The notes beneath the pieces were generated by a model. It worked only from the letters and a program-made list of their open reading frames with translations, searched no databases and was not told the DNA's origin. The position numbers were made by a program, and so were the translations under genes. A DNA stretch of 52,974 nt from Halodesulfovibrio spirochaetisodalis (GTDB lineage Bacteria; Desulfobacterota; Desulfovibrionia; Desulfovibrionales; Desulfovibrionaceae): assembly GCF_001672295.1 (NCBI RefSeq), contig NZ_JXMS01000027.1:1-52974 (forward strand), in the 5' to 3' direction. Positions 1 through 52,974 of this stretch are shown piece after piece; within the stretch, counting starts at the first letter, position 1; the number at the start of each line of letters is the position of its first letter.

Positions 1-165
1 TCCAAAACGTGGCAACCACGCATTATTCCTTAGCTACATCTAAGCCTGCTTCGGATTTTTTAACGAAACTGTCTCGCGCAATTGTCTCAACACCAGCAGG
101 TTTGACAGCAGGAACCCTCAGGCATATTCCCACGTTTTTTCCAATTTTCTCTTTGCGGAGGGCTC

Positions 166-1536
166 ATGTCGCAAAAACTGTTACGCAATGCACTTATCTT
201 ATCCATGAATGACAAACGCGAGATGTTTGTTAACGGTGATATCCTTATTACTGGCGACCGCATCAGCGCTGTCGGCACAGTAGAACCCGAGCTAATCTCA
301 CCGGATGCTGAAGTCATTGACTGTACAGATTCCATCATTATTCCCGGTCTTATCAACACACATGTTCACTTGTGCCAACAACTCGGGCGTGGACTGGGAG
401 ACGATGTAGACCTCCTCACATGGCTGCATGAACGAACATGGCCCTACGAACTGGCTATGACAGAAGAAGACGTTGAAATTTCAGCTCTTGCCTGCTGTGC
501 AGAACTCATCCGCTCAGGTGTGACCTGCTTCGCAGAGCCAGGAGGACAACATGTGGACGCAATGGGACGGGCTGTCACAAAAGCCGGTATCAGAGGCATC
601 CTAGCCCGCTCCACCATGGACTGCGGTGAGGGAATTCCAGAAAACAAACAGGAAAGTACAGACGAAGCACTCAATATCCAGCTTGACCTAATCAAACGCT
701 GGAACGGCGCTGAAAACGATCGTATCCGTTGCTGGTTCGGGTTAAGAACCATCTTCAACAACTCCGATGAACTTATCGTGCGTACCAAGAAGCTTGCTGA
801 CGAAATGAACCTCGGCATTCATATGCACGTTGCTGAAATCAAAGAAGAGGTTGATTTTGTACGCAACACACGCGGTGCCACCACTGTCGAACACCTTGCA
901 AAGCTGGGTGCTCTCGGCCCGAACCTTCTTGCAGTACACACAGTGTGGCTTACTGAACGTGAAATTGAACTTTTTGCCGAGCACAATGTTAAAGTCTCAC
1001 ACAACCCGGGTGCAGCCATGCGTGTCCTTGGCTTTGCACCGGTTCCTGAAATGCTTAATAAAGGTGTTTGTGTGAGCATTGCGACGGACGGTGCACCATG
1101 CAACAACCGTATGGACATGCTGGACGAACTGTACCTGACTGCCCTTATCCATAAAGGCCGCACGCTTGACTCAACGACTGTTCCAGCGGAAACCATTCTT
1201 GAGATGGCAACTGTAAACGCTGCCAAGGCACTGTTGTGGGAGGATCAGATTGGCTCTTTGACTTCTGGGAAAAAGGCAGATCTCGCAATCATCAAACCTT
1301 CACTCAAACCGGGCTCTGTGCCAGTGCACGACCCTGTGTCCAGCCTTGTTTATTCAATGCACTCATCTAATGTGACGCATACCATGTGTGACGGGCAGTG
1401 GCTTATGAAGGATAAAGCTATTGTCACGTTCGACGAAAGCGCTCTTCTCGAAAAAGCACAACAGCATGCAGATTCCATCAGAGAACGTGCCGGAATACAG
1501 TTAAAACCACGCTTCCCTGTTGTGCGCGTCCGTTAA
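166..1536 (+). CDS. Amidohydrolase, MTA/SAH-deaminase or chlorohydrolase-like
   Basis: 456 aa metal-dependent hydrolase of the amidohydrolase superfamily (TIM barrel with flanking beta-sandwich). Visible signatures are the N-terminal PGLINTHVHL (HxH metal ligands), HMHVAE in the middle (third metal-ligand His), HTVW, SHNPGAAMR and ATDGAPCNN (metal-binding Asp), and a late GxxKxADLAI segment. These fit the branch containing 5-methylthioadenosine/S-adenosylhomocysteine deaminases and the TrzA/AtzA aminohydrolases, acting on purine- or triazine-like rings in the cytoplasm. The exact substrate cannot be read from sequence. Start: ATG at 166 follows GCGGAGGG at 155-162. It stands alone and is followed by a terminator-like hairpin. 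Confidence 0.85.
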   Translation: MSQKLLRNALILSMNDKREMFVNGDILITGDRISAVGTVEPELISPDAEVIDCTDSIIIPGLINTHVHLCQQLGRGLGDDVDLLTWLHERTWPYELAMTEEDVEISALACCAELIRSGVTCFAEPGGQHVDAMGRAVTKAGIRGILARSTMDCGEGIPENKQESTDEALNIQLDLIKRWNGAENDRIRCWFGLRTIFNNSDELIVRTKKLADEMNLGIHMHVAEIKEEVDFVRNTRGATTVEHLAKLGALGPNLLAVHTVWLTEREIELFAEHNVKVSHNPGAAMRVLGFAPVPEMLNKGVCVSIATDGAPCNNRMDMLDELYLTALIHKGRTLDSTTVPAETILEMATVNAAKALLWEDQIGSLTSGKKADLAIIKPSLKPGSVPVHDPVSSLVYSMHSSNVTHTMCDGQWLMKDKAIVTFDESALLEKAQQHADSIRERAGIQLKPRFPVVRVR

Positions 1537-1591
1537 CTCATGCATGTATCGTTCGCTGTTTTTGCATATAGCTATCAGCAACGCAAAAGTA

Positions 1592-1631
1592 GTAAAAAAA
1601 TACATGTGAAATACACATGCGTTTTTTTTAC
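1592..1631 (+). terminator. Intrinsic terminator after the amidohydrolase
   Basis: Stem CATGTG/CACATG (1603-1608 with 1614-1619), extended by an A-tract pairing with an eight-T run at 1622-1629. The A- and T-tracts make it potentially bidirectional. The 1537-1940 gap holds this hairpin, a second dyad and a third hairpin next to the RND gene, but no gene. Confidence 0.7.
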
Positions 1632-1767
1632 GATTAAAGTGACAAGGTTCGCTATCAGATTGAGACCATGTTAATCCCCCCTCCCCTTAAAGCAATATTC
1701 CCCCATCCTACGCATAAATTATTCTTGAGATTCTAACACAACAGTGCGCAAACGTATCATTAACCAG

Positions 1768-1796
1768 AAAGCCCATGTGAAATTCACATGGGCTTT
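1768..1796. terminator. Perfect 14-bp dyad, terminator-like
   Basis: A 29-nt perfect dyad: 14 nt on each side of a single central A. It shares its CATGTGAAAT...CACATG core with the terminator at 1592-1631. The flanking T-run is only three bases, so termination strength is doubtful. It lies between convergent genes. Confidence 0.45.
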
Positions 1797-1904
1797 GTCG
1801 CAGATAAGGGCTCGAGGAGAGCGTAACTACTAAGGGGGAGGAGTTACTGTCCCTTTCTGCCTAGTGCATGGTTAGGAAAATATAAGTCCCGCCTGAAATT
1901 ACAA

Positions 1905-1936
1905 TTCAGGGAGTACCAGAACTGGCACTCCCTGAA
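1905..1936 (-). terminator. Hairpin just after the RND gene stop
   Basis: TTCAGGGAGTACC (1905-1917) pairs with GGCACTCCCTGAA (1924-1936) with one mismatch, beginning five bases past the stop codon of the efflux gene. There is no clean T-run on the minus strand, so it may be a weak terminator or a 3'-end stabiliser. Confidence 0.5.
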
Positions 1937-1940
1937 GGAA

Positions 1941-4900
1941 TTACGCTACCTGTTCTCGAATCTTAAACAGGATTACATACAGTGTTGGTACAACAATAAG
2001 CGTTAACACGGTTGCGAAAGTAAGACCTGCCATAATTGTTACAGCCATTGATACAAAGAATGCATCGGCAAGCAGCGGGAGCATGCCAAGTACTGTTGTA
2101 CTCGCTGCCATCATAACAGGACGGACACGACTTACTGAAGCATCAAGCACCGCTGTAAACGGCTCCTTGCCCTCACGTATCTGCAAGTTTATTTCATCCA
2201 GCAATACAATTGCGTTTTTAATGAGCATCCCCATAAGGCTCAGGAAGCCAAGCAACGCCATAAAGCCGAATGGCTGCCCTGCCCCAAGGAGTCCCCACGC
2301 AACACCGATGATTGCAAGCGGAACAGTTAGCCAGATGATAAGCGGCTCCCGCAGAGAGTTAAACAATCCGATTGTGATAAGAATCATCAACACAATTGTT
2401 GTAGGAATGGTTGCAAACAACCCTGCCTGCGCCTTTGTGGAGTCCTCGTACTCACCGCCCCATTCCATAGTGTATCCAGCAGGAAGCGGTATTGCTTCAA
2501 TGTCGGCACGAAGCTCTGCAAATAACGCAGTCGGCTGTCCAACTTTTGCTTCACATGACACAGTAATGGTCGGCTTTCTGTTTCTTCTATGTACCGCGTT
2601 ATTCTGAAACTCAGTTTTAAACTCAGAAACGAGCTGCCCGAGTGGAATCATACTGTTGGACACCGGACTGAACACCTGCACAGAGTTCATTGAGCCTGCA
2701 TCTGTTCTTTCGTCTGCCGGAGGACGCATTACGATCGGAAGAAGTGTATCATCTTCACGGTAGGTACCAACAGCAGTACCAACGTATGCCCCTTTCAGTG
2801 CTTTTGCGATATCAGGACGGTCGAGTCCTGCGCGGCGAACAGCTTGCTCGTTCAACACCGGAACAATAACTTTGGCTTTCTGTCGCCAGTTGTCGCGGAT
2901 ACCACGGGAGTTACTATGTGACGCAAAAATAGCCTGTGCTCTCCTAGACAACTCTCTGAGAACCTCAGGATCTGAACCGGAGAAACGCACTTCGATCGGG
3001 TCATCACGCCCAGGGCCAAGACGAACTTTTTTGAATTTAAAAAAGGCTTCAGGAAACGTATTACTTGCATACGTTCTGTATTCGTCAATCATTGCCGGAA
3101 CATCATGATAGTCCTTAACCGTAACAATCAACTGTCCGTAGTTCGAATAATTCTGCTCAGGGTTATATACGAGCATAAATCGAGGCGCACCAGCCCCAAC
3201 GAAGGTTGAGGTAAATACCACGCGCTTATCTTGAGCAAGCTTCTTCTCGAGGATTTTCAAATCACCATTTACAGCACTCAGATCTGACCCTTCAGGCTTC
3301 CAGACATCGATAAAGAACTGTGGCTGTGTGGATGCCGGAAAGAACATCTGATCCACATATTGCATTGCATAACCGGAAACAAACATCAGCCCAAGCAACG
3401 ATGCAACGGTAAGCCATCTAAAGTTAAGGCAGAAACGCAGGCAGCTCCGGTATGCACGGAACAAGAAACTTCCGTACGGATCAACATCTTCACCACCATC
3501 TTTTTTATGCAAAAACATTTCGCATAAAAGTGGTGTAATGGTCAGGGCTGTTACCCAGCTCAGCATCAGCGAAATAAGCAATACCCAGAACAAAGAGCCA
3601 CAGTATTCACCAGTGGAGTCACTGGAAAGACCGATAGCAGCAAAAGCCAAGACTGCAACCACAGTCGCACCAAGCAGCGGCCACATGTTCTGCGAGACAA
3701 CAGCGCGTGCTGCCGCCAACTTGTTCTCGCCCTGCTGAATTCGTATAAGCATGCCTTCTGTGACAACAATGGCGTTATCAACCAGCATTCCCAATGCAAT
3801 AATCAAGGCACCCAGAGAAATCCTTTGAAGCTGGATATCCATCATCTTCATAAAGATAAAAGAGCCGCACACCGTAATCAACAATACGGCACCAATAAGC
3901 AGACCACTTCGCAGTCCCATAAAGATCATAAGAATAACAACTACGATGCCGACAGCTTCAAGCAAGCTGATCGCAAAGCCGTCAACAGCTTTTGTTACGT
4001 AATCCGGCTGGAAATAAATCGGTTCAATCTGGAACCCGACAGGAGTAGAGGCATCAAGCTCTGCCAGGCGGGCTGTTACACGTTCACCAAGGTCAACAAT
4101 GTTACCACCCGAGGCAAGAGAAACACCGACTGCGAGAGCGCGCTTACCGTTCTGTCGCATAATGTTTGTGGAAGGTTCGATATACCCACGGGTAATCTCC
4201 GCAAGATCCTGCAGGTAAACAAGCTTACCGGAAGAAGAGTCTGTTATGTAAATGTCACCCAGCGCTTCTACAGAGGTAATTCCGCCCGAGGGAGATATAC
4301 GAATGTATTCGCTACCCACATGAACATTACCGGAGTCAGCAACAAGGTTTCGCTGCTGCAGTGCATTCATGATTGATTGCGTGGACACACCCAGTTGACG
4401 CAACTTAGCGCGGGGGATTTCAATAAATACAGCTTCCTGCTGGTCACCCCAGACCGTTACTTTTGCGACATCCTTGATGAGCTGCAGCTCTTTACGTAAA
4501 AAGGTAACGTAATCCTGAAGCTCTTTATATGAATACCCCTCCGCGGTGATTGAGTACAAAATGCCGTACACATCACCAAAGTCGTCAACAACAACAGAGG
4601 ACTGCGCTCCTGGAGGTAAGTTCTTTTGAGCATCGCCAACCTTTCTGCGCAACTCATCCCATACTTGAGGGAGTGTTTCTTTGTCATAGCTATCTTTTAT
4701 TTCAACAGTGACAATAGATTTACCCGGAGTTGATACAGAGGTAATTTTATCAAGCTGTGCAAGCTGCTGGATCGCACTTTCAATCGGTTCAGATACTTCT
4801 GATGCAACTTCTTCCGCGGTTGCCCCCGGATATGTTGTTACAACCAGCGCCTGTTTAATGGTAAATTCAGGATCTTCTAATCGCCCCATGGACTGATATG

Positions 4901-4982
4901 CGAACAGCCCACCAACAATAAGTACTACGGTCAGAGTAAGCGTTGTTACACGCTTACTGATCGCCCATTCTCCGATACTCAT
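1941..4982 (-). CDS. RND-family efflux permease (AcrB-like)
   Basis: 1013 aa inner-membrane proton-driven multidrug exporter subunit. It has a short cytoplasmic N-terminus, a first membrane segment (TLTLTVVLIVGGLFAYQSMG), a first large periplasmic loop with the YPGATAEEVASEV segment, TM2-TM6 with ALGMLVDNAIVVTEG (TM4 proton-relay Asp followed by Asn), a second periplasmic loop, and a final TM bundle with LLGFLSLMGMLIKNAIVLLDE. Length is normal for the HAE-type RND group. It is the second gene of an operon, five bases after the adaptor gene. No TolC-type outer-membrane gene is adjacent, so the pump must borrow one. Regulation is probably by the divergent sigma54 activator through the promoter at 6411-6426. 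Confidence 0.93.
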   Translation of the reverse strand: MSIGEWAISKRVTTLTLTVVLIVGGLFAYQSMGRLEDPEFTIKQALVVTTYPGATAEEVASEVSEPIESAIQQLAQLDKITSVSTPGKSIVTVEIKDSYDKETLPQVWDELRRKVGDAQKNLPPGAQSSVVVDDFGDVYGILYSITAEGYSYKELQDYVTFLRKELQLIKDVAKVTVWGDQQEAVFIEIPRAKLRQLGVSTQSIMNALQQRNLVADSGNVHVGSEYIRISPSGGITSVEALGDIYITDSSSGKLVYLQDLAEITRGYIEPSTNIMRQNGKRALAVGVSLASGGNIVDLGERVTARLAELDASTPVGFQIEPIYFQPDYVTKAVDGFAISLLEAVGIVVVILMIFMGLRSGLLIGAVLLITVCGSFIFMKMMDIQLQRISLGALIIALGMLVDNAIVVTEGMLIRIQQGENKLAAARAVVSQNMWPLLGATVVAVLAFAAIGLSSDSTGEYCGSLFWVLLISLMLSWVTALTITPLLCEMFLHKKDGGEDVDPYGSFLFRAYRSCLRFCLNFRWLTVASLLGLMFVSGYAMQYVDQMFFPASTQPQFFIDVWKPEGSDLSAVNGDLKILEKKLAQDKRVVFTSTFVGAGAPRFMLVYNPEQNYSNYGQLIVTVKDYHDVPAMIDEYRTYASNTFPEAFFKFKKVRLGPGRDDPIEVRFSGSDPEVLRELSRRAQAIFASHSNSRGIRDNWRQKAKVIVPVLNEQAVRRAGLDRPDIAKALKGAYVGTAVGTYREDDTLLPIVMRPPADERTDAGSMNSVQVFSPVSNSMIPLGQLVSEFKTEFQNNAVHRRNRKPTITVSCEAKVGQPTALFAELRADIEAIPLPAGYTMEWGGEYEDSTKAQAGLFATIPTTIVLMILITIGLFNSLREPLIIWLTVPLAIIGVAWGLLGAGQPFGFMALLGFLSLMGMLIKNAIVLLDEINLQIREGKEPFTAVLDASVSRVRPVMMAASTTVLGMLPLLADAFFVSMAVTIMAGLTFATVLTLIVVPTLYVILFKIREQVA

Positions 4983-4987
4983 GGCAG

Positions 4988-6115
4988 CTATTCTCCAATC
5001 TCACCCTGCAGCACACGCACAGTTTGTCCTTCTTGAAGGTAGTGAACACCCGCAGTTACAACCTGTGCTCCAAAATCAAGACCGGATTTGAGGAGATAGT
5101 CATCCTGCTGCATTGCACCAAGAACAACAGAAGTCCGTTTTACGGTATTGTCTTTTTGAACAACCCACACAAAAGGGTTTTGTGCTTCATCAACTGCGAC
5201 AGCACTTACAGGAATTCGTACCCCATCCCCCTGATTCGCAGAATCACCCGGTAAGTATCCGATAACTTCAGCGGTCATACCTGAATAAATGTTTACACCT
5301 TCCGGCTGTGGAAGTGTAACTGTTACAGTGTAGGTTCTTGTTGCCGCGTTAGCAGTTGTCTCAAATTCTTTAAGAGTTGCTTCGTACAGACTATCCGGCA
5401 TAGCAGCAAAACGGACAGAAGGTTTAGGAGCATCCTTTTTAGATTTGAGAAGAGCAATAATCAGCTCAGGCACTTCAACTTCAACATCAAGATGTTCCAC
5501 ATCATCCAGACGTACAATACGTTGCTGAGCCTGAACGTTTTCGAAGTTCTTCACGTAGGTCTGTGCAACCACACCGTCAAACGGAGCGCGGAGCTCAGTA
5601 TACTCTAAATTCAAGCGAGCCTGCTCGCGCTGCTGCTCAAGCTGCTTTACCTGAGCACGTGCATTTTCAAAACTACTGTGCGCACTGTCATAGGTTGCCT
5701 TGGAAACAATATCATCCTTCAGCAACACAGAATTACGTTTAAAATTCAACTCAGCTTCAACTAAAGATGCACGAGCTCCTTCCAGCTGAGAATCAAGGCC
5801 GCGCAGCTGGGTTTGAAAATCGCTGGTATCAAGTGTCGCAATTGTCTGTCCGCGCTCAACTCTTTCGCCAGCCTTCACAAGCAGCTCTTTCAACTGCCCT
5901 GCTACACGAAAACCAATTTCAGCTTTTTCACCTGCAACAACTGTCCCCGGAAAGACTCTTTCCACATATCCAGCATCGCTATTAACTGTGATCACCTTTA
6001 CAGGCTTAACAACCACTGTTTCCTCAACAGCTTTGTCGCTGTTACAGCCTTGAAGAACCAATAGCAGTAATCCTGCAATAACAAATACTAAACTTTTAAC
6101 GTTCAAACGTTCCAT
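4988..6115 (-). CDS. RND periplasmic adaptor (membrane fusion lipoprotein)
   Basis: 375 aa. The start is ATG at 6115, preceded by GGGGAG (6122-6127); a longer open frame upstream has no ribosome site. The signal peptide ends in a lipobox (LQGC, Cys24), so it is a lipid-anchored periplasmic adaptor. Order: beta-barrel/lipoyl half (GTVVAGEKAEIGFRVAG, VKAGERVERGQTIATLD), a coiled-coil hairpin rich in E/Q/R (about 115-180), the second lipoyl half (LRAPFDGVVAQTYV) and a C-terminal membrane-proximal domain. It bridges the permease encoded directly downstream to an outer-membrane channel. A 285-nt predicted leader with several hairpins separates the sigma54 promoter from the start. Confidence 0.9.
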   Translation of the reverse strand: MERLNVKSLVFVIAGLLLLVLQGCNSDKAVEETVVVKPVKVITVNSDAGYVERVFPGTVVAGEKAEIGFRVAGQLKELLVKAGERVERGQTIATLDTSDFQTQLRGLDSQLEGARASLVEAELNFKRNSVLLKDDIVSKATYDSAHSSFENARAQVKQLEQQREQARLNLEYTELRAPFDGVVAQTYVKNFENVQAQQRIVRLDDVEHLDVEVEVPELIIALLKSKKDAPKPSVRFAAMPDSLYEATLKEFETTANAATRTYTVTVTLPQPEGVNIYSGMTAEVIGYLPGDSANQGDGVRIPVSAVAVDEAQNPFVWVVQKDNTVKRTSVVLGAMQQDDYLLKSGLDFGAQVVTAGVHYLQEGQTVRVLQGEIGE

Positions 6116-6133
6116 GAAATGCTCCCCAGCAAA

Positions 6134-6169
6134 TACAGCACCTCTCCTCGAGTTATTAAAGGTGCTGTA
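6134..6169 (-). promoter_or_regulatory. 10-bp hairpin directly upstream of the adaptor RBS
   Basis: TACAGCACCT (6134-6143) and AGGTGCTGTA (6160-6169) form a perfect 10-bp stem in the mRNA leader, seven nucleotides upstream of the Shine-Dalgarno site. It is followed further upstream by a 6-bp GC-rich hairpin (about 6266-6282). It could affect leader stability or translation; the function is not known. Confidence 0.45.
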
Positions 6170-6410
6170 ATCATGAATGTATAGTGTTAAAAACAAGGGT
6201 GATATAGATCTGGTCATTCCATAACAGCCCGTTTCAAAAATAAAAAAGACTGCCGAAAGGTCCGATGCGGGAACCTCCCGCAAAATAACAGTTGTTGTAT
6301 CGCACTCCCGTTGATTGACTCATCGTCGATCAACACGGCGAATCGTAAGCCTTCATCAACAACCTGATGATAATGTGTTGTTTTTTTAATTTCGGCAGCT
6401 GGCGTATAAA

Positions 6411-6426
6411 AGCAATCTGCATGCCA
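6411..6426 (-). promoter_or_regulatory. Sigma54 (-24/-12) promoter of the RND operon
   Basis: On the minus strand the sequence reads TGGCATGCAGATTGCT, matching the RpoN consensus TGGCACG-N4-TTGCW at all key positions, with GG and GC separated by exactly 10 nt. Predicted start is near 6400, giving a leader of about 285 nt before the adaptor ATG. A sigma54 activator gene lies immediately divergent, which strongly supports the assignment. Confidence 0.8.
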
Positions 6427-6486
6427 AAAAAATATTTCCAAAAAATGAGCACGTTACAACTAAAAAGAATCGTACCCCATCAAAAA

Positions 6487-6523
6487 CTGTTGTATTTAAC
6501 AGATTGGCTGTTATATTTAACAG
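6487..6523. promoter_or_regulatory. Tandem upstream activator sites
   Basis: Two near-identical 16-bp dyads, CTGTTGTATTTAACAG (6487-6502) and CTGTTATATTTAACAG (6508-6523), start 21 bp apart, i.e. two helical turns on the same DNA face. They lie about 60-100 bp upstream of the RND -24 element and just upstream of the activator gene. This is the expected geometry for an enhancer bound by the Fis-type HTH of the activator at 6575, and suggests autoregulation. Confidence 0.7.
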
Positions 6524-6532
6524 AACATAAAA

Positions 6533-6554
6533 AAGCTGCCATATATGACAGCTT
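6533..6554 (+). promoter_or_regulatory. Dyad in the activator gene leader
   Basis: AAGCTG (6533-6538) and CAGCTT (6549-6554) flank an AT-rich centre, ending 20 bp before the activator start codon. It could be a third, divergent regulator site or an mRNA hairpin. Only the symmetry is seen directly. Confidence 0.4.
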
Positions 6555-6574
6555 CTCTTTTGTGCGGGGGAACT

Positions 6575-8158
6575 ATGCCACAAACCGATTTTTTTAAAAG
6601 CGTTACCCAAATAACGTGCTCAACACTCAACCTGCAAAAGGCCATTACTGACCTATATCGTTTTTTGCAGGACAGAGTACCTGTAGATGCCATCAGCTTT
6701 GACACCTATGATGATGAAAAACAGATACTGCACAACATCATTTCAATGCACAAAGGAGAGCAACGATTAGTCGCTGATCTAAAAGTCAACGACGACCTCC
6801 ACGAACTGTTTATGGCGGATGCCAATAACGACAGTCTTCTCTCTGATTACATTCCCAACTCCGCAGAACTGGAGATATCTGAACAGGTGACAAAACGTTT
6901 CAGTTCACGAATTTTTTCTGGTGTAATCTGCTACTTGCGCATTGAAGGGGAAATACTCGGTGTAGCAGGCATTACGCGTGATGTTCCAAATGCATTTAGT
7001 AATGAAGAGGTGGAATTACTTTCATCGCTAACTGTTCCGCTAACTATTGCTCTCGTAAATGCTCTGCGCTTTGACGAACTCAAAGCTGTGAAAGATCAGT
7101 TGCAAGATGACAACAAATTCTTGCAACGGGAACTTGCCAAGCAAGCCGGAGAAACCGTTATTGGTGCCAACTCTGGCCTCAAAACAACGCTCAACATGCT
7201 ATCGCAGGTGGCAAACACAGATGTTCCTGTCATGCTTTTGGGGGAAACAGGCGTCGGCAAGGAAGTTCTCGCAAACGCACTGCACCGCATGTCTCCAAGA
7301 CGTGACAGCCCATTCATAACTGTAAACTGTGGTGCCATACCAGAATCACTCGTAGACAGCGTTCTATTCGGGCATGAAAAAGGTGCCTTTACCGGAGCCG
7401 GACAACAACGAAAAGGTCGTTTTGAGCGTGCTAATGGCGGTACACTTCTCCTTGATGAAATAGGAGAACTACCACTGGACGCTCAGGTCAGACTACTACG
7501 CGTACTGCAAGAAAAGAAAATAGAACGCGTCGGTGGCGATACAGAAATCCCTATTGATGCCCGTATTATTGCTGCCACTCATAGAGATTTGAATAAATTG
7601 GTTGAGGAAGGAAAATTTCGCGAAGATTTATGGTTTAGGCTAAGTGCGTTTCCAGTCGTCATACCACCACTCCGAGAACGTAAAGATGATCTGCCATTAC
7701 TTCTTGCGCACTTTTTACGAAGCTGTTCAGCAAAGCTTGGAATTTCACCACCACCTGTAACACTGGAAGGTGTGGATAATATCAACAACTATCACTGGCC
7801 GGGAAACGTCAGGGAAATGCACAACGTAGTTGAACGACAAATTATCCTGAGCCAAGGTGAGCCACTCACATTTGCATCACTTGCGACATCTAGCAAAAAG
7901 TCGCAACCTGCACCTGAGCCTTCTGTGACAATAGATATTGCGGACTCAACCGACGCATTAATTCCAACTTTCCCAGTATCCCCTGCATCATTTCCCACGC
8001 TGGATGAAGTAACCCGCATGTATATTGAAAAAGCCCTGCAGCATTGCAAAGGGAAAATTGAAGGGACAGACGGAGCCGCAGCGCTGTTGGGGATTAACCC
8101 TTCCACTTTGCGACACCGAATGCGCAAGCTCAACATTACATTCGGTAAAAAACGATAA
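6575..8158 (+). CDS. Sigma54-dependent enhancer-binding transcriptional activator
   Basis: 527 aa. Start at ATG 6575 after GCGGGGG; an in-frame ATG 30 nt upstream lacks a ribosome site. Domains: an N-terminal GAF-like sensor (about 15-165), an AAA+ sigma54-interaction domain with Walker A GETGVGKE (223-230), GAFTGA (270-275, the sigma54-contact loop) and Walker B GGTLLLDEIGELP (288-300), then a linker and a C-terminal Fis-type helix-turn-helix (GAAALLGINPSTLRHRMRKL). There is no receiver domain, so the signal is likely sensed directly by the GAF domain. It is divergent from the RND operon and is its probable activator; the ligand is unknown but may be a pump substrate. Confidence 0.92.
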   Translation: MPQTDFFKSVTQITCSTLNLQKAITDLYRFLQDRVPVDAISFDTYDDEKQILHNIISMHKGEQRLVADLKVNDDLHELFMADANNDSLLSDYIPNSAELEISEQVTKRFSSRIFSGVICYLRIEGEILGVAGITRDVPNAFSNEEVELLSSLTVPLTIALVNALRFDELKAVKDQLQDDNKFLQRELAKQAGETVIGANSGLKTTLNMLSQVANTDVPVMLLGETGVGKEVLANALHRMSPRRDSPFITVNCGAIPESLVDSVLFGHEKGAFTGAGQQRKGRFERANGGTLLLDEIGELPLDAQVRLLRVLQEKKIERVGGDTEIPIDARIIAATHRDLNKLVEEGKFREDLWFRLSAFPVVIPPLRERKDDLPLLLAHFLRSCSAKLGISPPPVTLEGVDNINNYHWPGNVREMHNVVERQIILSQGEPLTFASLATSSKKSQPAPEPSVTIDIADSTDALIPTFPVSPASFPTLDEVTRMYIEKALQHCKGKIEGTDGAAALLGINPSTLRHRMRKLNITFGKKR

Positions 8159-8228
8159 CAGCATCAGGATATCTGCCGACAACTTGCTATCCATACGACC
8201 AAGCACTGGTACAGCAAAAGGGTACAAG

Positions 8229-8276
8229 AAAGCCTAGCCCTCACACTCTTTTTGAGTGCGAAGGCTAGGCTTTTTC
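8229..8276. terminator. Bidirectional terminator between convergent genes
   Basis: Long stem AAAGCCTAGCC...GGCTAGGC with an inner TCACACTC/GAGTGCGA stem and a T-run on the plus side (8271-8275). On the minus strand the paired AAA becomes a short T-tract. It separates the activator from the convergent peroxiredoxin. Confidence 0.8.
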
Positions 8277-8288
8277 ATTTACATTTAT

Positions 8289-8939
8289 TTATACGCGATC
8301 AAGAACAGAAAGGATATCTGCCGGCTCCATACGGATTGTATAGTCCGTATCAATAAAGTCATACAGAATGGTTCCGTCTTTATCGACAATGTAGACTGCA
8401 GGAACAGGAAGCTCCCACTTGTCATTTCCGTTCGCTTTTTCAAGATCGAGCCCGAAGCCTTTATAGACCTCACGCAACTTTTCATCAAAGCTGAATACCA
8501 GTCCGAATTGACGGGCAATTTTGTTATCAGGATCTGTCAGCACCTCAAAAGGAATCTGCTGTTTTTCTTCATCTGACAACGAATTATCTGGAAGCTCTGG
8601 AGAGATGGCAATAAGCACTGCATCTCTGGATTCAATATCTTGCTGCACCTCGCGTAATGCCTTCAACTGAAGGTTACAATACGGTCACCATCCACCTCTG
8701 TAAAAGCAAATCACGACGCGATGATTCTTGCGTAACGCCACAAAATCTACCGAACTACCAGTTACGTTCTGTAATACAAAATCAGGAGCACGATCACCTG
8801 TATGCTTTGCACCATCTGTAATACCGGACTCTTTAAGCATTGCAGCGGAGTTTCGCATGACGTCCTGTGCAGATTGTGGTGCCATGCGGGCAAATTCTTC
8901 TCTGCGCGCTGCAAGTTGGTCGGCTAATCGTTCAGACAT
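8289..8939 (-). CDS. Selenocysteine-containing peroxiredoxin-like protein (UGA read as Sec)
   Basis: One 216-aa reading frame interrupted by a single in-frame TGA (8685-8687). The N-terminal part ends RGGW and the frame resumes with PYCNLQLKAL, so the AhpC/TSA active site reads GGW-U-P-Y-C, Sec85 standing where homologues carry the peroxidatic Cys. Upstream features are TGDRAPDFVL and VVICFYRGGW; downstream are FEVLTDPDNKIARQFGL and VPAVYIVDKDG, a complete thioredoxin-fold peroxiredoxin. A SECIS-like hairpin begins 11 nt after the UGA. Start ATG 8939 follows GGAGAG. It reduces peroxides with thiol donors, probably in the cytoplasm since no signal peptide is seen. It follows the HAD gene by 27 nt. 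Conventional gene calling would split or pseudogenise it. Confidence 0.85.
8660..8687 (-). promoter_or_regulatory. Bacterial SECIS-like element after the UGA
   Basis: After UGA (8687-8685) comes an 11-nt spacer, then stem CCUUC (8673-8669), loop AGUU and GAAGG (8664-8660). The short stem with a GU-containing apical loop about 11 nt past the UGA matches the general design of bacterial SECIS elements bound by SelB. The lower part of the hairpin was not modelled. Confidence 0.65.
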
Positions 8940-8966
8940 ATCTATTCTCTCCTACTAACTATGGAA

Positions 8967-9830
8967 TTATGTCGGAGTAACTACATTCCGATATCGCAAA
9001 ACATCATAGAGTTCCGTCAAGGTAGCAACAGTCAATGTCGGCTCCACACCCCATGGATCATATATAGAAGCTGAGGAGCGTTTAATCCATACCGCCTGTA
9101 GCCCAGCTACCTTTGCACCGATGACATCAAACGGATTAGAAGAGACCAGCCAGACGCGTGTACGTTCTTCGTATGAAGCAGAAGAATTCTGCCTAGCCAC
9201 TGTGTTCTCCTGTTCTTCAAGCCCCGCTTCCACATAATGGAGACATCCTTGCGGTGAACATTGAAACACACCCACAGACTTCGCCTCTTCAGAACCGACC
9301 GATGCCACCTTACGCGCTCTTCTATCCCTGCCTTCCTGATAAGAGGCGATACGCTCAAGCAGATACGCATATGCAATACGTGACGGCTTAAATACCTTCA
9401 CGGCATCTACACTTATGACATCCTGAAAATATGGCCTGATATTGGTAGCAGTTAAGACTGTTTCAATCTCGCTGACTGTTCCGTTGCTAAAGGCAAAACA
9501 CGTAGCATCAGTCTGAGATAGTTTTTTTAATGCATCTTCCGCATCATCGAAGGCAGGAAAAGACAGACTGCGTAAAAAGAGTGCTTCCTTTTCTTGCTCA
9601 GAAAAAACCACACCAAATTCTTCACATGTATACTCAAAAGCATACCGTGCGCACTGAGAAAATGGCTGATACCAACGCATCAACCCCATTCTATAGGCAT
9701 ACTCAAGCTGCTTGTTACGCCACTGCTTAACAAATACAACAGCACGTTCACCAAGCTTCGTTTCAAGAGCTGCTGGTATACTCGTCGTATCAACCAACGT
9801 TCCATATACATCAAAAACAAGAGTATGCAT
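8967..9830 (-). CDS. HAD-superfamily hydrolase, haloacid dehalogenase type II, with insertion
   Basis: 287 aa. Start ATG 9830 follows AGGAG (9836-9840); the longer frame upstream overlaps an RNA-like region and is not used. Motif I is FDVYGTLVD (nucleophile Asp7), motif II FSNGT (Ser115), motif III KVFKPS, motif IV SSNPFD, as in L-2-haloacid dehalogenases, which hydrolyse 2-haloacids to hydroxyacids. Compared with the usual 220-230 aa, it carries about 60 extra polar, charged residues (about 161-225) between motif III and motif IV. No signal peptide. Probably cotranscribed with the downstream selenoperoxiredoxin. Substrate unproven; other small phosphatase or dehalogenase roles are possible. 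Confidence 0.85.
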   Translation of the reverse strand: MHTLVFDVYGTLVDTTSIPAALETKLGERAVVFVKQWRNKQLEYAYRMGLMRWYQPFSQCARYAFEYTCEEFGVVFSEQEKEALFLRSLSFPAFDDAEDALKKLSQTDATCFAFSNGTVSEIETVLTATNIRPYFQDVISVDAVKVFKPSRIAYAYLLERIASYQEGRDRRARKVASVGSEEAKSVGVFQCSPQGCLHYVEAGLEEQENTVARQNSSASYEERTRVWLVSSNPFDVIGAKVAGLQAVWIKRSSASIYDPWGVEPTLTVATLTELYDVLRYRNVVTPT

Positions 9831-9980
9831 GTCCGCTCCTGCCTGTATGAATGTTCTTTCCGATACTGCACAATACCACAGGAGCAGCGGGTCAGCGATA
9901 TTTTTTTCGTATCCAACAAGTCGACAAGCTGAATGTGCCAAGGTGGGGAGCAAGAAAAGCAATCGGGCTAAAAACGAATG

Positions 9981-10004
9981 AGACCGGTGATAATTCACCG
10001 GTCT
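9981..10004 (-). terminator. Terminator of RNA copy 1
   Basis: Perfect 10-bp stem AGACCGGTGA/TCACCGGTCT with a four-base loop; on the minus strand it is followed by CATTCG and a run of five T. Confidence 0.6.
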
Positions 10005-10100
10005 CCCCCATTGGCTCACTCTACGTTGCGAGAAGAGTTAGCTTTCAGCCCCTTGCATGGGCATGATTGGTATCCATACAGGCCTGCTGAACCTGTACGA
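9981..10100 (-). ncRNA. Structured RNA, copy 1 of a two-member family
   Basis: The 9831-10513 gap has no gene, but read on the minus strand it contains CAGGTTCAGCAG (10095-10084), the box ATGGATACCAAT (10077-10066), GGGGCTG (10052-10046), a stem-loop GGCU...AGCC with inner ACUCU/AGAGU (10013-10050), and a terminator hairpin (9981-10004). The same elements occur in the same order at 23131-23263 with compensatory changes in the inner stem. It lies about 150 nt upstream of the HAD gene start, so it is either an independent small RNA or a terminator-type leader regulating that operon. The 5' end is uncertain. No match to a known riboswitch class was recognised. Confidence 0.55.
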
Positions 10101-10437
10101 ACGTCATTCGTGTCTGCCAAAAAGAAATACTCCGAGATTCGCTACTGCTGGAAACGAATACCGGCCCCGCAACGCGAGGATATTCTTTGTGACAAACAAA
10201 TTTGTTTAAAAAAACAAAGAAGAACTAAAATGAAACCTTTGATTTATTCAAAAATGTCATTTCTGCTGTGATTTCTGTGTACCCTTAAATTTACAAAAAA
10301 GTCAATACGCTTAGCGTAAAACTGCTCCATCCTACAGTGACAAGCAGAAACAACACGTACACCAAGCAGTTCAACATATTGATAATAAATACAAAACCGA
10401 AAAAGACACATGTGTTTTACTTTTTTGTAATCAAAAA

Positions 10438-10463
10438 CAAAAAAACCCGCCAAATGGCGGGTT
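10438..10463 (-). terminator. Terminator of the carbonic anhydrase gene
   Basis: Stem AACCCGCC/GGCGGGTT with loop AAAT (10444-10463), followed on the minus strand by a run of Ts. Confidence 0.85.
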
Positions 10464-10513
10464 TCGTTATCGGCATAGCAATGCAGTGCCTTTAAGTGCA
10501 GCATATCAAACTG

Positions 10514-11275
10514 CTATTGTGCATTCTTATCTAATTCATTCTGCACTGCTGTGTACACATCAGCAACATGCTTGCCAGCCAGCCAGCGTACAGCACCAGT
10601 ATGCAGATCATACACACCACCAACGATTTGAACATCACCAGCAGCATATATATCGCGAATCAGCTCGCTCTGCATGAACAGGTCATGCAATCCCTGCCAG
10701 ATATTCTGCTCTACAGAAGCATCCAGAACGCTTTGTCCTTTCAGCTCCTCATCTCGATTGAGCACATTAAGTACGGCAGGTTTAATCCTTGCAACAATTG
10801 CATCAATACTTGGAGTCAGCTCTTCATCTTTGTTGTACAGCTTATCAATAGTCGTTTGAACAGCACCGCAATTGGTATGTCCAAGAATAACCAGTAAAGG
10901 AGTTTTTACCACTCCTACACCATATTCAATGGAACCGGTCTGTTCAACACCGATAACATTACCTGCAGTACGAACAACAAATGTGTCCATAATGCCTACA
11001 TCAAAGATACGTTCAACTGGCATTCGGGAGTCAGAACACGCAACTACCGTTGCAATCGCATGGAAGTTCTGATTGAGCTCCTTTTCCATTATCGTCTGCT
11101 CATAGCTCGTGCGCGGGTGTGCAGATTCGTTCGCTACGAACCGCTTATTCCCATCTTGCAAGGCCTTGAGCGCGCTTTCTGGAGTTCTATCGCGCATATT
11201 CGCCCTCGCTTCATTTTTTATTGTCAAACACAGTATACAACAAATAGCCAGCGCATAGCATAATGCCTTTCGCAT
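10514..11275 (-). CDS. Beta-class carbonic anhydrase, exported
   Basis: 253 aa zinc enzyme interconverting CO2 and bicarbonate. Zinc ligands Cys80 (ACSDSR with Asp82/Arg84), His133 and Cys136 (GHTNCGA) are intact. The first 26 residues form a signal peptide (hydrophobic ALAICCILCLTI, cleavage likely after ARA), so it acts in the periplasm, unlike most beta-class enzymes in proteobacteria. Start: ATG 11275 after AGGAGG (11281-11286); an out-of-frame ATG lies four bases earlier. Monocistronic with its own terminator. Confidence 0.92.
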   Translation of the reverse strand: MRKALCYALAICCILCLTIKNEARANMRDRTPESALKALQDGNKRFVANESAHPRTSYEQTIMEKELNQNFHAIATVVACSDSRMPVERIFDVGIMDTFVVRTAGNVIGVEQTGSIEYGVGVVKTPLLVILGHTNCGAVQTTIDKLYNKDEELTPSIDAIVARIKPAVLNVLNRDEELKGQSVLDASVEQNIWQGLHDLFMQSELIRDIYAAGDVQIVGGVYDLHTGAVRWLAGKHVADVYTAVQNELDKNAQ

Positions 11276-11451
11276 ACATTCCTCCTGATGCTGCTACAGC
11301 ATTCAAGAAAATTCCCAACCCTCGACAGGGAAACTGAACGACTGCACAACACAAGATTAAGTATGCAAAAGTTCATTGTGATACACTTATGATTAAGAGT
11401 AAGCAACAACGAACTACTCATAAGGCTAATTTATTCTAAGTCAGTAGACAC

Positions 11452-11483
11452 AAAAAAAGCGCCCTTCATACGAAGGACGCTTT
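11452..11483 (-). terminator. Terminator of lptD
   Basis: Stem AAGCGTCCTTC/GAAGGGCGCTT (one G-U pair) with loop GTAT, followed on the minus strand by seven Ts. Confidence 0.85.
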
Positions 11484-11499
11484 ACATGAGCTTACATAG

Positions 11500-13833
11500 C
11501 TAGAAAGTGAGTCCCGGTAATTCAAGATACATCTTATAGCTATCTTCAAACGGTGTAAACTTTGCTTTGAAGATCAACCTAAAACACTGGTGGTTATAAG
11601 CTAAAGCGTAACTCTGTTCAAATGTTTCTTTCTTATTGAAGTCATACTCGTAGTACACTTCCGCAGAAAACGGATCAAAGTAATCAATTGTCAGGGTATT
11701 TTTCCAGACATTCAAGTTTGTTAAATCAGTACCTGCGTAAGTAATGTCTTCGTTAAGATTACGTCGGAAATCGACACCGGTTGAGAACTGGCCATAATCT
11801 GGCGCAGCAACGGTTACGGTATGGTCATGGCGATTGAGTTGCTTATCATAGTACGAGAAGAATGTTCTGGAAGAAATCCAAACATTCGTCCACGGATAAA
11901 ATCGAAGCTCCCCTTCAAGATCGCCCCACGGCCTGCGCTTGTACAACCGGTCACTAATTTTAATATTTTCGTTGCGTTTAGCTTCTTCAAAGTCATATGA
12001 CTGAAGAATTCGGAACCAGAGAAGCTCGCTAAAGGACGTTTTAATTGTCGGCAAGACATCTTTTTCTTCATCGCCGGAAACAACTGTCGCTTTTTTTCTG
12101 GTAATCAAGTTAACAAGAGAGACAGTCAACTCGTCTTCATTGCTTTTCTTATCTACATCATCATACTGCGGTGCATCTGTAAGGCTGCTACCGGATACAT
12201 GACGATATTCAAAACGAGGCTGAATAGCGTGTTTAAGTCCGATAGTTTCGCTCTTTCCTGCATTTTCCTGTGTAGGTGTCAATGTTGAGGCGTAGTTGTA
12301 TACGCGAGCGACTTCAGAATAACCGGAAACACCAAACTGGAAGAGAGTACGGGAATCCCTGCCGTCATCTCCGGTCGCAGTCGGAAGCGGATCACGCTCT
12401 GTTGTGTTGTACCACAACTGACGCATACCTACTTCCGGTGTAATTGTACCGTACGACGTCACAAGAGGAAGCCCCATGGTCGGAACAATATCAATACGGT
12501 TACCGTCAGTTCCTTTTTGACGAGCGAACTGTACGGACTGAAAATCCGCAGTTAATGTCAGCGGAACCTGATCAAACAATCTGTTTTTGAAAAGGTACCC
12601 GTCAAATTCTGGCAAACGCTGAAGCGTTGTATCTGTTGAAGACTTTGCGTTGCCATGCCCAAGAGCAGAGTTCTGGTTATACTCTCCAAGCAACGCAGCA
12701 CCGAATCGGTTCCAGTCTCGAGTAAAGAGCAAACGCGACGTACGGATAGGGTTACTGATGTCATTAAGAGATCTACCAAAGGTATCTTCAAGTTCACTCT
12801 GCGAGTTATCGAACCCGGACATAGTATTGTCAAACTCTCTCAACATGTCCTGATCGGAAACATAGTCGATATCAGCTTTAAACTTCCACTTCGGATCAGC
12901 GAACGTCCCATTAAACATACCACGAGCCCAGTAGCGGTTCTCGTTGGTACGCAACAGCTCATCATATCCGAAATCTTTTGCTTGAGATAAGGAACTTACA
13001 GTCTTCGCATCGTCAAGCCAGTCAAAACGCATCCACAGTTTATCTTCTTTTGATGTTGCAGAGCGGTATTCAACCCCTGGCATAAAGCCACGTTTGCTCA
13101 TGTACTGAGCATAAAAGGTCATATCCCGCTCCTGATCAATCGCCCAAAAATAAGGCTGGGCATACCAGAAACCTAAACGGTTTGTTGTACCGAATTCAGG
13201 GCGGAGAAAACCGGATTCACGGCGAGTTTTAATCGGCAGGACAAAGTACGGCATCCCCATTACAGGGTAGTCTTTGATCTCAACATTGGCTCCCCTGATA
13301 ACAGCATAGCCTTCAAGTTCAAGGGTCGCCTGATTTGTATTTAATGACCACGCAGGAACATCGCCGTCACAGGTGGTAATTTTTGCGTTGGTAAATGTGT
13401 AGGAATCGCCCCAGTTTTTTTGGATACGATCACCGGAAAAATATACATGTGGCCCGTCAATAAAGACCTTGCCATTTTTCATCCAGCCGACCTTGTTCCC
13501 AAGGTCGAACTCGGCGGTACTGGCGGATAAGTTGTCATTATTCATGAAGACCTGAACGTTACCGGACAGGTACACCCAGTTTGTAGCAGCATAGTATCGG
13601 GCAAAATCAGCTTTCAGGTAATCATTACCCTGCTTAAGAACAACTTCCCCCTCAGCTTCAATAACTTCCGCGTCATTTAGTGATGATACTTTTTGTGCAG
13701 ACAACTGCCATTCAACAGTTTCCTGATCATCATTTGTCGCTGTAAGTGTTGCACTCATAGCAACAGTAGATGCTGACACAATGAAAGCACACACAAAAAA
13801 AACCACAAGTACCTTGCGGAATGATACTAACAT
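11500..13833 (-). CDS. lptD: LPS-assembly protein LptD (OstA)
   Basis: 777 aa outer-membrane translocon that places lipopolysaccharide in the outer leaflet together with LptE. Signal peptide of about 29 residues (VLVVFFVCAFIVSAS, cut near AMS-A), then an OstA/LptA-like periplasmic jellyroll (EAEGEVVLKQGNDYLKADFARYY, VYLSGNVQVF), then a long C-terminal beta-barrel with alternating aromatic strands (FYAQYMSKRGFMPGVEYR; ending LELPGLTF). Length is normal. No lptE neighbour is evident. It is divergent from the rpsF operon; the 392-bp gap between them holds the ribosomal promoter and no gene. Confidence 0.95.
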   Translation of the reverse strand: MLVSFRKVLVVFFVCAFIVSASTVAMSATLTATNDDQETVEWQLSAQKVSSLNDAEVIEAEGEVVLKQGNDYLKADFARYYAATNWVYLSGNVQVFMNNDNLSASTAEFDLGNKVGWMKNGKVFIDGPHVYFSGDRIQKNWGDSYTFTNAKITTCDGDVPAWSLNTNQATLELEGYAVIRGANVEIKDYPVMGMPYFVLPIKTRRESGFLRPEFGTTNRLGFWYAQPYFWAIDQERDMTFYAQYMSKRGFMPGVEYRSATSKEDKLWMRFDWLDDAKTVSSLSQAKDFGYDELLRTNENRYWARGMFNGTFADPKWKFKADIDYVSDQDMLREFDNTMSGFDNSQSELEDTFGRSLNDISNPIRTSRLLFTRDWNRFGAALLGEYNQNSALGHGNAKSSTDTTLQRLPEFDGYLFKNRLFDQVPLTLTADFQSVQFARQKGTDGNRIDIVPTMGLPLVTSYGTITPEVGMRQLWYNTTERDPLPTATGDDGRDSRTLFQFGVSGYSEVARVYNYASTLTPTQENAGKSETIGLKHAIQPRFEYRHVSGSSLTDAPQYDDVDKKSNEDELTVSLVNLITRKKATVVSGDEEKDVLPTIKTSFSELLWFRILQSYDFEEAKRNENIKISDRLYKRRPWGDLEGELRFYPWTNVWISSRTFFSYYDKQLNRHDHTVTVAAPDYGQFSTGVDFRRNLNEDITYAGTDLTNLNVWKNTLTIDYFDPFSAEVYYEYDFNKKETFEQSYALAYNHQCFRLIFKAKFTPFEDSYKMYLELPGLTF

Positions 13834-14133
13834 ACAATATTCCCAACGATTTCAGATAGAAAATAGAACACGTTCCAACGCAATATCTAATCATGCACAA
13901 CAGCATTCAAGCTATAACACAGCTTAAGTGGCAGGGAAAGCCTATAAACTTAACGCTATCTTCATATATAACTCATGCAGCAAGTTTTGACGCCGCCATT
14001 TTCTTCAACAGTGATAATTGGTTCTCGCCCCCCTCTCTTTTTTTTTGCCCAACGGCTCTCTTCTAATCAATTTTCTCTTTTACATCAGATGACAAATTCT
14101 TACCCTTCTGATATTGTTCCGCACAGAATTAGG

Positions 14134-14162
14134 TTGACAGGTTTTTCCTGCTGCTATATTAA
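14134..14162 (+). promoter_or_regulatory. Sigma70-type promoter of the rpsF operon
   Basis: TTGACA at 14134-14139 with TATATT at 14155-14160 (15-nt spacer) or TATTAA at 14157-14162 (17-nt spacer). The start codon of rpsF lies about 60 nt downstream. Confidence 0.65.
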
Positions 14163-14225
14163 CCCTCGTTCTGCCTTGCTCCCCTATTTATAGATGGGCG
14201 GGCCAAAGTCCATAAGGAGATTGGA

Positions 14226-14519
14226 ATGAGAAAATTCGAAACACTTTTGCTTCTCTCCCCAGAGTTAGCAAGTGATGCTCGCGAAGAACTGCTGAGCACT
14301 CTTACTGGTGTTATCGAGCGCGTTGAAGGTAACGTACTCGAAGCTGACCACTGGGGCATGCGTGACCTCGCATACCCTGTTCAGAAATTTATGCGCGGCT
14401 ACTACGTTCGTCTTGAGTTTGAAGCTCCTGGCACCGCTATTGCCGAGCTTGAGCGTATCATCCGTATTACAGATGGTATCTTCAAGTACGTAACTGTTAA
14501 GCTTGAGGAGGCAAAATAA
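14226..14519 (+). CDS. rpsF: 30S ribosomal protein S6
   Basis: 97 aa. Starts [14 protein letters not shown], with the typical S6 ferredoxin-like fold and the [19 protein letters not shown] segment. It binds S18 on the 30S platform. AAGGAG at 14213-14218 sets the start. First gene of rpsF-rpsR-rplI-dnaB; rpsR follows after one nucleotide, implying translational coupling. Confidence 0.97.
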
Positions 14520-14520
14520 G

Positions 14521-14784
14521 ATGGCTTTTAAAAGACGTTTTACTCCACGCCGTAAATTCTGCCGCTTCTGTGCAGATAAAGACCTTCCATTGAACTACAA
14601 GCGCCCGGACATCCTCCGTGATTTTATCACCGAACGTGGTAAAATTATCGCTCGTCGTATCACTGGCACATGTGCTTTCCACCAGCGTGCTCTCACTCGT
14701 GAGATCAAGCGTTCCCGTCAGATGGCACTTCTCGTCTTCACTTCCACTCACGCAAGTGAAGTGAAAAAGAAAAGCACCTTATAG
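14521..14784 (+). CDS. rpsR: 30S ribosomal protein S18
   Basis: 87 aa. Start ATG 14521 ([10 protein letters not shown]), one nucleotide after the rpsF stop, with GAGGAG inside the end of rpsF; a start 18 nt earlier would overlap rpsF and is not typical. Contains CRFC and the conserved [25 protein letters not shown] core. Binds S6 in the small subunit. Confidence 0.97.
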
Positions 14785-14795
14785 GAGGATCGGTC

Positions 14796-15320
14796 ATGAA
14801 ACTTATTCTCCGTGCTGACGTAGAGAACCTTGGCGTTCTTGGCGATATTGTAGAAGTTAAAGCTGGCTACGGCCGTAACTACCTTGTTCCACAGGGTCTT
14901 GCTATGGTTGCTACTGCATCTAACATGAAAGTTTTTGAGCTTGAGCGTAAAAAACTTACAGACCAGATGGAAAAAGTACGTGGCGCAGCTCAGTCTCTGG
15001 CAGACAAACTGGAAGCAGCTGAAGTTATCATCGAAGTTCGTGTTGGTGAAAACGACAAGCTCTACGGTTCTGTTACCGCAAGCAACATCGCTGATGCTCT
15101 TGCAGCTCTCGACCTCGAAGTTGATCGTCGTCGTATCCTCCTTGACGCTCCTATCCGCGTTCTTGGTGACTACACTGTACGTGTACGTCTCCACGCTGGT
15201 GTTGTAGCTGAAGTTAAGGTTGCAGTTAAAGCTGAAGGCCGCATCATCGAAGAAGAAGCTCCTGTAGAAGAAAATGACGCAGAATCCGCAGTGGAATCCG
15301 CAGAAGAATCCGCAGAATAG
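14796..15320 (+). CDS. rplI: 50S ribosomal protein L9 with acidic tail
   Basis: 174 aa. N-terminal rRNA-binding domain MKLILRADVENLGVLGDIVEVKAGYGRNYLVP, a long connecting helix (about 45-75) and the C-terminal domain. L9 is usually near 148 aa; here the last 25 residues are an added Glu/Ala/Ser-rich acidic tail. The DNA of this tail contains repeated GAATCCGCAG units and also encodes the start of dnaB in another frame. RBS AGGAGG at 14783-14788. Confidence 0.95.
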   Translation: MKLILRADVENLGVLGDIVEVKAGYGRNYLVPQGLAMVATASNMKVFELERKKLTDQMEKVRGAAQSLADKLEAAEVIIEVRVGENDKLYGSVTASNIADALAALDLEVDRRRILLDAPIRVLGDYTVRVRLHAGVVAEVKVAVKAEGRIIEEEAPVEENDAESAVESAEESAE

Positions 15321-16758
15321 CTTTAATACCGAAACCTTCGCCCATGAGGGCGAAGGTTCGGTTTCCGATACATTTGAAAATGTGTCGGACGAATTGCTGC
15401 GCAATGTCCCCCCCCACAGTATCGAAGCAGAACAAGCTGTGCTCGGGGGTATTTTTTTGCGTGCGGACGCACTCAACACCCTTGTAGATATCGTCACCGA
15501 AGACGACTTCTACGCTCCTGCCCATAAAATTCTCTTCGGCGCCATGATGGAACTGCACAGGCAAAGCATCGCTGTTGACCCTGTTACCATTGGTCAATAC
15601 CTGCGAGACAAAAGCCTGCTGGAACAAGTCGGCGGTGCTGTGTACATCGGCGAACTCGTCAACTCCATCATCAGTGCAGCCAACGCAGAGCACTACGCTA
15701 AAATCGTCCGAGACAAATCTCTTCAACGCAGTCTCATTTCTTCTTGCTCAGACATCATCGGCAAATGCTATGATCAAGGCACTGAAGTAGACAAACTGCT
15801 GGACGAATCAGAACAATCTATTTTTGCAATTTCTGAAAGAACTTCCGGTCAAACATTTATCGACTCAAAAACACTTATTAACAGAGTGTTTGATCAGCTT
15901 TCGATCCGTATCGACAGCAACGACCTTGTTACCGGTGTAACAACCGGTTTTTACAACCTCGATAAAATGACCGCAGGTCTTCAGCCTACAGACCTTATCA
16001 TCATCGCAGCACGTCCTTCTATGGGTAAGACTGCGTTTACGCTTAACCTTGCGGTTAACGCTGCACTTGAAGGCAATACTCCAGTTGTTTTCTATTCTCT
16101 GGAAATGGGAATGGAACAGCTCATGGTACGTATGCTTGCAACCGTTGCCGGTGTTGATATGAACAAGCTCAGAACCGGTCGCGGCATTGACAATGACGAC
16201 TGGGGACGCTTGCACTATGCAGCGGATGTGCTAGGTAAGGCTCCAATCTTTATTGATGATACTCCGTCTCTTTCTACGCTGGATCTTAGAGCTCGAACAC
16301 GACGCCTGAAGGCAGAAAAAGACATTGGCATGGTTGTGGTAGACTACCTGCAGCTTATGCGCTCCAGCCGCAAGACTGACTCCCGAGAACTGGAAATTTC
16401 TGATATTTCCCGTAACTTGAAAGCACTTGCAAAAGAACTGAATATTCCTGTTGTTGCCCTTTCACAGCTTAACCGTAAGGTTGAAGAACGCGCTGACAAA
16501 CGTCCAATGCTCTCTGACCTTCGTGAATCCGGCGCTATTGAACAGGATGCTGACGTTATTATGTTTATCTACCGTGACGCTGTGTACAACAAAAAAGAAG
16601 ACCGCGCAGAAATCCATTCTGCCGAAATCATCATCGGTAAGCAGCGTAACGGCTCCGTAGGCACAGCCCAGCTCCAATATAATGGTGCATTCACCCGGTT
16701 TGAAAACCCGACAGATCTTTATCCTTCAGAGGAAATCCCTGACGACGGCAGCATGTAG
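15274..16758 (+). CDS. dnaB: Replicative DNA helicase DnaB
   Basis: 494 aa hexameric 5'-3' helicase of the replication fork. Conserved VPPHSIEAEQAVLGG begins the N-terminal domain; Walker A is ARPSMGKTAF, followed by FYSLEMGMEQL, VVDYLQLM (Walker B) and SQLNRKVEERADKRP. The only ATG upstream of the conserved domain is 15274, inside rplI, giving a 47-bp overlap and a polar Asn/Gln/Pro-rich leader. No strong Shine-Dalgarno precedes it. In-frame GTG (near 15391) and TTG codons after the rplI stop are weaker alternatives, so the exact start is uncertain. Confidence 0.9.
   Translation: MTQNPQWNPQKNPQNSFNTETFAHEGEGSVSDTFENVSDELLRNVPPHSIEAEQAVLGGIFLRADALNTLVDIVTEDDFYAPAHKILFGAMMELHRQSIAVDPVTIGQYLRDKSLLEQVGGAVYIGELVNSIISAANAEHYAKIVRDKSLQRSLISSCSDIIGKCYDQGTEVDKLLDESEQSIFAISERTSGQTFIDSKTLINRVFDQLSIRIDSNDLVTGVTTGFYNLDKMTAGLQPTDLIIIAARPSMGKTAFTLNLAVNAALEGNTPVVFYSLEMGMEQLMVRMLATVAGVDMNKLRTGRGIDNDDWGRLHYAADVLGKAPIFIDDTPSLSTLDLRARTRRLKAEKDIGMVVVDYLQLMRSSRKTDSRELEISDISRNLKALAKELNIPVVALSQLNRKVEERADKRPMLSDLRESGAIEQDADVIMFIYRDAVYNKKEDRAEIHSAEIIIGKQRNGSVGTAQLQYNGAFTRFENPTDLYPSEEIPDDGSM
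15333..15358 (+). promoter_or_regulatory. Strong hairpin just after the rplI stop
   Basis: Perfect 11-bp stem AACCTTCGCCC/GGGCGAAGGTT with loop ATGA, 12 nt after the rplI stop and inside the predicted dnaB reading frame. No T-run follows. It may be an RNA processing or attenuation site that lowers dnaB expression relative to the ribosomal genes. Confidence 0.5.
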
Positions 16759-16792
16759 CTATAAATAAATGTAATATTCTGTTATTCAATTC

Positions 16793-16853
16793 TTCAGGTA
16801 ACAACCTGAAACAATGAGATTACGACGCCGATCCGGACTCACGGGTTGGCGTC
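16793..16853 (+). terminator. Tandem hairpins after dnaB
   Basis: First hairpin TTCAGGT/ACCTGAA (16793-16810), then GACGCC/GGCGTC (16824-16853) followed by CTCCTATTTTATA. Together they probably end the rpsF-dnaB transcript. The rest of the 16759-17092 gap is AT-rich and without a gene. Confidence 0.6.
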
Positions 16854-17092
16854 TCCTATTTTATATTCATAAAAACAAGCACTTACTTACAAGTCTTTTA
16901 TAACTTCCATACTTTCATTTCATTAAAAAATGCTCGACTATTCAACGTATAGCTCTTATCTAATACTCACTTTTGCACCGGTTTTTTTACCTTCCTTAAC
17001 GAAAAAGTAATTCCCCGCAAGCTATACTGCTCATCTCCCAGACACTAATTTGCCGGATGCATATATTTACCTTCAACTCTTTTTAGAGAATT

Positions 17093-18247
17093 ATGTTCGC
17101 AATACGAGAATTATACGCAGCCTTTACTATTACGGCTATTTTATCAACTGGCATACTGCTCTGGTTATATGTGAGTACCCTGTCTACCCGTGGAGTACTT
17201 TACTGGGCTGCTGCAATGTGCTCTTTCAGTGTCGGACAGCTACTCATTATTTTTCGTGGATATGTTCCATTTTATATTTCTTCAATCGTAGCTTACGACA
17301 TCCTTTTACTGGGTATCTTCCTTTTATGGTTAGGTGTTCGCAATTTTCTTACCCTTCAGATTTCAAAGAAGATATATGTCTTTGGTCTCCTAAGCATTAT
17401 TGCACTAACGACACTTATTTACTGGTTTTCCGTACCCGCTCCGAATATTGCCGGAAGAATCGGCGCATTGAACCTGATGGTTCTCCCTTATGCCATTGCC
17501 ATTACCCATAACCTGCTTACAAACACCAAAAAGTATCAATCCACCTGGATTCTCGGGCTTGCTACTGTAGTCAGCTCAATTATTTATATTACACGGATAG
17601 CCAATGCATTTTCACCACTTGTATTTGATAACTACGTCATTTCCGGATGGAATACTGTCTATGCAATATGGGCAATCACGTACCTGATAATTGCCACAGC
17701 ATCATTTGTTATGATGGCCATTGAAAACAAGCAGCAGGCTCTGTCTGTCCTGTCCCACAAAGATACACTGACAGGCCTGTTTAACCTGCGAGCATTCAAT
17801 GCCATGACTACCACGCAGGACAATGCAACTATCAGCAGTTCAAACAGTATGGGATTGTTCCTTGTTGAAATTGATGACCTTGATCATATCAATGAAACAT
17901 ATGGGGATATTGTCGTCGACAGCCTGCTAAAAAATACTGCTGTCCGTTTATCAAATTTTCTCCGTGCAGAAGACCTCATATTCAGAATCAGTCATCGTCG
18001 CTTTCTTATCCTTAGCCCTAACTGTCCTCCCGCGCAGACTCTCCAGTTTGCAGAACGAATCAGATTGGATATTGAAAACTCTCCGTTACACATCGATGAC
18101 CTGACTGTTCCCTTTACCATTACCATCGGCTGTGCCGCGTCCGGTGCATCTGCATACTCAGTTAACTCGCTCTACTCGCAAGCAGATTCCGCACTAAATG
18201 CTGCGGCATCACGAGGCATCAACAACACAGCCATGTTTGCTGAATAA
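17093..18247 (+). CDS. Membrane protein with degenerate GGDEF domain
   Basis: 384 aa. About seven hydrophobic segments in residues 7-210, then a GGDEF-fold domain (220-384) recognisable by DTLTGLFNLRAF, VEIDDLDHIN and a C-terminal helix. The catalytic signature is SHRRF (300-304) instead of GGDEF, so diguanylate cyclase activity is very unlikely. The inhibitory-site motif RxxD (RAED, 291-294) is kept exactly five residues before the signature, the position used to bind cyclic di-GMP. This suggests a membrane-bound cyclic di-GMP receptor rather than a synthase. Start ATG 17093 has only a weak GAGA ribosome site. It stands alone, with a terminator shared with the convergent gene. Confidence 0.85.
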   Translation: MFAIRELYAAFTITAILSTGILLWLYVSTLSTRGVLYWAAAMCSFSVGQLLIIFRGYVPFYISSIVAYDILLLGIFLLWLGVRNFLTLQISKKIYVFGLLSIIALTTLIYWFSVPAPNIAGRIGALNLMVLPYAIAITHNLLTNTKKYQSTWILGLATVVSSIIYITRIANAFSPLVFDNYVISGWNTVYAIWAITYLIIATASFVMMAIENKQQALSVLSHKDTLTGLFNLRAFNAMTTTQDNATISSSNSMGLFLVEIDDLDHINETYGDIVVDSLLKNTAVRLSNFLRAEDLIFRISHRRFLILSPNCPPAQTLQFAERIRLDIENSPLHIDDLTVPFTITIGCAASGASAYSVNSLYSQADSALNAAASRGINNTAMFAE

Positions 18248-18265
18248 ACAAAATAACTTTAAAAC

Positions 18266-18301
18266 AAAAAAACGCCCTGCTTTAGACAGGGCGTTTTTTT
18301 G
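18266..18301. terminator. Bidirectional terminator
   Basis: Stem AACGCCCTG/CAGGGCGTT with loop CTTTAGA, flanked by seven As and seven Ts; it serves convergent genes on both strands. Confidence 0.9.
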
Positions 18302-18313
18302 TTTCAAAATATC

Positions 18314-18619
18314 TTATTGAGCAGGCGCTTCCTCATCCAGCAGCAATGCCAGCGGCACAAACGGACCAAGAGGAATCAGGTCAAAATCAATAAGCCCAGC
18401 CTGAACCATGGGCATTTTATCAATAAGGCCACGTGCATCTTCTACAGAAGGTGCTTCAAGCACCAGCACGGTACCGGAACGATCCTGACGGAAGTACATT
18501 TCACGAACTACATCTGCAAGATACATCTTCACAGTGTGGTTAACTTCTTTCATAAAGTTTTCTTTCACTTTTTCAGGCGTTGCATCCGGCTGCACTTTAT
18601 CAATCGCAATAATTTTCAT
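18314..18619 (-). CDS. Small dimeric alpha/beta-barrel-like protein
   Basis: 101 aa. Start ATG 18619 after GGAGAAA. The pattern beta (MKIIAIDKV) - helix (PEKVKENFMKEVNHTVKMY) - REMYFRQDRSGTVLVLEAPSVEDARGLIDKMPMVQAGLIDFDLIPL resembles YciI/muconolactone-isomerase-like ferredoxin folds that act as dimers. No catalytic residues can be named. Monocistronic; possibly small-molecule binding. Confidence 0.7.
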   Translation of the reverse strand: MKIIAIDKVQPDATPEKVKENFMKEVNHTVKMYLADVVREMYFRQDRSGTVLVLEAPSVEDARGLIDKMPMVQAGLIDFDLIPLGPFVPLALLLDEEAPAQ

Positions 18620-18824
18620 GTAATTTCTCCTTTCTAACACACGGCGCAGCAGCATACTTAATCTGCTTGACTACAGGAACCAATCTGCCAATAGAGTTCC
18701 TGTACGCAGCGTTGCTACTGCCAGCGAAGGTTGACAAGATACTGTATCTGTCACGGGTTGCGCTTCTTCGCAAAAAAATAAGCACACAAGAAGTACGAGA
18801 TTTTTCAACGCACCTCAATCTATT

Positions 18825-19946
18825 TTATGCCGAGACTCCTACCGCAATGGCCTCATCATGTGCCACAGGACAAAAGTACCCCTCGTTGTTGTACAGCACG
18901 CTAAAACACTTGTTACAACTAATGCACGCTGCCCTTCTCAAATCTCCTGCAGCCCAGCGTCTGGCAAGAGCGGGTTCACGCAATAAAGGCCTGCTCATTG
19001 CAATAAAATCTGCAACACCATCATGCAACACGCCTTCAGCGACACTAAAGCTTCGCACCCCGCCAACAAGCATTACCGGAAGTTTCGTCCGCTCTTTAAC
19101 TCTCCGTGCAGCATCTCTGTACCAGACCTCTTTCGCCGGAGTATCAAAATTACCCACACGTACAGAGGATGTAGACGGGCTGTTCGTCAACAATCCACCG
19201 CTGATCTCCACAGCATCAAGCCCGACGCTTGCCAACCGCTCAACAGCATTGACACTGTCTTCAACGGTAAGACCACCTTCAATATAATCCTCACAGTTTA
19301 TTTTGAGCAGGACTGGATAACTGTCTCCAACCACACGTCTTACAGCTTCATAGACTCGAACGAGAACACGGATACGATTCTCAAATGTTCCGCCATAAGC
19401 GTCAGACCTTTTATTCAGATGCGGCGACAGAAACTGGCTAATGCCATATCCATGTGCTCCATGAATCTGTACCCCGTCAAATCCCGTCGCAACGGCTCGC
19501 GCTGCTGCCTGCTGAAAGGCATAGACCATATTATCGATATCTTCTTCGGTCATCTGTTTACAGACTTCACCATCACGGCGAGTAAACGGACTCGGTCCCG
19601 CTGCCGGTAAACCGCTTATAGCCTGTGCGGCCTGCCCGCCAGCATGTGCAAGTTGAGCAACAATAACACCTCCAGCATCATGTACCTTGCCGACCATTGA
19701 ACGCAGCCCGCTAATATGTTTATCCGTATGGATACCGAGCTGCCGCTCACCTGCACGTCCCTGCTCCGCAACAAAAGCATGTCCGGTAATGATCATGCCG
19801 ACTCCGCCGCTCACCAGATCAAGCATTGCTGTTTCAAGAGCTGGAGTAACAAAGCCCTCAGAGGAGGCCAGACCTTCCCAAGTTGCTGACCGTACAAGTC
19901 TGTTCTGTACAGTCATTCCATTAATCGTAGCTTTATCGAAAAACAT
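18825..19946 (-). CDS. NADH:flavin oxidoreductase / old yellow enzyme family
   Basis: 373 aa FMN-dependent TIM-barrel oxidoreductase. Visible are the FMN/substrate motif HGAHGYGISQFLSPHLNKRSDAYGG written across about 165-190, LLKINCEDY and VMLVGGVRS. A C-terminal CISCNKC with a later Cys recalls the Fe-S-ligating region of 2,4-dienoyl-CoA reductase-type homologues, but the extra FAD/NAD domain of those enzymes is absent. RBS GGAGAAAAGG before ATG 19946. Substrate unknown; probably reduces activated C=C bonds. Monocistronic on the minus strand. Confidence 0.88.
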   Translation of the reverse strand: MFFDKATINGMTVQNRLVRSATWEGLASSEGFVTPALETAMLDLVSGGVGMIITGHAFVAEQGRAGERQLGIHTDKHISGLRSMVGKVHDAGGVIVAQLAHAGGQAAQAISGLPAAGPSPFTRRDGEVCKQMTEEDIDNMVYAFQQAAARAVATGFDGVQIHGAHGYGISQFLSPHLNKRSDAYGGTFENRIRVLVRVYEAVRRVVGDSYPVLLKINCEDYIEGGLTVEDSVNAVERLASVGLDAVEISGGLLTNSPSTSSVRVGNFDTPAKEVWYRDAARRVKERTKLPVMLVGGVRSFSVAEGVLHDGVADFIAMSRPLLREPALARRWAAGDLRRAACISCNKCFSVLYNNEGYFCPVAHDEAIAVGVSA

Positions 19947-20036
19947 CCTTTTCTCCGTACAGTCTGAATGCAGATTAGCTGCCCATTCGTAAGCAGATGT
20001 CTAAATTTTTAATCTATCAATATTACCAGTAAATAT

Positions 20037-20075
20037 AAAAAAGCCGCAGAAGCTGCAACACAGCATCTACGGCTT
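20037..20075 (-). terminator. Terminator of rarD
   Basis: AAGCCGCAGA/TCTACGGCTT stem (one mismatch) with an inner GCTG pairing; on the minus strand it is followed by a T-run (A-run 20037-20042 on the plus strand). Confidence 0.8.
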
Positions 20076-20107
20076 ATTACTATTCTCAAAACGTTTTTTG
20101 CGACGCG

Positions 20108-21016
20108 CTATACTTTTTCCGCATGTAAGAATCGTCTGGAGCGCTGCAACCAGCTTTCACCGGAATATAATGCAAGGGCACTCCAAATAAACATAAAGGT
20201 CAGCAAATGCCCCATGGAAAACGGTTCATTAAACAGGAAAACACCCTGTAAAAATGCAAGGCTTGGGGCGATGTACTGCAAAAGCCCAAGGGTCGTCAGA
20301 CGCAACCTGCATGCAGCATAGGCAAACGCCATAAGCGGCAAGGAAGTGATTACTCCGGCTCCAACCAAATACATATCTGTCATGGTGTTCACATGCATAA
20401 AGGACGCGGTGCCCTGCAATTCCAGTGTAACCAGATAGTAAAGGACAAACGGAACCAGTAATACCGTTTCAAACATAAGCCCTGCCAATGATTCTACATT
20501 GGCAAGTTTTCTGAGCAATCCATACAAACCGAAAGAAAAAGCAAGAACCAGTGATACCCACGGTAACTCACCTACCATCACAAGCTGTGTTCCCACGCCT
20601 GATACTACAAGCAACACAGCACATAACTGAATAGGGCGAATCTTGTCTTTAAATATAGCTACACCCAACAGCATGCTGACAAGAGGGGTGATATAATATC
20701 CAAGACTTGTCTGAAGAACCATCCCGCTATTCACAGCCCAGATGTACAGCCCCCAGTTACCGCCAATGAGCAGTCCACTGAGAGTCAGAAGAAACATTGT
20801 CCGTTTTGATGTAAATATTGTTTTGAAGGCTCCCCAGCCGGAGCGAATACTCAACAATATGCCCACAAAAAACAATGACCACAATACTCTGTGACACAAC
20901 ACCTCAAATGCAGGTACATGTGCAAGCTGTTTCCAGTATACTGGTGCCATACCCCAAAAAACAAATGCACAGATGGCAGCTATCGCTCCTGCAGTACCTT
21001 GGTCATTCTTATCCAC
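20108..21016 (-). CDS. rarD: RarD-type EamA/DMT membrane transporter
   Basis: 302 aa with about ten membrane helices in two EamA repeats. The N-terminal GAIAAICAFVFWGMAPVYWKQL and LCHRVLWSLFF, NWGLYIWAVNSG and GYYITPLVSMLLG segments are characteristic of RarD (the 'chloramphenicol-sensitive' protein family). Transport substrate not established. Start is GTG 21016 (VDKNDQ) with an AAGGAAA ribosome site. Confidence 0.88.
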   Translation of the reverse strand: MDKNDQGTAGAIAAICAFVFWGMAPVYWKQLAHVPAFEVLCHRVLWSLFFVGILLSIRSGWGAFKTIFTSKRTMFLLTLSGLLIGGNWGLYIWAVNSGMVLQTSLGYYITPLVSMLLGVAIFKDKIRPIQLCAVLLVVSGVGTQLVMVGELPWVSLVLAFSFGLYGLLRKLANVESLAGLMFETVLLVPFVLYYLVTLELQGTASFMHVNTMTDMYLVGAGVITSLPLMAFAYAACRLRLTTLGLLQYIAPSLAFLQGVFLFNEPFSMGHLLTFMFIWSALALYSGESWLQRSRRFLHAEKV

Positions 21017-21052
21017 TATGGTTTCCTTTTATGCTGCCCTGATTTTTGGACA

Positions 21053-21080
21053 CAAAAAAAAGCGGGAGGCAGGCTCCCGC
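21053..21080 (-). terminator. Terminator of the SLOG-like gene
   Basis: GCGGGAG/CTCCCGC 7-bp stem with a five-base loop; on the minus strand it is followed by eight Ts. Confidence 0.88.
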
Positions 21081-21098
21081 AAAATTATACATTTTGAT

Positions 21099-21650
21099 CT
21101 ACCCGAAGGACTTCTTAAAAAGCTCTTCAATAGCTTTTTTACCATTCTCTTCAAGGAAGCGGGTGCCGGTTGCAGTGAAGTGCCTATGCGAAATCGTAGG
21201 TGTCTCCACTTCAATCCATTCATTCTTTTCCCAACGGAACCAGGCGTTCTTTGCCTGTCCGAAAACGTACAGAGGCTTATTGCAAATTTTAGCAAATTCA
21301 GCTCCCCAACCAGTACCACCTTTAACCGTATTATCTTCCTGAATAACACCAACCACATAAACTTCATGCCCGCTGGAAATCTGCCAGCAAATGGACTGAA
21401 GCACTTTGCGGAACAACGGCGCAACAGAGTAAGAGCGGTTCATCAAACGGGAAACATAGGTAAGGCTTACGTCTTTCAATTCCAGTTCATCAGCAGTCAG
21501 AACCCGTAAACCACGGGAACGCTCAAGCTTATGACCATCAAAGCTGTAGTTAACTTCCTGAAGCCCGTACTTTTCTGCAAGTTCACCAAAGTAAGCTTCT
21601 GTGCCTCGTGCACCACCGCTATACAGAATATGTTCTGAAGGATTCGCCAT
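21099..21650 (-). CDS. SLOG-like Rossmann-fold protein of unknown role
   Basis: 183 aa, no signal peptide. N-terminal HILYSGGARGTEAYFGELAEKYG resembles the nucleotide-binding GG-GTE loop of the SLOG/LOG-DprA superfamily; later EVYVVGVIQEDNTVKGGTGWGAEFAKICNKPLYVFGQ is compatible with the second half of that fold. Such proteins bind nucleotides or nucleotide derivatives. The family assignment is tentative. GAGAGG precedes ATG 21650. Monocistronic with a strong terminator. The 288-bp gap upstream shows no gene. Confidence 0.65.
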   Translation of the reverse strand: MANPSEHILYSGGARGTEAYFGELAEKYGLQEVNYSFDGHKLERSRGLRVLTADELELKDVSLTYVSRLMNRSYSVAPLFRKVLQSICWQISSGHEVYVVGVIQEDNTVKGGTGWGAEFAKICNKPLYVFGQAKNAWFRWEKNEWIEVETPTISHRHFTATGTRFLEENGKKAIEELFKKSFG

Positions 21651-21938
21651 TGTGAGACCTCTCAGTGTTGGATTAATAAACTGCGCACCCTATGCTGAAA
21701 AAGCCGCAGGATACGCTCTGCAAAAACAGGTGCTTCGTACTTAGATACCTATCTAAGAGCGTTCTCTTTTACAAGCAATTTCGAATATTGCAGCGCAGCT
21801 CCCAACCTACAGCAACGTAAAAAACTTCCCTCTTTTGTGTTCACCTGATCACTAATCATTTTAATTAACTGCCCCCTGCTTCCTCTCGGAGCCACAGCCT
21901 TGATCGTCGACAGAATACTACCTCGACAAAAACTACCA

Positions 21939-23078
21939 CTACACTTCTGAAGCCAGCATTTGCCTGTTCATCACCCTACTTAACCAATGCAACTCACCTG
22001 TTGTAAGCGGCGCAAGGGGAGAGGTTACAGCAACGGCAGTAAAACTCTTTCCGGATCGTTGGACTATTTCAATCCGCCCTTTCCCTGCGCGAGGCACTGC
22101 TATTCGAACAGCGTCTACATCCCGCAATTCCAGCAACACTGAAGAGTATTCCTTACCAAAAATTGTTGCACCAAAACGTACACTCTCATTATCCCAGACA
22201 ACAAATCCCTTCCCTGCCAATGCTCTGACAAGCCGCCAGAAAACCATATATGCAAAAAAGCCGCACACAACGAGCAAAGTTCCTCCTGCCCACCAGCTGC
22301 CACCTTCGTTAGATGCATTCCAGAATCCTGTACCGCCGCCGTAGAGTAACCCAGCAGTGGCTAATGCCATTAACGTTATGTAGAGCCCACCTGGAGACAA
22401 CGACCATGTAAAGCCTTGTCTTCCATTAACGGCGTATGGTCTGAGAACAGAATCTGTTGGCAGCTTGTTGTCGAACGCTGAAGGAACGAGTGTGTATTGC
22501 TTACGTTCTGGCCGAGAAAAACCGACACCTGCTTCATCTTCAATCGCAAAGCCGGTCAGCTCAGCTATATCCAAAGCCGTTGCCGCCAAGTCTGGGCCAA
22601 GTACAGACCTGTCCAAAGTCTCATAGCCAGAGTTTCGCAGCATTACATCTAAATGGAAGGGGTACCGCCCTTTGCTTCCCTCTCTCGGAGAAAACTCAGC
22701 AGACACGAGATTCCCCTGAGCATTCCGCCTTGTCAGCCTGAGTGTGGTCACCATACCGAATGGTATGGCGTAGACATCTGTCTTACGCCTTCCAAGAAAA
22801 TAGATACAGCGATCAGGAACACTTATTTCAATGGTACGTTGCTGTCTTCGCAAGATCATACCTACAGCCATAAAAATAATGCAGAGGTACAGCACTGCAA
22901 AACGCACCAAGGTTACGCCATCCATCAACAATCCAATAAATCCAAGACAAAGTGCACAACCAACAAGCGCTCCAACAGCAGTCTGCTGTTCTGCAGAAGG
23001 AACCAGCCTCAACGTGGATGAAGATTTTTTCTCTACAGTAGTTAGACTCATACTCTCTAGTAACCTGTTGTAATGCAT
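21939..23078 (-). CDS. Hypothetical four-helix membrane protein
   Basis: 379 aa from the longest start (ATG 23078). ATG 23051 (MSLTTVEKK) is an alternative with AGAGAG upstream. Two hydrophobic hairpins (about 35-75 and 240-290) frame a soluble domain with RTIEISVPDRCIYFLGRRKTDVYAIPFG, and a similar arrangement follows the second hairpin (KGFVVWDNESVRFG...). The two halves look like a repeat of membrane hairpin plus PH-like beta domain. No family recognised. Its start lies about 50 nt after the terminator of RNA copy 2. Confidence 0.75.
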   Translation of the reverse strand: MHYNRLLESMSLTTVEKKSSSTLRLVPSAEQQTAVGALVGCALCLGFIGLLMDGVTLVRFAVLYLCIIFMAVGMILRRQQRTIEISVPDRCIYFLGRRKTDVYAIPFGMVTTLRLTRRNAQGNLVSAEFSPREGSKGRYPFHLDVMLRNSGYETLDRSVLGPDLAATALDIAELTGFAIEDEAGVGFSRPERKQYTLVPSAFDNKLPTDSVLRPYAVNGRQGFTWSLSPGGLYITLMALATAGLLYGGGTGFWNASNEGGSWWAGGTLLVVCGFFAYMVFWRLVRALAGKGFVVWDNESVRFGATIFGKEYSSVLLELRDVDAVRIAVPRAGKGRIEIVQRSGKSFTAVAVTSPLAPLTTGELHWLSRVMNRQMLASEV

Positions 23079-23130
23079 ACTTCAATTACAATATCATAAT
23101 CATCCTGTTACATACTGCACAAAACAGCAA

Positions 23131-23158
23131 GGACGGCTCTGTTTACACAGAGCCGTCC
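23131..23158 (-). terminator. Terminator of RNA copy 2
   Basis: Perfect 12-bp stem GGACGGCTCTGT/ACAGAGCCGTCC with loop TTAC; on the minus strand followed by TTGCTGTTTTG. Confidence 0.75.
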
Positions 23159-23263
23159 AGTGTATGTGGTCATACCGCACACGTTGCCCTCGACTACGCC
23201 GAATCAAATTCCGGCGTGCTGCAGCCCCCCGGTTAATTGGTATCCATCGTCTGTTGACACCTG
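23131..23263 (-). ncRNA. Structured RNA, copy 2 of a two-member family
   Basis: Minus-strand order: CAGGTGTCAACAG (23263-23251), ATGGATACCAAT (23247-23236), GGGGCTG (23228-23222), stem GGCU...AGUC with inner CGCCG/CGGCG (23226-23192), then a 12-bp terminator hairpin (23131-23158). These match RNA copy 1 in order and spacing; the inner stem has changed on both sides while keeping pairing. It is the main content of the 23079-23712 gap; the remainder (23264-23712) is AT-rich without a gene. Independent small RNA or leader of the 23078 gene. Family not recognised. Confidence 0.6.
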
Positions 23264-23712
23264 AGCATGGAGAGTAGGAGGCTCCTTTCCCCTCAAATGA
23301 TTTTCACTTCATACATGCAATGCTACTCTATATATTTATCCCTGATTGCAGAAATCTCACTCTGTATTGCATGCTTCGAAAATTAGATTTTATCTATGGG
23401 CATTCTTTTTTACTTTCATTGCAACTCGCTATCAATTTTTGAACTTCATCCATACTCCACTGCAAAACAAAAAAAAGATAGTTTGTTTTTCTTATTATCG
23501 CCTTAATAACACAGGAAATAATCTGACTATATTTTTTCATGCAGTCAGAATAACAAAAGAAAAACAACTACAACCTAATAATAGTGACTATACAGCATGT
23601 AACAACACACGGTTGAATCCAAATCATCAGATTCCACAAAAAAACGTTCAATCAACTCACTGCAATAATACAGTGTGCCAATTGAACGCATAAGATTTGC
23701 CTGGATATTACG

Positions 23713-24561
23713 TTAATTGCCGGTATAAATCTCGCGGTATACTGTCCGCAGTGCCCCTGCCCACTCAGCCAGGTCGAACCCCTTTGGGCCTCCCTGACAA
23801 ACAGGCGCCTTTCCGTATTTGTTCAGCTGGGCGGCATAGGCTGGTATCAACCAGCGCTCTGCTCTATAAGATGCGGCAACATAGACCTGCGCCAATCTCC
23901 GATACTGCTCTGCTGAATATGCCGGAAGCGGGATACAAGGCTTCCCTGTTCCGGCGGAATCTTTTCGTATCGGCTGAACCAGCCCCACATGGAGAAATCG
24001 CCCTTTGCTTCTGGCTCCGGCATCCCGTGTTTCAAAATACGTAGAACGAAGCGGCTTAAAAAAATCAATCAATGTTTGTGAATTACCGTTACGTCCTATC
24101 AGGACATGCCATCGTCTTCCAAACTGCTTTAAGTCATTTATCCGCTCGGAAACATTAATATCCGGAGAAAACGTCTTTGTTCCAAAGCTTGGCCCGTTTG
24201 AATCATGAAGAACAAAGTATGCAGCAGGCTTACCACGGGCACGGGAAACGCGAAGACTTAACATCCCACCCAGTTCATCTTCAAACAAACCTTGTTCTGT
24301 AAAATATTCCTCTACAGCTTCACGGGAAAAATCAAATTCTCTTCCCACAAGTTCATCAAGCGTGGATGGTAATCCATCATCCTTCCCCCCTACGACCCCA
24401 TTCGTCCGCACCGGCGGAGTAAGACACAATGCCTGCTGCACAGCATCACCTGTAAAGAGCATCGTTCCGTTATTCCAATAGCACGTTCCGGCGGACGCTG
24501 CTGATATCTGGACAAGCACAATACAAACGCTCATCCACATTCCTGCAAAACTATTTTTCAT
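23713..24561 (-). CDS. Secreted protein, possibly amidase_2/PGRP-like
   Basis: 282 aa with an N-terminal signal peptide (SVCIVLVQISAASA, cut before GTCYW). The core YFVLHDSNGP ... WHVLIGRNGNSQ ... FLHVGLVQP ... SAEQYRRLAQVYVAASYRAERWLIPAY follows the order of motifs in N-acetylmuramoyl-L-alanine amidase/PGRP folds, where the three His-containing strands bind zinc. The resemblance is distant and the zinc ligands are not all assured. Six Cys residues in the mature part fit a periplasmic location. Monocistronic. Confidence 0.6.
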   Translation of the reverse strand: MKNSFAGMWMSVCIVLVQISAASAGTCYWNNGTMLFTGDAVQQALCLTPPVRTNGVVGGKDDGLPSTLDELVGREFDFSREAVEEYFTEQGLFEDELGGMLSLRVSRARGKPAAYFVLHDSNGPSFGTKTFSPDINVSERINDLKQFGRRWHVLIGRNGNSQTLIDFFKPLRSTYFETRDAGARSKGRFLHVGLVQPIRKDSAGTGKPCIPLPAYSAEQYRRLAQVYVAASYRAERWLIPAYAAQLNKYGKAPVCQGGPKGFDLAEWAGALRTVYREIYTGN

Positions 24562-24777
24562 ACCTCAACGTTCCTGTCAGTCAATTACAGAGGAGGGGGA
24601 AACCAAAGCCTTTCATCATAAATTACCGCATATTCGCAGCGAATCTAATGCCTCAGCTGCGTCCTCCGCTTGTCACACAACAGAATAAATAAATCAATTG
24701 AACATGTTACATATTTTAAGTGAATTTCCACTTACTCAACATTTTTTTCCATGCTATACATGCGCACCGGAGGGGCT

Positions 24778-25674
24778 ATGAAAAACTATATCGGGTACTT
24801 ACAGATTCTGGCTGCTGCTACGCTATGGGGATTACTTGGCCCTATTTCAAAATACGGACTCCAAGATGGCATCACACCACATGAGCTTGCCTTCTGGCGA
24901 GCAGGCCTCGGCGCTGTATTTTTTCTCCTGCATTCAGCAAAGCACGGAACACTTGCTGTACAACGCAAGGATATTCCAGTTTTTCTCGTGTTCGGCGTTA
25001 TGGGCATATCCATATTTTTTGGTTCCTACCAAATCGCGATTAAGCACGCAGGAGCAGCTGTCTCCGCAATTCTGCTTTACACAGCCCCTATATGGGTAGC
25101 CATTTTCTCCCGAATACTGTTTAACGAACTGCTTTCTCCAGCCAAACTGACTGCGCTTGGCATAGCCCTGTTCGGTACAGGATTAGTCTGCTTCAGCGGA
25201 CAGGGAACGGATGTTTCGTTGCCTCTTACCGGTATTTTCTTCGGACTACTGTCCGGCTTCACATATTCGCTCCACTTCATCTTTGGAAAAACATTCCTCA
25301 AAAACTATGCACCCGCGACACTCTATGCATGGTGCCTTCCTGCCGGTGCGCTGGGTCTGCTACCGTGGGTAACATTCAGTGCCTATTCGCACGCAAAACT
25401 TATTGTAATTGTCGCGCTCGCGTTCCTTTGCACCTACCTTGCCTACTATGCATACTGTGCAGGCCTTAAACGCTTGGAAGCCACACAGGCCGCAATTATC
25501 GCCAATATTGAGCCAGTGATAGCCGCTGCCATTGCTGTGCTGTGGTGGAATGAACAACTTACGGCCTCTGCATACCTTGGTGGCGCTATGGTCATCAGCG
25601 CAGTCATCATCATTGCACGAATTCCGTCAAAAACGAAAAAATCTGCACTTTCTGCTGCAAAAAATTCTGTGTAG
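24778..25674 (+). CDS. EamA/DMT-family exporter
   Basis: 298 aa. Start ATG 24778 (MKNYIGYLQILAAATLWGLLGPISKY) after GGAGGGG; a start 27 nt upstream lacks a site. About ten membrane helices in two EamA repeats (WRAGLGAVFFLLH; AVSAILLYTAPIWVAI; second repeat ending EPVIAAAIAVLWWNEQL). Members export amino acids or other metabolites; substrate unknown. Confidence 0.88.
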   Translation: MKNYIGYLQILAAATLWGLLGPISKYGLQDGITPHELAFWRAGLGAVFFLLHSAKHGTLAVQRKDIPVFLVFGVMGISIFFGSYQIAIKHAGAAVSAILLYTAPIWVAIFSRILFNELLSPAKLTALGIALFGTGLVCFSGQGTDVSLPLTGIFFGLLSGFTYSLHFIFGKTFLKNYAPATLYAWCLPAGALGLLPWVTFSAYSHAKLIVIVALAFLCTYLAYYAYCAGLKRLEATQAAIIANIEPVIAAAIAVLWWNEQLTASAYLGGAMVISAVIIIARIPSKTKKSALSAAKNSV

Positions 25675-25836
25675 CTTCCAACCATGTATAACTTGTAGAT
25701 TTATCTATTCCTACAAGCTGCAAGGTATAAAAAGAAACTTTTCCCTCTGTTATAATTTCAGCATATTACAAATTATACTTTGGATTTTATGGGTAGAATA
25801 AGACTTCACATCGATACACCTTAATGCTACCTAGGC

Positions 25837-25867
25837 TGAATACGCCATACTCTGTATTCAGTATGGC
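25837..25867. repeat. Two interleaved 7-bp inverted repeats
   Basis: TGAATAC(25837)-GCCATAC(25844)-TCT-GTATTCA(25854)-GTATGGC(25861): the first element pairs with the third and the second with the fourth. The two stems exclude each other, so this is either a composite operator or a switching RNA leader ahead of the gene at 25962. Confidence 0.45.
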
Positions 25868-25961
25868 CTTGAGTCATACAAACATTACACTCTCATAACA
25901 CTACAACAGGGTGGACGTTTTTTCGGGGATAACCAAGTTTATGATTCCCAAGGGGGGTATC

Positions 25962-27080
25962 ATGTCCAATACAAAAGCGCCAAAAAAACAGCATACCAAT
26001 CTTAAGCGAGCACTTTGGGTCGCGCTTGTCATTCTCGCAATCGTTCTCACAGGTCTATGGACATTTGAACCCGAAATTGCCGAGACAGAAAGACAACTCG
26101 AGCCGGGCGGAGACGTAACAACACAAGTACGTATCCCGTTACGACCAGCCAATGCGGAAACACAGGTGCCTCAAACAGAAAGCGGCACTAACGCAAATAT
26201 ATCATCTTCTCCTGAATCCACTTCAGGCACTAAAGTAGAACCAACTCCCGTAATTAAAAAAGTGACAGAAGACAGCGTCGTCCGTCCTTCTTTTATTACT
26301 GATTTATCACGTCTTATTGTTAAGTCATACCACCCTAAGGGAAGCGATTCAGCAGCAGCGGGTTACTCCACCCTGCTAGACGCGAAGGTTATTAACGTTC
26401 ATTACGGCGTCGAAATGACCGGCCTGTCATGGAGCGGCGATGACTTAGCTGTAGGAAGACGTTCTGTAATGCGCTATGCGTTACGTCCGACAATGATCAG
26501 TGCGCTGTACGCTCTATACAAAGAACGCTTTATGAATGCTGTCACTACCGAGATTAATACAGCAAAGCGCTCCTTTGACGGCACAGAACGCCTTCTGACC
26601 CAAGAAGAACGCGACGCATTTTACACCGTTGCCGCCACTCAATTACGTGCGACAGCCGGTGTAATTAAGAGCTGTGCAAAGGTGGACTCCGCCATGAACG
26701 ACATCGGAGTCTGGCTTGAATCTGAACGCGAGACACTGGCAGCAAACCAGCGCTTCCAGTCTGCACTGCACGACTATCAGGTTTCAAAAGAAATGAAATC
26801 CACCCAGTCAGTAACAGATGCTGCGGAACGCAAAATGAAAGCTGAAGGCACCGCTTATGAAGAAGCAATCCGTTCCCGTGAAGACCATAAAACAGCACTT
26901 GCCGATATGATCCGCAAATTCAAGTGGACAAAGGCACAGGATGACCAGACCAACCTGTATATTGCTTCATGGGTATTCAGACGCAGCAAAGATCTTTCAA
27001 ACCCTAAAGAGGTTATGATGACCATTCAGGACAAGCTGCTTGATCTTGCAGACGCCATGGATGCTCAAAAAAATCTATAA
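25962..27080 (+). CDS. Hypothetical single-pass membrane-anchored protein
   Basis: 372 aa. Start ATG 25962 (MSNTKAPKKQ) after AAGGGGGG; upstream in-frame starts have no site. One membrane helix (ALWVALVILAIVLTGLW, about 18-35), a Pro/Ser/Thr-rich linker (about 50-105), then a largely helical periplasmic domain rich in Lys/Glu with coiled-coil tendency (about 250-330). No catalytic motif recognised. Followed by a strong terminator. Confidence 0.8.
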   Translation: MSNTKAPKKQHTNLKRALWVALVILAIVLTGLWTFEPEIAETERQLEPGGDVTTQVRIPLRPANAETQVPQTESGTNANISSSPESTSGTKVEPTPVIKKVTEDSVVRPSFITDLSRLIVKSYHPKGSDSAAAGYSTLLDAKVINVHYGVEMTGLSWSGDDLAVGRRSVMRYALRPTMISALYALYKERFMNAVTTEINTAKRSFDGTERLLTQEERDAFYTVAATQLRATAGVIKSCAKVDSAMNDIGVWLESERETLAANQRFQSALHDYQVSKEMKSTQSVTDAAERKMKAEGTAYEEAIRSREDHKTALADMIRKFKWTKAQDDQTNLYIASWVFRRSKDLSNPKEVMMTIQDKLLDLADAMDAQKNL

Positions 27081-27098
27081 GTTAACCCGCAATCTATA

Positions 27099-27124
27099 AG
27101 CCGCACCCTGTGCGGCTTTTTTTA
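27099..27124 (+). terminator. Intrinsic terminator
   Basis: AGCCGCAC/GTGCGGCT 8-bp stem with a three-base loop, then eight Ts. Confidence 0.9.
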
Positions 27125-27197
27125 TCTGTAAAATTTGACGCGCCTATCTTTCTTCAGGCACAACATTTTTTTCACTCAACAGACAGAAGGGGTCACT

Positions 27198-27641
27198 ATG
27201 GCAAAAAGCTACGTTCCTCATATGCATACAGCAGAACATATTCTCAATGGAACGATGGTCAGCATGTTCGGGTGCGACCGCTGTTATTCTGCGCACATCA
27301 ACACAAAGAAGTCTAAATGTGACTATACCTTCGATCGCCCTTTGACTGACCTTGAGGCTGTCGCACTTCAATCAGCAGTCAATGATCAGCTTAAGCGTAA
27401 TCTAGATGTGCAAGAAGAGATTCTCCCAATTGAAGAAGCGCAAAAGCGCTTTAATCTGTCCCGACTCCCTTCTGATGACATCACCACCATCCGCATTGTG
27501 CATATAGGTGACTATGACAGTTGCCCATGCATCGGTGAGCACGTGTCCAACACTTCAGAGATCGGTGAGTTCATCATAAACTCATACGATTATGAAGACG
27601 GACGCCTGCGTATCCGCTTTAAATGCAAACCAGCTGAATAG
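27198..27641 (+). CDS. AlaX-like tRNA-editing (SAD domain) protein
   Basis: 147 aa. Start ATG 27198 after AGAAGGGG. HTAEHILNGTM supplies the HxxxH and CIGEHVSNTSEIG the CxxxH zinc ligands of the second additional domain found in alanyl- and threonyl-tRNA synthetases. Stand-alone versions (AlaX) hydrolyse mischarged tRNA in trans, usually Ser-tRNA(Ala). No synthetase domain is attached. First gene of a pair; the lipoprotein gene begins 11 nt after its stop. Confidence 0.85.
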   Translation: MAKSYVPHMHTAEHILNGTMVSMFGCDRCYSAHINTKKSKCDYTFDRPLTDLEAVALQSAVNDQLKRNLDVQEEILPIEEAQKRFNLSRLPSDDITTIRIVHIGDYDSCPCIGEHVSNTSEIGEFIINSYDYEDGRLRIRFKCKPAE

Positions 27642-27652
27642 ACGAGGATACA

Positions 27653-28300
27653 ATGTCCCCACGAAATTCCACCATCCTGCACTGTTGCCTGCTCTGCTTA
27701 TTCATGACTTTAAGCACGGGATGCATCCGCTCTCTCCCGATGTTTGGTGAACCTGCAACGGTTGTTTCTGACAAATACTTTTCCGCGACGCGTGATCTGC
27801 CTGAAGAGCTACAGGACAAACTTCCGTCCGATGTTATATACTACGAACCGCAAAAAAGCTCTGCTCTCGACTACTATTCCCCGAAGCAATTCAGCAAAAC
27901 AGCGTATAACAATCTCTCGCTGAACTTCCTCTGGACAGGCGAGCAGCACAGTCTGCCCATAAACGGCACAACATACGCTGCAATGCCCTCCTCCGGACAA
28001 AAAACGGTTCATCGGGGAACTGAGCTCACAATATCTAATGAATTCAGCAAAGAGACCCTAAAACTTCTCGCCATTCTGGATTGGGAGAATACCGGCAGCA
28101 AAGACTGGCTGGTGCTCTATTCCTTTGAATCTCTGGTACAACCGGAAACATCAACCAGACTGCTCCTTGTGCGGGATGTTCAGCCAGGCAGAACACTCAC
28201 TGCAACCGTACTGAGCGCATCCGAATGCTTCGGCAACAACTGTCAGGAATATTCCGGTTACAAGCTTTCTGAATTTCTTGAGTACGAACCAGCTTTCTAA
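27653..28300 (+). CDS. Hypothetical lipoprotein
   Basis: 215 aa. Signal sequence LCLFMTLSTGC with lipobox Cys24, hence a lipid-anchored envelope protein. The mature part is beta-rich (GTELTISNEFSKETLKLLAILDWENTG; LLLVRDVQPGRTLTATVLSA). No family recognised. GAGG before ATG 27653. Close spacing suggests cotranscription with the AlaX-like gene, although the functions appear unrelated. Confidence 0.8.
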   Translation: MSPRNSTILHCCLLCLFMTLSTGCIRSLPMFGEPATVVSDKYFSATRDLPEELQDKLPSDVIYYEPQKSSALDYYSPKQFSKTAYNNLSLNFLWTGEQHSLPINGTTYAAMPSSGQKTVHRGTELTISNEFSKETLKLLAILDWENTGSKDWLVLYSFESLVQPETSTRLLLVRDVQPGRTLTATVLSASECFGNNCQEYSGYKLSEFLEYEPAF

Positions 28301-28330
28301 CTGACAGCACCTTCAACCGTACTCATCAGC

Positions 28331-28375
28331 GGGATGCCTTCGGCGTCCAGAGGTTCTTAAGAACCTCCAGAAACT
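28331..28375. repeat. REP-like palindromic element
   Basis: GGGATGCCTTCGGCGTCCAGAGG followed by a perfect 18-bp palindrome GAGGTTCTTAAGAACCTC (28350-28367). The form resembles the GATGCCTCCGGCGGCC... intergenic elements seen in desulfovibrios (established knowledge, not checked here). Confidence 0.5.
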
Positions 28376-28445
28376 TTATATGCGCTACCAGCCCGTTTTT
28401 CATCTAAACCGGCTGCTTTCACACCACTATCTTTCTCTAACTATA

Positions 28446-28482
28446 AAAGGGTTGGTCTCATACTCGAGGCCAACCCTTTTTA
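28446..28482 (+). terminator. Intrinsic terminator
   Basis: AAAGGGTTGG/CCAACCCTTT stem with inner TCTC/GAGG pairing and a T-run; probably ends the AlaX-lipoprotein transcript. Confidence 0.85.
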
Positions 28483-28550
28483 TTTTAATAACGGAAAGAT
28501 AGCGTGTTCGCGGCTTCCAACAAGAGAATACACAGATTGAAAACGCGTAT

Positions 28551-28625
28551 AAACGGGGTCAAGGGGACGCGTCCCCTTGCGGGGGTGCAGGGGGCAGAGC
28601 CCGCCTGCCCGTCGGAGACCAACCA
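28551..28625. repeat. GC-rich intergenic repeat element
   Basis: A 20-bp perfect palindrome CAAGGGGACGCGTCCCCTTG (28560-28579) followed by GCGGGGGTGCAGGGGGCAGAGCCC, markedly richer in GC than its surroundings. It has the form of Desulfovibrio dispersed intergenic repeats. It lies next to the panB 3' end. The 28301-28644 gap holds this, the REP-like element and a terminator, no gene. Confidence 0.6.
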
Positions 28626-28644
28626 GAGGCAGCATCAACTAACA

Positions 28645-29502
28645 TTACTTTTCAAATTTTTCTTTCTCATGCTCTGGCATGGCAAACGAATGTTCAGAAG
28701 CAGGGAAACTTCCGTCTTCTACTTCGCGTTTATAGTCACTGATTGCGGAGGCAGCCACTTCTCGCAAGTTACCATACTGTTTAACAAACTTGGGCACAAA
28801 GCGATCAAAAAGTCCGAGCAGATCATGGAAGACAAGCACTTGGCCGTCACAGTCCGCACCAGCGCCGATGCCGATTGTCGGGATCGTTAACTCCTGAGTA
28901 ATACGGGCTGCAATAGGAGCTGGAATAGCCTCCAGAACGAGGCAGAATACACCGGCAGCTTCAAGAGCTTTAGCCTCTTCAAGAAGGGCATTGGCAGCTT
29001 CTGCTGTTTTCCCCTGCACTTTAAATCCACCTAGGCTTGCTACCCGCTGCGGGGTCAACCCGATATGACCGACTACCGGTATTCCAGCATTCACCAGCGC
29101 CTGAACCTGAGGCACTACAGTATGTCCACCCTCAAGCTTCACAGCACGAGCCCCGCCTTCCTGAAACAGGCGTGCAGCATTGCGCATGGCATCCTCAACA
29201 CCTGTCTCATAGGACATAAACGGCATATCAGCGATAACAAGCGCACGCTTTGTCCCTCGTACAACCGCTCTGGTATGATGCACCATTTCGTCGACAGTCA
29301 CGCTGATAGTATCTTCTCTGCCAAGCATGACCATGCCCAGAGAATCCCCGACAAGAATCATGTCTATATCACATTCGTCCACAAGCGTAGCCGAAGAGTA
29401 GTCGTAAGCGGTCAGCATAGTAAGTTTACGGTCACCCTTACTCTGCCTGATATCCAAGGAAGTAACAGGCTTCACTCCTGTTCCGGCTGTGTGTTTGCTC
29501 AT
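28645..29502 (-). CDS. panB: 3-methyl-2-oxobutanoate hydroxymethyltransferase
   Basis: 285 aa TIM-barrel enzyme making ketopantoate from 2-oxoisovalerate and methylene-tetrahydrofolate (pantothenate/CoA pathway). Motifs: KLTMLTAYDYSSATL, VGDSLGMVMLG (metal Asp), VVGHIGLTPQ, VKLEGG and PTIGIGAG. Start ATG 29502 after AAGGAG; a longer frame upstream lacks a site. The tail after residue 265 is slightly extended and charged. No panC or panD nearby. Confidence 0.95.
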   Translation of the reverse strand: MSKHTAGTGVKPVTSLDIRQSKGDRKLTMLTAYDYSSATLVDECDIDMILVGDSLGMVMLGREDTISVTVDEMVHHTRAVVRGTKRALVIADMPFMSYETGVEDAMRNAARLFQEGGARAVKLEGGHTVVPQVQALVNAGIPVVGHIGLTPQRVASLGGFKVQGKTAEAANALLEEAKALEAAGVFCLVLEAIPAPIAARITQELTIPTIGIGAGADCDGQVLVFHDLLGLFDRFVPKFVKQYGNLREVAASAISDYKREVEDGSFPASEHSFAMPEHEKEKFEK

Positions 29503-29632
29503 AGTCGCTCCTTTTATGTGCATGGGGGATACTTTACTCAATATATAAAGAAAAAGTATCACGCTAAGTTCTAATTATCACGGGTAAAAGCCAGTATCAC
29601 CTATTGCGTTACAGACATTTTCGCAACGAGTC

Positions 29633-29660
29633 TTGACCTTAGCAAATTCTGATTTATTAT
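29633..29660 (+). promoter_or_regulatory. Promoter of htpG
   Basis: TTGACC (29633-29638) and TATTAT (29655-29660) with a 16-nt spacer, about 50 nt before the start. A CIRCE element was not seen. Confidence 0.5.
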
Positions 29661-29711
29661 TGGCCTAGTTATTGTTTCAATCTTTTATGAACTCTACAGG
29701 AGCCTCTTCGT

Positions 29712-31598
29712 ATGTCACAATCATATGAATTTAAGACTGAAGTTAGAAAGCTTCTTCATATTATCACACATTCTCTGTACACCAACCGTGAGATTTTCCT
29801 TCGCGAACTGGTTTCAAACGCATCTGACGCACTTGATAAACTTCGTTTTGCAGAAGCCAAAGGTGAAGATATTTCGGCACCGGAACTAGAAGCTTCCATC
29901 AATATTGCTATTGATAAAGATGCAGGCATCATCACCGTTACTGATACCGGTATCGGCATGAGCAAAGATGAGCTGGTAGATAATCTGGGTACCATTGCCC
30001 GTTCCGGCTCAGAACGCTTTCTTGCAGAGCTTGCAGAAAGCAAAGACTCTGCAAGCAACATCATCGGTCGCTTCGGTGTAGGGTTCTACTCTGTGTTCAT
30101 GATTTCAGACAATGTTACAGTCACCACCCGCAGCTATAAACCGGGTGCAGAAGCATTTACCTGGAAATCAGACGGTCTTGGTGCTTTTGAGATAACATCG
30201 GCAGAAGAAGCACCTGAACGTGGTACAATGATCACTATCCACGTTAAAGATGATGCTAAGGAGTTTCTCGAAACATTCCGGCTGCAGACTGCACTCAAAC
30301 AGCACTCCAGCTTTATCCCGTTCCCTATCTACCTTAACGGAGAACACCAGAACACTACTCCTGCGTTATGGCGTGAACCTAAAAGCTCTATTTCCAAAGA
30401 GCAATACAAAGAGTTCTATAACTATCTTACCTTTGATGACAAAGAACCTTTAGCGACTATCCACAGCGCAGTTGATGCACCAGTGCAGTTCACCAGCCTT
30501 GCATTCATCCCGACATTCGGACGCGATTTAAACAGCATCGGCCGTGATGATTACGGCCTTGACCTGTATGTACGTCGCGTACTCATTCAGCGCGAATGTA
30601 AAGACCTGCTCCCTGACTACCTTTCCTTTGTGAAAGGTGTTGTGGATACAGAAGATCTTCCGTTGAACATTTCCCGCGAAACATTACAGGAAAATGTTCT
30701 CATCCGTAAAATCAACCAGACCGTAACCAAGCAGATTCTTTCTCACCTTGAACGCACAGCGAAAAATGATGCTGATGCCTACAAAGAGTTCTGGAATGTG
30801 CATGGTAAAATATTCCGTCTCGGATACAGCGATTACGCAAACCGTGACCGTTTTGCAAAACTTTTACGCTTCAACACATCTACGCACGAAACTGCAGACG
30901 AACTCACCTCTTTGGAAGAGTACATTGAACGCGCAAAAGAAGGTCAGAAATCCATCTACTATATTTCTTCAACCAGCCGTGAAGCAGCCAAGCTGAATCC
31001 GCATCTGGAAATCTTCACCCGCAAAGGGATTGAAGTTCTCTTCTTATTTGAGCCTGTTGATGAATTTGTTATGGATAACCTTGGCAAATTCGAAGAATTT
31101 GATCTGGTAGCAGCAGAAACAGTGAATCCTGACAGTCTGAAAGATTTTCCTGACGTAGTTAAGAAAGAAAAAACTGAAGAACTTTCAGATGAAGAGACCG
31201 CAACCTTAAGCGATCTTCTTGCGCACATCAAAACTCTTCTGGGTGACAAAGTAACGGAAGTTCGATTGTCAGAACGCCTTTCAGGCTCTCCAGCAGTGCT
31301 CAGCAGCCCTGACGGTGCGACATCATCCATGGAAAAAATCATGCGCATGATGAATCAGGATGAATCCATTCCGAAAAAAGTATTCGAACTGAATGCTGAT
31401 CATCCTATCGTCCGCAACCTGCTCCGCATCTATAAATCAGACAAAGACGATGCACTGGTTAAAGAAACTGTTGAGCAGCTTTTTGAGTCCTCCCTCCTAC
31501 TGGAAGGATACCTCAAAGACCCGCACGCAATGGTTTCGCGTATCAACGACATTCTTGAAAAAGCTGGCAGCTGGTACTCAGAAATTAAAAAAATCTAA
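29712..31598 (+). CDS. htpG: Chaperone HtpG (Hsp90)
   Basis: 628 aa ATP-dependent cytoplasmic chaperone of normal length. GHKL ATPase N-domain: [42 protein letters not shown]; middle domain with [12 protein letters not shown]-terminal dimerisation domain. RBS AGGAGCC upstream of ATG 29712. Monocistronic. Confidence 0.97.
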
Positions 31599-31612
31599 AC
31601 AGACTCGCATAG

Positions 31613-31640
31613 GCGGCAGGCAACAGCTTGCCGCTTTTTT
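31613..31640 (+). terminator. Terminator of htpG
   Basis: GCGGCAGG/CTTGCCGC stem (one imperfect pair) then six Ts. Confidence 0.8.
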
Positions 31641-31705
31641 GTGCCCACCCTCAAAAGAAAGGGCACGTGGCAACACTTGCGACGTTGCTGCTACCAATCA
31701 GGCAT

Positions 31706-31950
31706 AAAAAAAACGGCGTTTCACATACCACTGTGAAGCGCCGATTCTTAACCGATTGCCATATCGGTGTGCAGAATTTTCTGCAAACGGTGAGAGGATC
31801 ATTCGCCAAAACTCCTCTCCTGATCTGAAGCACTACCATCAGACCATAACTCTTAACAAAAGATGCCGGTCTTTTCCTAAGAGCTGATGCACATCCCTCA
31901 AAGAGGTCTGGCATCAAGACAACACAATTTCCTTCTACAAAGGAAGAGAC
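31706..31950 (-). ncRNA. Candidate structured small RNA antiparallel to htpG
   Basis: The 31599-32303 gap has no credible gene. On the minus strand it carries, in order: CATCAG...CTGATG enclosing CTCTTA...TAAGAG with inner AAAAGA/TCTTTT (about 31822-31890), a GAGAGG/CCTCTC stem (31792-31820), GCAGAA-AA-TTCTGC, ACCGAT...ATCGGT (about 31749-31766), and a terminator hairpin with eight Ts (31706-31744). A promoter-like pair lies upstream. CCAGACC...GGTCTGATGG competes with CATCAG/CTGATG, allowing two folds. Nothing lies downstream on that strand, so it would be a free-standing RNA of roughly 245 nt. Identity unknown. Confidence 0.5.
31709..31744 (-). terminator. Minus-strand terminator of the RNA candidate
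   Basis: CGGCGTTTCACA/TGTGAAGCGCCG stem, continuing on the minus strand into a run of eight Ts (A-run 31706-31713 on the plus strand). Confidence 0.8.
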
Positions 31951-31955
31951 TTGCC

Positions 31956-31984
31956 GTATCAGTTGCCACAACAAGTAACGTCAA
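31956..31984 (-). promoter_or_regulatory. Possible promoter of the RNA candidate
   Basis: Minus strand TTGACG (31984-31979), 17-nt spacer, TGATAC (31961-31956). The -35 is good, the -10 weak. Confidence 0.35.
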
Positions 31985-32167
31985 CCTACACAGCCAGTTT
32001 TTTTTCGTCCATCTCTCCCTAAAATCTATGTCATCCTTTTTTTTGCTCCGTTGCGAAAAAACTTTTCACCACTCCACATTTGTAAATATTTTCAATACAT
32101 TATAGAAGAAAAAAGTTTCCTACCAGTTTCAGAGGGTACCAACCATTTTTCTAAAAACAGTTGAATT

Positions 32168-32185
32168 GGTTGTACCAATACAACC
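32168..32185. repeat. 7-4-7 palindrome
   Basis: GGTTGTA-CCAA-TACAACC, a perfect dyad of operator size, preceded by GGTACCAACC at 32135-32144, which resembles the reverse complement of the same box. Confidence 0.4.
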
Positions 32186-32227
32186 TTTTCTCCAAATAAT
32201 TCAGTCAGTATTGCAAATTGATTGCAC

Positions 32228-32262
32228 AAAAAAAGTCCGCCGCTGCGGGGGCAGCGGCGGAC
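32228..32262 (-). terminator. Terminator of the small Cys-motif gene
   Basis: Perfect 12-bp GC-rich stem GTCCGCCGCTGC/GCAGCGGCGGAC with a four-base loop; on the minus strand followed by seven Ts. Confidence 0.92.
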
Positions 32263-32303
32263 ACCGATCATGCTACAAAATCACATAGACGGGAGAAAGG
32301 TCT

Positions 32304-32558
32304 CTAGCCCAAAGCCTTCTCCGCTATCATCCGAAAATGCTTAAGTCCTTTAGAGTCATTCTTAAATTCACAGCTCGGGCAAACATGACATTCATCACCA
32401 TAACGGCGATAAATGGTGGCAACTTTGCCTTTGGAAATGTTCTTTCCACCGTCAGTAACAATATTACCTGACTGGGTGAACTTAACACCTAAACTTTCTG
32501 CAGTTGCAAAGAAATGGTCTGCGTACTGTTCAGGCTTTGCGAATTTCACTGGTTTCAT
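32304..32558 (-). CDS. Small conserved-looking protein with CxxC motif
   Basis: 84 aa. Start ATG 32558 (MKPVKFAKPEQ) after GGAGG. Basic, with GKVATIYRRYGDECHVCPSCEFKNDSKG near the end; ECHVCPSC could bind zinc or act in redox. Own strong terminator and an upstream promoter-like TTGACC (32734-32729, minus) support expression. Family not recognised. The 32559-33411 gap upstream holds a CCACT-TCTT-AGTGG hairpin near 33141 and two GGTACC boxes, but no gene. Confidence 0.7.
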   Translation of the reverse strand: MKPVKFAKPEQYADHFFATAESLGVKFTQSGNIVTDGGKNISKGKVATIYRRYGDECHVCPSCEFKNDSKGLKHFRMIAEKALG

Positions 32559-33248
32559 GACAACCTCCGTTGACTCTACAGGATTCAGCAATCAGCATGA
32601 TGGCCACCTCTCACGGTGGGAGCGTACTCATTGCCTCAACCTACATGATGCGCTTCGACCCACAAAGCAACATCTATAGAGAGAGAGGACTTCTCCAGCG
32701 ACGCTATAAACACATAAAACCAATACAAGGTCAAGCTATTAATACTGTTTGACCATTCAGTTCGTACTGTTTTGTGTATCTCCATCATGTACCTAATACC
32801 ACACCAAAACCAATATTACGGTGGCAAAACTTACTTTTTACTATGCAAATATTCTTTACTACATTCCTTTTCGTCTTTTTATCGTACACTGCAGCACACT
32901 GCGAAGCTGGCAATAGCCATCATTCACAAAATACTACATTCAACAATCTGTAGCCCACAGCAAAAACAGAAGATTCACTCGAACTCTCTGAATGAGCGCG
33001 ACAGATTAATTATATATAGTTCCTGTTTAGCCCAGCAAAATTGAAAAGTGCATTATTTTATATTGATGAGTCTCTTCTTTACGGCGCTGTGGGTACCTAT
33101 AGATCTCATTCTCGATCCGCCACCCCAGTCATGCTTCCACCACTTCTTAGTGGGACTAAGTAATTGTAGCGGTACCTTATAAAGCTCCCTAAAAAAACCT
33201 CATCAACACACCGAATTCATTATATTTAAATTTATTCTATTTTTTCTC

Positions 33249-33278
33249 TTGACTCTTATTTGGTAATAGTTACTATTA
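33249..33278 (+). promoter_or_regulatory. Promoter overlapped by a 7-1-7 dyad operator
   Basis: TTGACT (33249-33254), 16-nt spacer, TACTAT (33271-33276). A perfect dyad TAATAGT-T-ACTATTA (33264-33278) covers the -10. The 7-1-7 architecture is that of Fur/PerR-family boxes, suggesting metal- or peroxide-controlled repression. Start codon lies 134 nt downstream. Confidence 0.5.
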
Positions 33279-33411
33279 AATCAACACGAAGAAAAACATT
33301 CCTTACCTTCACAGGCAGAATATAGCGGGGGGAGTGTGGCAGTTCTCCCCGCTACTTACCCGAAATAGAATAGGACTGGAAAATATAGCGTTTGATTATA
33401 TTGGAGGAACC

Positions 33412-33759
33412 ATGAGCAACCTATCACAATTCAGCGATTTACAGATTGACTGGAACATGAGCCCCGAACATGCTGTAACAATGTACCTTGAGTGGGGGAA
33501 CAACGACTGGCATGCCGAGTACCCTCCCGTACGCTCTAAATCAGATTACTCAACATATTTTGTAGTAGACACATGGGGTGATCAACCTGTTGTACGGCTC
33601 GTACGCCGCAACTCTGAAGCAGCAATTGATCTTATAGAAGTACCGCTTCCACCACGTGTCGCAAATGCCTTCCTCGCTGAATACGGCGACTTGAAAGGCT
33701 TATTTGAACCTACACCTGAGATTAAAAAGTGGCTCAAAAAAGAGCTTTACGAAAAATAA
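33412..33759 (+). CDS. Hypothetical 115-aa cytoplasmic protein
   Basis: 115 aa. Start ATG 33412 after TTGGAGGAA; a longer frame upstream has no site. Mixed alpha/beta with MSPEHAVTMYLEWGNNDWHAEYPPVRS and a C-terminal KKWLKKELYEK helix; no signal peptide, no Cys motif. Not recognised. It has its own promoter with a Fur-like dyad and a strong terminator, so it is a monocistronic regulated gene. Confidence 0.8.
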   Translation: MSNLSQFSDLQIDWNMSPEHAVTMYLEWGNNDWHAEYPPVRSKSDYSTYFVVDTWGDQPVVRLVRRNSEAAIDLIEVPLPPRVANAFLAEYGDLKGLFEPTPEIKKWLKKELYEK

Positions 33760-33814
33760 CTCGACCTCCTTACCACTCATTCATTTAGATTATGAATACT
33801 GGTGGTAATTCCCT

Positions 33815-33855
33815 GGACCGGTAGCATCATCGGGGCTGCTATCGGTCCTTTTTTT
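33815..33855 (+). terminator. Intrinsic terminator
   Basis: GGACCG...CGGTCC long stem with inner TAGCA/TGCTA, then seven Ts. It is followed by a very T-rich tract to about 33916. Confidence 0.9.
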
Positions 33856-33965
33856 GTGTTTTCTTTTTTATTTAATTTTTTTTTGATATTTTTTTCATTT
33901 TTTTGTTATTTTTTTGCTCATAAAATCACAAAAAATCATACTTTCCTCTAAAAGCCCTGTACACA

Positions 33966-33993
33966 TTGGCTTTACAGGCGCAGCACGTATATG
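33966..33993 (+). promoter_or_regulatory. Possible promoter of the alaC operon
   Basis: TTGGCT (33966-33971) and TATATG (33988-33993) with a 16-nt spacer; overlapped by a CCTGTA...TACAGG dyad. Weak evidence. Confidence 0.35.
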
Positions 33994-34035
33994 TACTCTA
34001 GCGAAAAATGAAAATGCCTAGAGGAACTATGCGCT

Positions 34036-35232
34036 ATGAATGAATTCCCAAGAATCGACAGATTACCACCCTATGTATTCGCAGTTGTTAATGATTTAAA
34101 AATGGAACTGCGTCATCAAAACATCGACGTCATCGATATGGGTATGGGCAACCCCGACTTGCCTACCCCTGACCACATTGTGGACAAGCTCACCGAGGCG
34201 GCGCAAAAAGGTGTTAACCATCGTTACTCGGCCTCAAAGGGCATTCCGAACTTGCGTAAAGCCATTTGTGACTGGTATCAAAGGAAATATAATGTCTACC
34301 TTGACCCGGAAACTGAAGCTATTGCAACAATGGGTGCTAAAGAAGGCCTTGCGCATCTCGCCCTTGCCATGCTCTCACCGGGTGATGTAGTTTTCGCTCC
34401 GGACCCTACCTACCCTATCCATACATATGCGGCTATTATTGCAGGTGCAGATGTACGCAGGATTCCTATTGGTAAGGGACGAGATTTTTTTGAGGATTTG
34501 ACAACAGCCACGAAACAGACGTGGCCGCAGCCAAAAGTTCTCATGCTCAGTTATCCGCACAATCCGACAACTGAGCTTGCGACTCCTGAATTTTTCCAAA
34601 AAGTCGTAGATTGGGCAAAAAAACATAATGTGTATGTTATCCACGACATGGCATACGCAGATCTTACTTTTGACGGATATGTTCCCCCGAGTTTCCTTCA
34701 GGCTGAAGGCGCAAAAGATGTAGGGGTAGAATTTTATTCCATGTCAAAAAGCTATTCTATGGCCGGTTGGCGTGTGGGTTTTTGTGCCGGTAACAAAAAA
34801 CTTGTCCATGCTCTTACCAGAATCAAGTCGTACCTTGATTACGGTATCTTCCAACCAATTCAGATTGCTGCGACTGTTGCACTAAACGGTCCTGATGATT
34901 GTGTGCACGAAATAGTCGAAGTATACCAAAAACGCCGTGATGCATTAATCGACGGTCTTCAGCGTGCGGGATGGGATGTTCCTTCACCGAAGGCCACCAT
35001 GTTTGTATGGGCGGAAATTCCTGAGCCATTCAAAAAACTAGGTTCTGTTGAATTTGCGAAAAAGCTCCTGCTCGAAGCAAAGGTTGCTGTTTCACCGGGG
35101 CTTGGTTTTGGACACTTCGGAGACGATTATGTTCGCTTCTCACTTATTGAAAATGAGCACCGTATCAATCAGGCATGTCGTGGAATAAAAAAATTTTTCC
35201 AGAAAGAAGGATGTACTTGTGCCAAGGAATAA
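34036..35232 (+). CDS. alaC: Alanine-type aminotransferase AlaC
   Basis: 398 aa PLP-dependent class I aminotransferase. The N-terminal [10 protein letters not shown] followed by [13 protein letters not shown] is characteristic of Ala[11 protein letters not shown], and [17 protein letters not shown] with the PLP-binding Lys, complete the family. Uses glutamate/2-oxoglutarate, likely with pyruvate. First of three overlapping genes: its last 14 nt overlap the GTG start of hom, a coupled amino-acid operon. Confidence 0.92.
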
Positions 35233-36508
35233 CCCCCTCGTTTTAGCCATTGCCGGTTTCGGTACTGTAGGCAGTGGCCTTCTTAAAGTTATCAAAGAGA
35301 ACCGTGAAGCTATTCTTGCACGCACCGGTCGTGAGATTGTTGTAAAGTCTGTCCTTGTACGGGACCTGTCAAAGCCGCGTGCGGCCGACCTTCCTGAAGG
35401 TACTATCCTTACAGATGACCCCAAAGTACTTGTGAATGACCCAGAAGTTGATGTTCTTGTAGAACTTATTGGTGGCATTGCTGCTGCAAAAACACTTATT
35501 GCAGATGCCATTAAGGCAGGAAAACATATTGTAACCGCCAACAAGGCATTGCTTGCTGAAGACGGTCATGATCTGTTTGCTCTTGCAGAAGAACACAACG
35601 TGCACCTCACCTATGAAGCGAGTGTGTGTGGTGCTATTCCGATTCTGGATAGCTTGAAGCAGAACCTTGCAGGTAATCAGGTGCAAAGTCTCGTGGGTAT
35701 TCTTAACGGGACTGCAAACTACATCCTGTCTGAAATGACAACCAAGCAGCTTGATTTTGACACTGCTTTGAAAGCTGCACAAGAACTTGGTTTTGCTGAA
35801 GCAGACCCGACTCTGGATATTGAAGGTTTTGACGCCGCACATAAGCTGTGCCTGCTCACACGACTTGCATTCGGTGTAGAATATCCTTTCAAAGATCTTC
35901 CAGTTGTCGGTGTTTCCAAAATTCATCCTAAGGACATCGAATTTGCACGCGAATTCGGCTACCGCGTAAAGCTGCTCGGTCAGGTTCGTAATGTAGACGG
36001 AAAGATTGAAGCCGGTGTGTTCCCTATGCTGGTACACCACACGCTGCTTATTGCCCGTGTTGGTGGTGCATACAATGCCGTGCGTCTTGAAGGTAATGCC
36101 TGCGGGCCTATTTTCATGCACGGTCAGGGTGCAGGTGATCTTGCAACAGCAAGTGCTGTAATGGGTGACATTCTCACCATTGCCCGTGGTGCAAACCCTA
36201 ACAACACAGGGTATGTAAAACAGGTTCCGCCTCTGGCAGACATCCTTGCTCCGGAAGATGCTACATCCAAGTACTACTTCCGAGTCATGGTTAAAGATGT
36301 TCCTGGTGTACTTCGTGATCTTGCCGGCTCCCTTGCCGAAGAAGACATCTCAATTGCTCAGGCAATTCAGAAGGACGGTACAGAAACTACAGCAGCAGTT
36401 GTATTCCTCACTCACGAAGCCCGAGCAGAAGCTGTTCACAAGGCAGTGGAAGGAATGAAAGAAAAAGGACTGGTTCTTGAAGAGCCAGTATTCTACCGGA
36501 TTCTCTAA
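35219..36508 (+). CDS. hom: Homoserine dehydrogenase
   Basis: 429 aa. NAD(P)-binding [14 protein letters not shown], catalytic core ([49 protein letters not shown]) and a C-terminal ACT domain ([19 protein letters not shown]) for feedback by threonine. Reduces aspartate semialdehyde to homoserine. Start GTG 35219 inside alaC, with GAAGG 8 nt upstream. Its stop overlaps the start of the next gene by one base (TAATG). Confidence 0.95.
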
Positions 36509-37719
36509 TGCCTAAACGTATCATCTGCATTGCTGACGGCGCTGCAGATGCTCCCTCTCTTTGCCCCGACGGTACGCCGCTGGAACGCGCAAAGACACCA
36601 GTTCTAGATTCTATGACCCGCCACAGTGTGGCGGGTCTTTGCCATACTATTCCCGAAGGTTTCCATCCAGACTCTGATGTGGGAAATATGTCGCTATTCG
36701 GTTACGATCCCAGACAGTTCCATCAAGGACGTGCACCTATTGAAGCAGCTGCACTTAAAATCAATGCTTCTCCTGATGATTTAATTTGGCGCGTGACACT
36801 ATGCTCCGTCACCGATACTCAAATCACAGAACCCTGCGCATCTTCAATCACTCAGGTCGAAGGCGAAGCACTTATACAGATTCTCAATAATGCATGTGCC
36901 CAGTCTGAAACTTCTTTTTCCAACAGTTCCTTCATTGCCAATAGCACTTACAGGCACCTGTTGATTCAAAAAAATGGACGTGCTCTGCTGCAAGCGCATG
37001 ACAAACAACGACTCTCCAAAGGGCAACCTGCATTCTCAATCTGTGGGCCTCATATGCTGCAACAAGCCCCTTTACCACCGTACATTGCTCGGTATCCACT
37101 TGAACTGCAGCAGCTTATACAGACTGCGTCAGCCGCATTGCGCAAACATACTGCGAAAGCAAACCAGATCTGGCTATGGGGACAAGGCAGCCCGTACTCA
37201 TTGCCTGATTTTCATTCAATGCACGGAGTGAATGCCTGCATTATCTCTGGCGTTCCCTTGTTGCACGGCCTTGGACACATGGCTTCTATGCATGTAATTT
37301 CCGATTCCTCTTTCACTGGACGTCCTGACACTGACCTTGCGGCAAAAGCATGTGCCGCAATAGAGTTTTTGCGCCATCCGGAAAATGACATCGCTTTTAT
37401 TCATGTTGAGGCACCGGATCATTGCGGACATCTGGGAGACAGCGAAGGGAAAAAAGATGCTATTGAACGGATTGATTCAGAGCTACTCCCCCTCTTAATG
37501 GACAAGATGCCGGAGGCAAGCATTGCGGTGACGGCAGACCATCTTACCCCCGCCGCAACAAAATCGCATGCACATGGAGCTGTTCCTTTCGTGCTCTACC
37601 ATCCCTCACTGCCAGCACAAAACGAAGTGGCACGATTCACAGAAAAAGAATGTCAAAAAGGAGTGCATCTTTCAAAAGACACACTCCTTCTCTCGCTGCT
37701 CGCCAAACTCAAGCTATAG
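36508..37719 (+). CDS. ApgM-family protein, proposed homoserine kinase
   Basis: 403 aa alkaline-phosphatase-superfamily protein of the cofactor-independent phosphoglycerate mutase (ApgM) type: IICIADGAAD, FHPDSDVGNMSLFGYDP (nucleophile Ser region), FIHVEAPDHCGHLGD and TADHLTPAATKSHAHG (metal ligands). In desulfovibrios such proteins beside hom have been proposed to replace homoserine kinase. Here it is translationally coupled to hom (TAATG) and no thrB is present, which favours that role over glycolysis. Activity not demonstrable from sequence. Confidence 0.85.
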   Translation: MPKRIICIADGAADAPSLCPDGTPLERAKTPVLDSMTRHSVAGLCHTIPEGFHPDSDVGNMSLFGYDPRQFHQGRAPIEAAALKINASPDDLIWRVTLCSVTDTQITEPCASSITQVEGEALIQILNNACAQSETSFSNSSFIANSTYRHLLIQKNGRALLQAHDKQRLSKGQPAFSICGPHMLQQAPLPPYIARYPLELQQLIQTASAALRKHTAKANQIWLWGQGSPYSLPDFHSMHGVNACIISGVPLLHGLGHMASMHVISDSSFTGRPDTDLAAKACAAIEFLRHPENDIAFIHVEAPDHCGHLGDSEGKKDAIERIDSELLPLLMDKMPEASIAVTADHLTPAATKSHAHGAVPFVLYHPSLPAQNEVARFTEKECQKGVHLSKDTLLLSLLAKLKL

Positions 37720-37733
37720 TTAATTCCACTCAC

Positions 37734-39266
37734 CTATGTCGGCAGCAAGCACATACTTGAATCAGTGAACGTTAATTCAAACTCGGTTCCACTGCATGAC
37801 GTAATTTTAAGTGAGGCAGAAAGTTGCTCAACAAGTGCATGCACGACCTGCATCCCCAACGAGTTGGATTCTGCAATATCAAAATCTTCAGGAAACCCTA
37901 CACCGTCATCAATAACCTTAAGAACAATGCTCCCTTCCCGCAGCTCTGAGAAAAGATATAACCTGCCCCGATCTCTTCCGATAAAGGCATGCTTGTATAC
38001 GTTGGAAATAAGCTCATTCAAAATCAACCCACAAGGCACTGCTGTATCCACTGAGAGATGAATTTTTTCCAGATCCACAACCAGCTCTACAGGAACAAGT
38101 GATAAAAAGGCTTGCTCAATGCGCCGTGCCAGTTGCTCCACATAGTAGCTGAAATCAATACAGGAAAGATCATCCGTCCGGTACAGTTCTTCATGAACCA
38201 GTGTCATTGACTGGATCCGCCTCTGGGAATCAAGGAAGCGCTCTTTGTCCTCAAGATTAGAAATACGTTGTGCCTGTAAACTCAACAAGCTGGAAACAAG
38301 TTGCAGATTATTCTTAACCCGGTGGTGCACTTCCTTGAATAAAATATCTTTTTCACGAAGAGAAGCACACAAGGCATCATGAGCATACCTTCTCTCAGTG
38401 ATATCCTCCGCTACACCTACATATCTATATACTTCCCCCTGAGCATCCGTAACGGGAAAAATTCTAAATCCAACCCACTTAACAACCTGCTGCTTACCCA
38501 CAACAAAGCGGTATTCGAAACTTACAGGCGAACTACTGCTGTAGATTTGAGGGAGCCTGCTCAAAGCATCTGGACGATCTTCAGGATGCAATAAATCGAC
38601 AAGCAGCTCTGAATTGAGCGCGAACTGGTCTGGGGTAAGCCCGAACAGTTCCGTCGCTGCGGGGCTCACATACACAAATTCACGAGTCTCAGCATTACGC
38701 ACAAAAAATACTTCGCGAACGGTCTCGACAAGTTGTCTGAAGCGGGCTTCGCTCTCGGTCAATGCAACCGCATCTTCTTTACGTTCCTTGGCTTCACGTC
38801 GCAGTAATGCGTTTGCCCGCTCCAGCTCTTCCGTGCGGCTGCGTACAAGCTCCTTCAAATGCTCTCCTTCAAGAGCGGCTTCTTTCATCAGCTGTGCACG
38901 GGTCAAATTTCGTTCAATAGCCTCAATAAGAACATCCATATTCATGAGCGGCTTGCGCAAGTAATCCCATGCACCACGCTGTAAGGCTATAATAACCTCT
39001 TCAACCTCATCAGTACCGGAAACGACGATAACCGGTATGGCAGGGTTTACACTTGCAAGTCTGGACAGTACTTCTCCTCCGGAGATGTCAGGAAGACGCC
39101 AATCCAGCAAAATCGCATCAATATTTTTCTCTTTAATTAGTGCAAGTCCCTGCAAACCGCTTTCAGCCTGTGTGACACTATACCCTTCATCGGTAAGGTA
39201 TGCCGCAATTGTCTCCCGCACAACAGGATCATCTTCCATTGTCAGCACATTAGTCGAAACAACCAC
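37734..39266 (-). CDS. Response regulator-PAS-histidine kinase hybrid
   Basis: 510 aa, no membrane helix. Order: receiver domain (about 5-120; ILLDWRLPD phospho-acceptor Asp, VVSGT, KP), coiled coil (about 125-170), PAS domain (about 170-295), HisKA_2 kinase box with EVHHRVKNNLQL (phospho-His) and HATPase_c with LILNELISNVYKHAF and DDGVGFP. Soluble kinase that receives from one partner and may phosphorylate another; no output domain and no partner adjacent. Start GTG 39266 with GGAG 6 nt upstream. Confidence 0.9.
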   Translation of the reverse strand: MVVSTNVLTMEDDPVVRETIAAYLTDEGYSVTQAESGLQGLALIKEKNIDAILLDWRLPDISGGEVLSRLASVNPAIPVIVVSGTDEVEEVIIALQRGAWDYLRKPLMNMDVLIEAIERNLTRAQLMKEAALEGEHLKELVRSRTEELERANALLRREAKERKEDAVALTESEARFRQLVETVREVFFVRNAETREFVYVSPAATELFGLTPDQFALNSELLVDLLHPEDRPDALSRLPQIYSSSSPVSFEYRFVVGKQQVVKWVGFRIFPVTDAQGEVYRYVGVAEDITERRYAHDALCASLREKDILFKEVHHRVKNNLQLVSSLLSLQAQRISNLEDKERFLDSQRRIQSMTLVHEELYRTDDLSCIDFSYYVEQLARRIEQAFLSLVPVELVVDLEKIHLSVDTAVPCGLILNELISNVYKHAFIGRDRGRLYLFSELREGSIVLKVIDDGVGFPEDFDIAESNSLGMQVVHALVEQLSASLKITSCSGTEFELTFTDSSMCLLPT

Positions 39267-39395
39267 GCTTCACTCCAGATATTTTCAACGCTTATCCAGT
39301 CGTCAGGCATCCCCAGATACTCTGTCTTTGGTTATAATTCCTGCCTACCATACTAAGTGGCGTAATGAACTGTAAAGATGAGAATAATCCGTTAT

Positions 39396-39434
39396 AAAAA
39401 AATCCCTCCAGTCACTCGAACCAAAGGGATTTTT
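39396..39434 (-). terminator. Terminator of aroC-recD2
   Basis: AAATCCCT/AGGGATTT stem; the plus-strand A-run (39396-39402) gives a T-run on the minus strand. Confidence 0.75.
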
Positions 39435-39468
39435 CTCATTTTCGACAAAGCTTGCTATGAAAAAGTGC

Positions 39469-41679
39469 TTATTGCAAAAACTCGCTTAACCGTTGTGCTA
39501 AGTAAGTAAAACGTTTTTGCATTTTATTGTTCTTAATCGCCATCGTCAGCGCTTTAGGAGAGCCCACCAAAATAACCAGTTTTTTGCCGCGGGTTACCCC
39601 TGTGTAAACAAGGTTACGCTGTAGCAGTACGTAATGCTGGGTAAGTACCGGAATAACAACAGCCTGATATTCAGAGCCCTGAGACTTGTGAATAGAAATT
39701 GCGTATGCCGGAACCAGCTCATCCAGTTCATTGAAGTCATAAATAACGTTTTTTTCGTCATCAAAACGCACCGTAAGCTTTTTGTCTTCTGTGTTCACCA
39801 CACAAATACGTCCGATATCTCCGTTAAAAACATCTTTATCATAGTTATTACGCAACTGCATGACTTTGTCATCAAGACGATATTCACGGTCGCCTCGCTT
39901 CAGACAAAGCGGCTGCGGATTCAAAGCCTGCTGCAACAGATTGTTCAGATTGCCGGAACCGGCAGAACCTTTATGCATAGGAGTCAGTACCTGAATCTGA
40001 TCAATCGGATCAAAACGGAACCGACGCGGTATATGATTCTTTACCAGATCCACAATCATTGCTGCACAACGTTCTGGGTCATCCTGACGGATAAAGTAAA
40101 AATCGGATAACCGCTCTTTTGATGACTCCAAAAACGGAACTTCGCCTGCATTAATCTTGTGCGCGTTTGTAATGATGTCAGACTCCTGCGCCTGACGAAA
40201 AACTTCATGCAACTCAACAACATCCACCACGCCTGAAGAAATAACGTCTTTCAACACGTTACCCGGCCCTACAGACGGCAACTGGTGTACGTCACCCACA
40301 AAAATGACTGTGGCTCCAAGTGGAATGGCCTTAAGCAAATGAAACATCAGCATGGTGTCCATCATCGATGATTCATCAATGACTATCAGACTACACGCTA
40401 GCGGGTTATTTTCATTTCGCTGAAAACCGTCTTCACGCGGTGAATATTCCAACAGACGATGGATGGTTTTTGCTTCCACCCCGATAGTTTCAAACATACG
40501 TTTTGCAGCGCGTCCTGTAGGAGCGCACAACAAAATTTTAGCTTTAAGCTTTTTATATGCCTGCACTATCGCTTTTGTGATTGTTGTCTTACCGGTGCCC
40601 GGCCCACCTGTGAGCACCATCATTTTAGTGCGTACTGCAGTATGCACAGCTTCCAACTGTTCTTCAGCCAAGCTTATGCCTAGTTTTTCAACTACATCTT
40701 CGACGATTTCATCAGGATTAGGGATATGAACAGTTTTTGGAGAGCCAAGAATCTTTTTGATGTAGGTTGAAATACCCGATTCATAAGCATAATAGCGACT
40801 GCGATAGACTGCTACTTGTCCGTTGGAAAGCTCTTCAACAATAACCCGTTCTTCTCGCTCCAACGTATCAATGGCATCTTCAACCAAGTCTGCACGGATA
40901 TTAAGCGTGTCAGAAGTTTTGGTCACCAGTCCATCAAGTGGAAAATACACATGGCCTTCATCGGACGTTTTTGTGAGCATGTACAGAGTACCAGCTTCTG
41001 CACGCAGTGGTGAATCCACCCCAAACCCAATTTTCTGGGCAATGGTGTCTGCTGTCAAAAAGCCGATTCCGTTGATATCCATTGCAAGCCTGTATGGATT
41101 CTCCTGCACAACACTCAGTGCATGCTTTCCATAAAACTTGTAAATGCGAACCGCATACGCTGTCGAAACACCGTGCGGCTGCAAAAACATAATCAGATCA
41201 CGAATACCACGATGTTCTGACCATGCCTCCTGAATGCCCTTTGCTGTACGTTTACCGATACCTTTCACTGTAGAAAGCCGCTCCGGCTCATTATCCAGAA
41301 TAGCAAACGTGTCTTCCCCGAAGGCACCAACAATACGTTCTGCAGTCTTAGGGCCAACTCCCTTAATGAGGCCGGATGCCAGATAATGACGAATACCAGC
41401 CACTCCTGCCGGAAGGCTGGTTTCATATGTAAGCATTTTAAACTGGCGGCCGAACTTGGCATTCTCCACCCACTCGCCGGTCAACTTCAAAGAGCTTCCC
41501 ACTTGCGGGTCTGCCATGTTCCCTACAACAGTATAATTATCACCTGCTGAGGTTTTAAATCTGAGCACGGAGTAGCCGTTTTCTTCATTATGAAAGACTA
41601 CCCGCTCCAGTGTACCGTTAAGTTCGGCAGCGTTCGAATTTTGTGTATCGGTAGGTAAGGTTGGTTGCATGTTGCTCAT
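39469..41679 (-). CDS. recD2: ATP-dependent RecD-like DNA helicase
   Basis: 736 aa. N-terminal OB/HhH region (VGPKTAERIVGAFG, VKGIGKRTAKGI), Walker A LTGGPGTGKTT, IDESSMMDT, VGDVHQLPSVGPGNVL, and motif V/VI region YAISIHKSQGSEYQAVVIP and YTGVTRGKKLV. The HhH extension marks RecD2, a 5'-3' helicase acting without RecBC. Starts 15 nt after the aroC stop with no clear Shine-Dalgarno, so expression probably depends on coupling to aroC. Confidence 0.93.
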   Translation of the reverse strand: MSNMQPTLPTDTQNSNAAELNGTLERVVFHNEENGYSVLRFKTSAGDNYTVVGNMADPQVGSSLKLTGEWVENAKFGRQFKMLTYETSLPAGVAGIRHYLASGLIKGVGPKTAERIVGAFGEDTFAILDNEPERLSTVKGIGKRTAKGIQEAWSEHRGIRDLIMFLQPHGVSTAYAVRIYKFYGKHALSVVQENPYRLAMDINGIGFLTADTIAQKIGFGVDSPLRAEAGTLYMLTKTSDEGHVYFPLDGLVTKTSDTLNIRADLVEDAIDTLEREERVIVEELSNGQVAVYRSRYYAYESGISTYIKKILGSPKTVHIPNPDEIVEDVVEKLGISLAEEQLEAVHTAVRTKMMVLTGGPGTGKTTITKAIVQAYKKLKAKILLCAPTGRAAKRMFETIGVEAKTIHRLLEYSPREDGFQRNENNPLACSLIVIDESSMMDTMLMFHLLKAIPLGATVIFVGDVHQLPSVGPGNVLKDVISSGVVDVVELHEVFRQAQESDIITNAHKINAGEVPFLESSKERLSDFYFIRQDDPERCAAMIVDLVKNHIPRRFRFDPIDQIQVLTPMHKGSAGSGNLNNLLQQALNPQPLCLKRGDREYRLDDKVMQLRNNYDKDVFNGDIGRICVVNTEDKKLTVRFDDEKNVIYDFNELDELVPAYAISIHKSQGSEYQAVVIPVLTQHYVLLQRNLVYTGVTRGKKLVILVGSPKALTMAIKNNKMQKRFTYLAQRLSEFLQ

Positions 41680-41694
41680 GTACTGACAGTTATA

Positions 41695-42795
41695 CTATTC
41701 GTCAAACCCTCGGGGTTCTACAACGCCTGAAACGGGCGAAAAGAATTGCTTGCTCTGCTGCAGCAATAAATCTGCAAGCACAAGTGCAACCATTGACTTC
41801 AACACCGGTACAACCCGCGGAATTGCGCAGATATCATGACGCCCTTTCACCTGCATGGTGCATGGCTCGCCACTTCGAGTTACAGTCTGCTGTTCTTTTG
41901 CAATAGACGGGATAGGCTTAATAGCAGCACGGGCAATAACAGGCATACCATTTGAGATACCACCAAGGCTTCCACCACAGTTATTTGAGGTAAAACCTTG
42001 TGCATCCATGCCGTCATTATTCTCGCTTCCCAGCATACGTGCAGTCTCAAAGCCCTGTCCGATCTCAACACCTTTTACAGAGCCAACGCTCATAAGGGCA
42101 TGAGCAAGCAATGCATCCAGCTTATCAAATACCGGTTCTCCCAATCCTGCGGGAACTCCGAGTGCTTCAATCTGCACAATACCACCAAGGGTATCACCAT
42201 CTTTTTTTACAGCCAGAACGCGCTCATTCCACGCGTCAACAACAGCATCATCTGAAGCAAAATACGGACGTTGCTGTGCCCCTGCGGGGGTAATAGATGG
42301 CGCTTTAATTCCACCAAGTTCCACCGTATACGCGTGAATACTGATACCTTGAGTTGCGAGCAGTTGCATTGCAACAGCTCCACCGACAACACGGCTTACG
42401 GTTTCACGACCTGAAGATCGTCCCCCACCGCGGTAATCACGAAAACCATATTTCTGATCAAATCCGAAATCAGCATGACCGGGACGCCATTTTTCCATTA
42501 TGTCCCCGTAATCACGTGAGCGCTGGTCGGTATTCTCAATAATAAACCCGATAGAAGTACCGGTTGTCTTTCCTTCAAAAACACCTGAAAGAATCCGTAC
42601 TGCATCTGGCTCCTTGCGGGCGGTGGCTGCAATGCCGCCTTGTCCCGGTTTACGTAAGTCAAGCTCACGTTGGATATCCGCCTCAGTCAATGCAATACCG
42701 GATGGGCAACCCTCAATTGTGCCGCCCAAGGCCGCACCGTGGGATTCGCCGAAGGTGCTCAGGCGAAACAGTGTGCCGAACGTATTACCGCTCAT
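41695..42795 (-). CDS. aroC: Chorismate synthase
   Basis: 366 aa FMN-dependent enzyme, last step of the shikimate pathway (EPSP to chorismate). Signature GESHGAALGGTIEGCPSG, RPGHADFGFDQKYGFRDYRGGGRSSGRETVSRV and the conserved HDICAIPRVVPV near the end. RBS AAGGAG before ATG 42795. Upstream of recD2; a shikimate kinase lies nearby but in a separate transcript. Confidence 0.97.
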   Translation of the reverse strand: MSGNTFGTLFRLSTFGESHGAALGGTIEGCPSGIALTEADIQRELDLRKPGQGGIAATARKEPDAVRILSGVFEGKTTGTSIGFIIENTDQRSRDYGDIMEKWRPGHADFGFDQKYGFRDYRGGGRSSGRETVSRVVGGAVAMQLLATQGISIHAYTVELGGIKAPSITPAGAQQRPYFASDDAVVDAWNERVLAVKKDGDTLGGIVQIEALGVPAGLGEPVFDKLDALLAHALMSVGSVKGVEIGQGFETARMLGSENNDGMDAQGFTSNNCGGSLGGISNGMPVIARAAIKPIPSIAKEQQTVTRSGEPCTMQVKGRHDICAIPRVVPVLKSMVALVLADLLLQQSKQFFSPVSGVVEPRGFDE

Positions 42796-42840
42796 TGTCT
42801 GGCTCCTTACTTAAATCGTCATTGGTTGCCGTATAAACAC

Positions 42841-42875
42841 AAAAAAGGGAATCTTCCATTATGAAAAATTCCCCG
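42841..42875 (-). terminator. Terminator of the universal stress protein gene
   Basis: GGGAAT/ATTCCC stem with imperfect continuation; on the minus strand followed by six Ts. Confidence 0.6.
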
Positions 42876-42898
42876 GTCAGATACTGAAAAATTATTTC

Positions 42899-43321
42899 TT
42901 AACGAATTACTGTCACAGGACACTCTGCAAGCTGCAGTACTCTATGCGTTGTACTGCCAAGGAACAAGCCTTTAATGTCTGAATAACCGCGTGACCCCAT
43001 TATGATCATGTCACAGCCTTCACCTTTGGCTACTTGCAGAATAGTTTCTTCTGGAGTTCCGCCAAGCACCATATCTGTCACCTCAACATGGGCTTTTGCA
43101 AAAACTTCTTTATACGGATCAAGTAATGCTGCCGCATAGGCATCTAAGTCATTAATAGCTCTTTCATATAGGTCTTTACTGAGCAATGACGTAACTTCAA
43201 GGCGACAAGTGAGCAATATAACAGACGCTCCGACCATCGGGGCAAACTTGGCAGCATAATCAACAGCTTTTCTGGAAAATTCCGAGCCATCTACCGGAAC
43301 AAGAATCTTTTCGATCTTCAT
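42899..43321 (-). CDS. Universal stress protein (UspA family)
   Basis: 140 aa Rossmann-like protein. ILVPVDGSEFSRKAVDYA at the N-terminus and the ATP-binding GSRGYSDIKGLFLGSTTHRVL followed by CPVTVIR. Cytoplasmic; ATP-binding type. RBS GAGGAGAG before ATG 43321. Monocistronic with terminator. Confidence 0.93.
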   Translation of the reverse strand: MKIEKILVPVDGSEFSRKAVDYAAKFAPMVGASVILLTCRLEVTSLLSKDLYERAINDLDAYAAALLDPYKEVFAKAHVEVTDMVLGGTPEETILQVAKGEGCDMIIMGSRGYSDIKGLFLGSTTHRVLQLAECPVTVIR

Positions 43322-43377
43322 ATTGCTCTCCTCGCATGATGTTAGGAAGATATTTTCATTGAGTATGTACCATCTAA

Positions 43378-43911
43378 CTATGAAACTGGTTTGGTTTCAA
43401 GTAGTTCCAAGATGTTATCAATAATTTCTCCCACCCCCTGCGCTCCATCCACCGCTATATGAGCAGATTCCATATACAGTTCTAACCTTGCAGCTAGAAC
43501 TTCTTTGATTTCCTCTAGTAACGGCTTATCTGTCAATGAGGGGCGTTGTGCATCCAGAGGATCAGCACGTAATCGCCGTGCCAGCTCCTGTGCAGGGACA
43601 TCCAGAAATATAACTACTCCATGATCACGCATGAACTCTCTGTTCTGCGCCCGTAAAACCATGCCTCCACCAGTGGCAATAATACGCATCTCACCTTCAG
43701 ATGCTTCAACCAATGCAGACGACTCGCAGTCACGAAAAGTTTCCCAACCTCCCGCTTCAACAATCTTTTCCACTGTTTTCCCTTGTGATTCACACAAGTA
43801 TGCGTCTGTATCCACAAAATCCCACAACAACTTTTGGGCAAGTCCCTTTCCCACAGAAGTCTTCCCGCTCCCGCGAGACCCTATCAGATATATTCGTTTC
43901 ACTTGTTGCAT
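43378..43911 (-). CDS. Shikimate kinase
   Basis: 177 aa P-loop kinase: GSRGSGKTSVGKGLAQKL (Walker A), DTDAYLCESQGKTV (substrate Asp), GGWETFRDCESSAL, ATGGGMVL and RPSLTD lid region. Phosphorylates shikimate in the aromatic pathway that aroC completes. Starts six nucleotides after the upstream cysteine-cluster gene; the ribosome site is weak, suggesting coupling. Confidence 0.88.
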   Translation of the reverse strand: MQQVKRIYLIGSRGSGKTSVGKGLAQKLLWDFVDTDAYLCESQGKTVEKIVEAGGWETFRDCESSALVEASEGEMRIIATGGGMVLRAQNREFMRDHGVVIFLDVPAQELARRLRADPLDAQRPSLTDKPLLEEIKEVLAARLELYMESAHIAVDGAQGVGEIIDNILELLETKPVS

Positions 43912-43917
43912 CTGTAC

Positions 43918-44652
43918 TTACCTGCTGTACGTAATGTGCTTCGAGATGGCATGCTTCAACAGTTCCACGGCACAGCCTTCTACAGAGTTGTATGCCAACG
44001 GCAATGTAGTCCACCCACCAGCAGCCAGTGGAATTTCAAACGAATCTGCAATATGCAACAACACCCTGTTGTATGCATCATGAACAGCGTCCTGACACTG
44101 TAGTGAATATTTTATGCTTGATGGATTCAGCCTGCACCAAAAACGAAACTTTGTTGAGATCCATGTTCGACAGACCATAGGCCGCGCCTCGTAGCAAGAA
44201 CACTCATTGTCATGCAAAAATGGACACGGGGCAGTCAGCTTTTTGGTAAGCTCCCCCAGTTCATCCCACCTGTCTTCCTGTAACGCTTTCCATAATAACG
44301 GCTGTTGCGGGGTAAAATTTGTATGCCATGCTGGAAAGCCTTCTGCAAATGCAGTTGTTACCTGTTCAGTATCCATACAGTGCAAACAAGCTACAGCTTC
44401 AAATACATCCATAAAAATTGGCTGAGAACAACAATGGCTGCATCCTTTTACACAGGTCTGCTTACCCTGACCAACCTCACGCTCTACACAGCTATCAACA
44501 TATTTCCAGAATCCCTGCATCATCGCAGAAATACTGCCTGCAGCTTCTTCAGGAGTCTCAAACAGCAACTCAGGCAACTCATCAGCAGGAGTAACCAATG
44601 CAGTAAATGTTGCCTTACGAATAATTCGTTCTTGTCTTGTTTCTGAAACCAA
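43918..44652 (-). CDS. YkgJ-family cysteine-cluster protein
   Basis: 244 aa. CVKGCSHCCSQPIFMDVFEAVACLHC and CPFLHDNECSCYEARPMVCRTW give the Cys-rich zinc- or iron-binding signature of the YkgJ/UPF0153 family; function not established. Likely start TTG 44652 with GGGAAA upstream. Operon with shikimate kinase. Confidence 0.8.
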   Translation of the reverse strand: MVSETRQERIIRKATFTALVTPADELPELLFETPEEAAGSISAMMQGFWKYVDSCVEREVGQGKQTCVKGCSHCCSQPIFMDVFEAVACLHCMDTEQVTTAFAEGFPAWHTNFTPQQPLLWKALQEDRWDELGELTKKLTAPCPFLHDNECSCYEARPMVCRTWISTKFRFWCRLNPSSIKYSLQCQDAVHDAYNRVLLHIADSFEIPLAAGGWTTLPLAYNSVEGCAVELLKHAISKHITYSR

Positions 44653-44847
44653 AATGTTTCCCTATCCAATATATAAAAGATTCTAGCATTACTTATAGTA
44701 GCTGTAACCGAGCCATATTTTATACAATTCCGTCAACATCAAAGAAATATTCATCACCATTCGATAAAAAGTACCGGTGGTTCGGGCTTTGAGCCTGAAA
44801 TATTCCATGCTACAGAAGCTAACCACACACTGTACTGGAGGACGAAA

Positions 44848-46086
44848 TTGACTGTCAGACATATTGCCCGAATTCTTGCTACCCTACTTGCTTTCACTAC
44901 CCTTTTCTTCGTAGGCTGCAGCCAGCCTCCAAAACCTGTTGTGCAGGAAAACATACCCTCACCAGTTGAGGAACAACCCGAAGGCGAGCGCTTCATACAG
45001 CTCAGCGACTCTGAAGCCCGTACTGTGAGCCAATCCCTTGCAATTAGCAAACAGGGAATGCGATCCTGGATGAATTTTGCGCCGGCTCTTGATCGTTCAA
45101 TTGCCTATGTTGCCAAAAAGCCGCAGCAAAAACTCGCGCTCGACCAATACGGCTTGCAGGTCTCATGGAAAACAATGGCGGTTTCATTGCAGCGTATGCG
45201 TGCATTATTGCCAAAGCTTGATGCTCACCCTGAACTTCTGGCAGAAAACTTTACCTTTTTCCGTCTGGACTCTGATCCGCAGTTTACCGGTTACTATGAA
45301 CCTGCGCTAAAAGCGAGTCTGGAGAAAAAAGCAGGATATGCCTACCCGCTTTATTCAAAACCGGCTGACCTCTTCATGCTGAATCTTGAAGATATCCATC
45401 CTCGATGGAAAGGCCAGCGTGCATACTACCGTATTGAAAACGGCAGAGCCGTTCCATACTATGACAGAAAAGCCATTGATATGAAGGGAGTGCTTCACGC
45501 ACAGCAGCTTGAAATTGCATGGGCTAAAGATCCACTCGATATTTTCTTCCTTCAAATTCAAGGTTCAGGAAGACTTATCCTTCCTGACGGCTCTACAAAG
45601 CACATTTTATATGCCGGAAAAAACGGCCGTCAGTACGTCTCATTGGGTCGCGTTATGTGCCGGAAAGGACTACTGCCTAAAGACGGTATATCCATGCAGG
45701 CTATTCGCAAATATTTCACGGAAAATCCAGAAGATACCTACAAGCTGTTAGCAACAAACCCTAGCTATGTATTCTTCAGACTTTCAGACTCCGGCCCGTA
45801 CGGTTCCATGGGACAACCTCTTACTCCTCGCGTTTCTCTTGCAACCGACCCTTCCTATCTTCCATTAGGAAGTATGCTGCTGTTCGATGTCCCAATGCCT
45901 GAAAAAAGTGCTGCAGGAACATTCCAATATGGTGAAAACCTTGCCGGATTCGGCTTAGCACAAGATACAGGCGGTGCAATCAAAGAACACCATCTGGACT
46001 TTTTCAGCGGATACGGAGAAGAAGCAACGTGGATTGCAGGTCATATGAACACAAATGGTGCAGTTTGGCTTTTACTGCCTAAATAA
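44848..46086 (+). CDS. mltA: Membrane-bound lytic murein transglycosylase A
   Basis: 412 aa lipoprotein (LFFVGC, lipobox Cys24) anchored in the outer membrane. MltA domain (FTGYYEPALKAS, DPLDIFFLQIQGSGRLILPDG) and 3D domain with AQDTGGAIKEHHLDFFSG (catalytic Asp). Cleaves peptidoglycan glycan strands to 1,6-anhydro products. Start TTG 44848 with GGAGG 6 nt upstream. Monocistronic. Confidence 0.93.
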   Translation: MTVRHIARILATLLAFTTLFFVGCSQPPKPVVQENIPSPVEEQPEGERFIQLSDSEARTVSQSLAISKQGMRSWMNFAPALDRSIAYVAKKPQQKLALDQYGLQVSWKTMAVSLQRMRALLPKLDAHPELLAENFTFFRLDSDPQFTGYYEPALKASLEKKAGYAYPLYSKPADLFMLNLEDIHPRWKGQRAYYRIENGRAVPYYDRKAIDMKGVLHAQQLEIAWAKDPLDIFFLQIQGSGRLILPDGSTKHILYAGKNGRQYVSLGRVMCRKGLLPKDGISMQAIRKYFTENPEDTYKLLATNPSYVFFRLSDSGPYGSMGQPLTPRVSLATDPSYLPLGSMLLFDVPMPEKSAAGTFQYGENLAGFGLAQDTGGAIKEHHLDFFSGYGEEATWIAGHMNTNGAVWLLLPK

Positions 46087-46149
46087 ACCACCCAATACCA
46101 AAATTTAACAGCCTGAACTCACTGGTCAGTGCAATCATAGGACTCACAG

Positions 46150-46198
46150 GTCAGCTGCTCGCATAAATTCGGTTATGCGGACAGCTGACTTTTTTATT
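46150..46198 (+). terminator. Terminator of mltA
   Basis: GTCAGCTG/CAGCTGAC with inner CGCATAA/TTATGCG, then six Ts. Confidence 0.92.
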
Positions 46199-46309
46199 AG
46201 CCAAACAGCGAAGTTCATCGTTACCTTCAAGTCTGATTCCTCTTTATCTACCCCTTAATTCTAGAAGTTGCCTTGCTTCAAATGCAAGTAGTTCGTTTTT
46301 TCTCTCCTG

Positions 46310-46325
46310 TGTTGCCAATGCAACA
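46310..46325. promoter_or_regulatory. 6-4-6 palindrome upstream of nhaC
   Basis: TGTTGC-CAAT-GCAACA, perfect dyad in the 46087-46478 gap, with a related CTTGC...GCAAG dyad about 40 bp upstream. Spacing suits a Crp/Fnr-family dimer (compare TTGAT-N4-ATCAA), so the regulator encoded at 49533 is a candidate binder. Nothing else but the mltA terminator is seen in this gap. Confidence 0.45.
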
Positions 46326-46478
46326 GACTCACGTTCAATTTTATTCCACGGTTAATCAAAACCTGTATGTCTGTCATACTCGACTGTTATGAACAAAAGC
46401 CTGAACGGAGTATCTCACTCTGTTTACTCCTGTTCCAGAGCTCTGCATGAACATTATTCCCGCCTGTAAGGAGTTGTT

Positions 46479-47906
46479 ATGAGTGTAGAAGAGAAAAAAC
46501 CGTCGTTACTGTGGGCTATTTTAACTTTCTCCCTTCCGGTTGCCGTCATTCTGTACGGCACTGTTGTTGTGGGAGTCCGTCCCCCTGTTCTTCCGTTGCT
46601 CGTGGCTGTTGGACTTGCAGGGATCATGTCTCTTCGCATCGGGTATTCCTGGAATGAATTACAGGAAGGCATGCTTGCCTCTGTAGGCAGAATTCAGCTT
46701 GCCGTTGCCATTCTTATGCTTGTCGGAATGATCATTCCAGCTTGGATGGCTTCAGGCACTATCCCAGCCATCATCTATTGGGGACTTACTTTTATCTCAC
46801 CGGAACATTTCCTCGTTTCAACATTCATACTTTGTGCAGTTGCCTCATTGGCTACAGGAACCTCTTTCGGCACCATGGGCACCATTGGTGTAGCTTTACT
46901 CGGAGTTGGAGGGGTAATGGAATTTGACCCCGCATGGACAGTGGGTGCCATTGTGTCCGGTGCATACTTCGGTGACAAAATGTCCCCTATTTCTGACTCC
47001 ACCAACATCACAGCTACTGTATGTAACGTTCCACTGTTCACACATATATCCTCTATGCTCTGGACAACAGTTCCTGCTGCCTTCATTACAATTGCCGGCT
47101 ACTGGATGCTCGGTTCTATGCATACAGGGGACACTGGTAATATCGCGAATATCAATATCATTCTCACCAACCTTGAGTCTTCGTTCAATTTATCACCTCT
47201 TGCGTTCATCCCACCTGCTCTCATGATTGTACTAGCGTACAAGCGCCTTCCAGTACTACCGGTAATGGTCATATGCCTTATCAGCGCTCTTGCCATCGCT
47301 ATGGCTGAAGGTGCTACTCTTGCAGAACTGGCCGGTCAGTTGACTCGTGGTTACAAAGCCACCACGGCTTCACCGGAACTGAATAAACTCCTCTCCCGCG
47401 GTGGACTCATGAGTATTATGGTCACAATTCTGCTGTTAACAAGTGGAATGGCTTTCGGCGGGATTCTCGAAAAGGCACGTGTCCTTGAAGTGCTGCTCGA
47501 TGCGATGCTCCGCGGAGCTAAATCTGCCACCAGCCTTGTAGGGGCTACACTTACTGCGGCCTATATCATCCTACTGGGTACCGGCAGTCAGATTCTTGCT
47601 GTCGTCGTTCCCGGGCGAGCCTTCACTAATGCATACAAGCATGCAGATATTGCACCGCAGGTACTTTCCAGAACATGTGAAGATGCAGGTACTTTGGGGT
47701 GCCCTCTTATCCCGTGGAGTGTACATGCGTTCTATATTCTAGGGGTTCTTGGAGTAAGCGCAGTAGACTTTATGCCGTTTGCTTTCTTCAACATCATTAT
47801 CCCTGTGATCTCTATGACGTGCGCTATCACCGGATTTGGTATTTTCAAAACAAACGGTGAACCTGTACGCCCTCTTGTTACCGCGAAAGACACAACGACT
47901 GCCTAA
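46479..47906 (+). CDS. nhaC: NhaC-family Na+/H+ antiporter
   Basis: 475 aa with about eleven to twelve membrane helices: PVLPLLVAVGLAGIMSLRIGYSW, TGTSFGTMGTIGVALLG, GAYFGDKMSPISDSTNITATVC, GGLMSIMVTILLLTSGMAFGG and the C-terminal pore half. The DKMSPISDSTN segment is typical of NhaC. Exchanges Na+ for H+; some relatives carry organic acids instead. RBS AAGGAG before ATG 46479. First gene of a five-gene cluster; the next begins 16 nt after its stop. Confidence 0.9.
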   Translation: MSVEEKKPSLLWAILTFSLPVAVILYGTVVVGVRPPVLPLLVAVGLAGIMSLRIGYSWNELQEGMLASVGRIQLAVAILMLVGMIIPAWMASGTIPAIIYWGLTFISPEHFLVSTFILCAVASLATGTSFGTMGTIGVALLGVGGVMEFDPAWTVGAIVSGAYFGDKMSPISDSTNITATVCNVPLFTHISSMLWTTVPAAFITIAGYWMLGSMHTGDTGNIANINIILTNLESSFNLSPLAFIPPALMIVLAYKRLPVLPVMVICLISALAIAMAEGATLAELAGQLTRGYKATTASPELNKLLSRGGLMSIMVTILLLTSGMAFGGILEKARVLEVLLDAMLRGAKSATSLVGATLTAAYIILLGTGSQILAVVVPGRAFTNAYKHADIAPQVLSRTCEDAGTLGCPLIPWSVHAFYILGVLGVSAVDFMPFAFFNIIIPVISMTCAITGFGIFKTNGEPVRPLVTAKDTTTA

Positions 47907-47922
47907 GCATCAAAGGAAATAT

Positions 47923-49485
47923 ATGTTCAAAAAATCGATTCAAAATGTCGTATTCATTATGCTGGATACGTTGCAGTTCAACTATCTTGGCTGTTACGGC
48001 AATACAAAAGTGAAAACCCCTAACCTCGACAAATTTGCAGAAAAAGGCTTTCTCTTTGAAAATGCCTACAGTGAAGGACTTCCAACCATTCCAGCACGTC
48101 GCGCGTTGATGACAGGTCGATTCACCCTTCCCTATGGCGGCTGGAGACCGCTCACTACAGAAGACACTACGCTGACGGATATGCTCTGGTGTCGAGAAGT
48201 CCAAACAGCACTCGTCTATGATACGCCACCAATGCGGCTCCCAAAGTACGGGTACTCTCGTGGCTTCGACTATGTCCGCTTTTGCAACGGGCACGAACTG
48301 GATCACGAGACATTCAGCCGTCTTCCGCTTAATGCAAAGCTCAAGGGAGAAGACTTTCTCTCTCCTGAATGGCTCAAGAAAAATGCTGATGGTGAATACG
48401 ACGATTCAAGCAAATCGTTGATCCGTGAAACTGAATGTTATCTCCGCCAACGCCAGCATTGGCAATCGGATGCAGACAACTATGTCTCCGTTGTCATCTC
48501 AGAAGCAGATGAATGGATAAAAGAAAAACGGGATCCTAATCGTCCGTTTTTCCTATGGGTAGATTCCTTTGATCCCCATGAACCTTGGGATCCGCCTTCT
48601 GTGTGGGAAGGAAAGCCTTGCCCGTACAATCCAGATTACGAGGGCAATCCGCTTCTAATTGCACCGTGGACAGAAATTGACGGCGTTATGACTGATGAAG
48701 AATGTAAACACATTCGTGCCCTCTACGCTGAAAAAGTCACTCTGGTAGATAAATGGCTCGGCAAGTTATTTGACTCAATCAAAGCCCAAGGCTTGTGGGA
48801 CGAAACTATGATTGTCATCACATCTGACCACGGACAGCCTATGGGTGATGCAGAGCATGGACATGGAATTATGCGAAAATGCCGTCCATGGCCTTATGAA
48901 GAGTTGGTGCACATACCTTTACTTGCTCATGTACCAGGTGTGCCAGAAGGAAAACGTATTAGAACTTTTGTCCAAAACGTTGATATTACAGCTACTATTC
49001 TTGACGCATTAGGGCTTAATGATTCAGAAGCATTAGAAGAAACGGGACATGAAGGCATCAGCACATTCGATGCTGATGAACTACAAGGTATCAGTCTTCT
49101 CCCTGTAATGCGCGGAGAAACAGATACTGTGCGGGATTTTGCTATTGCAGGCTACTATGGAATGTCGTGGTCAATCATTACAGATGAGTACAGCTATATT
49201 CACTGGTTACAAAAAGAAATTGATACCGATTCCATGAACGCCATCTTTTATGATGGCTCCGGCTCCGGCGGTAATGCAGGAGAACAGTCTGCAAAACTGG
49301 AAGTAAAAGAAGAAATGTGGACTTGCGTTCCCGGTGCTGAAGTTTCAGTACCGCAAACAGATGAAATGTACGACCGTAGGATAGATCAGTTCCAGCTGAA
49401 CAACATTATTGATAGTCACCCAGATAAAGCTAAAGAGCTTCTGCAGCAACTCAAGCTGTATATCGGCGAACTACGCACAACATAA
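47923..49485 (+). CDS. Sulfatase-superfamily hydrolase with Thr at the nucleophile position
   Basis: 520 aa, no signal peptide, so cytoplasmic. Start ATG 47923 after AAAGGAA. Alkaline-phosphatase/sulfatase fold: N-terminal FIMLDTLQFNYLGCYGN metal site, then LPTIPARRALMTGR, where sulfatases have C/S-x-P-x-R-x4-T-G; here the first position is Thr55. VITSDHGQPMGDAEHGHG gives the second metal site. Without Cys or Ser, formylglycine cannot form, so the enzyme more likely uses Thr as nucleophile like phosphodiesterases of the superfamily, or an unusual sulfatase mechanism. Substrate unknown; the cluster with nhaC and a thioredoxin pair gives no obvious pathway. Confidence 0.85.
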   Translation: MFKKSIQNVVFIMLDTLQFNYLGCYGNTKVKTPNLDKFAEKGFLFENAYSEGLPTIPARRALMTGRFTLPYGGWRPLTTEDTTLTDMLWCREVQTALVYDTPPMRLPKYGYSRGFDYVRFCNGHELDHETFSRLPLNAKLKGEDFLSPEWLKKNADGEYDDSSKSLIRETECYLRQRQHWQSDADNYVSVVISEADEWIKEKRDPNRPFFLWVDSFDPHEPWDPPSVWEGKPCPYNPDYEGNPLLIAPWTEIDGVMTDEECKHIRALYAEKVTLVDKWLGKLFDSIKAQGLWDETMIVITSDHGQPMGDAEHGHGIMRKCRPWPYEELVHIPLLAHVPGVPEGKRIRTFVQNVDITATILDALGLNDSEALEETGHEGISTFDADELQGISLLPVMRGETDTVRDFAIAGYYGMSWSIITDEYSYIHWLQKEIDTDSMNAIFYDGSGSGGNAGEQSAKLEVKEEMWTCVPGAEVSVPQTDEMYDRRIDQFQLNNIIDSHPDKAKELLQQLKLYIGELRTT

Positions 49486-49532
49486 CACTCACGCAACGGT
49501 GCGCCAGCTCTCATGCATGACAAGGAAAAATC

Positions 49533-50207
49533 ATGATACACAATGTAGACGAATTCTGGAGAGTTAACGTTGATAGCAATGTCTGGGAGCAGGTATTACA
49601 TCTTGGGCATAAAAAAGAATTCAAACAAGGTGACGTGATCATTAATGCAGGAGAGTTGGTTCATGAGCTATGTTATTTACAATCTGGTGTAGTGTGTATG
49701 AAACGAACCTCGTGGGACGGTGCTGAGAAAATCATTATGCATGTTGAACAAAACTCTTTGTTCAGCGAAGCACCGTTCTTTATCAACCGCCCTATCCGTA
49801 GCTTTTTTACCTGCTATAAGGATGCAACGGTGTATTTTTTCTCAAAAAACACCGTGGAAAAGATGCTCACAGGGCATCCTGAAATTGCACGAGATATCAT
49901 ACAAACGCTCTCTGAAAAAATGAGTGTTCTCAGCAATCAGTCAGCCTCGCTGGGGCTGGATACACTTGATCAACGCATCATTAAATTTATCCTGCTCCGC
50001 TATAACTCCATGCCCCTGCATAACAATGAAGTAATATCGTTAGGTTCACTGCGAATGAAAGATATCGCCAGTATTCTGGGAGTACACAGAGCTACATTAT
50101 ACAAGTCACTTAAAGAGCTAGAAAAAAGCAATTTGATCAAAATTCTTCCTAAAAACAAACTGCATATACTCGACATCGACGGGCTTTCCGCACTCGCATA
50201 CGAATAA
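49533..50207 (+). CDS. Crp/Fnr-family transcriptional regulator
   Basis: 224 aa. Cyclic-nucleotide-binding-like sensor domain (KKEFKQGDVIINAGELVHELCYLQSGVVCMKR) and C-terminal HTH (LRMKDIASILGVHRATLYKSLKELEKSNLIK). The N-terminal Cys pattern of oxygen-sensing FNR is missing, so it does not carry that Fe-S cluster; the effector is unknown. Followed closely by trx and trxR-like genes, an arrangement also reported in Desulfovibrio vulgaris (recalled, not checked here). Probably autoregulatory on the cluster. Confidence 0.88.
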   Translation: MIHNVDEFWRVNVDSNVWEQVLHLGHKKEFKQGDVIINAGELVHELCYLQSGVVCMKRTSWDGAEKIIMHVEQNSLFSEAPFFINRPIRSFFTCYKDATVYFFSKNTVEKMLTGHPEIARDIIQTLSEKMSVLSNQSASLGLDTLDQRIIKFILLRYNSMPLHNNEVISLGSLRMKDIASILGVHRATLYKSLKELEKSNLIKILPKNKLHILDIDGLSALAYE

Positions 50208-50222
50208 TGCTGGAGACACACC

Positions 50223-50540
50223 ATGAGTACAATCCCACCTCTTCCTACAGTTCACCTTGAAAATGACTTTGCCTCATTAACCAATGCTGTAATATTTTTC
50301 CATAAAGCTCTTTGTCCTCATTGCAAAAATATGGAAAAAGTGTTGGCTAAGTTTTCTGCGAAAGTTTCAGCTGTAGAGCTCTTCAGCATCGATAGCGAAG
50401 TTAACTCGGAAATTATGGAAAAACTCGCTTTGGAGCGAGTTCCGACACTTGTGTTTATTCGAAACGGCTCAGTTGCAACTGTTCATTCCGGATTAATGAA
50501 CCCTAGGGAACTGAAAGCACTGTACGAAAAACTGCCATAA
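50223..50540 (+). CDS. Thioredoxin-like protein with CPHC active site
   Basis: 105 aa thioredoxin fold: ALCPHCKNMEKVL (Cys31/Cys34) in place of WCGPC, and the cis-Pro segment ERVPTLVFIRNG. The Pro-His dipeptide resembles DsbA and usually raises the redox potential, making it a poorer reductant than standard thioredoxin. No signal peptide. Fifteen nucleotides separate it from the crp gene and fourteen from the reductase gene. Confidence 0.9.
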   Translation: MSTIPPLPTVHLENDFASLTNAVIFFHKALCPHCKNMEKVLAKFSAKVSAVELFSIDSEVNSEIMEKLALERVPTLVFIRNGSVATVHSGLMNPRELKALYEKLP

Positions 50541-50554
50541 CCTCAGAGGGAACC

Positions 50555-51466
50555 ATGAGTACGGAATATGATCTGATTATTCTGGGTGGTGGTGTCGCTG
50601 GAATGACCTCTGCGATCTATGCGGCTCGAGCAAACTTGGAAGTTCTGCTTTTAGACGAGAACGCATGCGGCGGACTTGTCAACTGGACACAAGTCGTCGA
50701 AAATGTGCCTTCCCATATGTCGATTGGTGGTATGGAACTTTCAGAGCGCATACAAGAGCAAGTGGAAGCGTTAGGAGTGGATATTGAAGAAGCGGCCTGT
50801 ATCGACCGCATAGAGCTTACGGGCGATATCAAACTTGTCGAAGCAGACGATGAAAAATACACAGCTAAAGCAATCATTATCGCAACTGGCCGAAAGCCAG
50901 TTCCCCTCCAAATAGCCGGAGAGTGTGAGCAAGTTCATTTCTGTGCAATCTGCGACGGAGCTGCTTACAAAGATAAAAAAGTACTCGTTGTAGGCGGTGG
51001 TAACAGCGGCTTTGATGAGGCAATAGCCCTGCTTGACCAAGGTGTCTCAGAACTGATTCTCATCGAAAAAATGGATCAATTCTTTGCAGCTCAGACAAAT
51101 CAGGATGCTCTTTCATTGCGCCCGAACTCTACCCTTCTTCTTTCAACAGAAGTCTCCGCTATCAATTATACTGACAAACTCCATTCAGTCACGTTACGTA
51201 ATATAGAAACAAACGAAGAAACTACCCACGACTGTGACGGTATTTTCGTTTTTATGGGACAACAACCTGGAACTTCGATCTTTCAGGATCAACTGATATT
51301 GGATAGTGACGGATACATCAACACAGATGAACAGATGACAACCTCACTGTCAGGAGTATTCGCTGCAGGTGACGTACGAAAGAAAAAATATCGTCAAATA
51401 ACAACAGCAATGTCTGATGGAACTATTGCTGCACTTGAGGCAGAACGATACATTCACAGCCTCTGA
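50555..51466 (+). CDS. Thioredoxin reductase-like flavoprotein, atypical
   Basis: 303 aa. FAD-binding IILGGGVAGMTSAIYAARAN, redox CAIC (Cys130/Cys133), second Rossmann loop VVGGGNSGFDEAIALL, and C-terminal GVFAAGDVR. Usual NADPH-type enzymes have HRRxxxR after the second Rossmann beta strand; here the stretch is LIEKMDQFFA (169-178), with no paired Arg, so NADPH is unlikely to be the donor. NADH, reduced ferredoxin or another flavin donor are alternatives. Presumed partner is the adjacent CPHC thioredoxin. Last gene before a strong terminator. Confidence 0.88.
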   Translation: MSTEYDLIILGGGVAGMTSAIYAARANLEVLLLDENACGGLVNWTQVVENVPSHMSIGGMELSERIQEQVEALGVDIEEAACIDRIELTGDIKLVEADDEKYTAKAIIIATGRKPVPLQIAGECEQVHFCAICDGAAYKDKKVLVVGGGNSGFDEAIALLDQGVSELILIEKMDQFFAAQTNQDALSLRPNSTLLLSTEVSAINYTDKLHSVTLRNIETNEETTHDCDGIFVFMGQQPGTSIFQDQLILDSDGYINTDEQMTTSLSGVFAAGDVRKKKYRQITTAMSDGTIAALEAERYIHSL

Positions 51467-51501
51467 CTACTGCCCTCAATCACAAAAAAAATACAGTTAC
51501 T

Positions 51502-51534
51502 AAAAAAGGCGCTGGTTCAGTACAGCGCCTTTTC
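51502..51534. terminator. Bidirectional terminator
   Basis: AAAAGGCGCTG/CAGCGCCTTTT stem with loop GTTCAGTA; A-run on one side and T-run on the other serve both converging transcripts. Confidence 0.9.
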
Positions 51535-51568
51535 TCATTTCCATATATATTAAAACAGCAATTCATTT

Positions 51569-52169
51569 CTATTCAAAACTCATACTATACCGTGAAGACT
51601 GATCATTAAGGTGATCAAAAAAATGGGAATACTTAGCTACAGCTGCGTACGGGTCTTTATCATACTCCTTGGCAAATTCTTTGTACTCATTGCATGCATT
51701 CACCAAAGAAGTAAGGGCACTAGCTTTTCGAAAATTATTTTCCAACTCAGGATTATCTTCAAGCAACTGCTCAATTTCTTTTTTTCTGAGGATGGCTGCC
51801 ATTCACCCGAATTGAACCTTTTTTATCTACAACTAATTCAATCTTTGGGCTCGAAGAAATATCATTTGCTGCAAACAACTCATCTAACTTTAAGCGTACC
51901 CTATCTTCAGCCTTTTGCTGCCCCATCTGCAAATCTTCAAGCGAAATGACCTTCCCGGGTGTATAGTCCACTCCCATCTGAGAGAAAAAGCTTGCTACTA
52001 ATCTACTTGGACTTGAAAAATTTATCGCATCTCCAGTTACCTGCTGCTGCCCTGCTGATGGTTTAACTGCGGCTTTGCAGGACCAATCTATTTTATTAAC
52101 TGAATAGCCGTTCTGTATGCCTTGAATCACAACCTTTTCTCCTGTAATCATAGGAAGTTTTATCCACAC
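51569..52169 (-). pseudogene. Hypothetical gene split by a frameshift in an A7 tract
   Basis: Two overlapping frames: residues up to KKGSIRVNGSHPQKKRN-stop (ending 51771), and a +1 frame continuing KKEIEQLLEDNPELENNFRKASALTSLVN...RYSMSFE (ending 51569). They meet at a run of seven Ts on the plus strand (51779-51785). Removing one A from the mRNA run gives one continuous protein of about 193 aa (ATG 52151) or 199 aa (GTG 52169). The join GSHPQKKEIEQLLEDNPEL reads naturally. The protein is soluble, with no recognised family. Sequencing error, true disruption, or transcriptional slippage are all possible; neither start has a good ribosome site. Confidence 0.6.
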
Positions 52170-52356
52170 GTAATTACTAAAGCAAAGTTTATACCGTAAC
52201 CACCTGTATTATTTTATCATCAAACAGTAAGAAATAAGTCTATAGTTACGTTCAATCTACTTAACGAATACACATTCCATTAATTCCAACAGTAGATAAC
52301 AGCCCATTCAACTTAAGGATCCTCCTTAATGCATTCCAACCCAACCTCGCATTGAA

Positions 52357-52442
52357 GTCATTATTCTCGGCATTGTTTTTCGTGCCTGACAACATGCGTG
52401 GGACTCATTACGACCCACCGTGAATATTCCGAGAATAATGAC
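52357..52442. repeat. 14-bp inverted repeat enclosing a structured 58-nt centre
   Basis: GTCATTATTCTCGG (52357-52370) and CCGAGAATAATGAC (52429-52442) are perfectly complementary; the centre has a further GTGGG/CCCAC pair. It may form a long hairpin RNA or be an element end pair. The rest of 52170-52800 shows only small dyads, including GCCATAT/ATATGGC (52605-52627), and no convincing gene or tRNA. Confidence 0.55.
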
Positions 52443-52800
52443 GGAGAGAGGACGGAAGGGGTGACGCGTTAAAGCGCAGAGGGAATGGAAAGGGAGATCT
52501 GCGCTAGCATCTCCCGTCCCCCCGCGGGAGCGTGGGAAGAGAAAGCTTGGGACTCGGTTTGATTCAAAGAAACGAGATGGAATAGGTAAGCTTAAGCAAG
52601 GAAAGCCATATTGCAAATTGATATGGCAGATTATTTCGGACGAACTCTTTTCGATGAATGCAAAGACAAAGAAGAAGGCCAATCTACTCTTTTCTGACTC
52701 GGCTACTTTTTGATTTCATAGATTAGTTTGACCATCGGCTGTCGCCTTGGATCAAACCTCGCGCCGGTAGGCGCTCAACGGCTTCGCCGCGGCTCTTATC

Positions 52801-52817
52801 GCCTGTGGGAAAGTAGG
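52801..52817 (+). repeat. 17-nt inverted copy of a 5S rRNA segment
   Basis: GCCTGTGGGAAAGTAGG here is the sense-strand sequence of the 5S rRNA near its 3' end, but in opposite orientation to the gene: the exact reverse complement is at 52890-52906. The two copies flank the terminator. Confidence 0.75.
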
Positions 52818-52833
52818 CAAAGCATATAAACAG

Positions 52834-52869
52834 AGAAAGCCCGTTAGCTATAAAGCTAACGGGCTTTCT
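52834..52869 (-). terminator. Terminator of the rRNA operon
   Basis: Perfect 16-bp stem AGAAAGCCCGTTAGCT/AGCTAACGGGCTTTCT with loop ATAA, beginning about 12 nt after the 5S 3' end. No long T-run follows on the minus strand (CTGTTTA). Confidence 0.8.
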
Positions 52870-52880
52870 AAAATAAATCT

Positions 52881-52974
52881 TGGCAGCGACCTACTTTCCC
52901 ACAGGCTCCCCTGCAGTATCATCGGCGATGGCCGGCTTAACTTCCGAGTTCGGAATGGGATCGGGTGTACCCCA
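52881..52974 (-). rRNA. rrf: 5S ribosomal RNA, 3' part (cut by window end)
   Basis: Minus strand contains the conserved CACCCGATCCCATTCCGAAC and TCGGAAGTTAAGCC segments and ends near GTCGCTGCCA. The 5' end lies beyond the window. The 3' boundary is set by comparison with general 5S ends and may be off by a few bases. It is the last gene of an rRNA operon entering from the right. Confidence 0.93.

Follow-up and report, generated by a model that had tools for sequence, protein, structure and literature searches.

On the minus strand of the window (the whole stretch of 52,974 nucleotides of Halodesulfovibrio spirochaetisodalis analysed here), a structured RNA lies at about 10112-9970 and is probably the product of a lineage-specific, stand-alone small RNA gene, most likely acting in trans without Hfq. 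Several lines of evidence speak for such a gene: a syntenic position in 6 of the 10 genomes of the genus, a core that is conserved at 92% against 27% for third codon positions of the neighbouring gene, a predicted fold shared by five of six orthologues, and covariation. Furthermore, the RNA has its own terminator-like hairpin, the next gene is convergent in 5/6, and coding frames on either strand are unequal. Other observations weigh against it, namely the lack of a promoter-like site, one orthologue (G002) without the consensus helices P1 and P2, the lack of covariation in helices P3-P5, an unremarkable number of further pair types, and the lack of a shared target for the P4 loop. The locus provides a candidate small RNA with well-defined limits in a genus of sulfate reducers where no Hfq gene was found, and its frozen core together with a variable but paired P2 makes it a clean subject for work on the function of Hfq-free structured small RNAs.

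Boundaries and predicted fold of the RNA

The original prediction had placed a structured RNA at 9981-10100. Such an RNA is indeed found there; its conserved part reaches further, and the ends of this part were placed at about 10112 and about 9970 because the segment ACGAAT (10106-10111) pairs with ATTCGT in the tail (9974-9979). The parts of this slightly longer RNA are as follows.

9970-10112, minus strand: structured small RNA, conserved part, with six orthologues and the same fold in five of them
10106-10111, minus strand: 5' strand of P1, ACGAAT, pairing with ATTCGT; ACGAAT is retained in five of six orthologues
10076-10098, minus strand: P2, the 5' hairpin, of variable sequence, with both-side changes in 7 of 12 pairs
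10045-10066, minus strand: P3, UCA-GCCC paired with GGGC-UGA around the loop AUGCAAG, predicted in all six
10014-10043, minus strand: P4, GCU-ACUCU paired with AGAGU-AGC around the loop UCUCGCAACGU
10006-10013, minus strand: joining segment CAAUGGGG from P4 to P5, invariant in the alignment
9980-10005, minus strand: P5, a GC-rich terminator-like hairpin identified by the terminator scan
9970-9979, minus strand: tail ATTCGTTTTT, comprising the 3' strand of P1 and a U run

Both this locus and that of a second RNA in the window, originally described at 23131-23263, fold better than 200 of 200 dinucleotide shuffles, with z values of -4.5 and -3.7, respectively. Minimum-energy folding of single sequences gave five of the six orthologues a common closed shape of five helices, P1 to P5, in which P1 (ACGAAU/AUUCGU) is predicted to close the RNA and to adjoin P5 directly, with the terminator tail supplying its 3' strand. 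The mean pair probability in these five is 0.60-0.98 for P1 and 0.45-0.83 for P4, the latter being weaker in G008 and G005 by single-sequence folding. The exception is G002, where P1 and the aligned P2 pairs have a probability of 0.00 and a different hairpin occupies the place of P2. In all six, prediction leaves the P3 and P4 loops open (0.70-0.97 unpaired), and the joint AAUGGGG is unpaired at 0.70-0.77 in five orthologues and at 0.24 in G002. An alternative pairing, CCCAU/AUGGG, was rejected at a probability of 0.003 or less. Two elements named from the letters at the outset, the GCU-ACUCU/AGAGU-AGC stem and a terminator at the end of the RNA, are both present, the latter as the terminator-like hairpin found by the scan.

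Conservation, covariation and phylogenetic range

Orthologues of the RNA were found in one part of the genus. A DNA search detected it in 6 of 59 related genomes at E 1e-41 or better, all of them in the genus and including its own genome; 21 further genomes matched at E 1 or below, the best at 0.04, giving 27 of 59 in total. The second RNA was detected in the same six genomes (E 5.7e-19 or better). One covariance model was built for each RNA from six sequences, and both were run on 247 genomes of the family, the model of the first RNA additionally on 348 genomes of the order, the two sets overlapping. The six orthologues were recovered at E 2.7e-40 or better, 6 of 348 genomes matched order-wide at E 0.001, and no credible orthologue outside the six was found among the family and order genomes. 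A covariance search for further copies had been proposed at the outset as a means of refutation, and it instead located orthologues in five other genomes.

The orthologues are syntenic, following a carbonic anhydrase gene in 6 of the 10 genus genomes (the Halodesulfovibrio clade). Both RNAs were absent, in DNA and covariance searches, from the other four: G003 (86% complete), G004, G006 and G007. In these genomes the neighbouring proteins overall are 30-47% identical, and they appear to form a more distant group, since the identity of their carbonic anhydrase is just 44-47%.

Weaker matches were also considered. Beyond the six, the model of the second RNA matched 20 of the 247 family genomes with E values no higher than 0.5 (lowest 8.6e-7) and that of the first RNA 9 (lowest 0.001). 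Nine loci for the former model and seven for the latter, one of them in G002, were inspected by eye, and the others were judged by the range of the model that was matched. The inspected loci were taken as gene-adjacent terminator hairpins or coding stretches and were rejected as distant homologues. The strongest weak match to the first model, on contig C58 of G002 (E 3.2e-5), has AUGCAAGGUGCUGAA and a terminator, lacks P4 and is probably due to chance, and the weak matches in G007 (E 0.04 for the first RNA and 0.0035 for the second) lack a similar core. An exact-pattern scan of the genome_contigs collection, which may omit records near the window, returned one Halodesulfovibrio record; its match in a Chitinophagaceae MAG showed, by eye, nothing similar outside the pattern. 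There was no match in the viral contigs searched.

Conservation is unevenly distributed along the RNA. The core comprises 87 columns, 92% of which are identical in all six orthologues; in the same six genomes, the carbonic anhydrase gene is invariant at 68% of first, 81% of second and 27% of third codon positions. The 5' part upstream of the core varies freely, with a pairwise identity of 30-67%, yet the pairing of P2 is retained. Covariation is located in P2 (7/12 pairs) and in P1, where 1 of the 8 pairs examined in the orthologue alignment has changed in both partners. Over all 46 pairs of the structure, with kinship among the sequences ignored throughout, the covariation score was 0.199 compared with 0.128 for shuffled alignments, and the percentage paired was 93.8 compared with 90.7, values that 0 of 500 shuffles reached in either case; there were 8 doubly changed pairs compared with a shuffled mean of 3.9 (reached by 1 of 500). 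Further pair types numbered 19 compared with 17.6, which 154 of 500 shuffles reached and which is therefore unremarkable.

The remaining helices present a different picture, with zero of the 26 pairs of P3, P4 and P5 changed on both sides among the six orthologues. All seven P3 pairs are constant and so lend it no covariation support, 6 of the 8 P4 pairs are constant with the other 2 each lost in one sequence, and variation in P5 is confined to loop letters and the loop-closing pair. Since they are nearly invariant, the case for these three helices comes from folding. This bears on the compensatory change that the original prediction saw in its inner stem: the comparison was between two RNAs without demonstrated homology, and 0 of 8 pairs of that helix are doubly changed among orthologues. 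Its broader claim, that a structured RNA is under selection here, is well backed by the conservation of the orthologues, the fold and the covariation in P2.

These patterns are also relevant to whether the locus might encode a small protein or act as a DNA-level element rather than as an RNA. All six genomes have an open antisense frame, MRPV...HGH, and five of them a sense frame, MPMQGAES; however, the former stops at anything from 34 to 97 codons, the latter has no stop in G005, a ribosome site is not obvious by eye, and the changes in P2 preserve pairing. Such a reading is very improbable.

Gene neighbourhood and transcription

The gene upstream of the RNA, in all six genomes and on the same strand, is that for carbonic anhydrase; the protein in the window matches PF00484. 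Three features, all on the minus strand, lie between this gene and the RNA.

10442-10465, minus strand: terminator-like hairpin of the carbonic anhydrase gene, between gene and RNA, from the terminator scan
10243-10305, minus strand: conserved upstream block (TTGACT... and ...AAATGACATTTTTGAATAAA), kept in six genomes amid variable spacer
10193-10206, minus strand: palindrome AACAAATTTGTTTG, a candidate regulator site, its ACAAATTTGT core retained in five of six genomes and the spacer otherwise variable

A similar hairpin with a T run follows the carbonic anhydrase gene in all six genomes, as identified by the scan in the window and by eye in the other five, and between the carbonic anhydrase match and that of the RNA lie 401-559 bp of mostly variable spacer sequence. 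Within this spacer, the block at 10243-10305, which sits about 130-195 bp upstream of P1, may be a promoter or regulatory region. Together with the palindrome and a weaker conserved block at 10137-10151, it may hold promoter and regulator sites. A sigma-70 consensus scan gave 0 promoter-like sites, with 1.4 expected.

On the downstream side, the RNA is followed in five of the six genomes by a gene of about 410 codons in convergent orientation, whose identity among the five is 89-94%. In G008, a mechanically called same-strand frame of 88 codons overlaps the end of this convergent gene. Frames for a HAD protein (start near 9830) and a peroxiredoxin follow on the same strand in the RNA's own genome only. 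The two peroxiredoxin frames (8289-8939, minus strand) are in phase with each other on either side of a TGA at 8685-8687, which is the arrangement expected for a selenoprotein.

This arrangement allows the RNA to be compared with two kinds of dependent transcript. The first, a cis-acting leader or riboswitch for the downstream HAD and peroxiredoxin genes, draws on the order of genes in the RNA's own genome, and was raised originally as a leader of a HAD-selenoperoxiredoxin operon. It is extremely improbable and, for the conserved RNA, this role is excluded: the next long gene is convergent in five of six orthologues, no same-strand downstream gene is conserved, and the carbonic anhydrase gene has its own terminator-like hairpin. 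The second, an RNA derived by read-through and processing from the 3' end of the carbonic anhydrase mRNA, would fit the shared strand and the gene order, as the RNA comes after that gene in all six genomes. It is distinctly unlikely in view of the terminator-like hairpin right after the gene and the length and variability of the spacer. Because of the upstream hairpin and spacer, and of the convergent downstream gene in five of six genomes, the RNA is not a leader, and it is not obviously a 3' untranslated region either. As judged from its sequence, the locus has its own intrinsic terminator and is separated from the neighbouring transcription units. Transcription would start from its own promoter within the spacer of about 400-560 bp after the carbonic anhydrase gene, and the transcript would end at P5 and the U tail.

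Possible mode of action and relation to a second RNA

Comparison with known RNAs supports the original view that no known riboswitch class could be recognised. In Rfam (release 15), no family reached its gathering score at either RNA of the window, nor did any in a scan of ten orthologous loci, and the sole match in the window at that score was the 5S rRNA that lies at the end of the contig. With the limit relaxed to E 10, matches around both RNAs were sub-threshold only. For example, the P26 family matched over the terminator hairpin with 15.3 bits against a cut-off of 36, and the CsrB model matched the opposite strand with 16.8 bits against 71 needed. CsrB-type sponge RNAs carry multiple GGA motifs in hairpin loops; the invariant core has one GGA only, so a sponge for CsrA was rejected as unlikely.

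Bacterial trans-acting small RNAs encoded in intergenic regions with intrinsic terminators are a familiar kind. The RNA resembles them in its own intergenic locus, its terminator-like hairpin and U tail, its synteny and its narrow phylogenetic range, but differs in its closed five-helix predicted fold, in its tail paired to the 5' end, and in belonging to a genus without an Hfq match. Hfq (PF17209) was detected in 0 of 10 genus genomes (G000-G009) at E 0.001, while 5 of 14 control genomes were positive; CsrA was found in all ten. On these grounds an Hfq-type mechanism is unlikely, and any action in trans would be independent of Hfq. None of the literature matches listed, with subscription papers outside the scope, concerned small RNAs in Halodesulfovibrio. 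In the part consulted of a study predicting non-coding RNAs in Oleidesulfovibrio alaskensis G20, a member of a related genus (PMC11124144), one small RNA of an Hfq-binding family (STnc490) is predicted, and the term Halodesulfovibrio is absent from that part.

As a stand-alone small RNA, the transcript would fold into a closed five-helix domain in which the tail returns to the 5' end to form P1, beside P5, and would act in trans, most likely free of Hfq. Its contact sites may be the invariant parts that are predicted to be open, namely the P4 loop UCUCGCAACGU, the P3 loop AUGCAAG and the joint CAAUGGGG, and these contacts would serve base pairing with mRNAs or the binding of a protein. With regard to mRNAs, the six genomes contain 36 sites complementary to the P4 loop, 6 of which are the RNA itself, compared with 72 for a reversed control. 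Of the 30 other sites, 24 were taken by longest frame for the target comparison and 23 were validly placed; no sense target was shared among these 23 loci, and one orthologous pair of sites is antisense to the longest frame.

A mode of action based mainly on binding of a protein or small molecule, with the RNA serving as a scaffold, a sponge or a sensor in trans, and not on pairing with mRNA, is somewhat unlikely. Closed multi-helix folds and frozen cores resemble those of ligand- or protein-binding RNAs, and here the core is near-frozen including its stems; the genus lacks an Hfq match and no conserved site complementary to the P4 loop was found. The single GGA in the invariant core speaks against one form of it, the CsrA sponge. 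Tentatively, and with slightly more doubt, the RNA could represent a new class of small RNA, in which a compact closed five-helix domain uses its terminator tail as part of the closing stem, is kept near letter-for-letter in one lineage of marine sulfate reducers with no detectable Hfq, and acts in trans as a protein- or ligand-binding regulator.

The RNA had originally been described as copy 1 of a two-copy family with 23131-23263. The elements listed for this family do occur in the order given at both places on the minus strand, including GGGGCTG and ATGGATACCAAT with 12/12 identity, and the two RNAs share one set of six genomes, in five of which 13-14 kb separates them; in G001 the distance is about 30 kb. 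They have in common the piece AUACCA...CARGGGGCUGAA, with similar spacing. In three of the six genomes, 7-8 of 1000 shuffles attained the pairwise alignment score, but in the other three 118-326 of 1000 did so; the profile-profile score was attained by 16 of 600. In a covariance cross-search with filters off, the RNA sites gave terminator-hairpin pieces or background only (best E 0.18 and 0.69).

The shared motifs also have limits as a signature. The identity of ATGGATACCAAT is real, but each RNA has the complete 12-mer in only one of its six orthologues, and two of the four occurrences in the RNAs' own genome lie elsewhere, inside open frames that are 472 and 454 codons long. The exact CARGGGGCTGAA is kept in 6/6 orthologues of the first RNA and 4/6 of the second; it has 35 sites in the ten genus genomes, of which 10 are the two RNAs, 17 lie in the four genomes without the RNAs, and the remaining 8, in the six RNA-bearing genomes, fall within open frames of 242-677 codons. 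GGGGCUG forms the 3' strand of differently laid-out helices: in the first RNA, P3 has GGGGCUGA as its 3' strand, while in the second, GGGGGCU can pair with a far-upstream AGCCUCC (in the folds of G008 and G002, and by eye in other genomes). A two-copy family is therefore not upheld, the models failing to cross-match beyond the terminator hairpins, the folds differing and the 12-mer not being conserved. It is an unlikely reading, although the two RNAs may have a remote common origin.

The second RNA (23113-23300, minus strand) resembles the first in its presence in the same six genomes, its short common motif and its terminal GC hairpin; it differs in its other helices and in the lack of a model cross-match beyond the terminator. 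It is conserved in the six genomes, with both-side changes in 6 of 53 consensus pairs. In its 3' part a local hairpin competes with pairing of CCACAUACA and the tail, and the winner varies by genome (0.00-0.96 vs 0.00-1.00). In all six genomes the match to its model is followed, after 52-61 nt, by that of a gene on the same strand for a 370-aa product, which has no Pfam family, and this distance makes a role as a cis-acting leader plausible. Between the second RNA and this gene lies an inverted repeat, TTGTAAT...ATTACAA (23068-23091, minus strand), a possible regulator site that, by eye, is imperfectly retained in the other five genomes.
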